From Catellatospora methionotrophica (GTDB taxonomy: Bacteria > Actinomycetota > Actinomycetes > Mycobacteriales > Micromonosporaceae), in NCBI RefSeq assembly GCF_011297335.1, contig NZ_JAAOTJ010000010.1:62001-126000 (forward strand): DNA of 64,000 nucleotides, in the 5' to 3' direction. Both the position numbers and the translations under genes were made by a program. The number at the start of each line of letters is the position of its first letter. Position 1 is the first letter of the stretch. Positions 1 to 64,000 of the stretch are shown in pieces. Under the pieces are notes generated by a model. That model was not told where the DNA came from. It saw nothing but the letters and a program-made list of their open reading frames with translations, and did not search any database.

Positions 1-321
1 ATCACCGGGTACGGGTCGACGAACATCTACAGCCGCCCCGTCGAGGACGCGCTCGTCGCGCACCCGCAGGTCCGCGCGGCAGCGGTCATCGGGGTTCCGG
101 CCGACGACACCGGTGAGGCCGTGCACGCATATGTGGTGCCCGAGCCCGGTGCCGACCTCAGTCCCGACGAGCTGCGCGGGTTCGTCATCGGGGAACTCAA
201 CGAGATGTGGGCGCCGCGGACCATCGAGTTCGTCGACGATCTGCCGCTGACCGCGATGGGGAAGGTCGACAAGAAGGCGCTGCGGGCGCGGTACCTGGCG
301 TCGGCCCCGGCAACGGCGTGA
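1..321 (+). CDS. Acyl-CoA synthetase / AMP-binding enzyme, C-terminal end (partial)
   Basis: Only the last 106 residues are in the window; the reading frame is open from base 1. The piece is the small C-terminal domain of an adenylate-forming enzyme (AMP-binding superfamily), which activates a carboxylic acid as acyl-AMP and passes it to CoA or a carrier. Visible are the hinge-side ITGYGSTNIYSRPVE segment, where the canonical form is GGENIYPxEVE, the VIGVPADDTGEAVHAYVV strand, and the A10-type motif LTAMGKVDKKALR, whose lysine is the usual catalytic residue. The stop overlaps the start of the downstream MFS gene (GTGA), so the two are probably translationally coupled and the exporter may handle a product of this enzyme. 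The substrate cannot be told from this fragment. Confidence 0.85.
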   Translation: MTGYGSTNIYSRPVEDALVAHPQVRAAAVIGVPADDTGEAVHAYVVPEPGADLSPDELRGFVIGELNEMWAPRTIEFVDDLPLTAMGKVDKKALRARYLASAPATA

Positions 322-1835
322 CCGCCGAGGCCGTCGCCCGCCGTCGTGGCGGGCTCGTCGGCGTGCTGGTCGCCGAGGCGATCTCGCAGGTCGGCACGAA
401 GATGACGTTCGTGGCCCTGCCGTGGCTCGTGCTCGTCGAAACCGGCAGCCCGACGATGATGGGCCTGGTCGCGGCTGCGGAGATGGTGCCGTACGTGGCG
501 GCGGGGGTGCTCGGGGCACCGTGGATCGACCGGCTCGGGGCCTGGCGGGTCACCGTCGACGCCGACCTGCTCAGCGCGGTGGCACTGATGGGGATCGTGC
601 TCGGGTATCGGGACCTCGGGTTCGGGGCGCTGCTCGTGCTCGTGGCGATCGCCGGTGGGCTCCGAGGGCTCAGTGACCGGGCGCGGGCGGTGCTGCTGCG
701 GCCGATGATCGAGCTGGCGGGAGCGGAGACGGCACGGGTCACCGGGTTCTATGACGGGATCGGGCGGTTGACCACGCTGATCGGTGCGCCGGTCGGTGGG
801 CTGCTCATCGCGTGGACTGATCCGTTGACGGTGATGGGGGTGGACGCTGCCACGTTCGCGGCGTCCGGGCTGATCGTCGCTGCGCTGGTGCGGATGCCGG
901 AGCCCGCAGCGGTGGCGGAGCCTGCCGGGGCTCGGGAGTCCTACCTGGAGTCGCTGCGGGGTGGGTTCACGTACTTGAAGTACGACCGGCTGATCCTCGG
1001 GGTGCTGGTCATGCTGTTCGTCAGCAACCTGGCGACGCAGGCGCACCAGGTGGTGTTCGTGCCGCTGTGGGTCAGCGAGCGGCTGGGGACGCCGGCAGGG
1101 CTGGGGGTGGTGTTCGGGTCGTTCGCGCTGGGGGCGGTGCTCGGGAACATCGCGTTCACGGCCATGGCGAAGAGGCTGCCCCGGTATTGGACGTTGACCG
1201 CTGGATACCTGGTGGGCGGGGCGCCTCGGATGCTGGTGCTGGCGTTCACGGATTCGCTGCCCGTGGTGGTGACGGTGTTGTTCCTGTCGGGGGTCGGGCT
1301 GGCGGCGGTGAACCCGATCATCGGGGCGGTGCTGTATCAGCGGGTGCCGGTGGCGTATCAGGCGCGGGTGTTCGGGCTGGCGGCGGGGAGCCTGGTCGGC
1401 GGGTGGCTCGCTAAAGACGTAGGTCTTACTGCGGGTCTGATGGCGTGCGGGCTCATTTTGCTCGCTGCGACGCTTGGCCCGGTGTTCGGGTATCGCACTT
1501 GGCGGCAACTCGACGACACCGAGTCGGTGTTCGAGGTGCCGGTGCTGGGGCCTTCGTTAGCGGTGACGCTTGCCTACACAGGAGGCGCGTGGTGGATAAA
1601 GGCTAACCAGGGTCGGGTAAGACTGGGAGCGCCACGACAACTCGATGCTGGTATAGCGCTGGGCGCTCTGGAGGCGTTGGCACCTGCCGAGGCGTACCTC
1701 GTTGCAGAGCGCATCGTTGCAGGCCAACGCGAGGAAGCCCGCACTGAGGCTGATCGGCTGCGAACCCTGATCATGGATGCAACGGTTAGGCTCAATCAGG
1801 TGGAAGAGGCCATAGCAGGGTTGCAAGATCAATAA
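318..1835 (+). CDS. MFS transporter (DHA3/EntS-like exporter) with atypical C-terminal end
   Basis: A 505-residue membrane transporter of the major facilitator superfamily. The GTG start at 318 overlaps the previous stop by four bases (GTGA). The N-terminal half is typical: EAISQVGTKMTFVALPWLVL and PYVAAGVLGAPWIDRLG, followed by alternating hydrophobic helices and a long central loop around residue 200. The end is odd. After VPVAYQARVFGLAAG the protein jumps to SLVGGWLAKDVGLTAGLMA; relatives I recall have about 20 more residues there, so part of helix 11 seems lost. A roughly 100-residue tail without helices follows, rich in Ala, Glu, Arg and Gln and ending in a probable coiled coil. Base use becomes less GC-rich from about 1420. 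I infer recombination or a deletion at the edge of the accessory island; activity of the product is uncertain. Confidence 0.75.
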   Translation: MTAEAVARRRGGLVGVLVAEAISQVGTKMTFVALPWLVLVETGSPTMMGLVAAAEMVPYVAAGVLGAPWIDRLGAWRVTVDADLLSAVALMGIVLGYRDLGFGALLVLVAIAGGLRGLSDRARAVLLRPMIELAGAETARVTGFYDGIGRLTTLIGAPVGGLLIAWTDPLTVMGVDAATFAASGLIVAALVRMPEPAAVAEPAGARESYLESLRGGFTYLKYDRLILGVLVMLFVSNLATQAHQVVFVPLWVSERLGTPAGLGVVFGSFALGAVLGNIAFTAMAKRLPRYWTLTAGYLVGGAPRMLVLAFTDSLPVVVTVLFLSGVGLAAVNPIIGAVLYQRVPVAYQARVFGLAAGSLVGGWLAKDVGLTAGLMACGLILLAATLGPVFGYRTWRQLDDTESVFEVPVLGPSLAVTLAYTGGAWWIKANQGRVRLGAPRQLDAGIALGALEALAPAEAYLVAERIVAGQREEARTEADRLRTLIMDATVRLNQVEEAIAGLQDQ

Positions 1836-1990
1836 ACAATCGTGCGCGTAGCAACGGCTGTCCCCAGGGATGTGAACACGTCCGGCTACCTGGATGGAAT
1901 CGTGAAGCCCGGATTGGGCGCGCGGCTCAGGATGGCGCTAACTGTTGTCGGCTTTTGAGTCTCGTTCGCGCGCAGCCGAGCTCAGCTCCA

Positions 1991-2004
1991 GACATTTAAA
2001 TGTC
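1991..2004. promoter_or_regulatory. Perfect 14-bp palindrome
   Basis: GACATTTAAATGTC, perfectly self-complementary and AT-rich in a GC-rich replicon. It could be an operator for a dimeric regulator or part of an RNA structure. No regulator in the window is clearly linked to it. Confidence 0.35.
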
Positions 2005-2350
2005 ACCAGCTTGCCATAGGAAGCATTCCACCAACTAGGCCGTCTGTTGTAGATCGACTGCGTCTGCTGCTCTCCAGTACTCCGTACTCAACTTGCAGTT
2101 TCGTCAGCGAGCATTGCATGCGGGGCCGGCCAGCGCTCGCCGATCAGAGGCCGGAACTGTTCGGCAAATGTCGACACTTCGTAGACCAGGCTAATCATGG
2201 GCACCTAGAACGCGAACGAGGCGGCCGTGGCGATGTGGGGTAGGCCAAAAGAACAATTCGGCTCATTCGTTCAGCCAGATTGCGGCCCGGCATCCAGGTT
2301 GCCGCTTCCTAAGGGCCTCCGAACTCAGTAGATTGTGGAGCTCTGCCCAT

Positions 2351-2357
2351 TGGAGGA
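2351..2357 (+). promoter_or_regulatory. Ribosome binding site that sets the RT start
   Basis: TGGAGGA, part of a GGAGGAGA run that ends a few bases before the GTG at 2363. It is the strongest Shine-Dalgarno match in the region and decides against the in-frame upstream TTG. Confidence 0.7.
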
Positions 2358-2362
2358 GAATC

Positions 2363-3982
2363 GTGCCATCAGTCGGTCGAGCAGCCATCGAGCGAGCAGT
2401 ATTAAACGTCGCGAACCGAGGCGACACTGACGTGTTCCCGTATCCAATCGAGAATCACGTGTTTCACGATCGCGCCAATGAGATATCAGATTTAATTGAG
2501 AAGATGTCGGTCGACTTTAACGGATCCCTCGACCGGATTCCTCTTGCAAGTTATTCATGCCTTGCTCCGATTGGCTATACTGGCTATAGATGGGCAACGC
2601 CGATTGACCCTTTGTGGAACGCCTATCTCTTATCTCTCGTACTATCACTAGCGCCCAAGATCGAGGCGGCTAGAATAGATCCGGCAGAACAAACTGTATT
2701 TTCCTACCGATATGACGACACCTCGTTGTCGGGGGTCTTCGAGATCGACGGTTGGGGTAAGTTTCAAGAGCGCTGCTACGAGCTAGCCAGTCAGCACGCC
2801 TACATCGTCAGCGTCGATATAGCTGATTTCTATTCGCGCATCTACCATCATCGGCTTGACAATGCCCTGCGTGAGGTGGACGACTCTGGTCTCACTCGTA
2901 CCAAGCAGATCATCGCCATTTTAACAAAATTGAGCAACGGCACGTCCTACGGACTCCCGGTAGGCGGAAATGCGGCTCGTTTGCTTTCCGAACTCGTGCT
3001 GAATCGCGTTGACAGGCTACTGATGGCCGACCCGCACCTTGGAGAGTTCTGTCGGTACGCAGATGATTACCGGTTCTTTGTCAAGGATCTTCAGTCAGCA
3101 CACCGGTGCATCGGAATGCTTTCAGAGAAATTAATGAGGAACGAAGGGTTTTCGCTGCAAAAGGCCAAGACCCGGATCATGACCTCCGCCGAGTATCAAC
3201 TCGTCACAGAGCCTAATCAAATTGCGGAACCAGGTGGACCCGGCAAGTTTCTGGGCCTCAGACTCCACTTCGATCCCTACTCTACCACCGCAGTCGAAGA
3301 CTACGAGAGAATGATGGCTCAGGTCGCAGAGTTCGACATTCTCGGCCTGCTGCGCGAGGAGATCACCAAGGGAAGAGTACATGTTGCGCTTACTAAGAAG
3401 CTCGTTGGTGCGCTGCGTTATTTAGACGAATCGAGTCGGATTCAGGCAGTTGTTTCTCTGCTCGACAACATCGACACCCTGGCGCCAGTCGTACCTCAAG
3501 TGATGCTCTCAATCCGTCAATGTCTCGACGATACTCGTGATATAGGTGCTATAAACTCGATCCACCGTGCGATTAGGCAGCTGATTACTGATGGCCATTA
3601 TATAGCTAAGAACGACCTTAACCTGTCCTACATGGTGCGGGTTCTGGCCTCCCATCACTCCGTAGAAAACGAGCGCCTGCTAATTCGCTTGTACGATGAG
3701 CCGCATGGTTACGGGACTCAGTCAGCCCCCAACATTCAACGCGATGTCATGCTAACTCTTGCGAAATGGGATGTTAGGTACTGGCTTAGCGAAAGGAAGC
3801 ATTCCTTTGGCGTAGATCACGCTTGGGTTAGAAGGGCGTTCCGGCTTAGTAGCTATCGCCTAGGCGACGAGGGAAGGCATTGGCGGGGAGCAAACAGGGT
3901 GCCTGTCGATACTCTGGATGCTATAGCCCAGGACTGGGCGGCGGCACGCTCGGCAAGTCCCGCCTGGGTGATTCCGGTATGA
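2363..3982 (+). CDS. Reverse transcriptase of the unknown-group / defence type (YADD)
   Basis: A 539-residue RNA-directed DNA polymerase. The GTG start at 2363 is chosen because a strong GGAGGAG lies five bases upstream; an in-frame TTG at 2333 lacks this. An N-terminal block with GDTDVFPYPIENH (about residue 20) comes before the fingers. Motif A is VDIADFY (D152 and D155), motif B is GLPVGGNAAR (197-206), motif C is YADD (232-235, both aspartates present), and QKAKTRIM follows as motif D. The last 220 or so residues are helical and repeat-like, resembling the alpha-solenoid tail of UG/Abi reverse transcriptases, and end with SYRLGDEGRHWRG. There is no maturase or endonuclease domain, which argues against a group II intron, and no retron msr/msd was seen. 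GC is near 50 percent in places (31 of 60 in 2401-2460) and TTA leucine codons occur, signs of transfer. It overlaps the nuclease-like gene by ATGA. The UG class is not assigned. Confidence 0.88.
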   Translation: MPSVGRAAIERAVLNVANRGDTDVFPYPIENHVFHDRANEISDLIEKMSVDFNGSLDRIPLASYSCLAPIGYTGYRWATPIDPLWNAYLLSLVLSLAPKIEAARIDPAEQTVFSYRYDDTSLSGVFEIDGWGKFQERCYELASQHAYIVSVDIADFYSRIYHHRLDNALREVDDSGLTRTKQIIAILTKLSNGTSYGLPVGGNAARLLSELVLNRVDRLLMADPHLGEFCRYADDYRFFVKDLQSAHRCIGMLSEKLMRNEGFSLQKAKTRIMTSAEYQLVTEPNQIAEPGGPGKFLGLRLHFDPYSTTAVEDYERMMAQVAEFDILGLLREEITKGRVHVALTKKLVGALRYLDESSRIQAVVSLLDNIDTLAPVVPQVMLSIRQCLDDTRDIGAINSIHRAIRQLITDGHYIAKNDLNLSYMVRVLASHHSVENERLLIRLYDEPHGYGTQSAPNIQRDVMLTLAKWDVRYWLSERKHSFGVDHAWVRRAFRLSSYRLGDEGRHWRGANRVPVDTLDAIAQDWAAARSASPAWVIPV

Positions 3983-4650
3983 TTTCGGTTCGCCGCTTTT
4001 CACTCCAAGCATCATTATGGCGGCAGCACGCGCCGATGATGGAACAGTTGGTACGTTGGATCAACCTCCATGAAACGTCCTATGGGCGCCAAGTGATGGT
4101 TCAAAATCACCCGAACAGGAACGCCCTCATAGCTGAAACGGCGTTCCGGCGAGCTGCTGTAGAAGCTCCGCTCTTCGAAGAGAACTTAGACGCTGAAGTC
4201 AAGGCCAGCGAAATGCTAGCACTACTACCAAGAGGTCAATTCGGCGATCTTCCATTAACGCGCTCCGAGCGCACTGAGACAACTCTAGTGCAGCAGAACA
4301 TACAACTATATTGTGGTAATTTGGCCGATCCGAAGTTTTTCTACTCTGTGCCTGGCTGCGGGATTGTTGACGCGGCCTTTGGTGACATTAAGGATGAAGG
4401 TCACCTAGCTGAGATAAAAGCAGTAACACGGCCCTTTAGGTCAACAGACATTCGCCAGCTTTTAACATATTCGGCAATGCTTTATGCATCCGGCAGATCG
4501 GTAGACAGATTGAGTCTTTATAACCCTCGCCGGGCTCGACTATTCACAACGACATTGAATGAAGTGTCGTTTAGCGTCGGAGGACGCTCTGGCAGCGAAC
4601 TGATGCAGGACCTCATCGACAGCATGGTCGGCATGCAGGTATCCGTATGA
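3979..4650 (+). CDS. PD-(D/E)XK nuclease-like protein coupled to the reverse transcriptase
   Basis: A 223-residue protein whose ATG at 3979 overlaps the RT stop (ATGA), so the two are almost certainly translated together. The C-terminal half carries the layout of a PD-(D/E)XK nuclease: D131 in GIVDAAFGDI, E145-I-K147 in HLAEIKAV, then Q160 and Y164 in RQLLTYSAML, the QxxxY motif seen in RecB-like nucleases. The N-terminal half (RRFSLQASLWRQHAP and on) is unrecognised and may be a recognition or partner-binding domain. There is no transmembrane segment. Composition matches the RT and differs from the rest of the window, so both arrived together. Family knowledge: such folds cut DNA or RNA in restriction and defence systems. 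The role with an RT is inference; it could process the cDNA, act as the effector, or be a catalytically retired structural partner. Confidence 0.7.
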   Translation: MISVRRFSLQASLWRQHAPMMEQLVRWINLHETSYGRQVMVQNHPNRNALIAETAFRRAAVEAPLFEENLDAEVKASEMLALLPRGQFGDLPLTRSERTETTLVQQNIQLYCGNLADPKFFYSVPGCGIVDAAFGDIKDEGHLAEIKAVTRPFRSTDIRQLLTYSAMLYASGRSVDRLSLYNPRRARLFTTTLNEVSFSVGGRSGSELMQDLIDSMVGMQVSV

Positions 4651-4951
4651 ACTGAACGCCGTAACCGTGCGAGCGAGCACATCGCAAGGGGAATGAGCGA
4701 CGTCACGACTCATGGTCGTGCTTCTGCGGTTTACCGCCGTCGGTGTTTGAGTGCGACCGTCACGTGCTGCACCGCGTCGCCCGACCGCCCACTGGGGTGG
4801 CCAACAGCTAGCGCGCATAATTGGGTATTGCTACTTCGATTGAGTACGTGAGATTAGCGCTGGCGGTCGACGAGCACTCTTTCGATCGGCGGCGCGGCTA
4901 CGGACCGTCGGGTGACAGACCCACTGGGCCACGTGGCCTTCGCAGTTCCAC
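4651..4951. other. Intergenic stretch after the RT-nuclease pair
   Basis: About 300 bases with no coding frame I can support and no clear terminator. Composition climbs back toward the GC-rich average. No attachment-site repeat, tRNA or integrase was found that would mark the end of the transferred segment. Confidence 0.4.
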
Positions 4952-5176
4952 TCAGGTCAGATGGGTTGGTGCATCGAGACCAGAGGCTCCTTTTAGCTCT
5001 CGCACTGCCCGTAACACTCGTTGCTTGTGCTCGTAGCACAAGGCGGACGTTGGCTGGCCGCAGTTGCCACACCATGTGATCGGTACACCGGCCGGTTCAC
5101 GGGTTCGGCGCGGACGAGTCAGTACCCCGATCAGGAGCCCGGCGATGAGCCCGGCGACGGCGCTCAGGACGAACAT
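4952..5176 (-). CDS. Small single-pass membrane protein with CxxC motif
   Basis: A 74-residue product starting MFVLSAVAGLIAGLLIGVL, one N-terminal membrane helix followed by a basic stop-transfer stretch RPRRTR. The soluble part has WCGNCGQPTSALCYEH, a Cys-x2-Cys and a later Cys-x2-His arrangement that could hold a metal. The ATG at 5176 has an AAGAAGG ribosome site about six bases upstream; a longer in-frame reading to 5242 lacks support. Function unknown. It faces away from the GntR gene and lies next to another small gene on the same strand, so both may be accessory genes of a mobile or plasmid-derived segment. Confidence 0.55.
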   Translation of the reverse strand: MFVLSAVAGLIAGLLIGVLTRPRRTREPAGVPITWCGNCGQPTSALCYEHKQRVLRAVRELKGASGLDAPTHLT

Positions 5177-5248
5177 GTGTTGCCTTCTTTCCGAGGTGGG
5201 TGCCGGGACGGTCGGGGTGCGAGCCATGGGCCGTCCCGGCACCGGCTC

Positions 5249-5503
5249 CTACAGTGGTCCGCCGTCCCTGCTCAAGCAGGGCTGGTCAAGCGGTGACGGC
5301 ACCTGTGTGCCGAGATGGCCGACAACGCGCGCGGCGGCCTGCTCGGCGTGTTCGAGAAGCGTGCGCAGCGGTGAGTACGCCACCTTGTTAGCGAGTTTGC
5401 GAGCGGTGTCCGCCTGGTCGAGTCCAGCGACAAGCACGCGGGCCTGTTCGAGGGCGCGAAGAACGGTCTGCATTTCGTTCGCAAGGTCCACTGGACTGCT
5501 CAT
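5249..5503 (-). CDS. Small helical hypothetical protein
   Basis: 84 residues, no membrane segment, largely helical with heptad-like spacing (LANEMQTVLRALEQARVLVAGL and LLEHAEQAA), so probably a coiled-coil dimer. The ATG at 5503 has GAGGAG six bases upstream. It is divergent from the GntR regulator and shares its control region with it, a common arrangement for genes repressed by that regulator. I do not recognise the family. Confidence 0.6.
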   Translation of the reverse strand: MSSPVDLANEMQTVLRALEQARVLVAGLDQADTARKLANKVAYSPLRTLLEHAEQAAARVVGHLGTQVPSPLDQPCLSRDGGPL

Positions 5504-5549
5504 GGCGACTCCTCGTCGATCTATGATCGACCGGCTGTGACATCAGATT

Positions 5550-5602
5550 GGTAATTACCTTTGCATTGTCCTCTTTGGTTGGTCAAGGGTTGCCGCTAGA
5601 TT
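5550..5602 (+). promoter_or_regulatory. Control region between divergent small gene and GntR gene
   Basis: A 10-bp palindrome GGTAATTACC (5550-5559) is a candidate operator for the UTRA-type GntR protein encoded just downstream. A plausible promoter for that gene is TTGGTT (5575-5580) and TAGATT (5597-5602) with a 16-base spacer. Read by eye only. Confidence 0.35.
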
Positions 5603-5636
5603 GGTTAGGACGTTTTCGGATGAGGGGTGGGTCGAC

Positions 5637-6422
5637 GTGCCGGGCCAGCCGAAGTACCAGCGAATCGCAGAACAACTGCGCCGCCAGATCGACGACGGTG
5701 GGCTGCCACCTGGTGCGAAGCTGCCCACGGAGGAAGAGCTCCAAGCTGCATACGGGGTGTCTCGTCCGACGGTGAGAGACGCGACCGACGTGCTACAAGC
5801 GGCTGGGCTGGTTGAACGCCGCCCAGGGCGTGGTGGTGGCGTGTTCGTCCGTGAGCAGGTGATGATCGAGGCCTACGCGTGGCGCGATGACCAGCCGATG
5901 AGCACCACCTCAGAGGCTGATCTCTTCTTCCGCACGGTGCGCGAACAGGGGCATGAGCCCAGCCAGGAGTTTTCCACTCGGGTCGAGCCGATGCCGGCTG
6001 ATTACGCTGCTCTGCTGCACGTCGACGTGGGTAGTACGGCTGCCGTGCGCCGATGTCTGCGTCTCGTCGACGGTGTGCCGCATTCGATCCAGGACTCGTG
6101 GTATCCACAGTGGTTGTGTGAGAAGGTTCCGCAGCTGTTCAGCCCGCACAACATCGCCCAGGGGACGACCAAACTGCTGAGGGAGCGTGGCTACCACCAG
6201 GTTGCCGCGCTGACCACGACCAGCGCCCGTATGCCCACCCCGGTCGAGGCCGTGCTGTTGCAGATCCCCGTCGTGGCGGGTACACCGGTCTTGCACAACG
6301 TGCTGACCGGCTACACCGCTGATCGGCCGCTGCGCATCTCAGCGGCTGTGTTCGCAGCGGACAAGGTCCGGCTGATCTCGGCTCACGGCGACATCGAAAC
6401 CATCGCCAGGCTCCGTCGATGA
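5637..6422 (+). CDS. GntR family regulator with UTRA ligand domain (HutC subfamily)
   Basis: A 261-residue transcription factor. Residues 1-70 form the winged helix of the GntR family (KYQRIAEQLRRQIDDG, LPPGAKLPTEEELQAAYGVS, SRPTVRDATDVLQAAGLVER, then the wing GRGGGVFV). The rest is a UTRA small-molecule-binding domain. The GTG at 5637 is preferred, with GAGGGG about nine bases upstream; an in-frame GTG at 5631 and TTG at 5601 are alternatives. Its stop overlaps the GNAT start (ATGA). UTRA-type GntR regulators paired with small genes also occur on integrative elements of actinomycetes (KorSA-like), but no plasmid replication or transfer gene is visible, so the ligand and target are unknown. 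Confidence 0.85.
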   Translation: MPGQPKYQRIAEQLRRQIDDGGLPPGAKLPTEEELQAAYGVSRPTVRDATDVLQAAGLVERRPGRGGGVFVREQVMIEAYAWRDDQPMSTTSEADLFFRTVREQGHEPSQEFSTRVEPMPADYAALLHVDVGSTAAVRRCLRLVDGVPHSIQDSWYPQWLCEKVPQLFSPHNIAQGTTKLLRERGYHQVAALTTTSARMPTPVEAVLLQIPVVAGTPVLHNVLTGYTADRPLRISAAVFAADKVRLISAHGDIETIARLRR

Positions 6423-6979
6423 TCATTCGGCGTGCGCGGTTGCGAGACATCGACACCATCCTCGACTGGCGCACTCAGCGCGCGGCCTGGCTGGCTGAAC
6501 GCGGCCAGGCTCAGTGGCAGACGCCATGGCCTCGCTCGGCGGTGGCTGCGGCGATCCAAGCGGGCCAGACATGGCTGGTCTGGGACGATGACGTACCGGC
6601 GGGTTCGATCACGCTGGCTGCGTTCACCGACCTCGACGGGCTGTGGAAGTCCGACCGAACACCGGACGCGGACGCCATCTGGCATCCGATCGACGATCCA
6701 GTCAACGCTCTCTACGCCTCGAAGATGATGGTTCCTCTCGGATACTCCGGTGCAGGACTGGGTTCCGAACTGCTGGACTGGGCCGCAGGAAGCGCCTATG
6801 ACGCTGGGGTCCTCTGGTTGCGTCTTGACGCCTGGACTAGCAACACCGACCTACACGCGTACTACACAGGGCTCGGCTTCGAACACGTCCGCACCGTTAC
6901 CAGCCGTGTGTCTGGTGCCTGCTTCCAGCGCCCAGCTCAGCCTTATCGCGGAACACGTCTCAAAGAAGATTGGTCATGA
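6419..6979 (+). CDS. GNAT family N-acetyltransferase
   Basis: 186 residues with the GNAT fold. The opening MIIRRARLRDIDTILDWR is the usual first strand and helix, and MMVPLGYSGAGLGSELLDWA carries the acetyl-CoA-binding motif A in a Q/RxxGxG/A-like form. LHAYYTGLGFEHVRT is the C-terminal motif B. The substrate cannot be predicted. It is coupled by ATGA to the GntR gene before it and to a tiny ORF after it, so the three form one transcript probably under GntR control. Confidence 0.85.
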   Translation: MIIRRARLRDIDTILDWRTQRAAWLAERGQAQWQTPWPRSAVAAAIQAGQTWLVWDDDVPAGSITLAAFTDLDGLWKSDRTPDADAIWHPIDDPVNALYASKMMVPLGYSGAGLGSELLDWAAGSAYDAGVLWLRLDAWTSNTDLHAYYTGLGFEHVRTVTSRVSGACFQRPAQPYRGTRLKEDWS

Positions 6980-7089
6980 CGCCTCTACCGGTGGACCTCA
7001 AGCTGTTCGGCTGGCACCTCGACGCGCGGGTGCTCGACTTCCTCATGCGCACCCACGCCGTGCTGGACGTCGACGAGTACGGCGGCTGA
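6976..7089 (+). CDS. Short ORF of 37 residues coupled to the GNAT gene
   Basis: The ATG at 6976 overlaps the GNAT stop by ATGA, the same junction type as the gene before. The product begins MTPLPVDLKLFGWHLDARV and ends in an acidic stretch. It has no recognised domain. It may be a real small protein or the remaining front of a longer gene cut at the island edge, because the neighbouring core gene begins 60 bases later on the other strand. Confidence 0.4.
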   Translation: MTPLPVDLKLFGWHLDARVLDFLMRTHAVLDVDEYGG

Positions 7090-7150
7090 CCCACCGGGCA
7101 GGGCTGCGGTGCCCACCAGCGCGTTCCTTGGCGGGCACCGCAACGAACTG

Positions 7151-7894
7151 CTAGATCGCGAACCCGCCGTCGGCGTCGATCGTCGCACCAGTGACGTAAC
7201 GGCTGTCGTCGCGGGCGAGGAACGCGACCGCTGCCGCGATGTCGGCCGGTGCGCCGTAGCGCCCGACAGCCGTGAAGCCCTTGATCACTTCGGCGTACGG
7301 GCCGTCGGCCGGGTTCGCGTCCGTGTCGGTCGGACCGGGGTGGACCAGGTTCACCGTGATCCCACGCGGCCCCAGTTCACGACCGAGCCCCTTGGTCAGC
7401 CCGATCAGAGCCGTCTTGCTCATCGCATACAGGCTGTGGCCGGGGAACGTCGTCCGCTGTGCGACGTTGCTGCCGATGTTGATGATCCGGCCGCCGTTGA
7501 CCATGTGCCCGGCGGCCGCTCTGGCGGCGACGAACGGCGCGCGGACGTTGACGGCGACGGTCAGATCGAAGTCGGCCACGCCGAGGTCTTCGACCGGCCC
7601 GGTGAGGTAGATCCCCGCGTTGTTGACGAGGATGTCGAGCCGCCCGAACTCGGCCGCGACCTGGTCGACCGCCGCGGTGAGCGCGGCCGTGTCGGCACTG
7701 TCGGCCCGCACGGCCAGCGCGCGGCGTCCAGCGGCCTTGATCTGCTCGACCACCTGTTCCGCCCGGTCGGCGTTCTGCTGGTACGTCAGTGCCACGTCGG
7801 CACCGTCCTCGGCCAGGCGCAACGCGACCGCCGCCCCGATGCCCCTGCTGCCACCCGTAACCAATGCCACTTTTCCGTCAAGAACTCTGCTCAT
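7151..7894 (-). CDS. SDR family oxidoreductase (3-oxoacyl-ACP reductase-like)
   Basis: 247 residues, the size of a classical short-chain dehydrogenase. It has the NAD(P)-binding TGGSRGIG near the N-terminus, NNAG (structural motif), IGSN with the catalytic serine, and YAMSK with catalytic Tyr and Lys, followed by the typical GRELGPRGITVNLVHPGPTDTD. The ATG at 7894 begins MSRVLDGKVALVTGG; a longer frame upstream has no family similarity. It probably reduces a carbonyl with NADPH in the cytoplasm; the substrate is unknown. It lies divergent from the DUF4331 gene. Confidence 0.9.
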   Translation of the reverse strand: MSRVLDGKVALVTGGSRGIGAAVALRLAEDGADVALTYQQNADRAEQVVEQIKAAGRRALAVRADSADTAALTAAVDQVAAEFGRLDILVNNAGIYLTGPVEDLGVADFDLTVAVNVRAPFVAARAAAGHMVNGGRIINIGSNVAQRTTFPGHSLYAMSKTALIGLTKGLGRELGPRGITVNLVHPGPTDTDANPADGPYAEVIKGFTAVGRYGAPADIAAAVAFLARDDSRYVTGATIDADGGFAI

Positions 7895-8143
7895 GAGCCA
7901 AGCCTGCTGGACCCCGCCTTGTGGGTCTGGCGGGAACCAGACGGCGCATTCTCGGCAGGAACCGCAGGCCACGATGGGCCACGCGGCTTCCCGATCAAGA
8001 GCCCGAAATCCGGCACTGATCACCACCCGTCACACGAATCGACTCGCGCGATGCGCCGACCCGTCGCGTTCCCCGGATGTCGAACGCTGCTCCACCTGCG
8101 CTGATAGCTTTCGAAGGATGCCTAGGTAGGAAGGGTGCGAACC

Positions 8144-9169
8144 ATGTCCCACCACCTCGATACCCCACTTGCCCGGCAGAACGGGCGCCTCTACATCGAC
8201 GATCTCTACGTCTTCCAGGGCGACGCGTCGACCGTCTTCATCCTCGACGTCAACTCGACCATCACCGGCCCCGACGTACAGGCGGGGCTGCACCCCGAGG
8301 CCCGGTACGAGTTCAAGGTCCACGTCGACGACAGCCCCTTCGAGCAGTTGACCCTGCGTATCGCCGCCGACGCCGAGCCCGACGCCGACGGCAGGCAGAC
8401 CATCACGGTGTCCAGCCTCACCGGCGACGAGGCTCGCGACGACGGCGCGACGGGCACCGTGCTGGCGACCGGGCGCACCGGCGAGGAGGTCACCGGAGGG
8501 GGCGTACGTGTCTGGACCGGCCGGGTCGCCGACCCGTTCTACATCGACCTCGGCCAGCTCGCGACGATCAACGCCGCCGTCGCCCAGGGCAGCAGGATCG
8601 ACGGCGCGGCCTGGGATCCGCAGCGCGCGACGAACTCGTTCGCGAACACGACCGTGCAGGCGATCGTCGTCGAGGTCTCCCACGAGCATCCGGTGCTGCA
8701 TCCCGGTGCGCGGGTGGCCGTGTGGGGCGCGACGAAGCTGGCGACCGACGCCGGGGGATGGCGGCAGATCAACCGGTTCGGCCTGCCGATGATGTGGCCG
8801 ATCTTCTGGCCGACCGACGCGGACTTCTCCAACCCGGCCAACGACCGTCACCCGTCGGAGGACCGCGAGGGCGCGGGCAAGTACATCGCCGACCAGATCG
8901 CCGCCGTCGTCGCCGCCAACGGCAACTCAGCCGATCCGCAGGGCTACGGCTGGACCGTCATGCATCGGATCTTTCCCGAGGTGATGCCGTACGTCGTCGG
9001 CACTCCGGCCTCGTTCGGGTTCGCGGGCATCAACGGCCGCTCACTCGCCGACAACGCCCCCGAGGTCATGTTCTCCCTGGTCCTGGGCAAAGCCACCCCG
9101 GACGGCCTGAGCCCGTCCACCAACGACCGCCTTCGCACCACCGCCTTCCCGTACGTCGTCAAGGCGTAG
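8144..9169 (+). CDS. DUF4331 family protein
   Basis: 341 residues matching the DUF4331 family, with the opening MSHHLDTPLARQNGRLYIDDLYVFQG, the repeated acidic strands of a beta-rich fold, and a late block with MMWPIFWPTDADFSNPANDR. ATG 8144 is preceded by GGAAGG nine bases upstream. No signal peptide is seen, although many relatives elsewhere are secreted. The family has no firmly known activity. Divergent from the SDR gene. It is followed by a long inverted repeat that probably ends its transcript. Confidence 0.8.
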   Translation: MSHHLDTPLARQNGRLYIDDLYVFQGDASTVFILDVNSTITGPDVQAGLHPEARYEFKVHVDDSPFEQLTLRIAADAEPDADGRQTITVSSLTGDEARDDGATGTVLATGRTGEEVTGGGVRVWTGRVADPFYIDLGQLATINAAVAQGSRIDGAAWDPQRATNSFANTTVQAIVVEVSHEHPVLHPGARVAVWGATKLATDAGGWRQINRFGLPMMWPIFWPTDADFSNPANDRHPSEDREGAGKYIADQIAAVVAANGNSADPQGYGWTVMHRIFPEVMPYVVGTPASFGFAGINGRSLADNAPEVMFSLVLGKATPDGLSPSTNDRLRTTAFPYVVKA

Positions 9170-9178
9170 CGGGGCCGC

Positions 9179-9243
9179 ATGATCGCTGTATCGGGTCATT
9201 TCGTCAGGTGAAACCGCAGATCTTGACCCGAAATAGCGATCAT
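9179..9243. terminator. Long imperfect inverted repeat after the DUF4331 gene
   Basis: Arms 9179-9198 and 9224-9243 pair at 18 of 20 positions around a 25-base loop. It starts ten bases after the DUF4331 stop, consistent with a transcription terminator or a REP-like intergenic element. Confidence 0.6.
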
Positions 9244-9370
9244 CGCCCAACGCGCCGAGAGGGCCAAACCCCCGGCGGCGCCCCGCCTACACTGCACCGG
9301 TGCCCCGCGACCTGCGTACCGTTCCGAGTCACTGTCCTGTCTGCGACCCGCCGTCGGCACGCGTACGCCG

Positions 9371-10255
9371 ATGAGTGAGGGCTGTGTCCGGGTGGACCGG
9401 TCGGCGGCGTTCGCGGTCAACGGGGTGGGAAGCCGGGAGGGCACGCTGCCGTTTCCGCTGTCGTTCAGTGTCTCGTCGGCCGGGGGCGTGTTCGACGTCG
9501 TCGCGGCCGCGGCGAGCGCGTCGGAGCTGGTGGACCTGCTGGCGGCGTACGCCCGGGGGCAGGCGGTGGTGTTGAACGTGGGCACGAACAGCTGGCTGAA
9601 CGACGACTACGGGCAACTGCCGCTGGGCCGGATCGCGGGGGAGCAGGGTGTCGCCGCGCAGGTGCACGACATCCGCTGGGCGGCAACCCGGTACTGGTCC
9701 GATGACCTGTTGGTGATGCCGTGGGCGGAGCTGCCGCGTTTCCTGGACGGGTGGTATCCGTACGACATCGAGATCCTGGATGTGGCCGGAACGCTGACGG
9801 CCGCCGAGGTGGCCGAGCTGGCGCTGGCGGTCAACACCCGTGCGCCGGATGCGCCGCTGCTGCCGACCGTCGCCGGTGCGAATCTGTGGTTCGGCGGGCA
9901 CGACGACTGCTATCTGAACCTGGAGACGGCGTCGGCCGATCTCGTGTCGCTGCTGCTGGCCCGGCTGCTGGCGTTGCGGGCCGGGACGGCGCTGCTGATC
10001 GACGGGGACCTGGCGGCGGAGGACGTCGTGGTGCCGCAGCCGCCGGTGGCGCTGGCCGCCGCACTGCTGGCCGTCAGCAGTGCCTGGGTCGGCAGGGTCG
10101 CGCAGGTCCGTGCGGGTGCGGTCGAGCTGGCGCTCGCGCCGGTGGACGTCCGCTGGCGGACTGGCAATCAGCTGCCCGGCGACATGCCGTACACGCTGAC
10201 GCTGGACCTGCCCTCGGGTCGCTGGAGCCAGCACGTCACCGGGGCGATCCGATGA
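9371..10255 (+). CDS. Hypothetical protein, 294 residues
   Basis: Acidic, alanine- and leucine-rich soluble protein with no signal peptide or membrane helix. Strand-turn patterns such as VVLNVGTNSWLNDDYGQLPLGR and the final YTLTLDLPSGRWSQHVTGAIR look like an ordered globular domain. Codon use fits a real actinobacterial gene, with strong G or C at third positions. ATG 9371 has no clear ribosome site. I do not recognise the family, and neighbours give no functional hint. Confidence 0.6.
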   Translation: MSEGCVRVDRSAAFAVNGVGSREGTLPFPLSFSVSSAGGVFDVVAAAASASELVDLLAAYARGQAVVLNVGTNSWLNDDYGQLPLGRIAGEQGVAAQVHDIRWAATRYWSDDLLVMPWAELPRFLDGWYPYDIEILDVAGTLTAAEVAELALAVNTRAPDAPLLPTVAGANLWFGGHDDCYLNLETASADLVSLLLARLLALRAGTALLIDGDLAAEDVVVPQPPVALAAALLAVSSAWVGRVAQVRAGAVELALAPVDVRWRTGNQLPGDMPYTLTLDLPSGRWSQHVTGAIR

Positions 10256-10375
10256 TGGTATGACCACAGTGGAATGTCTGCCTGAGCTGGATGTATCCGC
10301 GCCGGGAGAGTGAACTGTCCCGATGGGACAGCGGGCCTCTTCTGTACGAGCGCCGTGACCCATAGCATTCTGGGC

Positions 10376-11542
10376 ATGGATGCGTTGAAGCTGACTTCTG
10401 TCGGCGGCAAGCGACTCGCCGCCGCACTGGCCACCGCGGTCGCGCTCGCCACGGGTGCCGCCACCATGTCGGCTTCGGCGGCGGCCCCGCTGACGGTCGC
10501 CGCAGCACTGTCCGCCCAGGACGGTCGCAGCGCCGCCGTCTCCGGTTACGTCGTCGGGCAGCCGACCGCGACGAACACCGTCATCAAGTCGGGCTTCACC
10601 GGCGACACCGCGATCGCGATCGCCGACTCCTCGGCCGAGTCGAGCACGTCGCGCATGCTGTACGTCCAGGTCACCGCCGCCTACCGCGGCGCGTTCGGGC
10701 TGCAGAGCAATCCGGGCCTGATGGGTCGGCTGGTCACCGTCACGGGCACGCTGACGGCGTACTTCTCGCACGGCGGGCTCAAGGACCCGACCGCGATGAG
10801 CCTCGGCGGCGGCTCGTCGCCGTCACCGGTGCCGACCGGCTCGACCGGGCCGTACGACCCCACGTACTACGCGAGCGCGCTCGGCAAGACCGGGCCCGCG
10901 CTGCGGACCGCGCTGCACAACATCATCAAGACGCAGACGAAGATCACGTACACGCAGGTGTGGGAGGGGCTGAAGGCCACCGACCAGGATCCCAACAACG
11001 CCGGCAACGTGATCCTGATCTACAGCGGGCGCTCGCAGAGCAAGACGACCAACGGCGGCGGCGTCAACGACTGGAACCGCGAGCACGTCTGGGCGCAGTC
11101 GCACGGCGACTTCGGCACCGCGACCGGCCCCGGCACCGACCTGCACCACCTGCGCCCCGAGGACGTGACGGTCAACTCGACCCGTGGCAACAAGGACTTC
11201 GACCTGGGCGGCTCGGCGGTGGGCGAGGCACCGGGCAACTACACCGACACCGACTCGTGGGAGCCGCGCAACGCGGTCAAGGGCGACATCGCCCGGATGC
11301 TGATGTACATGGCCATCCGGTACGAGGGCGAGGACGGCTGGCCGAACCTGGAGCTGAACAACTCCACCAGCAACGGGTCGGTGCCCTACATCGGCAAGCT
11401 GTCGGTGCTGCTGCAGTGGAACCAGCAGGATCCGCCGGACACCTTCGAGAAGCGCCGCAACCAGGTCATCTACAACAACTGGCAGCACAACCGCAACCCG
11501 TTCATCGACCACCCGGAGTGGGCGGCGGCGATCTGGAGCTGA
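10376..11542 (+). CDS. Secreted endonuclease I family nuclease with N-terminal OB-like domain
   Basis: 388 residues. A signal peptide covers roughly residues 1-37 and ends in SASAAAP. Residues 40-145 resemble the DUF6359/OB-like domain often found before secreted nucleases (AAVSGYVVGQPTATNTVI). A Ser/Pro/Gly linker follows, then the endonuclease I domain with NREHVWAQSHG, the beta-beta-alpha-metal active site, and DLHHLRPEDVTVNSTRGNKDF. It should be an extracellular DNA/RNA-degrading enzyme useful for phosphate or nucleotide scavenging. The ATG at 10376 is seven bases after TAGCAT, so the mRNA may be leaderless. Confidence 0.9.
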   Translation: MDALKLTSVGGKRLAAALATAVALATGAATMSASAAAPLTVAAALSAQDGRSAAVSGYVVGQPTATNTVIKSGFTGDTAIAIADSSAESSTSRMLYVQVTAAYRGAFGLQSNPGLMGRLVTVTGTLTAYFSHGGLKDPTAMSLGGGSSPSPVPTGSTGPYDPTYYASALGKTGPALRTALHNIIKTQTKITYTQVWEGLKATDQDPNNAGNVILIYSGRSQSKTTNGGGVNDWNREHVWAQSHGDFGTATGPGTDLHHLRPEDVTVNSTRGNKDFDLGGSAVGEAPGNYTDTDSWEPRNAVKGDIARMLMYMAIRYEGEDGWPNLELNNSTSNGSVPYIGKLSVLLQWNQQDPPDTFEKRRNQVIYNNWQHNRNPFIDHPEWAAAIWS

Positions 11543-11636
11543 CCCGTCCGGCGGCCGCGGTGCGTTAGCGCCGAGCCACCATCATGATCACGTCACCGGG
11601 ATCGAGTGCGGCTGCCGCCAGGCCGGGTCCTCGGCG

Positions 11637-12317
11637 TCATCGCACCAGACCTGCGATCAGGTTGATCGCGCCCGCGACGATCACCACCCCGAACAGGTAG
11701 GCCACCAACGCGTGCACCAGGACGGTCCGCCGTACCCGGCGGTCGCGCAGCGTCGTGTCCGACACCTGGTAGGTCATGCCGATGGTGAACGCCACGTACG
11801 CGAAGTCGCGGTAGTCGGGCTGGTCGGACTGGTCGGATCCGAACTGGATCGCCCCACCCTGCGTCCGGAAGTACAGGTGGGCGTAGCGCAGCGTGAACAC
11901 CGTGTTGACCACGACCCAGGACATGATGACCGTCGACCCGGCGACGGCGACGAACACCCCGCGCGACGACCCGCTGGTCAGCCCGGCGAGCCGCAGGGCG
12001 ACGAACACCCCGGTCAGGCTGGCCACGCTCGCCGCGAGCAGGAGCAGCGTGGCGGAGCCCCTGCTCTCGTCCTCGCGTACGGCGAGTTTGCGGGTGGTGC
12101 TGCTGCTCGCCTTGATGATCATCGGCCAGGTGGCGAGCAGGAACGTCAGTGCCATCACGTTCCAGCCGCCGATCGCGGCCAGCTCCCAGGTAGTGATCAT
12201 GGCCAGTCCCGCGCCGGCGAGCAGCCCGAGGCAGGCGACGACGGCCGCGCGGCGCAGCGCCGGGGCGTGCCAGCCCAGCCAGCGGTGGTAGAACGTGGGG
12301 GACGGGACGTCGGCCAT
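11637..12317 (-). CDS. DUF1345 family membrane protein
   Basis: About 226 residues with five to six membrane helices (AVVACLGLLAGAGLAMIT, NVMALTFLLATWPMI, TLLLLAASVASLTGVFVAL, VIMSWVVVNTVFTLRYAHLYF, LVHALVAYLFGVVIVAGAI). The family signature region is HLYFRTQ...GGAIQF and DYRDFAYVAFTIGMTYQVSDT. Function unknown; relatives are widespread integral membrane proteins. ATG 12317 is chosen; an in-frame GTG at 12332 would add five residues. No close functional partner. Confidence 0.85.
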   Translation of the reverse strand: MADVPSPTFYHRWLGWHAPALRRAAVVACLGLLAGAGLAMITTWELAAIGGWNVMALTFLLATWPMIIKASSSTTRKLAVREDESRGSATLLLLAASVASLTGVFVALRLAGLTSGSSRGVFVAVAGSTVIMSWVVVNTVFTLRYAHLYFRTQGGAIQFGSDQSDQPDYRDFAYVAFTIGMTYQVSDTTLRDRRVRRTVLVHALVAYLFGVVIVAGAINLIAGLVR

Positions 12318-12362
12318 GTGTCCAGTTTCCACGATCGGGTGGGGACTCGCGGTCGTGGCGGC

Positions 12363-13823
12363 TCACTCCGCCTCGCACACGGCGTACTGGGTGTCCTGCT
12401 TGGCGGTGTACATGGCCAGGTCGGCTCGGCGCAGGGTGGCGTCGGCGGGTTCGCCGGGGCGGCGCAGCGCCACCCCTGCGCTGACCGCGCCGCCGGTCTC
12501 GCGGGCGGCGGCGACCAGCCGGTCGGCGACCCGCACCGCCTCGGCGGCGTCGGGTACGTCGAGGACCGCCACGAACTCGTCGCCGCCGACGCGGAACAGC
12601 TCGTCGCCCTCGCGCAGGCAGGCGCGCATGGCCGCGGCCAGTGAGACGAGCACCCGGTCGCCTTCGGCGTGGCCGAGCCGGTCGTTGATCTGTTTGAAGT
12701 TGTCGACGTCGATGACGAGCAGCGCCGTGCGGCCGACCCTGGCCCTGGCCAGGCGTTTGGTGAACGGGCCGAGGTGGCGCAGCCCTGTCAGGGGGTCCGT
12801 TTCGGCGAGGGACTGCAGCTGGTGCACGGTTTCGAGGCGTTCGTAGCATTCGGCGGCGTTGGCGGTCAGCAGTTCCAGCACGGTGACGGTGCTCGGCTCG
12901 ACGCGTACCTCCAGCTCGTCCATGACCAGCATCGCGACCTCCAGCCGGGGGTCGAACGCAGTCGCGCGGACCGGGAAGGCGAGTAGCGTCCGCACCCCGG
13001 CCCGCACGAGCGGTTCGAAGCCGCGGACGTCCTCGCTGTCGGGGTCGCCGAGGGTGTGCGAGGCGCCGTGCCGGCAGACGGCGTCGACGAGCGCCGACAG
13101 CACGTCGGGCGGCAGCTCGGCGACGCGGGCGGGCAGGTCGCGGGCCCCGGCGGCGACGTGGGCGGCGCTGGTGCGCAGCGGAGTCCGGGGCTGGCCGGGC
13201 GGGGTGATCCGCCGGGCCAGGACCGTCGCGCTGCCCAGGCCGGTGAGTTCGACGGCGGCCCGGCAGACCAGTGCGGCCAGCTCCGCGCCGCTGCCGGCTG
13301 CCGCGAAGCCGAGCGTATGGCGCAGCAGCAGCTCCGCCGCCGACTCGGCGGGCAGCCCGCCGAGCTCGTCGATCCGGTGCCGCAGCCGCCGCCCGACCTC
13401 GGCCAGCTCGGTCGCCCACTGCACCGGGTCGGCGACGACGTGGTCGAACTCGATGTTGACGACGCCGATGGGCTGGTCGGTGGGCTCGCTGAGCGGGGCG
13501 CAGACCACGGAGCCGACGGGGCGGCCGGCGTGCAGACCGGCGTACGCGACGGAGGCGTCGTGGATCGCGGCGGGCCGACCGGTGGCGAGCACGTGGCCGA
13601 CGACGCCGTAGTGGCTCGGCACGGCGGCGGGGGCCTGCCACGCGCCGCTGAACGCGACGACCGACAGCTGGCCGGGGCCGAGCAGCAGCACGTCGACGGC
13701 GGCTCCGGTGTGGCCGTGCAGCACCGACACCGCGGCGTTGCAGGCGCGCACGACCGTGTCGCAGCTCGCGGCGACGTCGGCCACGTCGTCGATGACACCC
13801 CTACCGAGCAGGCGACCCGTCAT
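12363..13823 (-). CDS. Diguanylate cyclase with two GAF-like sensory domains
   Basis: 486 residues. Two N-terminal GAF-like domains (about 20-150 and 165-310) come before a GGDEF domain starting near ETDPLTGLRHLGPF. The active-site loop RVGGDEF is intact (GGDEF at 413-417), and REGD (404-407) sits five residues before it, the RxxD product-inhibition site, so the enzyme is expected to make c-di-GMP and to be feedback inhibited. No membrane helix, so the sensing is cytoplasmic. The ligand of the GAF domains is unknown. The gene is monocistronic or the first of a short minus-strand run with the DUF1345 gene. Confidence 0.9.
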   Translation of the reverse strand: MTGRLLGRGVIDDVADVAASCDTVVRACNAAVSVLHGHTGAAVDVLLLGPGQLSVVAFSGAWQAPAAVPSHYGVVGHVLATGRPAAIHDASVAYAGLHAGRPVGSVVCAPLSEPTDQPIGVVNIEFDHVVADPVQWATELAEVGRRLRHRIDELGGLPAESAAELLLRHTLGFAAAGSGAELAALVCRAAVELTGLGSATVLARRITPPGQPRTPLRTSAAHVAAGARDLPARVAELPPDVLSALVDAVCRHGASHTLGDPDSEDVRGFEPLVRAGVRTLLAFPVRATAFDPRLEVAMLVMDELEVRVEPSTVTVLELLTANAAECYERLETVHQLQSLAETDPLTGLRHLGPFTKRLARARVGRTALLVIDVDNFKQINDRLGHAEGDRVLVSLAAAMRACLREGDELFRVGGDEFVAVLDVPDAAEAVRVADRLVAAARETGGAVSAGVALRRPGEPADATLRRADLAMYTAKQDTQYAVCEAE

Positions 13824-13956
13824 GTCCTGCGGTTTCCCCCGATGTCGCAGATCGTCCTCAGCGTAGTGGCGGATCGGGATCGGCGTCGGCGTTCCCGCGC
13901 GGCCACCCGGTCGGCTGCCGGAGTCCGGGCGTGCCCGCTGCGGTTATCCTGCGCGG

Positions 13957-14445
13957 GTGTCGGATTCCCCGGAGCGGCCGCTGCTGTTTCTCGACGTCGA
14001 CGGGCCGCTGATCCCGTTCGGCGTCACCGTGCCGCCCAGCAGCGCGGAACCGCCGCTGGACGATGCGCATCCGCTGCTGTCGCGGCTCGATCCCGGGCAT
14101 GGCCGCGCGCTGGCGGACCTTCCGTGCGAGCTGGTCTGGGCCACGACGTGGGGGGATGATGCCAACGAGGTGATCGCGCCCCGGCTGGGCCTGCCGCGGC
14201 TGCCGGTCGTCGACTGGCCGGACGAGGACGACCCGCGCGACGGCGTGCACTGGAAGACCCGTGGCCTGGTCGCCTGGGCGGCGGGGCGGGACTTCGTCTG
14301 GGTCGACGACGAGCTGACCGGCCACGACCGCACCTGGGTCACGGCCAACCATGAGGGCCGCGCCCTCCTGCACCGCGTCGACCCGCGCCGCGGCCTGACC
14401 TCCGCCGACTTCGCCGCGATCGCCGCCTGGCTGGCCGCCCGCTGA
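13957..14445 (+). CDS. HAD-like domain protein (Swiss-army-knife RNA-repair type)
   Basis: 162 residues with the HAD motif I LLFLDVDGPL near the N-terminus and a later acidic pair in DFVWVDDELTGHD that could be motif IV. The size and layout match the HAD domain family found in predicted RNA-repair proteins. It is probably a phosphohydrolase; the substrate is unknown. The start is GTG 13957, six bases after TATCCT, so likely leaderless. A strong inverted repeat follows the stop. Confidence 0.75.
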   Translation: MSDSPERPLLFLDVDGPLIPFGVTVPPSSAEPPLDDAHPLLSRLDPGHGRALADLPCELVWATTWGDDANEVIAPRLGLPRLPVVDWPDEDDPRDGVHWKTRGLVAWAAGRDFVWVDDELTGHDRTWVTANHEGRALLHRVDPRRGLTSADFAAIAAWLAAR

Positions 14446-14447
14446 CG

Positions 14448-14512
14448 AAGATCGCCGTCTCCGGTCGGGAAGTGAGGCGGGACCTCACCTTTCGACCGGA
14501 AACGGCGATCTT
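14448..14512. terminator. Bipartite inverted repeat between convergent genes
   Basis: Outer arms 14448-14467 and 14493-14512 match at 19 of 20 positions, with an inner hairpin GTGAGG/CCTCAC at 14472-14488. It lies between the HAD gene and the convergent GH5 gene, so it can stop transcription from both sides. Confidence 0.7.
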
Positions 14513-14545
14513 GATAAGGGGACCGCGCGGGGCGCGGGCCGGAGG

Positions 14546-16888
14546 TTAGATGCGGTAGATGGCCAGGCCCATGATGGCGGGCTTGCCGTAGGCGCCGGTG
14601 ACGTTGACGTTGAGGACGCCGTCGGTCACCGTGATGGTGTACGCGCCGTTCTCGCGCCAGTGGCCCAGGGCCAGGTCACCGAGGTTGCTCGCCTTGAGGA
14701 CGCCTTCCAGGGTGACGTTGAACCGGCGGGTGTTGCCCTGCACGGACTCCATCTCCCAGACGTACACCTGGTAGGTGCCGTTGGCGACGGTCTGCGACAT
14801 GGAGATGGTGCCCAGGTCCGTGCCGAGCAGGCCGGTGTGGAGCATGTCCACGGTGGCCGAGTCGGGCAGCGGGCTGGGCGTGACGGTGTTGGTGTGGGCG
14901 GTGCCGCCGGTGACGGCGAACCCGGTGGACTGGGCCGTGGTCTGGCTGACCCACTGGTTGCCCTCGACGACGACCGCGGGCCCGTTCAGGTTGATCCCCT
15001 TGACGAAACCGGTGGCCGGCGGCGTGGACGGGGACGGCGAGGCGGGCGGTGCCGACGGTGACGGGGAGGTGGTGGACCCGCCGGTGACCACGGCGCGGTC
15101 GAGGGTGACGACCGTGCCGGAGGCGCTGGCGTTCTTGGTGCCGGTGTTGCGGATCCGCAGCGTGTGGTTGCCCGCGGACAGCACCGGGCTGGTCCAGACC
15201 GCCACGTCGCCGGTCTTGGTCGCGGAGTAGAGGTCGACGTTGGTCTCGGTGCCGCCGTCGATGGACACCGCGGCGATGCCGTGGCTCGCGCCGGTGACGG
15301 CCCGGTAGACGACCCGGGTGCCGTTGAAGGCCAGGGTGGCGGTCTCACCGGCGGTGAGGCTCCAGCTCTGGCTGGCGTTGTAGAACGTGGCCGGGGCGGT
15401 CTCGTTGCAGCCGGTGCAGTGGGTCCAGCCGCTGTAGTTCCACTGGTTCTGCCCGGTGCCCTGGATGGAGTCGTCGACGTTGACCGTGCCCGGGGGCGGC
15501 GGCGACGCGCTCGGCGACGGCGACGGCGAGGCCGGGGGAGAGGGCGCCGGTGACGACGGCAGGACGCCGCCGTTCTTCGCGGTCAGGCGTGCGGCCTGGT
15601 TCGCGAACATCTGGTACGCCGGGTCGTACTGCGCCTTGGACGTGTCGGGTTCGCCGTAGATGGAGAAGCCTTCGCCGTTGTCGGGCGGCCAGATGAACGT
15701 GGCGGGGTTGACGTTGTCGTCCTGCGGGTGCGGCCGGGTCGCCGGGGGCACGACCTTGCCCTCGACCCGCCAGGACAGCCAGCCCGCGCAGTCGTTGTTG
15801 TTGTAGATCGTGTCGGCCCAGCCGCTGTAGATGTTCGACCGGGTGACCTTCTCCGCCGCGCTGCGGGCCGGGTAGGCGAACTCCTGCATGAGCACAGGTT
15901 TGCCGCTGGCCACCGCCGTCGCGCAGTGCTGGTTGATCAGGTTGTTGACCTGCGCGGGGGAGATGTTGTGGTAGGTCGGGTAGGTGTGCCAGGTCTGGAA
16001 GTCGATCGCCGGGACGTTGGCCGCCTCGGTGTTCGGGTCCGAGCCCGCCTGCCCGCCGTAGAAGCCCTCGCTGCCGGTGGTGACCAGCTGCTGGGCGCCC
16101 TGGGCCTTGATGTACGACGCCATCTCCTGGAACCAGCCCTGGGCCAGCGACACCGAGCTGACCTCGGGCTCGTTCATCAGGTCCCAGGCGAAGATGGTCG
16201 GGTCGTCCTTGTACTTCACGCCCGTGATGCTGTTGGTGCGGTTCAGTACGAAGCTGACCCAGTCCTTGTACAGCTGCTTGGTGCGGGGGTCGCTGTAGAA
16301 GAACGTGTAGCGCTGGGCGTGGCTGGACCCGTTGTAGCCGGGGATGTACCACGAGTTGATCTGCTGGGTGCCGCCCGCCCACTGCCAGAAGTCCATCATC
16401 GCGATGTTGAGCTTCAGGCCGAGCTGCCCGGCCTTGGCGATGACGTAGTCGTAGCGGCCCAGCCCGTTGACGGTGCTCGGGTTGAACGCGTACGTGTTGG
16501 TGGCCGTGTCCCAGTAGATCAGGTACGTGCCGTGCATGCCCATGTTGGACGCGTCGCCGGTGCTGTTCGGGTTCCAGATGTGCGGCTTGGTGGTGCCGTC
16601 CAGTGACCCGGTGACCGAGTGCAGGATGCCGCGTACGACGTTGTAGTTGCTGGCGTCGGCGTAGCCGAGCATCGAGTCGACCTCGGCGCGGGTGCCCCAG
16701 CCGAGGTAGTGGCTGTTGGTGCCCGCGACGTAGAACGGCTTGCCGTCGAGCATGAACTTCGTGCCGGAGGTGGTGACGAAGCCGGGGGCGGCGTTCGCCT
16801 TGTTGCCGACGAGCAGTGGTAGTGCCACGGCGAGGACCATCGCAATCATGAGCGGGATGGCGAGCCGGTTGAGCCGAAGAGCTTTCAT
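14546..16888 (-). CDS. Secreted GH5 beta-mannanase-like enzyme with two carbohydrate-binding-like modules
   Basis: 780 residues. The signal peptide ends near residue 33 (KANAAPG). The catalytic domain spans about 34-445 and starts like GH5 mannanases (GTKFMLDGKPFYVAGTNSHYLGWG); acid/base E240 lies in DLMNEPE and the nucleophile E336 in LMQEFAYP. A Pro/Ser linker leads to a domain (about 468-610) beginning VNVDDSIQGTGQNQWNYSG and a second linker to a malectin-like module (about 628-780) beginning GFVKGINLNG. It is expected to cut beta-mannans or related plant polysaccharides outside the cell. The start has TAGGAG six bases upstream. It follows the GH1 and LacI genes on the same strand but with its own 146-base leader, so it may have its own promoter. 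Confidence 0.88.
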   Translation of the reverse strand: MKALRLNRLAIPLMIAMVLAVALPLLVGNKANAAPGFVTTSGTKFMLDGKPFYVAGTNSHYLGWGTRAEVDSMLGYADASNYNVVRGILHSVTGSLDGTTKPHIWNPNSTGDASNMGMHGTYLIYWDTATNTYAFNPSTVNGLGRYDYVIAKAGQLGLKLNIAMMDFWQWAGGTQQINSWYIPGYNGSSHAQRYTFFYSDPRTKQLYKDWVSFVLNRTNSITGVKYKDDPTIFAWDLMNEPEVSSVSLAQGWFQEMASYIKAQGAQQLVTTGSEGFYGGQAGSDPNTEAANVPAIDFQTWHTYPTYHNISPAQVNNLINQHCATAVASGKPVLMQEFAYPARSAAEKVTRSNIYSGWADTIYNNNDCAGWLSWRVEGKVVPPATRPHPQDDNVNPATFIWPPDNGEGFSIYGEPDTSKAQYDPAYQMFANQAARLTAKNGGVLPSSPAPSPPASPSPSPSASPPPPGTVNVDDSIQGTGQNQWNYSGWTHCTGCNETAPATFYNASQSWSLTAGETATLAFNGTRVVYRAVTGASHGIAAVSIDGGTETNVDLYSATKTGDVAVWTSPVLSAGNHTLRIRNTGTKNASASGTVVTLDRAVVTGGSTTSPSPSAPPASPSPSTPPATGFVKGINLNGPAVVVEGNQWVSQTTAQSTGFAVTGGTAHTNTVTPSPLPDSATVDMLHTGLLGTDLGTISMSQTVANGTYQVYVWEMESVQGNTRRFNVTLEGVLKASNLGDLALGHWRENGAYTITVTDGVLNVNVTGAYGKPAIMGLAIYRI

Positions 16889-17034
16889 GCAGGTCTCCTA
16901 CCTGTGCTCCTGGTGCTCTGGGGGGAGCGCCGCGTCCGGGGCCGGGCGCCCCGAACACGACGTGCTTCGATTAATGCGCATCTTTCAACCAATACGGACA
17001 CAGGCGTCCCCGGGTCCGGTTCTTGCTACGCCCG

Positions 17035-18465
17035 TCAGCCGGCTGCGGGCGGGTCCAGTGGCGGGATGGCGTTCGCGGCGATGACCTGCCGGAACCAGTG
17101 GCCGCTGTTCTTGATGGTGCGGTGCTGGGTGTCGCGGTCGACGTGGATGAGGCCGAAGCGCTGGCTGTAGCCGTACACCCACTCGAAGTTGTCGATCAGG
17201 GACCACATCACGTAGCCGCGCACGTCGACGCCGTCGCCGATGGCGTCGTGCAGGGCGGCCAGGTGCGCGTGCAGGTAGGCGACCCGGCCGGCGTCGTCGA
17301 CGCTGCCGTCGGGGCCTACCTGGTCGGCCGAGGCGACCCCGTTCTCGGCGATGATGATCGGCACCGGGCCGTAGTCGTGGCGGATGCGGTTGAGCAGCTC
17401 GCGCAGCGCGCCCGCGTCGACGACGCCGTGGATGGTCGACGGGCCGTCGGCGGGGGCGATGTGCACCAGGCCGTCGCTGCCGACCCAGCGGTTGTACGGG
17501 TCGGCGGGACCGGGACCGGCGGCGACGTACAGCGGCGTGTAGTAGTTCACGCCCAGCAGGTCGATCGGCGCGGTGATCGTGGCCAGGTCGCCGTCGTGCA
17601 CGAAGCCCCAGTCGGTGACGTGCGCGGTGTCGGCGATCAGGTCGGCCGGATACTCCCCGCGCAGCAGCGGATCGAGGAAGATCCGGTTGCGCAGCGCGTC
17701 GGCCCGGCGCACCGCGTCGCGGTTCTCGGGGGTGTCGACGGGGGTGCGGACCGGGGCCGGGTTGAGCGCGACCGACACCTGGGCGGTGGCGGGCAGGGCC
17801 GCGCGCAGTGCCTGTACGCCCAGGCCGTGCGCCAGATTCAGGTGGTGCGCCACGGTCAGCGCGGTGGCGTCGTCGGCGACGCCCGGCGCGTGGATGCCGG
17901 AGGCGTGGCCGAGGAACGCGGTGCACCACGGCTCGTTCAGCGTGATCCACAGCGGCACCCGGTCGCCGAGGCGCGCCGCGACCAGTGCCGTGTAGTCGGC
18001 GAATCGCTCGGTCATGTCGCGGTTCGCCCAGCCGCCCGCGTCCTGCAGCACCTGCGGATGGTCCCAGTGGTACAGGGTCAGCATGGGCTCGACGCCGTTG
18101 TCGAGCAGTTCGTCCACCAGCCGCGAGTAGAAGTCCAGCCCCTTGGTGTTGGCCGCGCTGCGCCCGTCGGGCTGCACCCGCGGCCAGGACACCGAGAAGC
18201 GGTACGTGGTCAGGCCCAGCCGGGCCATCAGCGCCACGTCGTCGCGGTAGCGGCGGTAGTGGTCGACGGCGAGGTCGGCGCGGTCGCCGTTGTCCACCCG
18301 ACCGGGGACGGCGGTGAAGGTGTCCCAGACCGACGGCGTCCGCCCGTCGGCGTCCAGGGCGCCCTCGACCTGGAACGCCGCGGTCGCCGCGCCCCAGCGG
18401 AATCCCGCGGGGAACTCCGGAGGTGCGTGGCGGCGGTCGGGCGCGGTCTCCGTGGGGGCGGTCAT
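17035..18465 (-). CDS. GH1 beta-glucosidase (cytoplasmic)
   Basis: 476 residues, full length for GH1. FRWGAATAAFQVEG is the N-terminal signature; E178 in TLNEPW is the acid/base and E374 in IIAENG the nucleophile, both present. No signal peptide, so it hydrolyses imported beta-linked disaccharides. ATG 18465 has AAGGAG nine bases upstream. The gene starts 38 bases after the LacI stop, so the two form an operon divergent from the sugar ABC importer, which suggests the importer brings in the substrate. Confidence 0.92.
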   Translation of the reverse strand: MTAPTETAPDRRHAPPEFPAGFRWGAATAAFQVEGALDADGRTPSVWDTFTAVPGRVDNGDRADLAVDHYRRYRDDVALMARLGLTTYRFSVSWPRVQPDGRSAANTKGLDFYSRLVDELLDNGVEPMLTLYHWDHPQVLQDAGGWANRDMTERFADYTALVAARLGDRVPLWITLNEPWCTAFLGHASGIHAPGVADDATALTVAHHLNLAHGLGVQALRAALPATAQVSVALNPAPVRTPVDTPENRDAVRRADALRNRIFLDPLLRGEYPADLIADTAHVTDWGFVHDGDLATITAPIDLLGVNYYTPLYVAAGPGPADPYNRWVGSDGLVHIAPADGPSTIHGVVDAGALRELLNRIRHDYGPVPIIIAENGVASADQVGPDGSVDDAGRVAYLHAHLAALHDAIGDGVDVRGYVMWSLIDNFEWVYGYSQRFGLIHVDRDTQHRTIKNSGHWFRQVIAANAIPPLDPPAAG

Positions 18466-18503
18466 CGGCGGCACTCCTTGGGGGTCAGGGCCCTGTCGGG
18501 CGG

Positions 18504-19526
18504 TCAGCGCGTGCGGTACACCCCGGTGCTGCCGCGGGGCAGCAGCCGGTAGGGCTCGGCGGGCTGGGACTCGGCTCCCGGCCCGGCGTCGATGGCGGCG
18601 AACAGCATCCGCGCCGCCTGCGCGCCCCGGCCCGGAATGTCGTGGGCCAGCGCGGTCAGCTTCGGGTTGACCAGGCGGCACAGCCGGGAGTCGTTGAACG
18701 CGACCAGCGACAGCTCGTCCGGCACGGACAGGCCCATCTCCAGCGCCACTTCGAGTCCGGTCACCGCGGTCAGGTCGGTGTGGTAGATGATCGCGGTCGG
18801 CCGGTCCGGTGCGGCCAGCAGCCGCCGGGTGGCCTGCGCGCTGTCCTCGTCGGAGAAGTCGGCGCGCACCGTCACCGGCTCGGGCAGGCCGCGCAGGCGG
18901 CACACCTCGTGCAGGGCGGTGGTGCGGTCCACGATGTGGCGCATGTTCGGGTCGCCCGCGACGTGCGCGAGGCGGCGGTGACCCAGTGCGGCCAGGTATT
19001 CGACCACGTCGGTCATGCCGGCGGCGTCCTGCGACCAGATGCTCGGCAGCGAGCCGGTCCCGGCCGGTCCGCCGATGACGACGGCGGGCAGGTGCAGGTC
19101 CTCCAGCACCCCGACGCGCGGGTCGTCGTCGAGCAGGTTGAGCACGATGACGCCGTCGACGCGGTGCTCGGCCCACCAGCGGCGGTAGGTGGCGATCTCG
19201 GCCTCGGTGTCCTCGACGACCTGCAGGTTCAGGCCGCAGGAGCGGGCCGACAGCTCGGACTCCAGGCCGCTGATCAGCTCCATGGTGAACGGCTCGGCCC
19301 CGAGCAGCCGCGCGGGCCGCTGCAGGGCCAGGCCGATCGCCCCGGCCCGGCCGCCGCGCAGGGCGCGGGCCGCGCTGTGCGGCCGCCAGCCCAGTTCGGA
19401 CGCCACGGCCAGGACCCGCTGGCGGGTCTCCTCGGAGACGCCGGGCTGGTCGTTGAGCGCGAACGAGACCGCCGACCGGGAGACCCCCGCGCGGCCGGCG
19501 ATGTCGGCGATGGTCGGGCGCTTCAC
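18504..19526 (-). CDS. LacI family transcriptional regulator of the sugar uptake locus
   Basis: 340 residues. The helix-turn-helix is at 1-50 (TIADIAGRAGVSRSAVSFALN, then the hinge helix HSAARALRGG). A periplasmic-binding-protein-like effector domain follows, with AFNDSRLCRLVNPKLTAL as the conserved late block. The GTG at 19526 has CGGAGG upstream. It should repress its own operon with the GH1 gene and the divergent ABC operon; matched operator candidates lie at 19563-19581 and 19770-19788. Confidence 0.92.
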   Translation of the reverse strand: MKRPTIADIAGRAGVSRSAVSFALNDQPGVSEETRQRVLAVASELGWRPHSAARALRGGRAGAIGLALQRPARLLGAEPFTMELISGLESELSARSCGLNLQVVEDTEAEIATYRRWWAEHRVDGVIVLNLLDDDPRVGVLEDLHLPAVVIGGPAGTGSLPSIWSQDAAGMTDVVEYLAALGHRRLAHVAGDPNMRHIVDRTTALHEVCRLRGLPEPVTVRADFSDEDSAQATRRLLAAPDRPTAIIYHTDLTAVTGLEVALEMGLSVPDELSLVAFNDSRLCRLVNPKLTALAHDIPGRGAQAARMLFAAIDAGPGAESQPAEPYRLLPRGSTGVYRTR

Positions 19527-19562
19527 GGCCGTCCTCCGTTCCGCATGGGCAGCTCCCTCGTT

Positions 19563-19595
19563 ACTAAACCGATTTCGTTACGGACCGGGACAGTA
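19563..19595 (-). promoter_or_regulatory. lacI-side promoter and operator candidate
   Basis: On the minus strand TACTGT (19590-19595) with TTCCGC (19613-19618) 17 bases before it makes a plausible promoter. The site ACTAAACCGATTTCGTTAC (19563-19581) lies just past the predicted start, a repressor position. It matches the site in the divergent promoter at 13 of 19 bases. Confidence 0.5.
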
Positions 19596-19736
19596 GCAGC
19601 GCTCTCCGTCGTGCGGAAGACCCCGGTCGATCGGGTTCCGGTGCTCCCGGATCCGTTGTGCCCGTGCGAATACTCGTTCATCTGCGGTGATACTCCTCTG
19701 GGGACATGGCGTAAAAGTTTCCGGCGTAACACGGTG

Positions 19737-19788
19737 TTGACGTACCTGTGGGCGCGGGCTATGGTCCCGGTCACTGTTTCGATTTAGT
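19737..19788 (+). promoter_or_regulatory. ABC operon promoter with overlapping LacI operator candidate
   Basis: TTGACG (19737-19742), a 17-base spacer and TATGGT (19760-19765) form a good vegetative promoter. The reverse complement of 19770-19788 reads ACTAAATCGAAACAGTGAC, related to the lacI-side site, and covers the predicted transcription start, as expected for LacI repression. The mRNA leader is about 140 bases. Confidence 0.65.
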
Positions 19789-19914
19789 TCAACATCGCGT
19801 CTGATGGATCGCGACAGGGCCGCCGGGGGATTCACTCCGGGGGTCCGCTCGATGCCGGTCGGACGCAACGCTTCCGCACCTCTCCACGCGCATCGCACCT
19901 CACAGGAGTTCACT

Positions 19915-21225
19915 ATGGAGCATGCTCGATCCAGGAAGTTCCGCCGGAGGCCCGGCGCCGTCCTGACCGCGCTGCTGCTGGCCGCCTCGCTCGTCACCGC
20001 GGGCTGCGGCAGCGGCGACGAGCCCGAGGCCACCGACGGCCCGGTCACCATCAGCTGGGGCTGGTGGAGCAACACCCCCGAGAAGGACGCGCTCTACCGC
20101 AAGTGGCTCGACGGCTTCGAGGCCGCCAACCCGAACATCAAAATCAAGTCCGAGTTCCTGCCCTGGGACGCGTACTGGGACAAGGTGAAGACCACCACCG
20201 CCGGCGGCAACGCCTACGACGTGGTCGGCCTGTGCTCCTGCTTCGCCGCGTCGTACTTCGACAACGAGGTCTTCGCCGACCTCAAGAAGATGGACGGCTA
20301 CGCCGACGCCACCAAGGGCGCCCAGCCCGGCCCGGTCGGCGTGTTCGGCTGGAAGGACAAGCAGTACGCGATGCCCGTCGGCATCTCCGTGCCGCTGGTC
20401 GGCTACAACAAGGACCTGTTCAAGGCCGCCGGGGTGGCCACGCCCGACCCGTCGGTGCCGATGACCTTCGACGCCTTCAAGGAGATGGCCAAGAAGCTCA
20501 CCAAGGTCAACGCGGCCGGCAAGGTCACCCAGTACGCCCTGCACCCGGGCAGCATCAACTTCTGGGAGTCGCTGATCGCGATGCGCGGCGGCTCGATGTA
20601 CGACAACTTCGTCAGCCCGACCAAGGTCACCGTGAACAGCCCGCAGGGCATCGCGGGCCTGGCCGACTACGCCAGCCTGTTCACCGACAAGATCGTGCCG
20701 CCGATCGACGAGCAGCGCGAGAACCAGTGGCTCAACGGCGACCTGGACAGCCTGCGCACCGGCAAGGTCGCCATGGCCCGCGTCGGCCCGTGGAACTTCG
20801 CCGACATCGCCGCCAAGTCCCCGAACATCGGCGTCTTCCCGCTGCCGAAGATCGGCGACAGCCTGGTCCTCTACTCCGGCGCCAACGGGTACGCGATCTC
20901 CGGTGAGAGCGAGCACCCCAAGGAGGCCTGGGCGTTCCTGAAGTGGATGCTCAAGACCGAGAACCAGGTCGAGTTCGCGAAGTTCAGCGACGTGCCCGTC
21001 GACGTCGAGGCGCTGAAGAAGCTGCCCGAGTTCATCACCCCGAAGGACTTCGCGCCGACCCTGCTGGCCTCCGTGCCCGCCTTCCGCCCCGGTCTGCTGA
21101 CCGTCAAGGAGGAACTGGGCAAGGACGTCGGCCTGATCATCGACGATCTCGGCCGTGGCAAGCTCACCCCCGAGCAGGCCGCCGGTGAGATCGAGAAGAA
21201 GGGCAACGCGCTGCTGACGCAGTAG
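19915..21225 (+). CDS. Sugar ABC transporter substrate-binding lipoprotein
   Basis: 436 residues. The N-terminus is a lipoprotein signal with RRR, a hydrophobic stretch, and LVTAGC, giving lipidated Cys31. The mature part is a type I extracellular solute-binding protein (TISWGWWSNTPEKDALYRKW, late MARVGPWNFADIA and GYAISGESEHPKEAWAFLKWM). ATG 19915 has AGGAG seven bases upstream. First gene of the importer operon; two permeases and a glycosidase follow. Together with the divergent GH1 it suggests uptake of a plant-derived oligosaccharide, identity unknown. Confidence 0.9.
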   Translation: MEHARSRKFRRRPGAVLTALLLAASLVTAGCGSGDEPEATDGPVTISWGWWSNTPEKDALYRKWLDGFEAANPNIKIKSEFLPWDAYWDKVKTTTAGGNAYDVVGLCSCFAASYFDNEVFADLKKMDGYADATKGAQPGPVGVFGWKDKQYAMPVGISVPLVGYNKDLFKAAGVATPDPSVPMTFDAFKEMAKKLTKVNAAGKVTQYALHPGSINFWESLIAMRGGSMYDNFVSPTKVTVNSPQGIAGLADYASLFTDKIVPPIDEQRENQWLNGDLDSLRTGKVAMARVGPWNFADIAAKSPNIGVFPLPKIGDSLVLYSGANGYAISGESEHPKEAWAFLKWMLKTENQVEFAKFSDVPVDVEALKKLPEFITPKDFAPTLLASVPAFRPGLLTVKEELGKDVGLIIDDLGRGKLTPEQAAGEIEKKGNALLTQ

Positions 21226-21232
21226 CCCTTCG

Positions 21233-21268
21233 CCGGTGCCGCCCCACACGCGCGGGGCGGCACCGGCC
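21233..21268. terminator. Intercistronic hairpin after the binding-protein gene
   Basis: A perfect 14-bp stem (21233-21246 with 21255-21268) and 8-base loop, without a T run. Position inside the operon suggests partial termination or mRNA protection that leaves more binding protein than permease, as in many sugar importers. Confidence 0.65.
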
Positions 21269-21360
21269 GGGCCCGGCCACCACGGGGGCGGCCGGGCCCA
21301 CCACCCCGCCCGACCCCATCCGCGCCCGTTCGGCGCAGGTTCCGACCGGAGGCGTACCCC

Positions 21361-22323
21361 ATGACCATGGCTCTTGACCCGCAGCGGCAAAAGCGCCGCT
21401 GGTGGCGGCGGGAGGGGGTGCAGGGATACCTCTACATCAGCCCGTGGCTGCTCGGCTTCCTCATGTTCGGCGTCGCGCCGCTGATCGCCGCGTTCATGAC
21501 CAGCCTGTCCAAGGCCAACGTGTTCCGCACGATCCGGTTCGTGGGCACCGACAACTACTCCAAGATCCTCACCGACGACCCGGTGTTCGCGACCATCGCC
21601 GGGAACATGCTGATCTACGTCATCGGCTCGACGGTCATCTCGATCGGGCTGGGCCTGATCCTGGCGCTGCTGCTGTTCAAGGACTTCCGCGGCAACCACG
21701 TCTTCCGCACCCTGATCTACGTGCCGAGCCTACTCGTCGGCATCGCCACCGCGTACCTGTTCAAGCAGGTGTTCCGGGGCGGCGAGGTCGGCCTGGCCAA
21801 CATGTTCCTCAGCGTGTTCGGCACCGAGCCGGTCAACTGGCTCGGTGACTCCGACAAGCCCTGGCTGGCCCTGGTCGCGCTGATCCTGGTCAACATCTGG
21901 TTCACCGGCGGCACCATGCTGATCTTCCTGGCCGGCCTCAAGGGCATTCCGGCCAGCTACTTCGAGGCCGCCCGCGTCGACGGGGCCGGGCCCTGGCAGA
22001 TGTTCCGCAAGGTGACCCTGCCGCTGCTGTCGCCGGTCATCGTGTTCAACACCGTCATGGCGCTGATCGGGCACATCCAGGTCTTCGAGACCCCGCTCGC
22101 GTTCGCCAACAGCGGCGGCGTCGCCACCGGCAACCCGCTGGGCTACGAGAACAGCCTCGGCACGTTCGTGACCTACCTGTACGTCAAGGGCTTCGTCTAC
22201 CAGGACATGGGCTACGCCTCGGCGCTGGCGTTCATCATGTTCGCCGCCACCCTGGTGCTGACCGGCCTGGTGCTCTGGCTGGCCCGGCGCTTCACCGCGT
22301 ACGGCGACGCCGACCAGAACTGA
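21361..22323 (+). CDS. Sugar ABC transporter permease (MalF-type)
   Basis: 320 residues, six predicted helices (first YLYISPWLLGFLMFGVAPLI). The cytoplasmic EAA loop reads EAARVDGAGPWQMFRKVTLP, which docks the ATPase. The gene follows the binding-protein gene after a hairpin and is 14 bases before the second permease. The ATPase is not in the operon; actinobacteria often share one MsiK-type ATPase among such importers. Confidence 0.93.
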   Translation: MTMALDPQRQKRRWWRREGVQGYLYISPWLLGFLMFGVAPLIAAFMTSLSKANVFRTIRFVGTDNYSKILTDDPVFATIAGNMLIYVIGSTVISIGLGLILALLLFKDFRGNHVFRTLIYVPSLLVGIATAYLFKQVFRGGEVGLANMFLSVFGTEPVNWLGDSDKPWLALVALILVNIWFTGGTMLIFLAGLKGIPASYFEAARVDGAGPWQMFRKVTLPLLSPVIVFNTVMALIGHIQVFETPLAFANSGGVATGNPLGYENSLGTFVTYLYVKGFVYQDMGYASALAFIMFAATLVLTGLVLWLARRFTAYGDADQN

Positions 22324-22337
22324 TCCGGAGGACTGCC

Positions 22338-23234
22338 ATGCAAGACCTGTTGGAGCGCCCCGCCACGACACCCGTCCCGCCCGCGACGAGCACCCTCAAG
22401 CGCCGCCGCAACAGCCGGGCACGCTGGGAGCTGACCGCGCGCGTCGCCGCGCTGAGCCTGTTCTGCCTGCTGCTGCTGTTCCCGTTCGTATGGCTGGTGT
22501 CGCAGTCGCTCAAGGACACCAACCAGTACTTCGCGGTGCCGTTCGAGTGGATCCCCAGCCCGTTCCGCTGGGAGAACTTCAGCGACGTCATCTTCAAGTA
22601 CGACTTCCTGCACTACATCGGCAACAGCCTGTGGCTCGCGGTGTACGCCGTCGTGGTCAACATCCTGTCGTCGTCGTTCGTCGCGTACGGCTTCTCCCGC
22701 TTCCGCTTCCCCGGCCGCAACGCGCTGTTCATGGTCGTGCTCGCCACGATGATGCTGCCCGGCCAGGTCATGACCATCTCGCTGTACCGCTTCTACCGCG
22801 AGATCGGCTGGATCGACACCTTCTACCCGCTGCTGATCCCGAAGCTGTTCGGGGCCGCGTTCGAGATCTTCCTGTTCCGGCAGTTCTTCCTCAGCCTGCC
22901 GCGCGAGGTCGACGAGGCCGCCCGCATCGACGGCTGCGGCACCCTGCGCACCTGGTGGCACATCATCCTGCCGCAGTCCAAGCCGGTCATCATCGTGGTC
23001 GCGGTGTTCACGTTCCTGGGCAGCTGGCGGGAACTGTTCGGCCCGCTGATCTACCTGACCGGCGAGGAGAACCGCACCCTGCCCCTGGGCCTGCTGTACT
23101 TCACCTCGCCGTTCGGCTCGTCGCTGCCCATGCTCATGGCGGCCATCGTCATCTCGCTCATCCCACCCGTCGTCCTGTACGCCCTCGGGCAGAAGTACAT
23201 CGACAAGGGCGTCGCCATCGCGGAGATCAAATGA
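22338..23234 (+). CDS. Sugar ABC transporter permease (MalG-type)
   Basis: 298 residues with six helices (first VAALSLFCLLLLFPFVWLVS) and the EAA loop EAARIDGCGTLRTWWHIILP. GGAGG lies six bases before the ATG. Forms a heterodimer with the preceding permease. Its stop overlaps the start of the glycosidase gene (ATGA). Confidence 0.93.
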   Translation: MQDLLERPATTPVPPATSTLKRRRNSRARWELTARVAALSLFCLLLLFPFVWLVSQSLKDTNQYFAVPFEWIPSPFRWENFSDVIFKYDFLHYIGNSLWLAVYAVVVNILSSSFVAYGFSRFRFPGRNALFMVVLATMMLPGQVMTISLYRFYREIGWIDTFYPLLIPKLFGAAFEIFLFRQFFLSLPREVDEAARIDGCGTLRTWWHIILPQSKPVIIVVAVFTFLGSWRELFGPLIYLTGEENRTLPLGLLYFTSPFGSSLPMLMAAIVISLIPPVVLYALGQKYIDKGVAIAEIK

Positions 23235-24682
23235 ACGCCCCCCAGCCCGTCGCGGCCCAGGTGCCGCTGGACCGCTCGGCCCTGCCCGCGCCCGTCCTCG
23301 ACGCCGAACCCGAACTCGTCGAGCTGTACTGGGCCGCGTGGGAGCTGGCCTACCAGCACGTCGTCACGCGGGAGGGGGCGCCGCGCTCGCCGTACATGGA
23401 CGAGGGGTTCGATCCGGACACCATCTGGATCTGGGACACGTGCTTCATGGCGCACTTCTGCAAGTACGCCCCCGACCTGTTCCCGGGGGTGGAGAGCTTC
23501 GACAACTTCTACCGCCCGATGTACGACGGTGAGCCGACGTCCCTGAAGATCCACCATCCGGACAACCCGCCGCTGTTCGCCTGGTCCGAGGCCGAATACG
23601 TGCGTCACACCGGTGACCTGGACCGGGTCCGCTGGCTGCTGCGCGACCGTGCCTACCTGCAGCAGCACTTCGCGTTCATGGAGGGCACCGCGGCGGGCAG
23701 CCGCTTCCCACACAGCAACATCGCGACGACGATCGAGCGCGTGCCGCGCGGCTACCTGTGGGAGGGCGTGACCAGCGGCATGGACAACACGCCGCGCGCG
23801 CCGATCCAGGGCGAGCACGGCACGTCGGGCGGCATCCTGTGGTTCGACGTCGCGGCCCAGCAGGCCCTGTCGGCCCGCTCGATCGCGGACCTGGCCCGGC
23901 TCATCGGCGAACTCGACCTCGCCGCCGAATACGACGCGCACCACGCGCGGCTCGTCGCGCTGGTCGACGACTTCTGGTCGGCGTCGGACGGCTGCTACTT
24001 CGACCGCTTCAGCGAGGCCCCGCACGACTTCCACCGGGTACGCACTCCCGCGGTGTACTGGCCGCTGCTGGCCGGAGCCTGTGACGCGGACCAGGCCGAC
24101 GCGCTGGCGGCGGCGCTGGCCGACCCTTCCTGTTTCGGGGGAGAGGTGCCCTGGCCGTCGGTCGCGCGGGACGACCCCGCGTTCCGGCCCGACGGGATGT
24201 ACTGGCGGGGCGGGGTGTGGATTCCCGTCGCCTATGCGAGCGCCCGTGCCCTGGCCGACCACGGCCACGCGGACCTGGCCCATCGCGCGTCCCTCGACCT
24301 GATCCGCCACATGGCGCGCACGTGGTCGTCATACTCTCCGTCGACGATCTGGGAGGCGTACTCGCCGACCCGCCCGGCCCCGTCCACGGCCAAGGACGAC
24401 CGCACCCCGGTGCGTCCCGACTTCTGCGGCTGGTCGGCCCTCGCCCCGATCTCGATGCTCATCGAGCACGTCCTCGGCTTCCGCGTAGACGCCCTGACCA
24501 GCACCGTCCACTACCGCCCCCACCTGCCCGGCCGCACCGGCATCCGCAACCTCCGCGTCGGCGACACCCGCGTCACCCTCATCTCCGACGACACCACCCT
24601 CACCGTCACCACCTCCGCCCCCATCACCCTCTCTCTGCCCGACCGCACCATCCCCCTCCTCCCCGGCCACCACACGCTCTGA
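23231..24682 (+). CDS. GH63/GH37-like (MGH1-like) intracellular glycosidase
   Basis: 483 residues, no signal peptide. The sequence looks like the (alpha/alpha)6 clan GH-G catalytic domain: DTIWIWDTCFMAHFCKY, SGMDNTPRAP with the aspartate usually acting as general acid, YWRGGVWIPVAYASARAL, and WEAYSPTRPAPS with the glutamate expected as general base. Members are alpha-glucosidases, mannosylglycerate hydrolases or trehalase-like enzymes. The ATG overlaps the permease stop, so it is made with the importer and should act on the imported sugar. The exact substrate is not predictable. Confidence 0.8.
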   Translation: MNAPQPVAAQVPLDRSALPAPVLDAEPELVELYWAAWELAYQHVVTREGAPRSPYMDEGFDPDTIWIWDTCFMAHFCKYAPDLFPGVESFDNFYRPMYDGEPTSLKIHHPDNPPLFAWSEAEYVRHTGDLDRVRWLLRDRAYLQQHFAFMEGTAAGSRFPHSNIATTIERVPRGYLWEGVTSGMDNTPRAPIQGEHGTSGGILWFDVAAQQALSARSIADLARLIGELDLAAEYDAHHARLVALVDDFWSASDGCYFDRFSEAPHDFHRVRTPAVYWPLLAGACDADQADALAAALADPSCFGGEVPWPSVARDDPAFRPDGMYWRGGVWIPVAYASARALADHGHADLAHRASLDLIRHMARTWSSYSPSTIWEAYSPTRPAPSTAKDDRTPVRPDFCGWSALAPISMLIEHVLGFRVDALTSTVHYRPHLPGRTGIRNLRVGDTRVTLISDDTTLTVTTSAPITLSLPDRTIPLLPGHHTL

Positions 24683-24734
24683 GGAAAGGAAGGACACGCC
24701 GCTGCTTGCCGTTGCCGCATGGCGTGGCCGCTAC

Positions 24735-24800
24735 AAGATCTGTTTTTGTGGACGCTGAGTGCCCCCAGAGGGGCAGCAGGCGTCCGCAAAAACAGATCTT
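24735..24800. terminator. Long inverted repeat ending the ABC operon
   Basis: Arms 24735-24757 and 24777-24800 pair with one mismatch and one bulge; both contain a run of T or A, so it can act as an intrinsic terminator in both directions. It lies 52 bases after the glycosidase stop. Confidence 0.7.
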
Positions 24801-24936
24801 CGTCGAGTAGCGGCGCGTGAGCCACGGGATGCCGGGTCCGTCGCTGTTCGACCCGGCTCAGGTGTGGGAGGTGACGGCGGTTGTCCCGGGACGAGCGAGG
24901 CCGGAAGGCACGCCGGAGAGCAAGACCGGACCGGAC

Positions 24937-25119
24937 TCAGTCCGCAGCGGGCAGTGCATCCAGCCGGCTGGTCACGCGCTGCGCCACGCCCGCCATGGTG
25001 CGGTCGAACTCGGCGGCGAGGTCGAAGTCGTAACGGTGGGCCAGTACCAGCACCGACCACAGGCAGTCGGCCAGTTCGTGCGCCAGCGCCTCCCGGCCGC
25101 CGGGCAGGTGCCCTTGCAT
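24937..25119 (-). pseudogene. Truncated MazG-like NTP pyrophosphohydrolase relic
   Basis: The 60-residue reading starts MQGHLPGGREALAHELADC and continues with LWSVLVLAHRYDFDL, which matches the second half of small MazG-like nucleotide pyrophosphohydrolases (the helix with HELADCLW carries metal-binding acids). Family members are about 100 residues; the first half, with the other metal ligands, is missing. The fragment begins right after the DUF2071 stop (25125-25123), with an in-frame GTG directly following, so a deletion seems to have joined them. A functional product is unlikely. Confidence 0.5.
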
Positions 25120-25122
25120 CAC

Positions 25123-25869
25123 CTATACCGATGTGAAGGTGCCCTTCCTTTCCAGCGCGGGCAGGGATTGCCAGGTGACGGGCAGGTGGCGCATGACCAG
25201 GGCGCTGTCGAGGGCGATGGTTCCGGCGGGGAAGAGGTGGGGGTCGTCGTAGTAGGACGAGGCGGCGTGGAGGATGTCGGCGGGTTCGAGGTGCCAGCGG
25301 GTGGCGACCAGGCGCAGGCCCTCGTGGATGCCGGGGTGGCGGGACGGGGAGTAGCCGTCCGAGCCGGTGCGGAAGAAGCGCGAGGCGTCGGCGAGGTCGC
25401 TGAACAGGGCGCTGCCGGTGAGGTGGTCGGTGATGCGGGCGTGCACGTCGACGTATGCCTCGTCGTCGGTCGAGCGGAAGGACACCCGCAGGTCGGTGTC
25501 GGTCTCGGCGACGGTGAAGATCGAGCGGTGGTGCCAGCCGGGGTAGAGCCGTCCGCCGAGCGCGACGGTCGCCCGGGAGTGGCTGTCGCGGCGGGGGATG
25601 AACACGCCGGTGCGCTCGCCCTCGGGGGTGTCCCACGCGACGGAGATCCGGTGCGCGCCGTTCTCGGTGGGGCGCAGGCCGGTGGCGTACGGCATGCCGG
25701 GTAGCCGGGTGCCGCCGAGCCGGATCAGGCAGATGCCGACAACGGCCGAGCCGTGTACGAGCTGTGGCCGGAAGGGCTCGGGCAGCATCCGGGCGACCAG
25801 GTCGGGGTCGGCGCGGTAGTTCACCAGCAGGCGGCGCTGGATCTCGCTCTGCAAGCGCGGCAGCTTCAC
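25123..25869 (-). CDS. DUF2071 (acetoacetate-decarboxylase-like fold) protein
   Basis: 248 residues matching YqjF/DUF2071-type proteins, with RRLLVNYRADPDLVARMLPE near the N-terminus, RRDSHSRATVALGGRLYPG in the middle and a C-terminal SALVMRHLPVTW. The fold is that of acetoacetate decarboxylase but the activity is unknown. GTG 25869 has GGAG six bases upstream; a longer frame to 25902 runs into the operator region. Two TetR-type palindromes lie just upstream. Its stop abuts the MazG relic. Confidence 0.8.
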   Translation of the reverse strand: MKLPRLQSEIQRRLLVNYRADPDLVARMLPEPFRPQLVHGSAVVGICLIRLGGTRLPGMPYATGLRPTENGAHRISVAWDTPEGERTGVFIPRRDSHSRATVALGGRLYPGWHHRSIFTVAETDTDLRVSFRSTDDEAYVDVHARITDHLTGSALFSDLADASRFFRTGSDGYSPSRHPGIHEGLRLVATRWHLEPADILHAASSYYDDPHLFPAGTIALDSALVMRHLPVTWQSLPALERKGTFTSV

Positions 25870-25884
25870 GGCAGCTCCTTCAGT

Positions 25885-25937
25885 GTTTGAGCGTGTGCTC
25901 AAACGGCACTGTAGGCTTGTTTGAGCAAATGCTCAAG
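25885..25937. promoter_or_regulatory. Two TetR-type palindromic operators
   Basis: TTTGAGCGTGTGCTCAAA (25885-25902) and TTTGAGCAAATGCTCAAG (25920-25937) share the form TTTGAGCnnnTGCTCAA with nearly perfect two-fold symmetry and lie 35 bases apart, about three turns and a half. They sit in the promoter of the DUF2071 gene. No TetR gene is nearby in the window. Confidence 0.65.
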
Positions 25938-25972
25938 GGCGTTGTGGGCCAGGTGACATCCGCCGTACGGCA

Positions 25973-26006
25973 GCGGCGGCGCACCCCGGAGAGGGTGCGC
26001 CGCCGC
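25973..26006. terminator. Strong hairpin after the repeat-peptide gene
   Basis: Perfect 14-bp stem (25973-25986 with 25993-26006) and 6-base loop. On the minus strand it lies 26 bases after the stop of the 17-residue peptide gene and separates it from the DUF2071 promoter. Confidence 0.65.
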
Positions 26007-26031
26007 CGTCGTGTCAGAGGCCGTGAGCGGC

Positions 26032-26085
26032 CTACTCGAGTGCGAACTCCAGTGCGTACTCGAGAGCGAACTCCAATGCGGACAT
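26032..26085 (-). CDS. 17-residue peptide with ALEF/ALEY repeats
   Basis: The minus strand encodes MSALEFALEYALEFALE followed by TAG: four copies of a four-residue unit ALEF/ALEY. The ATG at 26085 has GGAAGGTGG upstream at usable spacing, and a strong hairpin follows the stop, so this tiny ORF has its own translation and termination signals. The codons vary between repeats (TTG/CTC/CTG for Leu, GCA/GCT for Ala) while the peptide repeat is kept, which argues for selection on the protein. It may be an amphipathic helical peptide, a signalling peptide or a precursor of a modified peptide. No modification enzyme is adjacent. I do not recognise a named family. Confidence 0.55.
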   Translation of the reverse strand: MSALEFALEYALEFALE

Positions 26086-26178
26086 GGTGAACACCACCTT
26101 CCGAAGGATGCCTGACGTGCGTGAACTCAGCTTCCTGCGCGTGCAACTAAGTGTCAAGCAACTAGATATTTAAATTGA

Positions 26179-27441
26179 TTACGATCCGGCCAACTGATCC
26201 AGTGGTACGGCCTTCGCGATCGCCTCGTTGCCCGCGTCGTTGGGGTGGATGTGGTCGCCGCTGTCGTACGCCGCCCGCAGCTTCGCGCTCGCGTCCGGGT
26301 CGCGCAGCACCGCGTCCAGGTCGATCACGTCGTCGAACTGCGCGCTGTCGCGCAGGTAGGCGTTCACCGCCAGCCGGGTGTTCTCCTTGCCCGGCGTCCA
26401 CGAGCTGAACCCCTGGAACGGCCCCAGCGTGCAGCCGATCACCCGCAACCCCAGCTCACGGGCCTGCGTGGCCAGCTGGCGCAGCCCGAAGATGATCCGT
26501 TCGGGAGACTCGTCGTAGATCTGGATGTCGTTGATGCCGAGCGCGACGACGACCGTGTGCACGCCGGTCTGCCCAGGGCCGTCGCGCAGAAATCTGGCCA
26601 AACCGTTCACGCCCAGCTCGGGAAAGCCGATCTCGGATCCGTCGTGGGTCAGCGCGTTGCCGGCCAGGCCCAGGTTGAGTACGGCCGGGTCGGCCTCGCC
26701 CGCGTCGTCGTGCAGCCGGGCCGACAGGTAGTCCGTCCAGCGCCGGTGCAGGCCCAGCGTCGAGCCGTTGGCGGCGGTCAGCGAGTCGCCGATGACCGCC
26801 ACGGCTCCGGCGTCGTGGGCGGTGCGCACGTCCACGCCGCTGAGGAAGAACCAGTAGTTGCGGCTGTCGGTGACCGCGTACTCGGCCTTGGCAGCCTGGT
26901 CGCCCGCGCCGACGTACGCCGGTTCACGCGCGTTGAACTGGAAGCTCACCGGACCGGTCGCCACCGGCAGGAACACGCTGACGGTCAGCTCCTGCAGGGC
27001 CTGCACGCCCATCGGGACCGGGTCGCTGAGCACCTGCCCGCCCTTGGGCACGGTGACCTGCTGGCGTCCGTCGAAGGTCAGCTCGCGCAGGGTGGCCGGC
27101 TGGATCTGCGGGGTGTCGTTGGCGACCGGCAGGGCCAGGGTCGCCCGGCCGACGGTCAGCGGCTGCGTGCCGAACACGTTCGACAGCCGGATGCGGGCCT
27201 GGTCGCCGCCGACCGAGGCGCGTACGGTCATGCGTACCGTCTGGTTGGTGAAGCCCTTGGCGGCGATGCCGCCACCGGCCGGGGCGAGCGCGGTCGCCCA
27301 GGTGCCCACCCAGCCCTCGCCCGGTGCGGCCTGCGCGGGTTCGCCCGACCGGCCCCAGGCGACGGCCAGGGTGAGCGCGGTGGCGACGAGCACGGCGGCC
27401 GCGACGGCGACCCGCCGCTGCGAGGGGCTGGCCACGGACAT
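26179..27441 (-). CDS. Secreted SGNH/GDSL hydrolase
   Basis: 420 residues. The signal peptide ends near AQAAPGEG. A beta-rich N-terminal part (WVGTWATALAPAGGG to about residue 200) comes before the hydrolase domain with VAVIGDSLTAANGS (block I, catalytic Ser), the LGLAGNA glycine block, LGINDI (block III) and DHIHPNDAG (block V, Asp-x2-His). It is likely an extracellular esterase or lipase, perhaps for polysaccharide or lipid esters. ATG 27441 has TGGAGG four bases upstream. Next to secreted-enzyme loci but not in an operon with them. Confidence 0.9.
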   Translation of the reverse strand: MSVASPSQRRVAVAAAVLVATALTLAVAWGRSGEPAQAAPGEGWVGTWATALAPAGGGIAAKGFTNQTVRMTVRASVGGDQARIRLSNVFGTQPLTVGRATLALPVANDTPQIQPATLRELTFDGRQQVTVPKGGQVLSDPVPMGVQALQELTVSVFLPVATGPVSFQFNAREPAYVGAGDQAAKAEYAVTDSRNYWFFLSGVDVRTAHDAGAVAVIGDSLTAANGSTLGLHRRWTDYLSARLHDDAGEADPAVLNLGLAGNALTHDGSEIGFPELGVNGLARFLRDGPGQTGVHTVVVALGINDIQIYDESPERIIFGLRQLATQARELGLRVIGCTLGPFQGFSSWTPGKENTRLAVNAYLRDSAQFDDVIDLDAVLRDPDASAKLRAAYDSGDHIHPNDAGNEAIAKAVPLDQLAGS

Positions 27442-27551
27442 CGACCTCCAGGAGGGACCTTGCGCGCCGTCGCGCGATGTCCGGGTAGGAGGTCATCAAA
27501 GTCCGACCGGCGCACGTACGTCAATACGTCGATCATCCGAGTGGAGTGGAG

Positions 27552-27595
27552 ACCGGACCCCCGGCCGCGTTGGGGCGCAGGGGCGGGGGTCCGGT
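27552..27595. terminator. Hairpin after the pirin gene
   Basis: Perfect 12-bp stem (27552-27563 with 27584-27595) located 17 bases past the pirin stop on the minus strand. Confidence 0.6.
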
Positions 27596-27611
27596 GACTT
27601 CGGTGGGGTGC

Positions 27612-28388
27612 TCAGCCGGAGATCGCGGCGTGCATCTCCCAGATCATGACCTCGGCGGCCGTGCTCGCGGTGATCCGCTGGCCGCCGGTGGCGGTCAGCC
27701 GCACCGAGTCACCCTGGGCCAGCGGGCCCGCCTGCTCCACGGTCACCGCGCCGCGCGCCACGAACAGGTGCAGGTACGGCGCGTTCGGCAGCTGGACGCT
27801 GTCGCCCGCCTGCAGCCGCGCGACGTGCAGCGCCGCGTGGCGGTTGCGGATCCGGATCGCGGACGCGCCGGAGTGCTGCTTCATGCCGGAGGCCACCGTC
27901 ACCAGGCCGCCGCGCAGCAGCTCGTCGTCGATCTCCAGCTGCTCGTAGCCGGGCTTGATGTTGTCGGTGTCGGGCACCACCCACATCTGGATGAAGTGCA
28001 CCGGGTCGGCGTGCCGGTCGCCGTCGAGCCGCCAGGAGTCGTTCTTCTCCGAGTGCTGGATGCCGCTGCCCGCGCTCATCCGCTGGGCCAGGCCCGGGTA
28101 GATGATGCCGTTGTGCCCGGTGGAGTCCTGGTGCACCAGCGAGCCGCGCAGCACCCAGGTCACGATCTCCATGTCGCGGTGCGGGTGGGTCTCGAAGCCG
28201 AAGCCGGGCTTGACGATGTCGTCGTTGTTGACCAGCAGCAGCCCGTGGTGGGTGTTGCGCGGGTCGTAGTGGCGCCCGAACGAGAACGAGTGCTTGGAGT
28301 CCAGCCAGCCGATGCGGGTCTTGGCCCGCTCGTCGGCGTACCGGACGTCGATGAGCTCGCGGCGGGGCTTGGCGGTGGAGGTCTTCAC
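27612..28388 (-). CDS. Pirin family protein
   Basis: 258 residues with the pirin N-terminal cupin and its metal-site histidines (FETHPHRDMEIVTWVLRG, and GSGIQHSEKN), followed by a C-terminal cupin with LHLFVARGAVTVEQ. Some bacterial pirins are quercetinases; others bind metabolic enzymes. GTG 28388 has GAAAGG seven bases upstream. It is divergent from a MarR regulator, with paired operator-like repeats between them, so MarR probably controls it. Confidence 0.9.
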   Translation of the reverse strand: MKTSTAKPRRELIDVRYADERAKTRIGWLDSKHSFSFGRHYDPRNTHHGLLLVNNDDIVKPGFGFETHPHRDMEIVTWVLRGSLVHQDSTGHNGIIYPGLAQRMSAGSGIQHSEKNDSWRLDGDRHADPVHFIQMWVVPDTDNIKPGYEQLEIDDELLRGGLVTVASGMKQHSGASAIRIRNRHAALHVARLQAGDSVQLPNAPYLHLFVARGAVTVEQAGPLAQGDSVRLTATGGQRITASTAAEVMIWEMHAAISG

Positions 28389-28410
28389 GGCCGTGCCTTT
28401 CGATCGGGTC

Positions 28411-28459
28411 GTTGCGTTGTCAACGAATTCAGCATACATGACATTGTTGCGCGGTCAAC
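28411..28459. promoter_or_regulatory. Paired MarR-type operators between pirin and marR
   Basis: GTTGCGTTGTCAAC (28411-28424) and GTTGCGCGGTCAAC (28446-28459) differ at two bases and each has the inverted ends GTTG/CAAC. Their starts are 35 bases apart. Both lie in the 92-base divergent region, where a MarR dimer would control both genes. Confidence 0.65.
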
Positions 28460-28480
28460 TATTCCCGCTAGACTGGAGGC

Positions 28481-28936
28481 ATGGCGCAGACGCGGTGGCT
28501 CGACGACGACGAGCAGGAGACCTGGCGGGCATACCTGGAGGCGACCCGGTTGCTGATCCAGGCGCTCGACCGGCAGCTCGAAACGGACGCCGGGGTCTCT
28601 TTCACCGATTATGAGCTGCTCGTCCACCTGTCCGAAGCGCCGGGGCACCGGCTGCGCATGCGTGACCTGGCCGATGCCAGCTTCACCTCCCGCAGCGGCG
28701 TGACCCGTGCGGTGACCAGGCTCGAAGACGCGGGCTGGGTGCGCCGGGTCGAGTGCGACGACGACCGGCGCGGCATGCACGCCGAACTCACCGCGGCCGG
28801 CGCGGCCAAACTCGCCGAGGCCGCCCCCGGCCACGTCGGCGCGGTCCGCGAGCACATGTTCGACCACCTCAGCGCCGAGGACCGGGCCCACGTCCGCGAC
28901 GCGTACACCCGCATGCGGGCCCACCTGCTCGGCTGA
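28481..28936 (+). CDS. MarR family transcriptional regulator
   Basis: 151 residues with the MarR winged helix: FTDYELLVHLSEAPGHRLRM, DLADASFTSRSGVTRAVTRLEDAGWV (recognition helix), then the wing CDDDRRGMHAELT. It probably senses a phenolic or oxidant ligand and regulates the divergent pirin gene and itself. TAGACT lies six bases before the ATG, so the transcript may start at the ATG, although GGAGG also lies in between. Confidence 0.9.
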   Translation: MAQTRWLDDDEQETWRAYLEATRLLIQALDRQLETDAGVSFTDYELLVHLSEAPGHRLRMRDLADASFTSRSGVTRAVTRLEDAGWVRRVECDDDRRGMHAELTAAGAAKLAEAAPGHVGAVREHMFDHLSAEDRAHVRDAYTRMRAHLLG

Positions 28937-28959
28937 GGCCGCCCGGCTATCGTGTACCG

Positions 28960-29772
28960 ATGCCCGAGGGACACACCGTACGCCGGCTCGCCGACCGGCA
29001 CCGTGAACTGTTCGCCGGTCAGCCGGTCGCCGTGACCAGCCCGCAGGGCAGGTTCGCCGAGGGCGCGGCCCGGATCAGCGGCGCGGTCCTGCTCGACACC
29101 GAGGCGTACGGCAAGCACCTGCTGCACCACTACGGCGACGTCAGCCTGCACGTGCACCTGGGGCTCTACGGCAAGGTCACCGACGGCGACGGGCCCGTGC
29201 CGCCCCCGGTCGGGCAGATCCGGCTGCGCATGGCCAACCCCCGGCACTGGCTCGACCTGCGCGGCCCGACCGCCTGCGAACTGCTCGACCCGCCTGAGGT
29301 CGACGCGCTGCGCGCCCGGCTCGGCGCGGACCCGCTCAGAGCCGACGCCAAACCCGATCAGGCGTACGAGCGCATCAAGCGCAGCAACAACGCCCTCGCC
29401 GCCCTGCTGCTCGACCAGTCGATCGTGGCCGGGACCGGCCTGATCTTCGTGTTGGAGGCGCTGTTCCGGGCCGGGCTCGCCCCGACCGCGCCCGGCCGCA
29501 CGCTGACCCCCGCCGGGTGGCGCGAACTGTGGGCCGACCTGGTCGACCTGATGGGCAAGGCCGTGCTCAGCGGCCGGATCGACACGGTACGCCCCGAGCA
29601 CGAGCCGGAGGCGATGGGCCGCCCGCCCCGGGTCGACCGGCACGGTGGCGAGGTCTACGTGTACCGCCGTCCCGACCAGCCCTGCCTGGTCTGCGGCACC
29701 ACGGTCAGCCGCGGGCAGCTGGCCGGGCGCAACTCGTACTGGTGCGCGACCTGTCAGAAGGGTGCTTCGTGA
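28960..29772 (+). CDS. Fpg/Nei family DNA glycosylase-lyase
   Basis: 270 residues. The N-terminus is MPEGHTVRRLADRH; after Met removal Pro is the catalytic amine and Glu the second catalytic residue, the Nei-like form. The middle has the helix-two-turn-helix (ALLLDQSIVAGTGLIFVLEALF). The C-terminal zinc finger is CLVCGTT...YWCATCQ. It removes oxidised bases from DNA. The start is ATG 28960, six bases after TATCGT. The stop overlaps the next gene (GTGA). Confidence 0.92.
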   Translation: MPEGHTVRRLADRHRELFAGQPVAVTSPQGRFAEGAARISGAVLLDTEAYGKHLLHHYGDVSLHVHLGLYGKVTDGDGPVPPPVGQIRLRMANPRHWLDLRGPTACELLDPPEVDALRARLGADPLRADAKPDQAYERIKRSNNALAALLLDQSIVAGTGLIFVLEALFRAGLAPTAPGRTLTPAGWRELWADLVDLMGKAVLSGRIDTVRPEHEPEAMGRPPRVDRHGGEVYVYRRPDQPCLVCGTTVSRGQLAGRNSYWCATCQKGAS

Positions 29773-30308
29773 AGCGATACGCCGGGCTGCTGCGCGGGAT
29801 CAACGTCGGCGGCCACAAGAAGATCTCCATGGCCGACCTGCGCAAGCTCGTCGAGGGCCTGGGCCACGAGGACGTCAAGACGCTGCTGCAGAGCGGCAAC
29901 GTCGTCTTCGGCAGTGACTCCCCGGATCAGCAGGCGCTCGCCACGCAGCTGGAGAAGGCCATCGAGGCCGAACTCGGCATGTCCGTCGGCTGCCTGGTCC
30001 GCGACGGGGCCGACCTGGCCCGCATCATCGCCGCCAACCCGCTCGGCGACGTCGCCGACAACCCGTCCCGCCACTTCGTGGTCTTCCTGTCCGGCGAGGC
30101 CGACCCCGCCAAACTGGCCGAGGTCGAAGCCCTCGCCAAACCCGGCGAGCGCCTGGCGGCAGGCGAGCGCGAGGTCCACATGTGGCTCCCCGACGGCGCA
30201 GCCGACACCAAACTGACCCACCTCCTCTTCCAAAAACGCCTGGGCGTAACCGTCGCCACCGCCCGCAACTGGAACACAGTCACCAAACTCACCACCCTGC
30301 TCACCTGA
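29769..30308 (+). CDS. DUF1697 family protein
   Basis: 179 residues with the family opening YAGLLRGINVGGHKKISMADLRKL and the block TLLQSGNVVFGS. Function unknown in the family. The GTG start overlaps the glycosylase stop, so the two are cotranslated; a role linked to DNA repair is possible but unproven. Confidence 0.88.
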   Translation: MKRYAGLLRGINVGGHKKISMADLRKLVEGLGHEDVKTLLQSGNVVFGSDSPDQQALATQLEKAIEAELGMSVGCLVRDGADLARIIAANPLGDVADNPSRHFVVFLSGEADPAKLAEVEALAKPGERLAAGEREVHMWLPDGAADTKLTHLLFQKRLGVTVATARNWNTVTKLTTLLT

Positions 30309-30310
30309 CC

Positions 30311-30374
30311 CCCTCCGCGCTCCGCGTCCCGCGCTCCGCGTCCCGCGCTCCGCGCTCCGCGCTCCGCGTCTCGC
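30311..30374. repeat. Short tandem repeat of CGCGCTCCG-type units
   Basis: Five near-identical copies of a CGCTCCGCG-containing unit run head to tail between the DUF1697 stop and the palindromic element. Likely replication slippage in non-coding DNA. Confidence 0.6.
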
Positions 30375-30442
30375 ATAGACGCTGGCCTATCACATCGAAA
30401 ATAAGTAGATCAAATTCGATGAGATAGGCCAGCGTCTACGTA
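30371..30442. repeat. 72-base palindromic element, copy 1
   Basis: Arms 30376-30399 and 30415-30438 pair at 23 of 24 positions around a 15-base loop ending GTAGATCAAA. The outer 16 bases of the arm, the loop end and the flanks (TCGCA before, GTAA after) recur in copy 2 at 46801-46872, while the inner eight arm bases differ and remain paired. It lies between the convergent DUF1697 and polyprenyl synthase genes and can act as a terminator. Confidence 0.75.
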
Positions 30443-30501
30443 AGGCGGGGCGTCGCTGTGCGGCGCGGCCTGTGTGTGGTGTGGCGAGGGAGTGGTGGTG
30501 G

Positions 30502-31539
30502 TCAGTGTTGGCGGTGGGTGGCGAGGCGGGCCAGGGCGTGTAGTTGGGAGGCGGGGGAGAGGGCCAGGTCGGCGGCGTGGAGGCGGCGCAGGGCCTGGGC
30601 CAGCAGGGCGTCGGCGCGGGTACGGGCCCAGGCGCGGGCTCCGGCGGCCTCGACCAGTTCGGCCGCGCGGGTCAGTTCGGGGCCGTCGAGCGGGCCCTGG
30701 CGCTGGTACAGCAGGGACAGCTCGTGGCCGGCGGGGGTGCCGGAGGTGAGCGCGGCGACGACCGGCAGCGACTTCTTGCGGCTGGCCAGGTCGGAGTGGA
30801 TCGACTTGCCGGTGACCGCCGGGTCGCCCCAGATGCCGAGCAGGTCGTCGACGAACTGGAAGGCCAGCCCCATCCGGCGGCCGAACTCGGTCAGCGCCGC
30901 GACCTGCTCGGCCGTGCCGCCGCCGAGCAGTGCCCCGAGCGCGCACGCCCCGCCCAGCAGCGCGGCCGTCTTGGACTCGGCCATCGACAGGCACTCGGCC
31001 AGGCGTACGTCGTCGCGCTCCTCGAATTCGAGGTCGGCGCTCTGCCCGTCGAGCAGTTCCTGAACGGCCGAGTTGAGCAGCCGCCCGGCCTCGGGCACGG
31101 CCGGGTGGCCGCACCCGGCGAGCACGTCGAAGCCCAGGGCGAGCAGCGCGTCCCCGGCGAGGATGGCCGGGGCCTGCCCGAACACCGTCCACGCGGTGGG
31201 CCGGTGCCGCCGGGTGACGTCGCCGTCCATGATGTCGTCGTGCAGCAGCGAGAAGTTGTGGATCAACTCCACGGCCACCGCCGCGGGCACCGCGCGGGCC
31301 GCGTCGCCGCCCACGGACTCGGCGGCGACCAGCGCGAGCGCGGGCCGGATCGCCTTGCCGGCGTCGCCGGTGGCGGGCGTGCCGTCGGCGTCCCACCAGC
31401 CGAAGTGATACCCCGAAATGCGGCGCATCGAGGGCCGCAGCGTGCCGACCGCGGCTCTTAACGCGGGGTCGACGAGCGTGCGGCTCCACGCCAGCACGTC
31501 CCGTGCGGACTGGCCGCGTGCCATCTCCACTGTGCTCAT
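30502..31539 (-). CDS. Polyprenyl diphosphate synthase, probable encapsulin cargo
   Basis: 345 residues. The first Asp-rich motif DDIMD is at 101-105 (LLHDDIMDGD) and the second is FVDDLLGIWGD; both metal-binding sites are intact. It condenses isopentenyl diphosphate with an allylic diphosphate; chain length cannot be fixed by eye. ATG 31539 has GGGAGAGGTGGG upstream. It lies directly downstream of a family 2B encapsulin shell gene, where polyprenyl transferases and terpene cyclases are known cargo; the cargo role is inferred from position and from the flexible N-terminus. Confidence 0.88.
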   Translation of the reverse strand: MSTVEMARGQSARDVLAWSRTLVDPALRAAVGTLRPSMRRISGYHFGWWDADGTPATGDAGKAIRPALALVAAESVGGDAARAVPAAVAVELIHNFSLLHDDIMDGDVTRRHRPTAWTVFGQAPAILAGDALLALGFDVLAGCGHPAVPEAGRLLNSAVQELLDGQSADLEFEERDDVRLAECLSMAESKTAALLGGACALGALLGGGTAEQVAALTEFGRRMGLAFQFVDDLLGIWGDPAVTGKSIHSDLASRKKSLPVVAALTSGTPAGHELSLLYQRQGPLDGPELTRAAELVEAAGARAWARTRADALLAQALRRLHAADLALSPASQLHALARLATHRQH

Positions 31540-31576
31540 GGTGGTCCCACCTCTCCCGAAGGGCTTACGACAAAGA

Positions 31577-31625
31577 CGCCGGGCACCCTGTCCAACGTGC
31601 GCACACGGGGGCAAGGTGCCCGGCG
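31577..31625. terminator. Hairpin between encapsulin and polyprenyl synthase genes
   Basis: An 11-bp perfect stem (31577-31587 with 31615-31625) in the 93-base gap. It could lower expression of the downstream cargo gene relative to the shell gene. Confidence 0.55.
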
Positions 31626-31632
31626 GTTGTGA

Positions 31633-33042
31633 TCAGTGGCCGAGTTCCACGTTCTCCAGCACCCCGAGCGCGTCAGGGACCAGCACCGCGGCGGAGTAGT
31701 AGGCGCTGACCAGGTACGACAGGATCGCCTTGTCGTTGATGCCCATGAACCGGACCGACAGGCTCGGCTGGTACTCGTCGGGCAGGCCGGTCTGGTGCAG
31801 GCCGATGACGCCCTGCTCGGCCTCGCCCAGGCGCATGACCAGGATCGAGGTGGTCCGGTTCGGGCTCACCGGGATCTTGTTGCAGGGGAGCAGGGGCACG
31901 CCGCGCCAGGCGGGCACGGTGCTGCCGTTGATCTCCACGCCCTGCGGGTAGAGGCCCCGGCGGGTGCACTCGCGGCCGAAGGCGGCGATGGCCTGCGGGT
32001 GGGCGAGGAACAGGTGCGAGCTGCGCCGCCTGCTGAGCAGCTCGTCGAGGTCGTCGGGCGTCGGCGGCCCGGACCGGGTGTGGATGCGCTGTTTGAGGTC
32101 GGCGTTGTGGAGCAGGCCGAACTCCCGGTGGTTGATCAGTTCGTGCTCCTGGCGCTCCTTGAGGGCCTCGATGGTGAGCCGCAACTGCTGCTCGATCTGG
32201 TTCATCGGCTCGTTGTAGAGGTCCGCGACGCGGGTGTGCACCTGCAGCACGGTCTGCGCGACGCTGAGCTCGTACTCCCGGGGGGACAGCTCGTAGTCGA
32301 CGAACGTGCCGGGCAGCTGCGCCTCGCCGAGGTGCCCGGCCGAGATCTCGATCGCGGCCTCGCCGTGCTTGTTCTGCGGCGGCACCGGGTTGGCCTGGAA
32401 CCGCCGTACGTGGTCGCGCAGCTGCTCGGACTGCCCGACGACCTCGTCGAACGCGGCCCGGCTCATCGACATGACGATGCAGCTGGTCACCGCCTTGACG
32501 GTGACGTCCCAGGTGCTGCCGAGCTTGGTCAGCGACTGGTCGCCGAAGTACTCCCCGTCGGCCAGCACGCCGAGCACGATGCGGTCGCCGTACTTGCCGG
32601 TGCCCAGCTTGTTGACCTTGCCGTGTGCGATGAGGTGCACCTGGTCGGCCGGGCGGCCGGCCTCCACGATCACGTCGCCGGGGGCGTACTCCGCCTGTGT
32701 GAACCGGTCGGCCAGCGCGCCGAGCACCCCGAGGTCCTCGAAGTCGCGCAGCAGCGGCAGCTCGCACAGCTCCGGCGGCACGACCTTGACCTGCGCGCCG
32801 ACTGTCGTGAAGCTGACTCGGCCGTCCCCGACGGCGTAGCTCAGCCGCCGGTTGACCCGGTAGGTGCCGCCCTTGACCTGGACCCACGGCAGCATGCGCA
32901 GCAGCCACCGGGACGAGATCTCCTGCATCTGGGGCGCCGACTTCGTCGTCGTCGCCAGATTGCGGGCCGCTGCCGTGGCCAGACTCGACCGTGCCTGTCC
33001 ACTCTCGACTTCCGCGGAGGAATCCACAGACACCACGATCAC
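31633..33042 (-). CDS. Family 2B encapsulin shell protein with cyclic-nucleotide-binding-like domain
   Basis: 469 residues. The N-terminal arm and E-loop region ([37 protein letters not shown]) and the late shell domain ([39 protein letters not shown]) match SrpI-like HK97-fold encapsulins. Between them, about 97-225, is an inserted cNMP-binding-like domain ([29 protein letters not shown]), the mark of family 2B. It should assemble into a protein nanocompartment around the downstream polyprenyl synthase. Several in-frame GTG codons (33042, 33036, 33033, 33027) make the exact start uncertain; no ribosome site decides. Confidence 0.92.
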
Positions 33043-33182
33043 CCACTTCTGGTAGTACGAACCGGCGGGGAGATCCCCGCCGGTGTCCGGTTCGCACTAA
33101 TTCTGATCGTAAAAGTGGTATGAACGAAAGGTCTGGAAGTGGTGATCGTCCTCTGCTAGGGTGCACCCGCCCCGGACATGAC

Positions 33183-33226
33183 CAAGGCTCCGTCCTCGCC
33201 GGGTGAGCGGCGCGAACGGAGCCTTG
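33183..33226. terminator. Hairpin after the beta-propeller gene
   Basis: An 11-bp stem (33183-33193 with 33216-33226) a few bases past the minus-strand stop at 33239. Confidence 0.55.
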
Positions 33227-33238
33227 ATCGGCGTACGG

Positions 33239-34441
33239 CTACAGGCGCAACTCGGTCCAGGTCAGCCCGTCGGCGGAGAGCCGGAAGGGCTGCTCGGTGC
33301 CCTTCGGCCCACTGCCCTGCAGGTAGCGGGCGCCGACGCGTTGCCAGGGGGGCACGTCGCCCACCCGGCCCAGCCGGTCCTCGGACGGCATGGCCCGGTA
33401 GACGGTCACGGGCAGCGGCGGCCCGAACACGAACAGGGTGCCGTCGAACGCGACCACCGCGCCCAGCCCGATGTCGCCGCCGGGGTCGGGCGGAAGGTCC
33501 CTGCCCAGGTCAGCCCAGTGCGCGCCGTCGTCGACGCTGCGCCAGACCCGGCGCTTCGGGTACGACTCCACGACGTACACGATCCGGCCGTGTGCGATCT
33601 CCGGTCCCTGGCCGTTGCCCGGTAGCGCCGCGTCGCCGGGCAGCGGCACCTCCCGCCACGTACGGCCCCGGTCCCGGCTGACCCACAGCCAGGTCCGGTT
33701 GTCGTCGCCGCCGTACACCCAGTCGCTGCCGTCGTCGGCGCGCAGCACGTTCGACCACATCGAGGTCAGCGGCCTGGTCACCGGCGGGGTGGCCAGCGTC
33801 GACGAGGTCCCGTCCGGCAGCAGCACGACGATGCCGATCGGCTTGCCGGGCTCCGAGCGGACCTCCGCCAGCCCGCCCTCGGGGATCTCCGGCACCGTGC
33901 CCCGCGGCTGCACCGGCTGCTCGGTCCAGGTCCGGCCGCCGTCGGCGGTGAACCTGCGCGTGGGGCTCTCGAAGGTGTCCAGCGCGACCGTGGTGGCGCC
34001 GAGCACCCGCAGTGTGGCCGGCGAGCCGCCCTGCCCGGCGGGGAACGTCGCGCCGGGCACGGGGCGCGGCTGCCAGGTCGCACCGCCGTCGACGGTCTGC
34101 GCCAGGTACAGCTGGCAGACGTCGGTCGGGCAGGCCTGGGCCAGCGCGAACCCGTGATCGGCGTCGGCGAAGTGGACCTCCGGCTCCGCGAGCAGCGACA
34201 CCGCGCCCACCGGCGGCGGGGACGGGAACGCCGGGGGCGCCGACCCGGCCGTGGGCCGCAGCGAGGCGACCGTCCCGGCCACGGTGGCCAGCACCGCGAC
34301 CGCGCACACCGCCGCCACACCGGTGATCCGGCGGCGGCGGCGCAGGCCGTGCACGGCCGTGACGACCGCGGCGGCCGAGGGCGGCGGCAGCTGCGAGCGC
34401 CGTCGCAGCTCGTCGCGCAGGAGACGCTCAACGTCGTGCAT
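33239..34441 (-). CDS. Membrane-anchored BNR/sialidase-like beta-propeller protein of a sigma-factor operon
   Basis: 400 residues. A short cytoplasmic head (MHDVERLLRDELRRRSQLPP) and one membrane helix (about 38-62) lead to an outer beta-propeller with Asp-box-like repeats such as TVDGGATWQPR, TADGGRTWTEQ, SRDRGRTWREV and SVDDGAHWADL. The gene overlaps the ECF sigma gene by 14 bases. Downstream genes of such sigma factors often encode a sensor or anti-sigma partner, but no standard anti-sigma (zinc) motif is seen. Function unknown. Confidence 0.8.
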   Translation of the reverse strand: MHDVERLLRDELRRRSQLPPPSAAAVVTAVHGLRRRRRITGVAAVCAVAVLATVAGTVASLRPTAGSAPPAFPSPPPVGAVSLLAEPEVHFADADHGFALAQACPTDVCQLYLAQTVDGGATWQPRPVPGATFPAGQGGSPATLRVLGATTVALDTFESPTRRFTADGGRTWTEQPVQPRGTVPEIPEGGLAEVRSEPGKPIGIVVLLPDGTSSTLATPPVTRPLTSMWSNVLRADDGSDWVYGGDDNRTWLWVSRDRGRTWREVPLPGDAALPGNGQGPEIAHGRIVYVVESYPKRRVWRSVDDGAHWADLGRDLPPDPGGDIGLGAVVAFDGTLFVFGPPLPVTVYRAMPSEDRLGRVGDVPPWQRVGARYLQGSGPKGTEQPFRLSADGLTWTELRL

Positions 34442-34937
34442 AGGGGCCGCCCTCCACCTGGTCGCTGTCGAGCTGGCGGCGCAGCGCGGCCAGGCCCCGG
34501 TGGCGCAGCGAGCGCACCGTGGCCGGACGCCGGTCCAGCATCGCGGCTATCTCCTCATCGGACAGATCGTCGAGAAAACCGAGCACCAGCACCGCCCGCT
34601 GGGCGCGTGGCAACGCGTCCAGGGCGCGGCGCAGCTGATCACGGACATCGACCGGGCCGTACGCGTCAGGCGACGGCCAGTCGACCTCCATCGGCACGCT
34701 GACCGGCCGCCTGCGGCGGATCCGCCACGCGCTCAGGTACGTGTTGAGCATCGTCGTGCGCGCGTACGCCAGCGGGCTGCCGTCGCGGTGCACCCGCCGC
34801 CACGCTCCGGCGACCTTGACCAGCGTGTCCTGGATCAGGTCGTCGGCGGCCGCGCGCTCACCCGTCAGGGCGTACGCGTAGCGGCTGAGCGCGGGCAGGG
34901 CGGCATGGACGAACTCGTCGAACGTTTGATCCGGCAC
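34428..34937 (-). CDS. ECF RNA polymerase sigma factor (SigE family)
   Basis: 169 residues. Region 2 has ALTGERAAADDLIQDTLVKVAGAW; region 4 has LPRAQRAVLVLGFLDDLSDEEIAAML and the recognition helix PATVRSLRHRGLAALRRQL. This is the actinobacterial SigE-family (SigE70) type. It probably drives its own promoter and responds to an envelope signal; its partner is the overlapping propeller gene. Confidence 0.92.
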   Translation of the reverse strand: MPDQTFDEFVHAALPALSRYAYALTGERAAADDLIQDTLVKVAGAWRRVHRDGSPLAYARTTMLNTYLSAWRIRRRRPVSVPMEVDWPSPDAYGPVDVRDQLRRALDALPRAQRAVLVLGFLDDLSDEEIAAMLDRRPATVRSLRHRGLAALRRQLDSDQVEGGPYARR

Positions 34938-35005
34938 CAGTCGCCACCTCCACCCGGTAAGTACGCCGGGCGGGGCCGTCCTGTTGCACTGTCACGCCAC
35001 GGATC

Positions 35006-35401
35006 TCAGCCGGACGTGAGCCAGTCCCGCACGGACTCCATCGAGTCGAAGTACGCCGTCGGGAACGTGGCGGGGCCCTCGGGCGCCGGTTCGGCCTCGG
35101 CCGCCTCGGCGGGGCGCATCAGGTAGGCGAGTTTGGCCAGCCCGGCGCGGTCGAGGCTGGGCACGACGTGCTGGTCGTACCAGTCGTCGAAGTCGGCGTC
35201 CGGCCGGTGGCGCAGCTCGCGCGCGTCGACCACGGCGTAGCGGGTCGGCTCCTGCTCGGCGGTCTGCGCGAAGCGGGACATCAGCGCCCGGAACGCGTCG
35301 TCGCTGATGTGGTCGGTCGCCGCCGACCAGGTCAGCGCCAGCACGTCGCCGTCGTCGCGGCTGATCGTGCCGTATTCGTCATGGTAGATCGAGTTCGACA
35401 T
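35006..35401 (-). CDS. Hypothetical STAS/SpoIIAA-like protein
   Basis: 131 residues. The pattern TRYAVVDARELRHRPDADFDDWYDQHVVPSLDRAGLAKLAYLMRP resembles SpoIIAA/STAS-like folds found in small bacterial proteins. No membrane segment. It overlaps the upstream SDR-like gene by 23 bases, so they form one transcript. Function unknown. Confidence 0.6.
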   Translation of the reverse strand: MSNSIYHDEYGTISRDDGDVLALTWSAATDHISDDAFRALMSRFAQTAEQEPTRYAVVDARELRHRPDADFDDWYDQHVVPSLDRAGLAKLAYLMRPAEAAEAEPAPEGPATFPTAYFDSMESVRDWLTSG

Positions 35402-36167
35402 GGCGCTCCCTCCTCGGCCCGCGGGCGGCCACGGCCTCGCTGAGCCCGTGCTCCCCGCCGCTGACCTCGATCACCTGCCCGGTGACGCCTCCGGACACAT
35501 CGGACGACAGCCAGGCGACGGTTCCGGCGACCTCGTCCAGGGTCACCGGCCGCCCGAGCGCGTTCTCGTAGTACATCGGGCCGGTCGACAGCCGGGTGGC
35601 CCGCACGTGGTTGACCCGTACGCCGGACGGCCCGTACTCGGTGGCCATGCTGCGGGCCAGGGCCTCCAGCGCGCCCGCGACCGCGCCGAGCGCCCCGGTG
35701 TGCGGGCGGCCGCTGCTGCCGTTGGTGGACGCGACCGTGATGATCGAGCCGCGCCCGGCCGGGACCATGACCCGGGCGGCCTCCCGCGCGGTCAGGAACT
35801 GCGCTCCGATCACCTCGCCCAGCGCCTCGGTGAGCACCGCCGGATCGAGGTCGCGGTACGGCACGCCGACGCCGGAGCTGTGCGCGGGCAGCTCGAAACC
35901 GTTGAAGCACACGTCGACCGGGCCCTTGGCGGCCACGGCGGCGACGTATTCGCGTACATGATGGGGGTCGGTGGGGTCGACGGTGGCCGGATGGGCCTCG
36001 CCGCCGTCGGCGTTGACCTTCTCGGCCAGCGCCTCGACGGCCTCGGTGTCCAGGCCGCTGACCCACACCTGCGCGCCCAGCCTGCCCAGGTGGCGGGCCA
36101 CGCTCTCGGCCAGCCGCTCGTCGGCGGCGAACACCAGGGCGCGTTTGCCGGAGAGCATCATCGTCAT
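35379..36167 (-). CDS. SDR-fold protein with lost catalytic motifs
   Basis: 262 residues with the SDR fold (KRALVFAADERLAESVARHL, CFNGFELP, SIITVASTNGSSG, EYGPSGVRVNHVRATRLSTG). The Gly-rich cofactor motif TGxxxGxG is replaced by FAADERLAES, and the Tyr-x3-Lys pair is absent: the segment reads HTGALGAVAGALEALARSMA. It is therefore probably not a normal oxidoreductase; it may bind a nucleotide without catalysis or act as a partner protein. It is coupled to the STAS-like gene after it. Confidence 0.75.
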   Translation of the reverse strand: MTMMLSGKRALVFAADERLAESVARHLGRLGAQVWVSGLDTEAVEALAEKVNADGGEAHPATVDPTDPHHVREYVAAVAAKGPVDVCFNGFELPAHSSGVGVPYRDLDPAVLTEALGEVIGAQFLTAREAARVMVPAGRGSIITVASTNGSSGRPHTGALGAVAGALEALARSMATEYGPSGVRVNHVRATRLSTGPMYYENALGRPVTLDEVAGTVAWLSSDVSGGVTGQVIEVSGGEHGLSEAVAARGPRRERHVELDLP

Positions 36168-36296
36168 CCCCTCACGGGCGGTCCGGCGGGCGCGTCACCG
36201 CACGCCTCCTCACCGGAATCGTGCCACGTCAGCGGCCTTCGGCAGGCCCGAACGCGGGCACTGCGGCCTCACCCGGCCGGTGAGCTCGACCCCGGC

Positions 36297-37385
36297 CTAC
36301 AAGCTGCCGATGCCCAGCGACCCGTCGCCGGATCCGGTCTCCGCCACCACCGTCTCGCCCGGCGTCACGGCCACCGCGCCCGGCACGCCCAGCGGCCCGA
36401 GTTCCACCGCCGGTGCCCCCGGCCCCTGCCCGGCCGGTTCGGCGGCGGCACCCGGCGGCGGCGGCAGGTCGTCGAGCAGGTCCGCCGACGGGACGAAGAA
36501 CAGGCTGCCGGTGACCGCCGTGGAGAAGTCCAGGATGCGGTCGGTGGTGCCGGGCGGGTCTCCGACGAACATGTTCCGCAGCATCTGCTCGGTGATCTCG
36601 GGCTGCCCGGCGTACCCGATGAAGTAGGTGCCGTACTCGCCCGACCCGGCCGAGCCGAACGGCATGTTGTCGCGCACGATCTTGCGCTCGTTGCCGTCGG
36701 CGTCCACGATCGTGTTCAGCGTCAGGTGCGAGTCGGCGGGCTTGGCCGCGTCGGGGAACTCGATGTCGTCGAGCTTGGTCCGGCCGATCACCCGCTCCTG
36801 CTCGGCCACCGAGATCGCGTTCCACGCGGCCAGGTCGTGCAGGTACTTCTGCACGATGACGTAGCTGCCGCCGAGGAAGTCCGGGTCCTCGTCGCCGACC
36901 AGCGCGGCCCTGGCGGCGGCGGTGCCGGTCGGGTTCTCCGTGCCGTCGACGAAACCGAGCAGGTCACGCTCGTCGAAGTACTTGAAGCCGTGCGTCTCGT
37001 CGGCGACGTCGACCCGCCCCGCCAGCCGGACCATGAGCTGCCTGGCCAGCTCGAAACACAGGTCCATGCGCCGGGCCCGCAGGTGGAACAGCAGATCGCC
37101 CGGTGTGGCCACGGCGACGTGCCGCGGGCCGGTGAGCTCCTGGAACGGGTGCAGGCCCGCCGGGCGCGGGCCGCCGAACAGCCGGTCCCACAGCAGCGAG
37201 CCGATCCCGACCACGCACTGCAGCCGGCCGTCCGGGACCCGGAAACCGACGGCGCGGGCCAGGCTCGACACGTCCTCCAGCACATCGCGGACGTCGTCCT
37301 CGGCCCCGTCGCGCACCGTCACGACCAGGAACACGGCGGCCTCGGTGATGCCCGTCAGCACCGGTTGCGACTCGACGCTGCCCAC
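36297..37385 (-). CDS. DyP-type peroxidase with encapsulin cargo-loading tail
   Basis: 362 residues, heme peroxidase of the DyP family. The GxxDG motif is GFVDGTENP with catalytic D147; the proximal heme histidine is in DSHLTLN and the distal region includes RDNMPFG. After the catalytic domain comes a long Pro/Ala/Gly linker and a tail ending GDGSLGIGSL, which fits the family 1 encapsulin cargo-loading consensus. In relatives the shell gene is normally next door; here the neighbours are an SDR-like gene and a short gap, so the shell must be elsewhere or missing. The start codon has weak ribosome-site support. Confidence 0.92.
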   Translation of the reverse strand: MGSVESQPVLTGITEAAVFLVVTVRDGAEDDVRDVLEDVSSLARAVGFRVPDGRLQCVVGIGSLLWDRLFGGPRPAGLHPFQELTGPRHVAVATPGDLLFHLRARRMDLCFELARQLMVRLAGRVDVADETHGFKYFDERDLLGFVDGTENPTGTAAARAALVGDEDPDFLGGSYVIVQKYLHDLAAWNAISVAEQERVIGRTKLDDIEFPDAAKPADSHLTLNTIVDADGNERKIVRDNMPFGSAGSGEYGTYFIGYAGQPEITEQMLRNMFVGDPPGTTDRILDFSTAVTGSLFFVPSADLLDDLPPPPGAAAEPAGQGPGAPAVELGPLGVPGAVAVTPGETVVAETGSGDGSLGIGSL

Positions 37386-37531
37386 CCGACCTCCCCGCAG
37401 TCACCCTCCGCGAATCGTGTCACGTCACCTGCCCGTATACCGCCGGAATCTGCTGGTCGGGGCCTCGCTCAGCGGGCTGTGCGGTTAGTCCTGGGGATCG
37501 TGCGCTCGGTGGGTCACGCGGGTCCGACCCG

Positions 37532-37807
37532 TCAGTCGTCGCGGCGTCGCACCGGGGCACGCCCCTGGGCCAGGGCCAGCACGAGCGTCCGGCGCAGTGC
37601 GATGATCACCGCGGCGGTCAGGATCGCCGCCCAGGTGGAGGCCACGGACAGGGTGAGCAGTCCCGCGGCGAGCCAGAAGTCCATCGCCACCGACAGGGCC
37701 ATCCGGCCCGAGTGCCGCCGGGCGAACATGAGCGCCCCGGCGGCGATACCCGCCGTCACGCAGAGCAGGGCCGCGCCGCGTACCACCACCTCGGGCAGCA
37801 GGATCAC
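37532..37807 (-). CDS. Small membrane protein coupled to DUF1622 gene
   Basis: 91 residues with three probable helices (VVVRGAALLCVTAGIAAGAL, SVAMDFWLAAGLLTLSV, WAAILTAAVIIALRRTLVLA) and a basic C-terminus. The GTG at 37807 overlaps the DUF1622 stop (GTGA), so both are made together and may form one membrane complex. Function unknown. Confidence 0.7.
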   Translation of the reverse strand: MILLPEVVVRGAALLCVTAGIAAGALMFARRHSGRMALSVAMDFWLAAGLLTLSVASTWAAILTAAVIIALRRTLVLALAQGRAPVRRRDD

Positions 37808-38196
37808 GGTGCGGCCCGGCCCGGCGCGGTCAGGTCGGCGACGCCGCTCAGCTCGGCGCGGGCCTCCTGGATCTCCTTGTTGAGGAAGTAGTTCAGCGCG
37901 GTGCGGATCGTGGCGATGGCGGCCAGTTCGGCGATCTCGCGCAGGGTCGGCGCGACCGCGGTGCGCAGGATGTCCCCGGCGAGCTGGAACTCCAGGCCCA
38001 GGGTGAGGAAACGGCCGAGCCCCAGCCGGATCGGTACGAAGTCGACGGTGTGCCGCCCCCGGATCGCCGCGCCGACGAACTGGACGAACGCGACGCTCGC
38101 GCCGAGGAAGATGACCACCGCGCCGGCCGCCTCGACCAGCGTGACGAGCAGGTCGACCAGGTTGGCCAGCGCGGCCTGACCCCACGGGTGCTGCAT
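37804..38196 (-). CDS. DUF1622 family membrane protein
   Basis: 130 residues. Helices include LVDLLVTLVEAAGAVVIFLGASVAFVQFV and the conserved RLGLGRFLTLGLEFQLAGDILRTAV typical of DUF1622, then the block IRTALNYFLNKEI. Function unknown; widespread in bacteria. First gene of a two-gene operon. Confidence 0.88.
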   Translation of the reverse strand: MQHPWGQAALANLVDLLVTLVEAAGAVVIFLGASVAFVQFVGAAIRGRHTVDFVPIRLGLGRFLTLGLEFQLAGDILRTAVAPTLREIAELAAIATIRTALNYFLNKEIQEARAELSGVADLTAPGRAAP

Positions 38197-38282
38197 GGAC
38201 CGCCCCCAGCCGCGTCGCCGGCCCTCGTGCCCTCACGCTACGCCGCATCGCGGGACGAGGACCCCGGAACCGGACATCAGGG

Positions 38283-38684
38283 TCAGTGGGGTGGGAGGAC
38301 CTGGTGGGTCTCGGTGCCGTCGCGCAGGGCGCGGCCGACGGTGCAGTGGTTCTCGTGGACGCGGTGGGCCACCGACTCGAACACGGCGGCGGCCTTGTCG
38401 TCGCCGGGCGGGAGCTCGATCTCGTACGTGGTGGTGATCGGGCCGAGCTTCGTCGGGGCGACCTTCTCGGCGTCGACGCGAACCGCCAGCTTGACCAGGC
38501 GGTGGCCGCGCTTGGCGGTCAGCGGCTCGACGGTGACGATCTCGCAGCCGCCCAGGGCTGCCAGCAGCAGTTCGACGGGGGAGAACACGCCGTCCTGATC
38601 GGAGCTGCCGACGGCGACCGAGGCCCCGCGCTCGTTGGTGGCGACGAAACCGTCGTCGGTGCGTTCGACCCTTACCGTTGCCAT
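38283..38684 (-). CDS. OsmC/Ohr family protein
   Basis: 133 residues, the size of OsmC-like thiol peroxidases. GVFSPVELLLAALGGCEIVTVEPL contains the conserved Cys at the end of the long helix, and VHENHCTVGRAL the second. It would reduce organic hydroperoxides. ATG 38684 (MATVRVERT) follows TAGCAT by seven bases, which supports this start over the ATG at 38693. Confidence 0.88.
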   Translation of the reverse strand: MATVRVERTDDGFVATNERGASVAVGSSDQDGVFSPVELLLAALGGCEIVTVEPLTAKRGHRLVKLAVRVDAEKVAPTKLGPITTTYEIELPPGDDKAAAVFESVAHRVHENHCTVGRALRDGTETHQVLPPH

Positions 38685-38867
38685 GATCGCCATGCTACCG
38701 GCGGGCCCGCCCTCGCCCACGGGCATGGCGGCCGAGTACGCACAGCGGCGACATCGGCCGCGGCCCGGCACTCCTCGCCGCCTGCCCTGCTGGGGTGTTT
38801 GGTGCTGTCTGGGAGGTTCGGCCGCCGGGGAGGTGTGAGAGGAACACGCGTCGGGTATAGCGACCCC

Positions 38868-39506
38868 ATGCTCAGCGAGATCAGTGCAGAGCTCCTGGAG
38901 ACGATGAAGCGTGCGGCCAGTGTGCTGCGCCGCGCCGAGGTGCCCTTCGCGCTGGCGGGCAGTTTCGCGGTGTACGCCCGTGGCGGCACCTCCAGTGAGC
39001 ATGACGTGGACTTCGTCATCCGCGAGGAGGACGTCGAACGAACCCTGGAGGCGTATGCCGAGGAGGGCTTCCGCACCGAGCGCCCGCCCGAGGACTGGCT
39101 GGTGAAGGTGTACGACGAGGACCGGCTGGTGGACCTGATCTTCCGGCCGGTGCAGCGTCAGGTGACCGAGGAGGTGCTGGCCGAGAGTTCGATCGTGCCG
39201 GTCGGCGCGCTGCACATCCCCGTGCTGTCGGCGACCATGCTGATGGAGCACAAGCTGCTGACCTTCTCGCAGCACCACTGCGACTACTCCCGTGCGCTGC
39301 CGCTGGCCCGCTCGCTGCGCGAGCAGATCGACTGGGACCAGGTCCGGCGCGACACCGCCCATTCGGTGTACGCCGAGGCCTGCCTGTACCTGCTCAGCCT
39401 GCTGGAGATCATCCCGCCGGCGGCCGAGGGCGGCGCACCCGGACAGCACGGACAACCCACGCAGGACTCGGTTCCTGCCGGAGCGGACAGGACGGGGGCG
39501 TGGTGA
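38868..39506 (+). CDS. Nucleotidyltransferase-fold protein
   Basis: 212 residues. FALAGSFAVYARGGTSSEHDVDFVI is the polymerase-beta-like nucleotidyltransferase motif GS...DxD. The ATG is six bases after TATAGC. The stop overlaps the BON gene (GTGA). Activity may be transfer of NMP to a protein or small molecule; no toxin-antitoxin partner of the usual type is adjacent. Confidence 0.75.
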   Translation: MLSEISAELLETMKRAASVLRRAEVPFALAGSFAVYARGGTSSEHDVDFVIREEDVERTLEAYAEEGFRTERPPEDWLVKVYDEDRLVDLIFRPVQRQVTEEVLAESSIVPVGALHIPVLSATMLMEHKLLTFSQHHCDYSRALPLARSLREQIDWDQVRRDTAHSVYAEACLYLLSLLEIIPPAAEGGAPGQHGQPTQDSVPAGADRTGAW

Positions 39507-39763
39507 GCGAGCCCAGGGTGGTCGACGAGTACGCCGATGCCGAGGTGCACCGCATGCTGACCGAGGACGGCACCATCTGCGAGCAGGGCATCGAGGTGAT
39601 CCGCCGGGACGGCGCGGTGCTGCTGCGCGGCCAGGTGGAGACCGTGCACCGGCGCGACGCGATCGGCGAGCGGGTGGCGGCGATGTTCCCGGACAAGACC
39701 GTCTGCAACGACATCGTGGTCACCGCGGTCGCCGGACCGTCCGAACCCGAGGTGATCACGTGA
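39503..39763 (+). CDS. BON domain protein
   Basis: 86 residues, essentially one BON domain (GIEVIRRDGAVLLRGQVETVHRRDAI), a phospholipid- or membrane-associated fold. No signal peptide, so it is cytoplasmic. It overlaps genes on both sides by GTGA, in a three-gene operon with the nucleotidyltransferase and the metallophosphoesterase. Confidence 0.8.
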   Translation: MSEPRVVDEYADAEVHRMLTEDGTICEQGIEVIRRDGAVLLRGQVETVHRRDAIGERVAAMFPDKTVCNDIVVTAVAGPSEPEVIT

Positions 39764-40542
39764 TCCGGGTGGCGGCGGTCGGCGACGTGCACATGGACGT
39801 CGACGTGCTCGGCCGCTACCGCCCGTCCCTGGAGCAGCTCGGCGAGCGTGCCGACGTGCTGCTGCTGGCCGGTGACCTGACCCGGCACGGCACCGTCAAC
39901 GAGGCCGAGTGCGTGGCCCGCGAGTTCGGCGACCTGCCGGTGCCGGTGGTGGCCGTGCTCGGCAACCACGACTACCACAGCGACCAGCAGCGCGAGGTCA
40001 CCAAGGTGCTGGCCGCCGGCGGCATCAGCGTGCTGGAGGGCGAGGGCATCACCATCAGCTGCCGCGACGTGAAGCTCGGGGTGGCCGGGATCAAGGGCTT
40101 CGGCGGCGGGTTCGCCGGGCGCTGCGCGTCCATGTTCGGCGAGCAGGAGATCAAGGATTTCGTGCGTACGACGGAGAAGGCCGCGACCCGGCTGCAGGCT
40201 GCCCTGCTGTCGCTGGACGCGGACGTGCTCGTCGCGCTGACGCACTACGCACCGGTGCCCGACACCCTGCTCGGCGAGCCGCTGGAGATCTACCCGTTCC
40301 TCGGCTCGTACCTGCTCGGCCAGGCGATCGACTCCGCGCCGACCTCGCTGGCCGTGCACGGGCACGCGCACGCGGGCGTGGAGCGCGGCGTGACCCCGGG
40401 CGGGGTGCGCGTACGCAACGTGGCGCACCCGGTGATCCGGCAGGCGTACAGCGTTTATCAGCTCGAAGCGGCCCCACCGGCCCGAACGCCCGTTTCACAG
40501 GGTGCCGGGCGGGGTATCGACTCGCTGTCGCACGACGTCTGA
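39760..40542 (+). CDS. Calcineurin-like metallophosphoesterase
   Basis: 260 residues with all metal-site blocks: GDVHMDVD, LLLAGDLTRHG, LGNHDYHSD, ALTHYAP and HGHAHAG. Probably a phosphodiesterase or phosphatase; substrate unknown. GTG start overlaps the BON stop (GTGA). Confidence 0.9.
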   Translation: MIRVAAVGDVHMDVDVLGRYRPSLEQLGERADVLLLAGDLTRHGTVNEAECVAREFGDLPVPVVAVLGNHDYHSDQQREVTKVLAAGGISVLEGEGITISCRDVKLGVAGIKGFGGGFAGRCASMFGEQEIKDFVRTTEKAATRLQAALLSLDADVLVALTHYAPVPDTLLGEPLEIYPFLGSYLLGQAIDSAPTSLAVHGHAHAGVERGVTPGGVRVRNVAHPVIRQAYSVYQLEAAPPARTPVSQGAGRGIDSLSHDV

Positions 40543-40554
40543 CGTCAGGAGATC

Positions 40555-40923
40555 ATGATGTTCCTCCGTACCCGGAACAAAGAGAATGTCGCCTCGGCCA
40601 CATGGAACGAGTTCCTGCACGGGCTGGGCACCACCCGTGACGTGGCAGCCGAACGAGCGAGGGAGAAGGCGGGCAGCGTCCGTGAGACGCTGTCCGGCAC
40701 CGGCACCGAGGCGCGGCAACGGGCGTCGCTGGCGCTCGACGCGCTCGCGGGCCGTCCGGCCCCGGTCCGCTGGGGCTGGGTGGCGGCAGCCGCGGGCGTG
40801 GGCGTGCTGGCCGGGTTGGCCGTGGCGGAACTGCTGCGGGGACACCCGGTCGACGAGGCGGTCGCCTCGCTGCGCCGTCAGCTCAGCCACAGCAAGGAGC
40901 AGGTGCAGGAGTACGTCGGCTGA
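40555..40923 (+). CDS. Small membrane-anchored stress-type protein
   Basis: 122 residues: a charged helical N-terminus (about 70 residues), one membrane helix (WVAAAAGVGVLAGLAVAELL) and a helical tail. AGGAG lies five bases before the ATG at 40555. It follows the phosphoesterase gene by 12 bases and precedes a CsbD gene, suggesting an envelope-stress role, which is inference. No named family recognised. Confidence 0.65.
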   Translation: MMFLRTRNKENVASATWNEFLHGLGTTRDVAAERAREKAGSVRETLSGTGTEARQRASLALDALAGRPAPVRWGWVAAAAGVGVLAGLAVAELLRGHPVDEAVASLRRQLSHSKEQVQEYVG

Positions 40924-41087
40924 CACGCCGAACTGCCGGAACCCGGGCGGGTGCGGGGCTGACGCCGATGGCGGAGGCCCCGCACCCGCCTCGCCGTGTC
41001 CGGGGACCCGCGCCTGAGATGCGGGGACTCGGCGGACAGGCGGGCACTGACGCCCCGGACGCGCCACAATCGAGGTGGAGGCGGGTC

Positions 41088-41324
41088 ATGGGATTCGACG
41101 AGAAGATCCACAACATGTCCCAGCGGGTGGCCGGCAAGGCTGAGGAGGTGGCCGGCCGGGTCACCCACAACGAGCGCTGGGAGCAGGAGGGGCGGGCGCG
41201 GGTCGCCGCGGTCGACGAGGAAGAGGTCCGCCAGCGGGCCAAGGACGTCGCCAAGGCGCAGGAGGCCACGGGGCACATCAGCCACGACGAGCGGCTGCGG
41301 CTGGAGCGCCGCGACGACGCCTAG
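41088..41324 (+). CDS. CsbD-like stress protein
   Basis: 78 residues, highly charged, with KAEEVAGRVTHNERWEQEGRA resembling CsbD-like general stress proteins. A longer in-frame reading upstream has no family similarity. Located after the small membrane stress protein gene. Confidence 0.7.
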   Translation: MGFDEKIHNMSQRVAGKAEEVAGRVTHNERWEQEGRARVAAVDEEEVRQRAKDVAKAQEATGHISHDERLRLERRDDA

Positions 41325-41510
41325 CAATCCACCAGCGATGATGCGTGCCGGGGGTGTTCGGCGACACCTTCATACAGGCCTGTAACACCGTCGACAAACC
41401 GCAGCCTTAACGTGGTCTCAGACGTTGTATCAAGGTCAGGTCGCCTCGACGCGGCAGAGCTGCCGCTCGGCGAACCGACCACGTCCCAAGACGACGACGC
41501 GAGGGTGACC

Positions 41511-42836
41511 ATGGAGGACGGGCGGCTCAGCGCTCTGGACATGTCGTTTCTGTGCCTGGAGAACAGCGCTTCGCCGATGCATCTGGGCGCGGTCGCGGTG
41601 TTCCACCCGGCCGCGTCCGTACGCCCCGACCAGCTCGTGGCGCTGCTGGCCGAGCGGGCGAGCCGGGTGCCCCGGATGCGGTGCAAGGTCGGCCCGACCG
41701 TGCTCGGCGGCGCGGCGTGGAGCGAGGACCCGGTCTTCAACGCGCGCAACCACATCCTGCACCACCGGCTGGAGTACGGCGGCCGCGACGACCTGGCCGC
41801 GCTGGTCTCCGACCTGATGACCGACCCGCTGGACCGCAACCGGCCACTGTGGCAGCTGCATCTGGTCAGCGGGCTCGAAGGCGGCCGCTTCGCGCTGCTG
41901 GCCAAGATGCACCACGCGCTGTGCGACGGCCAGGGCGCCGTCGGCATCGGACTCGGGCTGCTCGACGGCGGCGACCTGCTCGCCCCGGCGGAGGAGCCGG
42001 TGCGCCGCAGCGCGCCGTCGCCGCTGTCGGCCCTGGCCCGCCAGGGCGCGGACCTGATCAGCCGCCCCGAGCACGTGGTCGGCGACGTCGTCGGCCGGGC
42101 GAGCACGATGTTCGACATCGCCTCGGCGATCGTCGGGCGGATGCGCGCCCCCGCGGCGACGCCGCTGCTGGCCGCCCCGTCGGGCACCCGCCGGGCCGCG
42201 TTCGTCAGTCTGGAGACCCGCGAGCTGCAGCGCATCCGCCGCAAGCACGGCGGCACGCTCAACGACCTGCTGCTGGCGGTGGTCGCCGGGGCGCTGCGGC
42301 ACTGGCTGATCGGGCACGACCGGCCGGTCGAGGTGCTGCGCGCGCTGATCCCGGCCAGCCAGCGGGTGCGCTCGGGCGGCAGCGACGACGCCAACCAGCT
42401 CTCGGCGTACCTGCTGGACCTGCCGGTGGGCGAGGCCGACGCGGCCCGGCGGCTGACCCGGGTCCGGGAGGCCATGGACCGTAACAAGGCGGCCGGTCCG
42501 CGCCGTGGCGCGGGGGCGATCCCGGTGCTGGCGGGCATGCTGCCGTCGGCGCTCAACCGCCTGGCGGCCCCGTTCGCCGCGCACGCCGCGCCGCTGCTGT
42601 TCGACATCGTGGTGACCAGCGTCCCGCTGCCGCCGCTGCCGCTGCACCTGGGCGGCGCGCGGCTGGAGGAGCTGTATCCGATCGCCCCGCTGGCCAGCGG
42701 TCACGCCCTGGCGATCGGGCTGTCCCGCTACCGTGACGGGGTCCACATCGGCCTCTACGCCGACGGCGTGGCCATGCCCGACATGGAGAAGCTCACCGAA
42801 GCGCTCCCGCTCGCCCTGGCCGAACTCGACGCCTGA
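41511..42836 (+). CDS. Wax ester synthase / diacylglycerol O-acyltransferase
   Basis: 441 residues. MHHALCDG is the HHxxxDG catalytic motif; the N-terminal LSALDMSFLCLENSASPMHLGAV and the late FDIVVTSVPLP and ELYPIAPLASGHAL blocks are typical of the WS/DGAT family. It joins acyl-CoA to an alcohol or diacylglycerol, making storage lipid. ATG 41511 is chosen with GAGGGTG just upstream; an earlier frame to 41412 lacks similarity. Confidence 0.9.
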   Translation: MEDGRLSALDMSFLCLENSASPMHLGAVAVFHPAASVRPDQLVALLAERASRVPRMRCKVGPTVLGGAAWSEDPVFNARNHILHHRLEYGGRDDLAALVSDLMTDPLDRNRPLWQLHLVSGLEGGRFALLAKMHHALCDGQGAVGIGLGLLDGGDLLAPAEEPVRRSAPSPLSALARQGADLISRPEHVVGDVVGRASTMFDIASAIVGRMRAPAATPLLAAPSGTRRAAFVSLETRELQRIRRKHGGTLNDLLLAVVAGALRHWLIGHDRPVEVLRALIPASQRVRSGGSDDANQLSAYLLDLPVGEADAARRLTRVREAMDRNKAAGPRRGAGAIPVLAGMLPSALNRLAAPFAAHAAPLLFDIVVTSVPLPPLPLHLGGARLEELYPIAPLASGHALAIGLSRYRDGVHIGLYADGVAMPDMEKLTEALPLALAELDA

Positions 42837-42842
42837 GACGGG

Positions 42843-43121
42843 TCACGCCTCGGTGGTGGGCTCCACCATCGCGTCGGGGGTGAGCAGCGCGGGCGGCTTG
42901 CCGCGGCCGCGGGCGGGCCAGGCGTAGTACTGCCCCCCGGCCAGGTACAGGTCGAGCTGGCGGCCGATGTTGCGGTCGCTGAGGTCGACGTTGACGGAGT
43001 AGACCACGTGCGGCTGATCGTCCATCACGATCGCGAGGCGCTTTCCGCCGTCGTAGTCGGCCACCGTGCAATGGTGGCCGTTGTACTCGAAGCGCCGGTT
43101 GATCAGACGATCGGACGACAT
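42843..43121 (-). CDS. Hypothetical protein, 92 residues
   Basis: Begins MSSDRLINRRFEYNGHHCTVADYDGG with a beta-rich pattern; no signal peptide or membrane helix. GGAGGA precedes the ATG by six bases, good support for the start. Convergent with the WS/DGAT gene, six bases apart. Function unknown. Confidence 0.65.
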   Translation of the reverse strand: MSSDRLINRRFEYNGHHCTVADYDGGKRLAIVMDDQPHVVYSVNVDLSDRNIGRQLDLYLAGGQYYAWPARGRGKPPALLTPDAMVEPTTEA

Positions 43122-43410
43122 CGGGTCCTCCGTTCTCCCCAGGTTGATGTTCGTACAGCCACGTCAGGGTAAGCCGAAACGGCAGCGATGCCAACAGGCT
43201 CCGCGAACCGGGCGCGATCCTGACGACCCGTACGCACCACCGCATCTCACCATGTCCGCGAACCCGGCGGAGACCCGGGCGGTCCTCTCCGTGCTCAACG
43301 CGCGTGTCGCTCGCGTTCGCTGATGCTCGATAACTCCGCGAACCACGCCAAGGCTGTGTAAAAGTGATGTTCATGCCATTCAGCTCCGTCGCCCGACCGG
43401 AGGCAGCGTG

Positions 43411-43863
43411 ATGTTCGTCTTCCCCGCGCAGATCCGTGACGCGGCGATCCTGATCGCCCGGCTCGGCATCGGCTTCATCTTCCTCGCCCACGGCTGGCAG
43501 AAACTGTTCACGGTGGGGGTGGGCCCGACCGCGGCCGGCTTCCGGAAGATCGGCGTGCCGCTGCCCACCCTGTCGGCCTGGTTCGCCGCGCTGGTCGAGT
43601 CCATCGGCGGCCTGTTCATGATCATCGGCTTTCTCGTGCCGATCGTGGGCGTGCTGCTGTTCCTCGACATGCTGGGCGCATTCCTCACCGTGCACATCGG
43701 TCACGGCCTGTTCGTCGGCTCCGGCGGCTCCGAACTCGTCATCGCCCTCGGGGTCGGCAGCCTCCTGCTCGCCGCCGTCGGCGCGGGCCTCTACAGCGTC
43801 GACCACGCCATCGCCGCCAACCGTGCACCGCACCCGCCCCACGGCCCCAAGACGATCCCCTGA
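43411..43863 (+). CDS. DoxX family membrane protein
   Basis: 150 residues, four helices (AAILIARLGIGFIFLAHGWQKLF, LSAWFAALVESIGGLFMIIGFLVPIVGVLLFLDM, and so on), with the AHGWQKL and family Glu (ESIGG) blocks. Possibly involved in redox or thiol homeostasis. The ATG at 43411 has GGAGG seven bases upstream; GTG 43408 is an alternative. Confidence 0.88.
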   Translation: MFVFPAQIRDAAILIARLGIGFIFLAHGWQKLFTVGVGPTAAGFRKIGVPLPTLSAWFAALVESIGGLFMIIGFLVPIVGVLLFLDMLGAFLTVHIGHGLFVGSGGSELVIALGVGSLLLAAVGAGLYSVDHAIAANRAPHPPHGPKTIP

Positions 43864-43903
43864 CCTCCGGTCCACGACGTCCGGCCGACCCGGCAGCCCA
43901 GGA

Positions 43904-43968
43904 TCGCGACGATCTTGCGGGCAGCCGGGTCGTACGTGTCGGCCCCGCCGCTGACGCGAGATCGTCGG
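43904..43968. terminator. Imperfect inverted repeat between DoxX and rnhA
   Basis: CGACGATCTTGCG near 43907 pairs with CGCGAGATCGTCG near 43956 at 12 of 13 positions with a loop of about 37 bases. A weak terminator candidate for the DoxX gene. Confidence 0.4.
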
Positions 43969-43993
43969 AGGTCGAGGCTGGTACGGTGCCGGG

Positions 43994-44458
43994 GTGGCTG
44001 AGGGTGACGGGCGGGTTGTGGTGGTTTATACCGACGGGGCTTGTTCCGGCAATCCCGGACCCGGCGGGTGGGGCGCCCTGCTGCGGTACGGCGGCCACGA
44101 GCGGGAGATGTGCGGTGGCGATCCGGGCCCGACGACCAACAACCGGATGGAGCTGACCGCCGCGATCTCGGCGCTGGAGGCGCTGACCCGCCCGGTCACG
44201 GTGGAACTGCACACCGACAGCACCTACGTGCGCGACGGGATCACCAAGTGGATGCACGGGTGGCGGCGCAACGGATGGCTCACCTCCGAGCGCAAGCCCG
44301 TGAAGAACGCCGACCTGTGGCAGCGGCTGGCCGAGGCCGTGGCGCGGCACACCGTGGAATGGCACTGGGTGCGCGGGCACGCCGGAGACCCCGGCAACGA
44401 GCGCGCCGACGCCCTGGCCAACAAGGGCATGACGCAGGCGCGCTCGGTGGCTCGCTGA
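43994..44458 (+). CDS. rnhA: Ribonuclease HI
   Basis: 154 residues, full length. [19 protein letters not shown] carries the first Asp; [16 protein letters not shown] the Glu; [12 protein letters not shown] the second Asp; and [17 protein letters not shown] the His and last Asp. It removes RNA from RNA-DNA hybrids. The GTG 43994 follows TACGGT by six bases, so it is likely leaderless. Confidence 0.95.
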
Positions 44459-44464
44459 GCCGTC

Positions 44465-45064
44465 TCAGACCACCAGGCTCGCGTATCCGGGGTAGTTCAC
44501 CACGAAGCCGTCCTTGTCGACGGTCAGCTCGGCGGTGAAGCTGCCCGAGGAGTAGCGGATGGTGTCCGCGTCGATCACCGTGTACGTCTGCTCGACTGGG
44601 ATGACCTGCAGCGACGGCACCCTGATCCAGGCGATCGGCACGGTGTGCGTGGTGCCGGGCTCCGCCCCGAGCAGCCCCAGCCGCCGGATCGGCAGCGTGT
44701 TGGTCAGCGCGGTCGCCTCCAGATCGACGTCGAGTATCCCGGCCAGCCGGCCGGGGTCGACGATGCCGGGCAGCTGCACCGAGCCGAACCTGCCCTGCTC
44801 GCTCGTGGTGACGCGCCACGAGCTGCCGGACCGTTCCAGCCGGACTTCCCGCTCCCAGCCGGCGCCCTCGGACTCGACGGTCATGGTGTCGGTGGCGAAA
44901 CCGTCCACCGTGGTCAGTTTGTAGCGGCAGGCGTGCGCCACCGGCTCGGCGGCGACCACCTGGCCGTGGGCGATCAGCTTCTCGGGGCGCAGGTCGACGA
45001 GGGAGAGGTCGGTGCCGACCTCGACCATCCGGTCCCACAGCAGGGCGCGCGGCAACGGGCTCAT
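44465..45064 (-). CDS. Putative glycolipid-binding domain protein
   Basis: 199 residues. YKLTTVDGFATDTMTVESEGAGWEREVRLERSGSSWRV fits the glycolipid-binding family (PF06475 type), a beta-barrel fold also found in a mycobacterial effector. No signal peptide. ATG 45064 comes six bases after TAACCT on the minus strand, a leaderless pattern. Convergent with rnhA. Confidence 0.78.
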   Translation of the reverse strand: MSPLPRALLWDRMVEVGTDLSLVDLRPEKLIAHGQVVAAEPVAHACRYKLTTVDGFATDTMTVESEGAGWEREVRLERSGSSWRVTTSEQGRFGSVQLPGIVDPGRLAGILDVDLEATALTNTLPIRRLGLLGAEPGTTHTVPIAWIRVPSLQVIPVEQTYTVIDADTIRYSSGSFTAELTVDKDGFVVNYPGYASLVV

Positions 45065-45250
45065 GCCCTGAGGTTAGTGACGCCGCGCCGTCCGTGGGGC
45101 GGATTCCCCCGACGTGTTCCACGGGGCGACGCCGGACGCGCGGCCGCGAAAACCTTGGTGCGCGCCACCCGGCCGCCGGTAGGCTGCGTCAACTGGAGAT
45201 CATTTCGCGCGGTCCGGTGGCCCGGCCCGCGCCGGGCAGGGGGCGACACG

Positions 45251-45742
45251 ATGGGGCAGGCGCTGGCGGTCGGCGACCGGGTCGAGGTGGTCCTGCTCAA
45301 GGAGGACCGCGAGAAGATCCGCTACACCGCCGACGTGCTCGCCGACGACGGCACGCACCTGGTCGTCCGGGCGCCGTGGGCGGGTGACGCGGCCCGCGAC
45401 TTCGGCTTCGTACGCTTCGAGCAGGGCGACGTGTTCACCGAGCATTTCTGGCGCGACCGCTGGTATGCCGTCAAGGAGGTGCGCGACGTCACCGGCGTAC
45501 GCAAGGGCTGGTACTGCGACGTGACCCGGCCCGCCTCGCTGCACGGCGGCGTGCTCCGGGTCACCGACCTCGACCTGGACCTGTGGGTGCCCGACGGCGA
45601 CGATCCGCCGCTGCGCCTGGACGAGGACGAGTTCCTCGCCAGCGGTCTGACCGAACGCGACCCCGAAGCCGCGGCGCAGGCCTGGCGGGCCCTGGACGAA
45701 CTCGCTGACCTGGCCGCCACGCGCTTCGCTGACCTGGGCTGA
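45251..45742 (+). CDS. DUF402 family protein
   Basis: 163 residues. GFVRFEQGDVFTEHFWRDRWYAVKEVRD and GWYCDVTRPASL with the acidic LDLWVPDGDDPPLRLDEDEF match DUF402, whose structure-known members act as nucleoside phosphatases or RNase inhibitors. ATG 45251 is chosen; earlier in-frame sequence is in the neighbour's shadow. Confidence 0.85.
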   Translation: MGQALAVGDRVEVVLLKEDREKIRYTADVLADDGTHLVVRAPWAGDAARDFGFVRFEQGDVFTEHFWRDRWYAVKEVRDVTGVRKGWYCDVTRPASLHGGVLRVTDLDLDLWVPDGDDPPLRLDEDEFLASGLTERDPEAAAQAWRALDELADLAATRFADLG

Positions 45743-45817
45743 CACCCGACCGGAGGACTCGCCGAAATTCTCCGGCGGGGCCGGGAACCGAACCGGATCC
45801 GGGACGGTCACAGGGGC

Positions 45818-46687
45818 ATGAAGGCTACGACTCTAGGACTGCGGGTGGCGCTCGCGTCGCTCGTGCTGCTGGCCGCCGGGTGCGGGCGTGCGACAGACGC
45901 CGCCGACGGCGACGGCGGCGGTTACTCGTTCCCCGGTGGCGACACGGTCGCGTTGCGCGTGGACCACGTCGGCGGCTTCGTGCCCGCGACGGTCAACCTC
46001 ACCCGGTTGCCCGCGGTCAGCGTCTACGCGGACGGCCGCGTCATCACCCAGGGCCCCACCACGATGGAGTACCCGGGCCGGGCGCTGCCCAACGTCCAGG
46101 TGCGCCGAATCTCCAGCGGCGACGTGCAGGCGCTGGTCGCCAAGGCCGTCGAAGCGGGCGTCGGACAGCCGACCGACCTGGGCACCCCCGGCGTGACCGA
46201 CCTGCCCAACACCCGGATCGTCGTCACCACCGCCGACGGCGTGAAGAAGACCGAGGCGTACGCGCTGCTCGACGACATGACCAACGCCGGGCTGACCCCG
46301 GCCCAGGAGCAGGCGCGGCGCAAGCTGCTCGACCTGATCAAGTCGCTGACCGACCTGGAGACCACGCTCGGCGCGGGCAAGGTCGGCCCGGTCGAGGAGT
46401 ACACCCCGGCCAAGGTCGCGGCCGTCGCCGCCGAGTGGCAGGACCCCGGTGCCGGGGTCGACGCCGGTCCCGCCGTCGCGTGGCCGGGTCCGGCGCTGCC
46501 GGGCGCGTCGCTGGGCGAGGGCCTGAGCCTGGGCTGCGTGGTCGCCGACAAGGACGCCCCCGCGGTGCTCGCCGCGGCGGCCAAGGCCACCGCGATCACC
46601 AAGTGGACCTCGGGCGGCAAGAACTGGACCGTCACCCTGCGCCCGCTGCTGCCCGACGAGACCGGCTGCGAGTCCCTCGGCAAGTGA
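45818..46687 (+). CDS. Secreted lipoprotein, function unknown
   Basis: 289 residues. Lipoprotein signal with lipobox LLAAGC near residue 22. The mature part is rich in Val, Ala, Asp and has a YSFPGGDTVALRVDHVGG beginning and a late TSGGKNWTVTLRPLLPDETGC. Probably anchored outside the membrane. No named domain. Confidence 0.75.
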   Translation: MKATTLGLRVALASLVLLAAGCGRATDAADGDGGGYSFPGGDTVALRVDHVGGFVPATVNLTRLPAVSVYADGRVITQGPTTMEYPGRALPNVQVRRISSGDVQALVAKAVEAGVGQPTDLGTPGVTDLPNTRIVVTTADGVKKTEAYALLDDMTNAGLTPAQEQARRKLLDLIKSLTDLETTLGAGKVGPVEEYTPAKVAAVAAEWQDPGAGVDAGPAVAWPGPALPGASLGEGLSLGCVVADKDAPAVLAAAAKATAITKWTSGGKNWTVTLRPLLPDETGCESLGK

Positions 46688-46710
46688 CCGAGTCCCCCGC
46701 GGCCCTCTGA

Positions 46711-46754
46711 CGAAGCTCCGTCCACGCTGCCTCCCCGGCGCGGACGGAGCTTCG
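46711..46754. terminator. Hairpin after the lipoprotein gene
   Basis: Perfect 13-bp stem (46711-46723 with 46742-46754), starting 23 bases past the lipoprotein stop. Confidence 0.7.
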
Positions 46755-46800
46755 CCCATTCCACCCGCCTGGCCCGGGCCGGCTCAACTCAACTCCCGCC

Positions 46801-46872
46801 TCGCATAGACATTGGCCTATCTGGATGAGATTTTGTAGATCAAACTCATCCAGATAGGCCAACGTCTATGTA
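46801..46872. repeat. 72-base palindromic element, copy 2
   Basis: Arms 46806-46829 and 46845-46868 pair at 23 of 24 positions around a 15-base loop ending GTAGATCAAA. Outer arm, loop end and flanks match copy 1 at 30371-30442; inner arm bases differ but keep pairing, so the structure is conserved rather than the sequence. Confidence 0.75.
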
Positions 46873-46880
46873 AATCGGGG

Positions 46881-46911
46881 CGCGGCGCGGCGCGGCGCGG
46901 CGCGGGCGCGG
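46881..46911. repeat. CGCGG pentamer repeat
   Basis: Five head-to-tail CGCGG units directly after the palindromic element, before the convergent APC permease gene. Low-complexity non-coding DNA. Confidence 0.6.
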
Positions 46912-46927
46912 TGGGGGAGCGGTCGGG

Positions 46928-48214
46928 TTACGGGGTGCGGTGGCGGCGGTGGTAGAGGAGGGCGGCGGCGGTGAGGGCCAGGGGCCAGAGGAGGTACCAG
47001 CCGGTGGCGGCCAGCAGGCCGACGACCGCGACGAGGGCGACCAGCGCGTGTTTGCGGGCGGTCGAGCCGCGCGGGAGCAGGCGCAGGGCCGAGGCGGCGC
47101 CCAGGGCGTACACCGCGACGAAGGCCCCCGTGGCCAGCAGCACCAGCGGTTGGGCCCCGGTGCCGGTCAGCGCGACCACGGCCATCGCCACCGCGGACAG
47201 GCCCGACGTCACGGCGAGGCTGCGCCGCGGCACGTCACCGGCGCTCGCGCCGCGAGCCAGCCAGGCGGGCAGCGCGCCGTCGCGGCCCAGCGCCGCGCCG
47301 AGCTTGGCGGCGCTGCCGTAGTAGGCGTTCATCGTGCCGAAGGTCAGCAGCAGCGCGGCGGCCGCGGCCAGCGCGCTCGCCGGGCCGCCGAGCCCGATGG
47401 CGAGCAGCCGGGCCAGCGGCGCGTCAGCGGTGGCGTCGGGGCCGAGCACCAGGATGCCCGCACCGGCCACGGCCAGGTACAGCACTCCGACGACGGCGAC
47501 CGCGATGGCGGCGGCGCGGGGCAGGTCCCGCTCGGGCCGCCGGAAGTCCGCGGCCAGGTGCGTGATCGCCTCCCAGCCCGCGAAGCTCCACACCAGCAGC
47601 GCGGCGGCGGGTGCGACGGCGAGCCAGCCGTGCGGGGCGAACGGGCGCAGATGGGCGGTGTCGCCGTGCGGGGCGGCGCTGATCACCGCGGTGAGCAGCA
47701 GCGCGACCAGCAGTACGGCGAGCACGAGCTGGACCCGGCCGGAGACGGTGACGCCGAACAGGTTGGTGACGGTGACCGCGAGCATGAGTGCCGCCGCGGT
47801 GAGCAGCACGGTGCGCTGCCCGCCGCCGAGCGCGGCCTCGACGTACGCCCCGGCGAACATGGCGGCGGCGGGGGCTCCGGCGGGCACCGCGAAGTAGAAG
47901 CACCAGCCGATCGCTCCGGCGGCCCGGGGCCCGAAGGCGAGCCGGACGTACGTCGACACCCCGCCCGCGTCGGGGTGTCGTGCGCCGAGCGCGGCGAAGG
48001 TCATGGCCAGCGGGATGGACAGCAGCACCAGGCCCAGCCAGGCGATCAGCGAGGCCGGTCCGGCGGCCTGGGCGGCCAGCGCGGGCAGCGCGATGACGCC
48101 TGTGCCGAGCACCGCCCCGACGTACAGCGCCGCGCCCTGGGCGGTGGTGAGCCGCCCGGCGGGCGCGGGTCCGGCCGCGGTGGTGGACTGCGGCTGGTGG
48201 AGGGTCTCGGTCAT
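46928..48214 (-). CDS. APC family amino acid permease
   Basis: 428 residues with about twelve helices. LYVGAVLGTGVIALPALAA is the helix-1 Gly-rich signature, and SFAGWEAITHLAADFRRPERDLPRA marks helix 6 and its loop. It would import an amino acid or amine. ATG 48214 (MTETLHQP) is preferred over an upstream 48247 start. Divergent from the GlxA-type regulator, which may control it. Confidence 0.88.
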   Translation of the reverse strand: MTETLHQPQSTTAAGPAPAGRLTTAQGAALYVGAVLGTGVIALPALAAQAAGPASLIAWLGLVLLSIPLAMTFAALGARHPDAGGVSTYVRLAFGPRAAGAIGWCFYFAVPAGAPAAAMFAGAYVEAALGGGQRTVLLTAAALMLAVTVTNLFGVTVSGRVQLVLAVLLVALLLTAVISAAPHGDTAHLRPFAPHGWLAVAPAAALLVWSFAGWEAITHLAADFRRPERDLPRAAAIAVAVVGVLYLAVAGAGILVLGPDATADAPLARLLAIGLGGPASALAAAAALLLTFGTMNAYYGSAAKLGAALGRDGALPAWLARGASAGDVPRRSLAVTSGLSAVAMAVVALTGTGAQPLVLLATGAFVAVYALGAASALRLLPRGSTARKHALVALVAVVGLLAATGWYLLWPLALTAAALLYHRRHRTP

Positions 48215-48284
48215 GGGTAGAGCGTGTTCCGTTCGGGGTGAGCACAACAGTGGCAGGAATGCCGCCCTGCGCTAGGATTCTGCC

Positions 48285-49259
48285 ATGAAGCGGCATGTGG
48301 TCGCCCTGGCGCTGACCGACGACATCCCCGTGTTCGAGCTGGCGGTGCCGTGCGAGGTGTTCGGCATCGACCGCTCCGACCTGGTGGATCCCTGGTACGA
48401 GCTGCGCCTGTGCGCCGCCGAGCCCGGCCCGCTGGCGGTGCGCGGCGGCCTGACCGTGCAGCCGCCGTACGGGATGGAGGGGCTGGACGACGCCGACACG
48501 GTGATCGTCCCCGCCTGCAACCGGATGGTGCAGTGCGGGCCCCCGCCGGCCGTCGTCGACGCGGTGCGCCGGGCCCACGCCCGGGGCGCACGCATCGCCT
48601 CCATCTGCAGCGGTGCGTACGTGCTGGCCGCGGCGGGGCTGCTCGACGGGCGGCGGGCGACCACGCACTGGATGAACATGGTCGACTTCGCCAGCCGCTT
48701 CCCGGAGGTGAAGGTCGACCAGGAGGTGCTCTACGTCGACGAGGGCGACGTGCTCACCTCGGCGGGCACCGGCTCGGCCATCGACCTGTGCCTGCACCTG
48801 GTCCGCGGCGACTTCGGGGCGGCGGTCGCCAACGAGGTCGCCCGGCGCATGGTGGTGCCGCCGCACCGTGAGGGCGGGCAGGCGCAGTTCGCCCACCCGC
48901 TGGCGCGCGGCGAGGCCCGCTCGGAGATCGCGCCGGTGCTGGACTGGGCCCGTGACCGCCTCGACCAGCCGCTGACCGTGGCCGACCTGGCCCGCCAGGC
49001 ACACCTGAGCCCCCGTACGTTCGCCCGCCGGTTCCGCGACAATCTCGGCGTGAGCCCGCTGCAGTGGATCCTGGAGCAGCGCATCCGCCGGGCACAGGAG
49101 CTGCTGGAGACCACCGACGAGCCGGTCGAGCGGATCGCGTGGCGCACCGGGTTCGGCACGGCGGTCAACATGCGCCAGCACTTCCGCCGCTTCACCTCGA
49201 TCTCCCCGCAGACCTACCGGCAGATCTTCCGGCGTCGGGCGACGGAGAATAACAGTTAG
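48285..49259 (+). CDS. GlxA-type AraC family regulator with DJ-1/PfpI domain
   Basis: 324 residues. The N-terminal DJ-1/PfpI domain (VALALTDDIPVFELAVPCEVFG, ASICSGAYVLAAAGLLDGRRATTHW) is followed by two AraC helix-turn-helix motifs (LTVADLARQAHLSPRTFARRF and PVERIAWRTGFGTAVNMRQHF). A regulator of amino-acid or amine catabolism in relatives. The ATG is six bases after TAGGAT. Divergent from the APC permease. Confidence 0.92.
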   Translation: MKRHVVALALTDDIPVFELAVPCEVFGIDRSDLVDPWYELRLCAAEPGPLAVRGGLTVQPPYGMEGLDDADTVIVPACNRMVQCGPPPAVVDAVRRAHARGARIASICSGAYVLAAAGLLDGRRATTHWMNMVDFASRFPEVKVDQEVLYVDEGDVLTSAGTGSAIDLCLHLVRGDFGAAVANEVARRMVVPPHREGGQAQFAHPLARGEARSEIAPVLDWARDRLDQPLTVADLARQAHLSPRTFARRFRDNLGVSPLQWILEQRIRRAQELLETTDEPVERIAWRTGFGTAVNMRQHFRRFTSISPQTYRQIFRRRATENNS

Positions 49260-49313
49260 GAAACTTTAGGGAAGGACCCCACGGTATCGGGTGCCCACCG
49301 GATCGAGGCGGGT

Positions 49314-50060
49314 ATGAGGACAACGTGGAGGACGGCCGCGCTGGTGGCGCTGGCCACGATGGTGATCGGCACCAGCGCCTGCGGTGAGGGGCGGCCTGCT
49401 TCGCCGCTCGACCCGGCCGCGGCCGCGCGCCAGCGGGTGATCGACGACGCCGACGCGCCCTGCGTCAGCGACCGCGGCCAGCTCGTCGCGATCGAGAACG
49501 CCAAGCACGATCTGACCGCCGCGTGGCAGACCGGCCAGGGCGACACCGGCGTGGTGCTGCTGCACCAGGCCGACGCCGGACTGTGCCAGTGGTCGACCTT
49601 CGCGGCCCTGGTGACCGGCAAGGGCCACCGCGCCCTGTCGGTGGACGTCGACTCCCGTGACGCGGTCGAGTTCGCACAGGCGGCGGTGGCGCACCTGCGC
49701 GCAGCCGGGGCCAAGCGGGTCTTCGTCGTCGGGGCGTCACGCGGCGGCACCATCGCCCTGGCCGCCTCGGCGGGGCTGACTCCGCCCGTGGACGGCGTGG
49801 TCAGCCTGTCTGCGCCGACCGTGTACGACGCCGACGCCCGCGCCGCCGTGGCCACGCTGGCGGTGCCGGTCATCATCGCGGCCGGGGCGAACGAGGCGCG
49901 CTTCGCCGACGCCGCCCGCGAACTGCACGGGCTGTCGGTCTCGGCGCACAAGAAGCTGGTGCTGCCCGCGTCCCACTACCACGGCGTCGGACTGCTCGAC
50001 GACGCGATGAACGCGCTGCTGCTGGCGTTCCTGGCCGACCCGGTCGCCGCCACCGCGTAG
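49314..50060 (+). CDS. Lipoprotein alpha/beta hydrolase-like protein
   Basis: 248 residues. Lipobox near residue 23 (IGTSAC). TGVVLLHQADAGLCQWSTF and VVGASRGGTIALAAS form the oxyanion and nucleophile-elbow blocks; the late histidine may be in LPASHYHGVGLLDD. Probably an extracytoplasmic hydrolase. Substrate unknown. Confidence 0.8.
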   Translation: MRTTWRTAALVALATMVIGTSACGEGRPASPLDPAAAARQRVIDDADAPCVSDRGQLVAIENAKHDLTAAWQTGQGDTGVVLLHQADAGLCQWSTFAALVTGKGHRALSVDVDSRDAVEFAQAAVAHLRAAGAKRVFVVGASRGGTIALAASAGLTPPVDGVVSLSAPTVYDADARAAVATLAVPVIIAAGANEARFADAARELHGLSVSAHKKLVLPASHYHGVGLLDDAMNALLLAFLADPVAATA

Positions 50061-50198
50061 CGGTGCGGGCGGCCACCGGGTCGGATCGGCGGACCTACCG
50101 GTCGCCGCCGCCCCGGGCCGATCGCGGGAGCGGCGGGGCGGGTGGCCCCGTGCCGGCAGCTCTCGGGAGGATCGCGGTCGGCACGGGGCGATGGCGGC

Positions 50199-53100
50199 TC
50201 AGCCGACGCCCGCCCAGTCGGGATCGCCCCAGCCGGTGACCCAGTCCACGGTCGAGTCCCTGGTGCCCGAGCTGTTGGAGAAGCTGATATTGATCTTGCC
50301 GTTCTGCCCCTCGTGATACCAGGCGACGTCGGCCCTTCCGTCGCCGTTGAAGTCGCCCACACCGGCCCAGTCGGGAGTGCTGTAGCCCGACATGTACCCC
50401 ACGGCGTAAGCCGGCCCCGTGCCGGCCGGGTTGGTCATGATCACGCCGAGCACGCCGCCGTTCCACGAGTGGTACCAGAAGATGTCGGCCTTACCGTCGC
50501 CGTTGGTGTCACCGACTCCGGCCCACTGGGGCTTGCCGTAGCCGGTGACCCAGTCCGCGGCCGACTGCCTGCCGCCGGAGCTGTTGGAGAAGTTGACATG
50601 GATCTTGCCGTTCTGCCACTCGTGGTACCAGGCGATGTCGTCGTTGCCGTCGCCGTTGAAGTCGCCGACCCCGGCCCAGTCCGGCGTGCCGTAGCCCGAC
50701 ACGTACGTCGTCGCCCCCAACGGGCCGGTCGCCGCCGCGTTGGTGATGAGCATGCCCACCATGCCGTAGCGCGTTTCGTACCAGGCGATGTCGGCCTTGC
50801 CGTCGCCGTTGAAGTCGCCCGTTGAAGCCCAGTCGGGCTTGCCCATGCCGCTGATCCAGTCCACGATCGTGGACGTGCCGGTGGTGTTGGAGAACGCGAC
50901 CTTGACCTTGCCGCCGTCCTGCTCGTCGTACCAGGCGACGTCGGTCCGTCCGTCGCCGTTGAAGTCGCCCGCGCCCGCCCATTCGGGAGCGGCGAGCCCG
51001 GTGGCGAAGGTGCGCGTCGCGCCGGGGGGACCGGCCGCGCGGGTGGGGAGCAGGTCGATGGTGCCGCCGTTCTTCGACGCGTCGTACCAGGCGATGTCGG
51101 CCGTGCCGTCGCCCGTGAAACTGGGCTGCCGCAGGGGGCGCAGGTAGAAGTGCTGGTCGGCTGAGCCGTTGCAGGTCCATTGGATGGCCGGGGTGCCGGG
51201 TGCCATGCTGGTACCGGCGATGCCGATACATTTGCCGGTATTGTTCGATTTCAGCTCGATGACGATGTCGCCGGCCTGCGGGACACCCGGCACGCTGGTG
51301 AAGCCCGAGTGGTAGGTCAGCGACCACGATTCGCTGCCCAGCCCCGAGGGGTTGCAGGTGCTGCTGACGATCGGGCGTCCGTCGTCGCCGAGGCCCCCGG
51401 AGACGTTGACGCACTTGCCTGAGTCGTGCATGGGCCGCAGCCTGGCGTAGGCCGCTCCGCGCTCGTCGATGGTGTACTGCTGGCTGGGCTGAAAGGCCGA
51501 GCAGGGCTGCTGTGAGGTGCCGGAGTGTTCGACCGTGCTGCCGCCGGTGACCGACAGGCACATTCCCGAGTGCTTGGCGACGAGCTGGTAGCGGGTGGTG
51601 GCGTCGCGTTTGACCGAGCCGGTGCCGGCCGGGCCGAGTGCTCCCTGCCATTTGAGGGTGCGGGTCTGGAACGTGGTGCCGGCGGCGGAGTCGCCGGTGG
51701 CGGTGAACATCCACACCCGCTGCTGGTGCGGGCCGCAGCAGCCGTACTCGTAGATCAGGTCCTCCTTGCCGTCGCCGGTGAGGTCGACCATCGACAGCAG
51801 CGCGGCTGACGGGAGCACGCACCAGAACTGGGTGCCCGAGGAGGCGAAGTGCTGCTGGTGCGGCTCGAACACGTACGTGTCGTTCGGCGCCTGCGGCGGG
51901 CTGAAGACGTACTTCGGGGTGAAGGTGTGCAGAGCCAGGTTGCAACCGCCGATGTCGTAGGTGGCGACGATGCCGTCCAGGCCGTACGCGCCGGGGGCGT
52001 AGGAGCCGACGGTGTACCTGGCGTTGCCCGAGCACCATCCGCCGGTGTTGATGGAGTCCCAGACCACGTGTGCTGCCGCGAAGGTGGTCAGTCCTTGGCT
52101 CTCATGCAGGTACATGCCGGTGCGGCAGCCGCCGTGGTCGTAGACCTCCATGATGTCGGCGCCGGGGTTCTTGTCGAACCGACCCATCAGCAGGGTGACG
52201 TTGGCCAGGTTCGACTGGACGTCGGCGGCGAGCCAGTTGGCGGGGTCGGCGAAGAGGACCTCGTCGTTGTTGGGGTTGGTGTCGCCGTGGGCGTCGACCG
52301 AGGCGAGCATGGTTTTGAGCATCCAGCGGGTGCTGTCGATGGCCTGGCCGAAGACGAGGTCGTCCTTGCCGTCGGCGTTGACGTCGCCGGCGACGGGTTT
52401 GATCGACGTCAGGGCGTAGGGCAGGGTTTTGACCTGGGTGTCGGCGAGCATGTCGCCGGTCGGGATGTTGCCGGTCGAGCGCAGCAGCGACACCGTGGTG
52501 CTGCTCGGGCCCACGTTCTTGAACGCGGCGAAGTCGAGTTTGCCGTCGCCGTTGAAGTCGCCGCGCACGACCTTGGTGTCGGCGTCGGTGTAGGAGTTGG
52601 TGGTCATCAGCGACATCGGCTCCAGCAGGCTGCCGTCTGCCCTGCCTGAGTACTGGTAGAACATGGCTTTGCCGTTGCCCAGGTCACGGAACCCGGACAG
52701 GTCCGCGGTCGCGTCGCCGTTGACGTCGTCCTTGCTGCGCGGCTGCGCCAGGAGTTGCCCGTTGCCGTCGACCATGCCGGTGGTGTCGAAGAACACCTGC
52801 ATGCTGGCCAGCTTGGAACTGGCGATACTGCCGTTGGCCGCGAACGCCCGCACATACAGCATCGAGTCGCCCGCCGGGACGTTGCCGCCGTCGACCTCCC
52901 ACGGGGTCACCATCACCGTGGCCGACCCGTCAGGCCCGGCAGGCACACTCACACTGCTGTCACCGACCCGGTCGGGGCTGAAGCCGTAGCTGTAACGCAG
53001 CACCTCCCCGCCGTCACCGGCACCGGGCCGCAACATCACCGGGGTGCTACGCCCGAAGTTCAGCACCGGCCACAACTCGCCGTCACCGTTCGCGTCGACC

Positions 53101-54950
53101 ATCGGCACACCCTCGATCACCGGGGCGTTGTCCAGCGACGTCGCGTCATACTGGATCTCACACGGCGGACTCCAGCCCGACACGTCGACGACCGACGCGT
53201 CCGGTGCCAGATCCACCGCACGGGCCCGGTACGTATACACCGTGTTCACCGCCAGCGCCTGCCCGCCCGGCACGGTCACCTCCAGGAAGGAATTGCGCGC
53301 CCCGACCGTGGACTCCACCAGCGGCCGCGCGCTGCCGCCCAGCGGCGTGATCTCGACCTGAAGCCTGACGTTCTGGGCATCCTCATCACCGACGTAGGCC
53401 GAGAACGTCGGGGTCAGCGTGTTGAGATACAGCCGCATCCCGGCACCGGTACGGCACGTCGGATCACCCTGGGCCTTGACGTCGGAGACCCACGGCACCC
53501 GGTTGTAGCTCAGCTTGATGTGCGGGGTCATGCCGCCCTCGGCGGAGGAGAACTTCTTCCACGACCCGATGTTCCAGTTGTCCGACATGATCACGATACT
53601 GGCCCAGTCGCCACGGGCGCTTAACGTGTCATCGATCGCCGCCGCGACGTCGACATCGACCCAACCAGCCGCGCAGTTACTGCTCCAGCCCTTGGAATCG
53701 GTCGACGAACCGGCCGCCTCCAAATGGGCGGGCTCGTTGTTCCACTGCACCCAACCGGCGACATGATCGGTACGCGCGGCCTTCCACGTCGTTGCCGTGC
53801 AGTTGTGCGACCACGTCTGCCACAGGTTGAGCTGCGCCGAGTGGATTTTCGCCCCACCGAACGCGGTCAACCCGTCAAACCGCAGATAGCTGCGCGCGTA
53901 GCACTGGCAGCCGTCGTTGGTGTAGCCGACCTTCAACTCCGTCTTCGACTGGTTGTCCGACAAGTTGATCGTGTTCTGCACGAACTCGTCGAACCCGACC
54001 CCGTGATCGACCTCGATACCCGGATCGACGACCACCGGATACCTGGTCGCGGGATCGTTGAGCCACGCCAGATCCGGAGCCAGCCGCACATCCCGACCGA
54101 CCGTCCGGCCACCCGCCTTGACCTCGGCGACGTCGACGGCGACCTTCGCCTCACGCTTACGCTCGCCGCGCGCACCCAGACCCTGGGCGTCCCACATCAG
54201 CGCCACCGGCATCCGCGCCACCACACCACCACGCGCACCCCGGAACTCACCCGAGCCGTCCGACTTCGCCACGAACGACGTCGCGCCCGTCTTCAACAGT
54301 GCCCGCAGGCCCGCCACCCGGGCCGCCGCCGCGCGGTCCTTCACGATGAAGAACTGCTCGAAACCCGTCGGCTGCGCCTCGACCACCAGATCGATACCGG
54401 CCGCCACCTCGGGATAGGTCGCCTTCGCGCCCTCGAGCACCGGCTCCGGCAGAACGCCGCTCCACCCGAAGCCCAGACGCTCACCCCCGGCGCTCAACGT
54501 CGCCAGGTCATGCTCACCGGCACCGGCCTTACCCGAGATCACCAGATCATGCGGGTGCACCTTCGGCGCCACCGTGCCATCAGCACGACGCTCCAGCGTG
54601 AAGTCGTAGTCCAACCACCGGCCATCACGCTGCAACCGCACCGGACCAGCCGAGATCTCAGCGGTCTCACTGCCGTCCGGCTGCGCCCACACCCGCGTGG
54701 TCGCCGACGTCAACACCGGGATCTCCATCGCCCGGCCCATCTCCCGAGCAGACCGCCGCGCCGCTGAGATGCCCGACGCCGCGGCGGCGGACCGGTTTAC
54801 GGGCTCGGCCGCCGCAGGCTTGGCGGCCGGAATCGGCGCAGCTTGAGCCGGTGCCGCGGCGACGTTGCCCGCCGACGTGACAAGAACGAGTACAGCGGCA
54901 GCGCACGCCTGTCTCCAGGCAGCATGAATCGCAGATGCTCTAGGCATCAT
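50199..54950 (-). CDS. Very large secreted DNRLRE / ricin-lectin / FG-GAP repeat protein
   Basis: 1583 residues. A signal peptide ends near residue 38. A pre-domain of about 280 residues leads to a DNRLRE-type domain (about 320-485, FVQNTINLSDNQSKTELKVGY and the YLRFDGL and SWKKFSSAEGG blocks). FG-GAP/VCBS repeats of the GDFNGDGKxDxA type come next (about 740-1110). A ricin-B-like lectin domain (about 1117-1273; GMCLSV, GKCVNVSG, GKCIGIAG) and six further FG-GAP repeats (1277 to the end) complete it. It should be extracellular and bind glycans and metals. The protein stops at DPDWAGVG, the opening of a repeat, which may close a propeller or mean a lost tail. No toxin domain was seen. Confidence 0.88.
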   Translation of the reverse strand: MMPRASAIHAAWRQACAAAVLVLVTSAGNVAAAPAQAAPIPAAKPAAAEPVNRSAAAASGISAARRSAREMGRAMEIPVLTSATTRVWAQPDGSETAEISAGPVRLQRDGRWLDYDFTLERRADGTVAPKVHPHDLVISGKAGAGEHDLATLSAGGERLGFGWSGVLPEPVLEGAKATYPEVAAGIDLVVEAQPTGFEQFFIVKDRAAAARVAGLRALLKTGATSFVAKSDGSGEFRGARGGVVARMPVALMWDAQGLGARGERKREAKVAVDVAEVKAGGRTVGRDVRLAPDLAWLNDPATRYPVVVDPGIEVDHGVGFDEFVQNTINLSDNQSKTELKVGYTNDGCQCYARSYLRFDGLTAFGGAKIHSAQLNLWQTWSHNCTATTWKAARTDHVAGWVQWNNEPAHLEAAGSSTDSKGWSSNCAAGWVDVDVAAAIDDTLSARGDWASIVIMSDNWNIGSWKKFSSAEGGMTPHIKLSYNRVPWVSDVKAQGDPTCRTGAGMRLYLNTLTPTFSAYVGDEDAQNVRLQVEITPLGGSARPLVESTVGARNSFLEVTVPGGQALAVNTVYTYRARAVDLAPDASVVDVSGWSPPCEIQYDATSLDNAPVIEGVPMVDANGDGELWPVLNFGRSTPVMLRPGAGDGGEVLRYSYGFSPDRVGDSSVSVPAGPDGSATVMVTPWEVDGGNVPAGDSMLYVRAFAANGSIASSKLASMQVFFDTTGMVDGNGQLLAQPRSKDDVNGDATADLSGFRDLGNGKAMFYQYSGRADGSLLEPMSLMTTNSYTDADTKVVRGDFNGDGKLDFAAFKNVGPSSTTVSLLRSTGNIPTGDMLADTQVKTLPYALTSIKPVAGDVNADGKDDLVFGQAIDSTRWMLKTMLASVDAHGDTNPNNDEVLFADPANWLAADVQSNLANVTLLMGRFDKNPGADIMEVYDHGGCRTGMYLHESQGLTTFAAAHVVWDSINTGGWCSGNARYTVGSYAPGAYGLDGIVATYDIGGCNLALHTFTPKYVFSPPQAPNDTYVFEPHQQHFASSGTQFWCVLPSAALLSMVDLTGDGKEDLIYEYGCCGPHQQRVWMFTATGDSAAGTTFQTRTLKWQGALGPAGTGSVKRDATTRYQLVAKHSGMCLSVTGGSTVEHSGTSQQPCSAFQPSQQYTIDERGAAYARLRPMHDSGKCVNVSGGLGDDGRPIVSSTCNPSGLGSESWSLTYHSGFTSVPGVPQAGDIVIELKSNNTGKCIGIAGTSMAPGTPAIQWTCNGSADQHFYLRPLRQPSFTGDGTADIAWYDASKNGGTIDLLPTRAAGPPGATRTFATGLAAPEWAGAGDFNGDGRTDVAWYDEQDGGKVKVAFSNTTGTSTIVDWISGMGKPDWASTGDFNGDGKADIAWYETRYGMVGMLITNAAATGPLGATTYVSGYGTPDWAGVGDFNGDGNDDIAWYHEWQNGKIHVNFSNSSGGRQSAADWVTGYGKPQWAGVGDTNGDGKADIFWYHSWNGGVLGVIMTNPAGTGPAYAVGYMSGYSTPDWAGVGDFNGDGRADVAWYHEGQNGKINISFSNSSGTRDSTVDWVTGWGDPDWAGVG

Positions 54951-55164
54951 GGTTGTTCCCCCCGTGGTGACGACTGTTGGCAGTGAAGGTATGGAGATCC
55001 GTCAACACCGTCAAGATGTCGATCTCACCGGTTGAACATTTCGCACGAACCTGCCTGACCGTCCTGCCGAAGCTGCCGTTCGGCCACCGGACGGGCCTGA
55101 CACCGAGCGTTGCCCAGCGTCAGGGGCTGCGCGTTGGGCTCGGAGACGGGAATGGTCGGCGCAG

Positions 55165-55208
55165 ACGGCCGACGGCCGCGTCCCGGGCGGGACGCGGCCG
55201 TCGGCCGT
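55165..55208. terminator. Strong hairpin after the 55220-56092 gene
   Basis: Perfect 19-bp GC stem (55165-55183 with 55190-55208) and 6-base loop, 12 bases past the minus-strand stop; one of the strongest in the window. Confidence 0.75.
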
Positions 55209-55219
55209 GCGGGGTTCGC

Positions 55220-56092
55220 TCAGGAGAGCTGCTTCTTGACCGCGGCGTCGATCGAGCCGGAGTCCGGAAGCGCGTACGACTTCAGGGTCTCCTTGTTGTA
55301 GGTCAGGAAGGACGGGCACTTGGTGGCGGGGGCGTTGATGGTGCCGCCGTCGCCGATCTTCTCGCCGGTCCTGGCGTTGTGGAAGGTCAGCGTGTACCGC
55401 GAGGACAGGTAGTCCACGGTCAGCTTCGTGCCGTCGCTGGCCTTGATCGGGCACTTCGGGCCGGCGGCCTCGCTGCCCTCGACGTAGCTCAGGCACCCCA
55501 CGACGCTGACCTGCGCGTAGTCGGCGGACTTCGCGTAGTACGACGCCCGCGAGTCCAGCGACTTGTAGCTGTAGCTGGTCGGCCGGGTCGGGCTGTTGCC
55601 GAAGACGTACGCCTTGGCGGTGGCCGGGGTGGTGTATTCGGCCGCGTTGAGGATCGCGCCGCCGGAGCACACGTCGCCGAAGTCGCTGGACGAGTCCGCG
55701 GTGATCGCGTTGTTGTTGCCCGGTTGCGGGGCGGCCGAGGTGGCCGCGCCGGGCGACGACGTACGCGTGGGCGTGGTCGGGATCTCCGGGTCGTCGTCGG
55801 CGTTGGCGACGAGCCACACGCCGACCCCGCACAGGATCAGCAGCAGCACCACGACACCGGCGACGATTCCGATGATGAGGCCCTTCTTGGACTTCGGCGG
55901 CTGCTGCTGGGCGTAGCCGGGCTGTCCGTAGGGCTGCTGGCCGTAGGCGGGCTGGCCGCCGTACGGCTGCTGGCCCGGCACACCGTACTGCTGCGGGTGC
56001 ACGGGCGGCGTCGACACCGGCTGCGCGTACGGGTCGCTCGGCGAACGGTACGGGTCGGGCTGGCCGGGAGGCTGGGCGTAGGGGTCGCTCAC
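55220..56092 (-). CDS. Tail-anchored-type secreted protein with Pro/Gln/Tyr-rich head
   Basis: 290 residues. The N-terminal 65 residues are a disordered Pro-, Gln- and Tyr-rich stretch (YGQQPYGQPGYAQQQPPKSKK), followed by one helix (GLIIGIVAGVVVLLLILCGVGVWLV) and an outer domain with four Cys. Such architecture is common for actinobacterial envelope proteins. GTG 56092 (MSDPYAQ) is preferred; ATG 56104 adds four residues. Function unknown. Confidence 0.75.
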   Translation of the reverse strand: MSDPYAQPPGQPDPYRSPSDPYAQPVSTPPVHPQQYGVPGQQPYGGQPAYGQQPYGQPGYAQQQPPKSKKGLIIGIVAGVVVLLLILCGVGVWLVANADDDPEIPTTPTRTSSPGAATSAAPQPGNNNAITADSSSDFGDVCSGGAILNAAEYTTPATAKAYVFGNSPTRPTSYSYKSLDSRASYYAKSADYAQVSVVGCLSYVEGSEAAGPKCPIKASDGTKLTVDYLSSRYTLTFHNARTGEKIGDGGTINAPATKCPSFLTYNKETLKSYALPDSGSIDAAVKKQLS

Positions 56093-56104
56093 GATTAAGT
56101 CCAT

Positions 56105-56452
56105 TCACTTGATCTGCGGGGTTCAAACCAACGTCTGAGGACCGTAGAGTGCCCGCGCCACCGTTGCGAGCGCAGGTGGGCATGCATCCGGCGGGTGGTG
56201 GAGCCCGGCACCCGCCGCCGACCGGCGTGGGCAGGCCGCCTAACCGCGTCGCCGGTGCGACAGTCGGCGCAGTTCGCCGCCTTCGCCGGGGCGTCGACCG
56301 TGGGGATCGGACGCGCTGTGCCGCCACGCCGCAGGGGACGTGGGCGGGCGCGACAGCGGTGCCGAAAAGTGACAGATGTCACCCTGGGTCAGGCGGTTTC
56401 TTCCAACCCGTGGGACCGGGGCGTGGGAGCCGAGGGCGGCCGACCGCCTGGG
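56105..56452. other. 348-base intergenic region
   Basis: It contains the promoter side of the 55220-56092 gene and, near its right end, a CAGGCGGT/ACCGCCTG stem (56389 and 56444) that probably terminates the 56453-56881 gene. No coding frame is convincing. Confidence 0.45.
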
Positions 56453-56881
56453 TCAGGAGACGCCCCACGGGTTCAGGGCGCCGGTGGCGTCGCCGCAGGT
56501 GACGCTGACCCAGCCGTCGGGGGTGCCGTAGTAGTTGGTGGTGGTGGCCTGGCCGCTGCCGTCCTCGCCGACGGCCATCACGTACGCGCCGAAGAAACCG
56601 GCGCCGTCGGCGCTGTCGAAGGTGCAGCGCACCGCACTGCCGGGATCGAATCCCTCCACCCGCAGACCGACGTAGGCGCACGCGGGCACGGAGCAGTCCG
56701 GTCGCTGGGGGTTGTGGCCCCGGAAGACGGTGACCCTGGGTTTCGGGTCCTCCTGGAACGGCGGCCACTTCACCGCGGCGGCCAGCGACAGGTATGCCAG
56801 GACGGTGCCGAGCACGGTGGCCGCGAGGGTGACGATCGCGGCCGTACGCTTCAGCGGGGCCGGGGACTCCGGGCTCGACAT
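56453..56881 (-). CDS. Small membrane-anchored exported protein
   Basis: 142 residues. A short head, one helix (AAIVTLAATVLGTVLAYLSLAAAV) and an outer domain with four cysteines in DCSVPACAYVGLRVEGF, RCTFDS and VTCGDA. CAGGAG lies about six bases before the ATG. Function unknown; probably disulfide-stabilised. Confidence 0.65.
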   Translation of the reverse strand: MSSPESPAPLKRTAAIVTLAATVLGTVLAYLSLAAAVKWPPFQEDPKPRVTVFRGHNPQRPDCSVPACAYVGLRVEGFDPGSAVRCTFDSADGAGFFGAYVMAVGEDGSGQATTTNYYGTPDGWVSVTCGDATGALNPWGVS

Positions 56882-56972
56882 CTGCTGACTCCTGGTGACG
56901 AAGGGCTGCGCAGATGGTACGCAACACCGGTCGTCGGCCGTTCGGCCAGTGGCCCGTCCGCCGGGGACGGGA

Positions 56973-57010
56973 GAGCGGCAGGCGCCCCGTGGGAAAGGCG
57001 CCTGCCGCTC
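56973..57010. terminator. Hairpin after the chitinase gene
   Basis: Perfect 14-bp stem (56973-56986 with 56997-57010) 22 bases past the chitinase stop on the minus strand. Confidence 0.7.
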
Positions 57011-57032
57011 CGATGTGGTGGGACGGCGCGCG

Positions 57033-58772
<1,740 letters not shown>

Positions 58773-58934
58773 GAGCTACCACCTACCTTGGGGGTGCAGG
58801 GGATTTCATGTAATCGCCAACATAAATTAAACAAACCTAATAGTAAAGACAGCCTTCAATGAATCATGATGCGTCGCCTCGACTGTGGTGATCGACGCTG
58901 GTCACCGGTCGGCCCGGCAGGGCAGCATGGGGGA

Positions 58935-59795
58935 GTGCACGCCTTGAACGAGAGCGTCGCGGAGCTCGCCGCGATGATGGCCGACGGCGGTGTCGCCGTG
59001 CTCAGCGGCGCCGGACTGTCCACCGAGTCCGGCATTCCCGACTACCGGGGACCGGACGGGGTGCAGCGCCGCCACGCGCCCATGACCTACCAGGCCTTCA
59101 CCCGCGAGCCGCAGTCCCGCGTCCGCTACTGGGCACGCAGCCACCTGGGCTGGCGGACCATCGCCCGCGCCTCGCCCAACACCGGCCACGAGGCGGTCGC
59201 CGCGCTCCAGCGCCACGGCCTGCTGTCCGGCATCGTCACCCAGAACGTCGACGGCCTGCACCAGGCCGCGGGCGCGCAGGACGTGGTCGAGCTGCACGGC
59301 AGCCTGGACCGGGTGATCTGCCTGGACTGCGGAGAGATCACCCCGCGCGCCGACCTCGACCGGCGGCTGCACCGCGCCAACCCCGGCTTCTCGGCCCGGA
59401 TCACCGCGGTGCACCCCGACGGCGACGTCGAGTTCGGCGACGACGAACTGGCCGGCTTCGGCACCGTCGACTGCGCCGGATGCGCCGACGGCATGCTCAA
59501 ACCCGACGTCGTCTTCTTCGGCGAGACCGTGCCGCCCGCCCGCGTGCAGCAGTGCTTCGACCTCGTCGAACAGTCCCGCCTGCTACTTGTCCTCGGCTCG
59601 TCGCTGACCGTCATGTCCGGCCGCCGCTTCGTCATCCGCGCCGTGAAACTCGGCATCCCCGTCGCCATCGTCAACCGCGGCCCCACCCGCTCCGACGCCC
59701 AAGCCACGCTCACCGTCGACGCCTCCCTGGGCCAAGCCCTCCCCACCCTGGTCCACCACCTCACCACCCACCGCCTCACCGAATCCCTGACCTGA
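58935..59795 (+). CDS. Sir2 family NAD-dependent protein deacylase
   Basis: 286 residues. [18 protein letters not shown] is the NAD-binding signature; [24 protein letters not shown] with the catalytic His and first zinc Cys pair, the second pair [16 protein letters not shown], and GSSLTVMSG follow. GTG 58935 is six bases after CAGCAT, in line with other leaderless genes here; TTG 58944, eight bases after GGGGGAG, is the alternative. It removes acyl groups from lysines. Divergent from the chitinase gene. Confidence 0.92.
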
Positions 59796-59829
59796 CCCAC
59801 CCCAGCCGCTCCGCGTCCGGCGGCGGCGG

Positions 59830-61071
59830 TCAGGGGAGGTGGCGGGTGAGGAAGGGGTTGCGGAACTTGGCTTCGGGGTCGAGGCGGGTGGTCAGGGCGG
59901 TGAAGTCGGGCAGGCGGGGGTACTGGGCGCGGATCAGGGCGGGGTCGATGCCGAAGACCTTGCCCCAGTGCGGGCGCGCGCCCAGCGGGATCAGGCGATC
60001 CTCGACCGCGCCGACGACCGGGGCGACGGCGGCCTCGTCGGCGATCCAGGTGAAGTGGAACGCGATGCTGTCGCGGCCGTACGCCGGGCTCAGCCACAGC
60101 TCGTCGGCGGCGATGCTGCGGACCTCCGAGACCTGCACGACCAGCGCGATCCGGTCGGCGATCTCGTCGAGCGCGGCGAACGCGGCCAGCGCCTGCGAGC
60201 GTGGCACGAAGTACTCCGACTGTAGTTCGTCGCCCGCGCTCGGGGTGAAGTCGAGGCGGAAGTGCGGCAGCCGCTCGTGCCACGGGCCGGGCTCGCCGAG
60301 CTGCGGCGTGCAGTGCACCGGCGACATCGTGACGATCGGGTGCCGCGCCCCGTCGGCGGGCCGCGCCCCGAACAGGTCGCCGTCGATCGGCTCGGCGCCG
60401 GCGCGCTGCTTGAGCCACACCTGCTCGACGTCGGGCCCGCGCCAGCGGGTGAACAGGCTGACGCTGTACGCCGCCCCGAACACCTCGTCGAAGTGCTCCT
60501 CCAGCGCGGCGCGCGGCAGGTGCTCGTACACCCGCTGGCGCACCTCGAACGTCGGCACCACGGCCAGGTCCAGCGCGGTCACCACCCCCAGCGCACCCAG
60601 CGACACCACACTGCCCGGCAGGTCTTCCGTGCCGACCGTGACCAGCTCACCGTCGGCGGTGACCAGCTCCATCCCGCGTACGGCGGTGGCCAGGTTGCCG
60701 TTGCGGTCCCCGGACCCGTGGGTGCCCGTCGCGACCGCCCCGGCGATCGAGATGTGCGGCAGCGACCCCAGATTGTGCAGCGCGTACCCGTGCCGGTGCA
60801 GGTACGGCGCGAGCTCGCCGTAACGCGTGCCCGCCGACACCCGCACCGTCGACCGCCCCCGGTCCAGCTCGGCCACCCGCGGCAACCGCGCAACCGTGAC
60901 CAGGTCATAAGGCGTATCCGCGATCCGGTTGAACGAGTGCCCGGTCCCCAGCGCCCGCACCTGCCGCGCCCCCGCGACGACACCCCGCAGCTCATCGACC
61001 GTCACCGGCCGGTGCAACCGCGCCGCCCTGAACGTCACGTTCCCGGCCCAGTTGGTCCCGTCGGTCGCCAT
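59830..61071 (-). CDS. FAD-linked alditol oxidase-like enzyme
   Basis: 413 residues, strongly resembling Streptomyces alditol oxidase in length and layout. GTGHSFN at 42-48 carries H45, the expected covalent FAD attachment; LGSLPHISIAGAVATGTHGSG is the FAD-binding loop; and QSEYFVPRSQALAAF, LSPAYGRDSIAFHFTW and ARPHWGKVFG mark the substrate domain. It would oxidise xylitol, sorbitol or related polyols, forming H2O2. ATG 61071 is preferred. A lactone oxidase of the same superfamily is possible. Confidence 0.85.
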   Translation of the reverse strand: MATDGTNWAGNVTFRAARLHRPVTVDELRGVVAGARQVRALGTGHSFNRIADTPYDLVTVARLPRVAELDRGRSTVRVSAGTRYGELAPYLHRHGYALHNLGSLPHISIAGAVATGTHGSGDRNGNLATAVRGMELVTADGELVTVGTEDLPGSVVSLGALGVVTALDLAVVPTFEVRQRVYEHLPRAALEEHFDEVFGAAYSVSLFTRWRGPDVEQVWLKQRAGAEPIDGDLFGARPADGARHPIVTMSPVHCTPQLGEPGPWHERLPHFRLDFTPSAGDELQSEYFVPRSQALAAFAALDEIADRIALVVQVSEVRSIAADELWLSPAYGRDSIAFHFTWIADEAAVAPVVGAVEDRLIPLGARPHWGKVFGIDPALIRAQYPRLPDFTALTTRLDPEAKFRNPFLTRHLP

Positions 61072-61137
61072 GACCCGAGAGCCTAGATCACATCCCCCAC
61101 CCGCACCCCACCACCCGCAAACCCACCCCACCCCCTG

Positions 61138-61202
61138 CCGCAACTCTTAAAAAGTCGCGCTGTCAGGACGCCCCTGAGGGCGCGACTTTTTAAGAGTTGC
61201 GG
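61138..61202. terminator. Long perfect inverted repeat
   Basis: Arms 61138-61160 and 61180-61202 are perfectly complementary over 23 bases with a 19-base loop. Both arms hold an A or T run, so it can terminate the GH1 gene on the minus strand and shield the alditol-oxidase promoter region downstream of it. Confidence 0.75.
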
Positions 61203-61275
61203 CAGAGAAAGGGGCGGCGTCGCCTGAGAGGGGCGACGCCGCCCGTGCTGACACCGGCCCAGCCCCGGGCGGGTG

Positions 61276-62682
61276 TCAGGCCGCGATGCCGCCGGCGCTG
61301 ATCACATCGCGGTACCAGTGCGCGCTGTCCTTCAGCAGCCGCTGCTGGGTGTCGTAGTCCACGCGGACGATGCCGAAGCGCTTGCCGTAGCCGAACGCCC
61401 ATTCGAAGTTGTCCAGCAGCGACCACACGAAGTAGCCGCGCAGATCGGCTCCGGCGGTCATCGCCTCGTGCGCGGCGGCCAGGTGGGCGCGCAGGTAGGC
61501 GATGCGCTCGGTGTCGCGGACCCGGCCGTCTCCGTCGACCTTGTCGTCGTACGCGGCCCCGTTCTCGGTCACGTACATCGGCAGGTCCGGGAAGCGGCGG
61601 TGGACGGCGGTGAGCACGTCGCGCAGCCCGGTCGGGTCGACGGTCCAGCCCATCTCGGTACGCGGGCCGGGGGTCTGGTGGAAGGTGATGTCCTGGCTGG
61701 CCGGGTACACCGAGGGCTCCTCGTGCGGTGTCGTGGCGGCGCTGACCAGGTCGGGGGCGTAGTAGTTGACGCCCAGCGCGTCGATCGGCGCGGCGATCAC
61801 GGCCAGGTCGCCGTCGCGGACGAACGACCAGTCGCTCACGGACGCGGTGTCGGCCATGACGTCGGCCGGATACGCCCCGGTCATGATCGGGTCGAGGTAG
61901 ATGCGGTTGAGCAGGCCGTCGATACGCCGGGCGGCGTCGCGGTCGGCGGGGGAGTCGGTGAGCGAGCGCACCGCGCCCTGGTTGAGGGCGATGGAGATCT
62001 GCGCCGAGGGCACCGCCGCGCGCAGCGCCTGCACGGCCAGGCCGTGGCCGAGCAGCAGGTGGTGGGTGGCGAGCAGGCTGTCGGCGGGGTTCTTGCGGCC
62101 GGGGGCGTGGAAGCCCGCGCCGTAGCCGAGGAACGCCGAGCACCACGGCTCGTTGAGGGTGCACCACAGCTGGACGCGGTCGCCGAGGCGCGCGCCGACG
62201 ACGGCGGCGTAGTCGGCGAAGCGCAGCGCGGTGTCGCGGGCGGTCCAGCCGCCGCGGTCCTCCAGCTCCTGCGGCAGGTCCCAGTGGTAGAGCGTGGCCG
62301 CGGGCTTGATCCCGGCGGCCAGCAGTTCGTCGACGAGCCGGTCGTAGAACGCGATGCCGGCCGGGTTCTCCCCGGAGCGGCCGCCGGGCTGCACGCGCGG
62401 CCAGGACACCGAGAACCGGTACGCCGACAGCCCGATCTCGCGCATCAGCGCGACGTCGTCGCGGTAGCGGTGGTAGTGGTCCGCGGCGACCTCGCCGGTG
62501 TGCCCGTCGGTCACCAGTCCGGGGGTGGCGCAGAAGGTGTCCCAGATCGACGCGGTGCGGCCGTCCTCCGCCACGGCGCCTTCGATCTGGTACGCGGCGG
62601 TCGCCGCACCCCACCAGAAGTCGGGGGGAAACCGCAGCTCCTGTGTGGTGGCTGCGGCTGGTGCCTCGGTCTGGGTGGGCAT
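61276..62682 (-). CDS. GH1 beta-glucosidase, second copy
   Basis: 468 residues, GH1. [14 protein letters not shown] is the N-terminal signature; E178 in TLNEPW and E373 in VTENGAA are the catalytic pair. No signal peptide. It is a distant relative of the GH1 at 17035. Its leader has a perfect GGAGAGCGCTCTCC and an upstream TTGACA, so a LacI-type repressor for beta-glucosides probably controls it together with the divergent CBM32 gene. Confidence 0.92.
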
Positions 62683-62724
62683 GGAGTCCCTTTCGTGGAG
62701 ACGGGGAGAGCCGGGAAACGCAGT

Positions 62725-62738
62725 GGAGAGCGCTCTCC
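62725..62738. promoter_or_regulatory. LacI-type operator (GH1 side)
   Basis: GGAGAGCGCTCTCC, a perfect palindrome with central CG of the CebR/BglR kind. A TTGACA on the minus strand (62774-62779) lies upstream of it; a -10 is not clear. Confidence 0.75.
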
Positions 62739-62871
62739 GAATGTGTCCCAGGCTCCCGGTTACGGGCCGTGGATGTCAAGAGCGGATCGCGCTACGCCGA
62801 TGAGGGAATCGACGAGGTGGTATACAAATCGCTCTCATGCGGACAGTTCGGCATAGCCGACAGTCGTTGTC

Positions 62872-62916
62872 TTGACAGCGGAGAAATATCGGCGTAACAC
62901 TCGGAGAGCGCTCTCC
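62872..62916 (+). promoter_or_regulatory. Promoter and LacI-type operator (CBM32 side)
   Basis: TTGACA (62872-62877), a 17-base spacer and TAACAC (62895-62900), followed by GGAGAGCGCTCTCC (62903-62916) right over the expected start point. It is the same operator as on the GH1 side, so one repressor should shut both genes. Confidence 0.8.
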
Positions 62917-62968
62917 ACCTCACGGCCCTCCGGCCGGAGCTCTCCCCGTTGCAACAGGTAGGAGCCCC

Positions 62969-64000
62969 ATGACCCCCGTCAGTCACCGCCCGGGTGCGCG
63001 GCATCTCGCCCGCCGCTGGCGGATAGCGATACCCGTCGCGATCACCACGGTGATCTCGTCCCTTGCCCTCGTCATCCCGCTGACCAGCGCCAGCGCCGCC
63101 GACTCGCTGATCTCGCAGGGCAAGCCCGTCACCGCGTCCTCGGTCCAGGGCGCCGACCTCGCCGCGGCCAACGCGGTCGACGGCAACGCCGGCACCCGCT
63201 GGGGCAGCCAGTGGGCCGACCCGCAGTGGATCCGGATCGACCTCGGCCAGACCGCCTCGATCAGCCAGGTCGTCCTGGAGTGGGAGGGCGCGTTCGCGCG
63301 CTCGTTCCAGATCCAGACCTCGGCCGACGACGTCAACTGGACGCCGGTCTACACGACCACCACCGGCCCCGGCGGCACGCAGACCCTCAACGTCACCGGC
63401 TCCGGCCGGTACGTGCGCATGTACGGCACGGTGCGCAACGCGGGCTACGGCTACTCGCTGTTCGAGTTCAAGGTGATCGGCTCGTTCGGGCCGCCCACCA
63501 GCCCGAGCGCCAACCCCGGCGCGTGCGGCACCACCAACGTCGCCCAGGGTAAGACCGCCACCAGCTCGTCGGTCGAGAACGCGGGCACCCCGGCCTCGGC
63601 GGCCGTCGACGGCAACGCGGGCACCCGCTGGTCCAGCGTGTACGCCGACCCGCAGTGGCTGCAGATCGACCTCGGCAGCACGCAGAGCATCTGCCAGGTG
63701 GTGCTGCAGTGGGAGGGCGCGTACGCGACCGCCTTCCAGCTGCAGACCTCGGCCACCGGCACCGGCGGCTGGACGAACATCTACAGCACCACCACCGGCA
63801 CCGGCGGCACGCAGACCCTCAACGTCGGCGGCTCCGGCCGGTACATCCGCATGTACGGCACCACCCGCGCCAACGGCTACGGCTACTCCCTGTGGGAGTT
63901 CAAGGTCTACGTCGGCGGCGTCGTGACCTCCCCGTCGCCGAGCCCCAGCACGCCGACCAGCCCGAGCCCGAGCCCGTCGGGCAACTGGACCACGGTCTGG
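62969..64000 (+). CDS. Secreted protein with two discoidin/CBM32 domains (partial)
   Basis: The first 344 codons are in the window, open at the end. Signal peptide to about residue 45 (TSASAADS). Two F5/8-type C (CBM32) domains of about 130 residues each follow (DGNAGTRWGSQWADPQWIRI and DGNAGTRWSSVYADPQWLQI), then a Ser/Pro linker ending NWTTVW. That end resembles the start of GH16 laminarinases (TTVWSDEF), so the catalytic domain may be a beta-glucanase, but this is inference. GTAGGAG lies about five bases before the ATG. Coregulated with the divergent GH1. Confidence 0.85.
   Translation, partial: MTPVSHRPGARHLARRWRIAIPVAITTVISSLALVIPLTSASAADSLISQGKPVTASSVQGADLAAANAVDGNAGTRWGSQWADPQWIRIDLGQTASISQVVLEWEGAFARSFQIQTSADDVNWTPVYTTTTGPGGTQTLNVTGSGRYVRMYGTVRNAGYGYSLFEFKVIGSFGPPTSPSANPGACGTTNVAQGKTATSSSVENAGTPASAAVDGNAGTRWSSVYADPQWLQIDLGSTQSICQVVLQWEGAYATAFQLQTSATGTGGWTNIYSTTTGTGGTQTLNVGGSGRYIRMYGTTRANGYGYSLWEFKVYVGGVVTSPSPSPSTPTSPSPSPSGNWTTVW

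Follow-up and report, generated by a model that had tools for sequence, protein, structure and literature searches.

A reverse transcriptase and PD-(D/E)XK-like protein pair of the DRT8 type in an accessory insert of Catellatospora methionotrophica

The hallmark of DRT8 is a PD-(D/E)XK domain, according to the available text of a 2025 article (PMC12596737). It has anti-phage activity, and its mechanism is not established in the available portions of two 2026 articles (PMC13213688, PMC13314766). Where Class 1 UG reverse transcriptases (RTs) with helical repeats have been studied, they have proved independent of a template, and some of them are protein-primed, as stated in an accessible section of PMC13174585. 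AbiK, AbiA and Abi-P2 are untemplated, protein-primed polymerases in the excerpts at hand of PMC12483538 and PMC12632851. DRT4 works as a single gene, and host exonucleases remove its product until the phage protein ORF55 protects it (available portion of PMC13314766).

Here we describe an RT gene and a coupled nuclease-like gene in a stretch of 64,000 nucleotides of Catellatospora methionotrophica DNA (the window), which belongs to an 8.39 Mb genome in 56 contigs. Our analysis supports an intact UG/Abi-type RT whose gene is coupled to that of a PD-(D/E)XK-like protein; the insert that carries both is accessory and probably serves defence. In what follows we take DRT8 to be class UG7 of the UG/Abi scheme.

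The locus and its two proteins

An earlier note on this DNA had placed the pair at 2363-4650, with an ATGA coupling and a 223-residue partner, and these particulars were exact. The features of the locus are:

2352..2358, + strand: Shine-Dalgarno-like GGAGGAG, 4 nt 5' of the GTG start of the RT gene (sequence)
2363..3982, + strand: RT gene, DRT8-type, 539 aa, GTG start (sequence; PADLOC Drt8)
3272..3283, + strand: codons of D304-P305-Y306-S307 of the RT (RT alignments; coordinates derived from the RT start at 2363)
3979..3982, + strand: ATGA stop/start overlap coupling the RT and partner genes (sequence)
3979..4650, + strand: partner gene, RTasPDDEXK, 223 aa (PADLOC RTasPDDEXK; 10-sequence alignment)

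The GC content was 0.53-0.55 across 2001-5000 and 0.64-0.78 in the remaining 1-kb steps. GC3 was 0.576 for the RT gene and 0.518 for the nuclease gene, compared with 0.830, 0.752 and 0.701 for the neighbouring MFS, GntR and GNAT genes. TTA accounted for 6 of 540 codons in the RT gene and 4 of 224 in the nuclease gene, and for 1 of 506, 0 of 274 and 0 of 187 in the same three neighbours. Both genes are thus set apart from their neighbours, and the low-GC, TTA-containing codon use described earlier agrees with these counts. Promoter-like and terminator-like patterns at the locus were rarer than the shuffled means.

The family model of the partner had no match at E <= 1e-5 in 10 other genomes of the genus. 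In one of them (G658), synteny with the window covers the MFS gene (1-1762) and parts of 9279-12000, and the distance between these two flanks is 1.9 kb there and 7.5 kb in the window. In G659, at least 13.9 kb separates the left flank from the matches at 9283-9352 and 10239-10710; in G654, the left flank alone was matched within the 15 kb fetched. The pair is an accessory, low-GC insert, and its earlier description as part of an accessory island holds.

We assigned both proteins with PADLOC-DB 2.0.0 (2023). The RT matched the model Drt8 (PDLC03783) with 482.8 bits (E 4.2e-145), residues 6-529 aligning with 4-492 of 493 model positions. The runner-up, RT_UG21, reached 97 bits and AbiP2 66.7 bits, so that Drt8 came ahead of all other UG classes; the AbiK and AbiA models were absent among the matches listed, which are 25 of the 85 PADLOC matches of the RT. 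The partner matched RTasPDDEXK (PDLC03797) with 173.8 bits (E 1e-51), residues 1-221 aligning with 1-224 of 226. In the RT, Pfam recognised RVT_1, with ParcG below threshold, and NCBIfam gave only matches under the cut-offs for both proteins. Judged by these PADLOC matches, whose strength chance could not explain, the window pair is almost certainly a DRT8 system, already catalogued and named, and it is probably functional.

The RT motifs DIADFY, GLPVGGNAAR and YADD were all found, and the catalytic residues D152, D234 and D235 are invariant in 13/13 aligned Drt8-type RTs. In the AF2 model of the RT (pLDDT 82.3, pTM 0.82), the C-terminal domain is all-helical from about residue 310, with helices throughout 310-536. 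An intact UG/Abi-like RT with these motifs and a helical tail had been proposed in the earlier note, and the alignment and the model bear this out. The best Foldseek matches of the model were DRT4, AbiA, DRT6, UG15, Abi-P2 and AbiK. As modelled, the RT resembles Class 1 UG/Abi polymerases, the feature of a helical C-terminal domain included.

For the partner, the residues proposed earlier were D131, E145, K147 and a QxxxY motif. E145 and K147 are invariant in 10/10 aligned nucleases, together with D136 and with Q160 and Y164, which form the motif Q160xxxY164; D157, R159 and N182-P183-R184 are further invariant residues of this 10-sequence alignment. By contrast, position 131 is D in only 2/10 nucleases, those of the window and of its closest relative (L010), and A, S or N in the other eight. 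D131 is therefore not the catalytic residue, and D136 is the invariant acid. The QxxxY motif is common to RecB/Cas4/lambda-exonuclease-type enzymes. PDC-S61 and Cas4-type models matched residues 127-198, the D-ExK-QxxxY stretch, weakly (at most 16.5 bits), and the NCBIfam Cas4 score was 11.9 against a cut-off of 65. Pfam had no match in the window partner, and its PDDEXK_3 appeared in one of ten family members with E 0.088. The AF2 core at 134-192 is predicted as strand-strand-helix-strand-strand in a weak model (mean pLDDT 59.6), and the Foldseek search was non-significant: the best E was 0.19, and the first seven rows include LHK-Exo, a Cas4-family protein, Dna2 and the unrelated FliK. The invariant catalytic residues agree with the earlier view of the partner as a nuclease, with a fold that is putative.

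Linkage and genomic setting of the pair

Searching for the same pair elsewhere, as the earlier note had suggested, we found adjacent RT and nuclease genes in 12 loci besides the window, with the nuclease directly 3' of the RT, so the genes are linked. The closest relative is that of Nonomuraea fuscirosea (L010; RT 59% and nuclease 48% identical). Other pairs lie on plasmids of Rhizobium, Sphingobium, Paraburkholderia and Comamonas (L004, L005, L006, L022) and on IMG/VR contigs (L011-L017); the window RT is 35-37% identical to the RTs of L012, L014 and L015. The 12 loci include near-copies, L013 being identical to L012 over the pair and L017 being 99.9% identical to L011. The Drt8 model matches the RTs of L004-L009, L011, L016 and L018, and the RTasPDDEXK model matches the partners of L004, L005, L006, L010, L011, L012, L015 and L016. 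The genes overlap by 4 nt in the window, L010, L011-L015 and L017, by 11 nt in L004, L005, L016 and L022, and by 23 nt in L006; the overlap of L004 is counted from an upstream in-frame start, the annotated partner beginning 110 bases past the RT. In actinobacteria and proteobacteria alike, the two genes are neighbours and in most cases overlap. Matches of the DNA flanking the pairs fell inside the close sets L012-L015 and L011/L017, and the other flank match, of L005 with L011/L017, was just 18 nt long.

The frequency of the pair was surveyed in several collections. Of 5,426 E. coli genomes, 105 had a match to the L012 pair in a near search, each covering at least 80% of the query, and a distant search with L015 likewise matched 105 of 5,426, all covering at least 80%. 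An integrase was named under the match in 29 of the 30 rows listed for the L012 near search. The L011 pair had no near match among the E. coli genomes, the L012 RT had none in phages and the L012 nuclease none in plasmids. As single queries, the window proteins had no relatives in viral contigs or the phage collection; the window nuclease had no plasmid relatives and the window RT matched 9 plasmid records. Alignment searches of viral contigs gave 9 loci for the RT and no relatives for the nuclease. Among sampled Actinomycetota, only the window's own genome matched, for the nuclease (1/296 at E <= 1e-3), for the RT (1/396 at E <= 1e-40) and for the Drt8 model (1/396 at E <= 1e-50).

Four more distant RTs that match the Drt8 model occur without the nuclease (L007, L008, L009, L018): a profile search of ORFs of at least 60 aa, with E up to 1, did not find the partner in these loci. 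Some branches of the family thus do without it. In a tree of 13 RTs, the 9 paired RTs lie on one side of a branch with support 98/99 and the 4 unpaired ones lie outside. The truncated RT of L022, the near-copies L013, L014 and L017 and the too distant L019 were excluded. The branches of L007, L008, L009 and L018 are long, and the program warns that long branches meet; therefore, the split between paired and unpaired RTs is no proof of ancestry. The two groups differ at D304-P305-Y306-S307, which is complete in 9/9 nuclease-paired RTs analysed and in 0/4 unpaired ones; Y314-E315 is likewise invariant among the 9 paired RTs. At the position of D-P-Y-S, L007 has N-P-Y-Q, which retains the tyrosine equivalent to Y306, and L008, L009 and L018 are without the motif. 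The L018 tyrosine at column 306 depends on the alignment, being present in one and a gap in two. Residues 305-307 have a pLDDT below 50 in the RT model. From this pattern of conservation we infer that Y306 is a candidate priming tyrosine or a candidate contact with the partner.

Two E. coli places of the pair were read (L042, L043). In both, the annotated order is integrase, RT, partner and psu/ogr (Psu and Ogr/Delta genes), and both contexts are P4-type satellites. Among the neighbours, Pfam named an integrase in L012 and in L015, Ogr/Delta in L012 and L014, AlpA in L012 and Psu in L014. The available part of PMC9122126 reports that the psu-int place in P4-like satellites serves as a reservoir for antiviral systems. 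Drt8-type RTs also adjoin matches to defence models: Lamassu LmuA/B/C in L004, Gabija GajB in L007, HerA and a retron type VII-A1 RT in L008, and PD-T4-10_B in L018. No defence-model matches were found among the neighbours scanned in L009, L016 and L022. The accessory insert with its coupled pair probably serves defence.

Rfam gave no match in 1000-6000 of the window with E up to 1, and a known flanking RNA family at this locus was rejected on that result. The fold z-scores of the window flanks were nothing unusual (+1.03 for 1836-2362 and -0.55 for 4651-4951). In some DRT8 loci, a noncoding RNA would have little space beside the pair: the gaps to the adjacent ORFs measure 125 and 47 nt for L011 and, with unidentified ORFs as neighbours, 136 and 62 nt for L016, and in L012 the RT start overlaps the integrase stop. 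The argument rests on these tightest loci, roomier sites being the 527 nt 5' of the RT in the window, about 300 nt 3' of the nuclease in L012 and 316 nt from integrase to RT in L043. An RNA encoded inside the coding region could still be a source of noncoding RNA for DRT8.

Proposed mechanism and its alternatives

By analogy with the Class 1 precedents and DRT4, the window RT probably makes untemplated, protein-primed DNA. Upon phage infection, the RT would make DNA without a noncoding RNA template, and synthesis would be primed from one of the RT's own tyrosines, Y306 of D-P-Y-S being the first candidate. The nuclease would sit in the same complex as the RT and do no harm by itself. It would then be licensed, by the RT product or by the activated RT, to cut phage or host DNA, and the infection would be stopped. 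We prefer the reading of the nuclease as a licensed effector rather than a brake only tentatively. The statement as a whole, a DRT8 system with untemplated, protein-primed DNA and an RT-licensed DNase, is put forward with the same reserve. Two broken pairs bear on it. The RT of L022 is truncated, with neither catalytic motif pattern found, and the nuclease is whole; in L042, an IS3 element lies inside the RT, and the nuclease frame is intact and identical to the L012 nuclease. This suggests that the nuclease alone is tolerated, which is only a hint, as there are just these two cases and an insertion may silence the nuclease too. Moreover, the single-gene activity of DRT4 means that a nuclease effector is not strictly needed.

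The partner may instead be a PD-(D/E)XK exonuclease that degrades the DNA made by the RT as long as the cell is healthy, a reading that we regard as possible though somewhat doubtful. The trigger would then be a phage protein, either an inhibitor of nucleases or one that protects DNA ends, whereupon the product would accumulate and the cell would arrest. The QxxxY motif, the weak Cas4 matches and the non-significant fold matches to LHK-Exo and the Cas4-family protein are in keeping with an exonuclease, and DRT4 offers a precedent, with host exonucleases clearing the product until ORF55 protects it, in the accessible text of PMC13314766. Both broken pairs combine a damaged RT with an intact nuclease, and the four nuclease-less RTs lie outside the paired group in the 13-RT tree. 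Nevertheless, the broken pairs number just two and their nucleases may be silenced by the insertion too, exonuclease activity of the partner is putative, and four Drt8-type RTs exist without this nuclease. Effector nucleases, by contrast, are a common arrangement in defence systems. A fuller version, which we consider rather unlikely, has DRT8 as a self-braked alarm, in which the Class 1 RT would make untemplated DNA linked to protein through the D-P-Y-S tyrosine and the coupled exonuclease would degrade this DNA until blocked by a phage factor. If true, this would follow the logic of DRT4, except that the exonuclease would be the system's own and not the host's.

An antitoxin role of the retron kind, in which the RT and its DNA would restrain a toxic nuclease that phage interference frees, is improbable. 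The general analogy with retrons and the translational overlap of the two genes speak for it. However, the modelled RT lies closer to Class 1 UG/Abi than to retron RTs, and L022 and L042 combine broken RTs with intact nuclease frames, a state expected to be toxic if the nuclease is expressed; the suggested tolerance of the nuclease alone counts against such a role. A non-defence identity, with a retron, group II intron, diversity-generating or CRISPR-associated RT preceding a Cas4-like gene, is very improbable: the generic matches to group II and retron models and the weak Cas4 match would fit it, but the group II and retron St85 scores are far under the NCBIfam cut-offs (61.1 vs 300 and 40.2 vs 235), the CRISPR-linked model PDLC01607 reached 57.4 bits and the next model after Drt8 97, Rfam matched nothing in 1000-6000, and we rejected retron, group II and CRISPR identities on the PADLOC and NCBIfam scores. 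A categorically new RT-nuclease system, such as the undescribed and unnamed arrangement that the earlier note had seen here, can hardly be entertained: neither gene has a specific model in Pfam or NCBIfam, but the 2023 PADLOC-DB holds Drt8 and RTasPDDEXK, both of which match, and the arrangement is named in the available text of PMC12596737, so that the answer to whether it is already a named DRT subtype is yes, DRT8.

Comparison with known systems

The find itself is ordinary, being one more copy, now from an actinobacterium, of a system already catalogued. Its modest importance comes from DRT8 being among the types without an established mechanism, as given in the available parts of the two 2026 articles. 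The comparison provides several handles: the nuclease residues now corrected; the D-P-Y-S motif, found complete only when the RT is paired with a nuclease, and its candidate priming tyrosine; loci in which a flanking RNA would have little room; and two natural copies with the RT damaged and the nuclease surviving. These make the question of effector or brake testable with a few inactivating mutants.

PDC-S61 and Cas4-type nucleases resemble the partner weakly over residues 127-198 alone, with scores far from the 173.8 bits of RTasPDDEXK. DRT9 has a UG RT like that of the window and its fold match is significant, but it ranks lower in the Foldseek list with lower similarity (TM 0.37); moreover, the DRT9 RT works with a noncoding RNA, which would find little space on the flanks of some DRT8 loci. 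AbiK, AbiA and Abi-P2 are fold matches of the RT model but have separate PADLOC models. DRT4/UG15 and DRT6 are among the nearest solved folds to the window RT (9vdv, E 4.4e-11; 9wy8, TM 0.58/0.62) and likewise combine an RT with a helical domain; unlike the window pair, they are described as single-gene systems without a coupled nuclease, and identity in the fold alignments is 13-14%. From DRT8 we found no difference in kind. The window pair belongs to its actinobacterial branch; both proteins have near-full-length model matches, the gene order and overlap are those of the relatives, and the catalytic residues are retained.

Variable insertion site

The content of the interval that has the MFS gene on its left and the gene at 9279 on its right varies among the Catellatospora genomes compared: it spans 7.5 kb in the genome of the window (G000), 1.9 kb in G658 and about 13.9 kb in G659. 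Judged from this sequence comparison, the interval is a site of variable insertion. Three stretches are distinguished here:

1763-9278, variable region separating the MFS gene from the gene at 9279
5022-6980, GntR-UTRA and GNAT stretch, adjoining the RT-nuclease pair
10310-11542, gene for a DUF6359 and endonuclease I protein, outside the insert

Genes beside the pair

The GntR-UTRA and GNAT stretch has matches in the congeneric genomes G655 and G656 at 84% and in G659 at 80%. Because this stretch and the left flank lie on separate contigs in G659, it may represent a separate mobile block. The DUF6359/endonuclease I gene probably does not belong to the RT-nuclease system, since its DNA is also conserved in G658.

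Unpaired RTs and weak matches

Two of the four fetched loci whose Drt8-type RT lacks the partner nuclease are described here. On an Aminobacter plasmid (L008:1660-7668), the unpaired RT is flanked by genes for a HerA-like DUF87 ATPase and a retron type VII-A1 RT-DUF3800 protein, so that two kinds of defence RT are adjacent. At the other locus (L018:4187-7427), a PD-T4-10_B-like gene lies approximately 80 nt upstream of the RT, and the CI-repressor gene downstream suggests a prophage context.

A weak RTasPDDEXK match (E 3.8e-7) was located within an 824-aa open frame at L021 (G095:C1:2993800-2994099), whose host belongs to a different genus of the same family as the window's organism. At L019:3090-6591, an ORF of 460 aa overlaps one of 708 aa; both weakly matched the RT profile (E 7e-18 and 2e-16, respectively), and they possibly constitute a DRT3-like system with two RTs.
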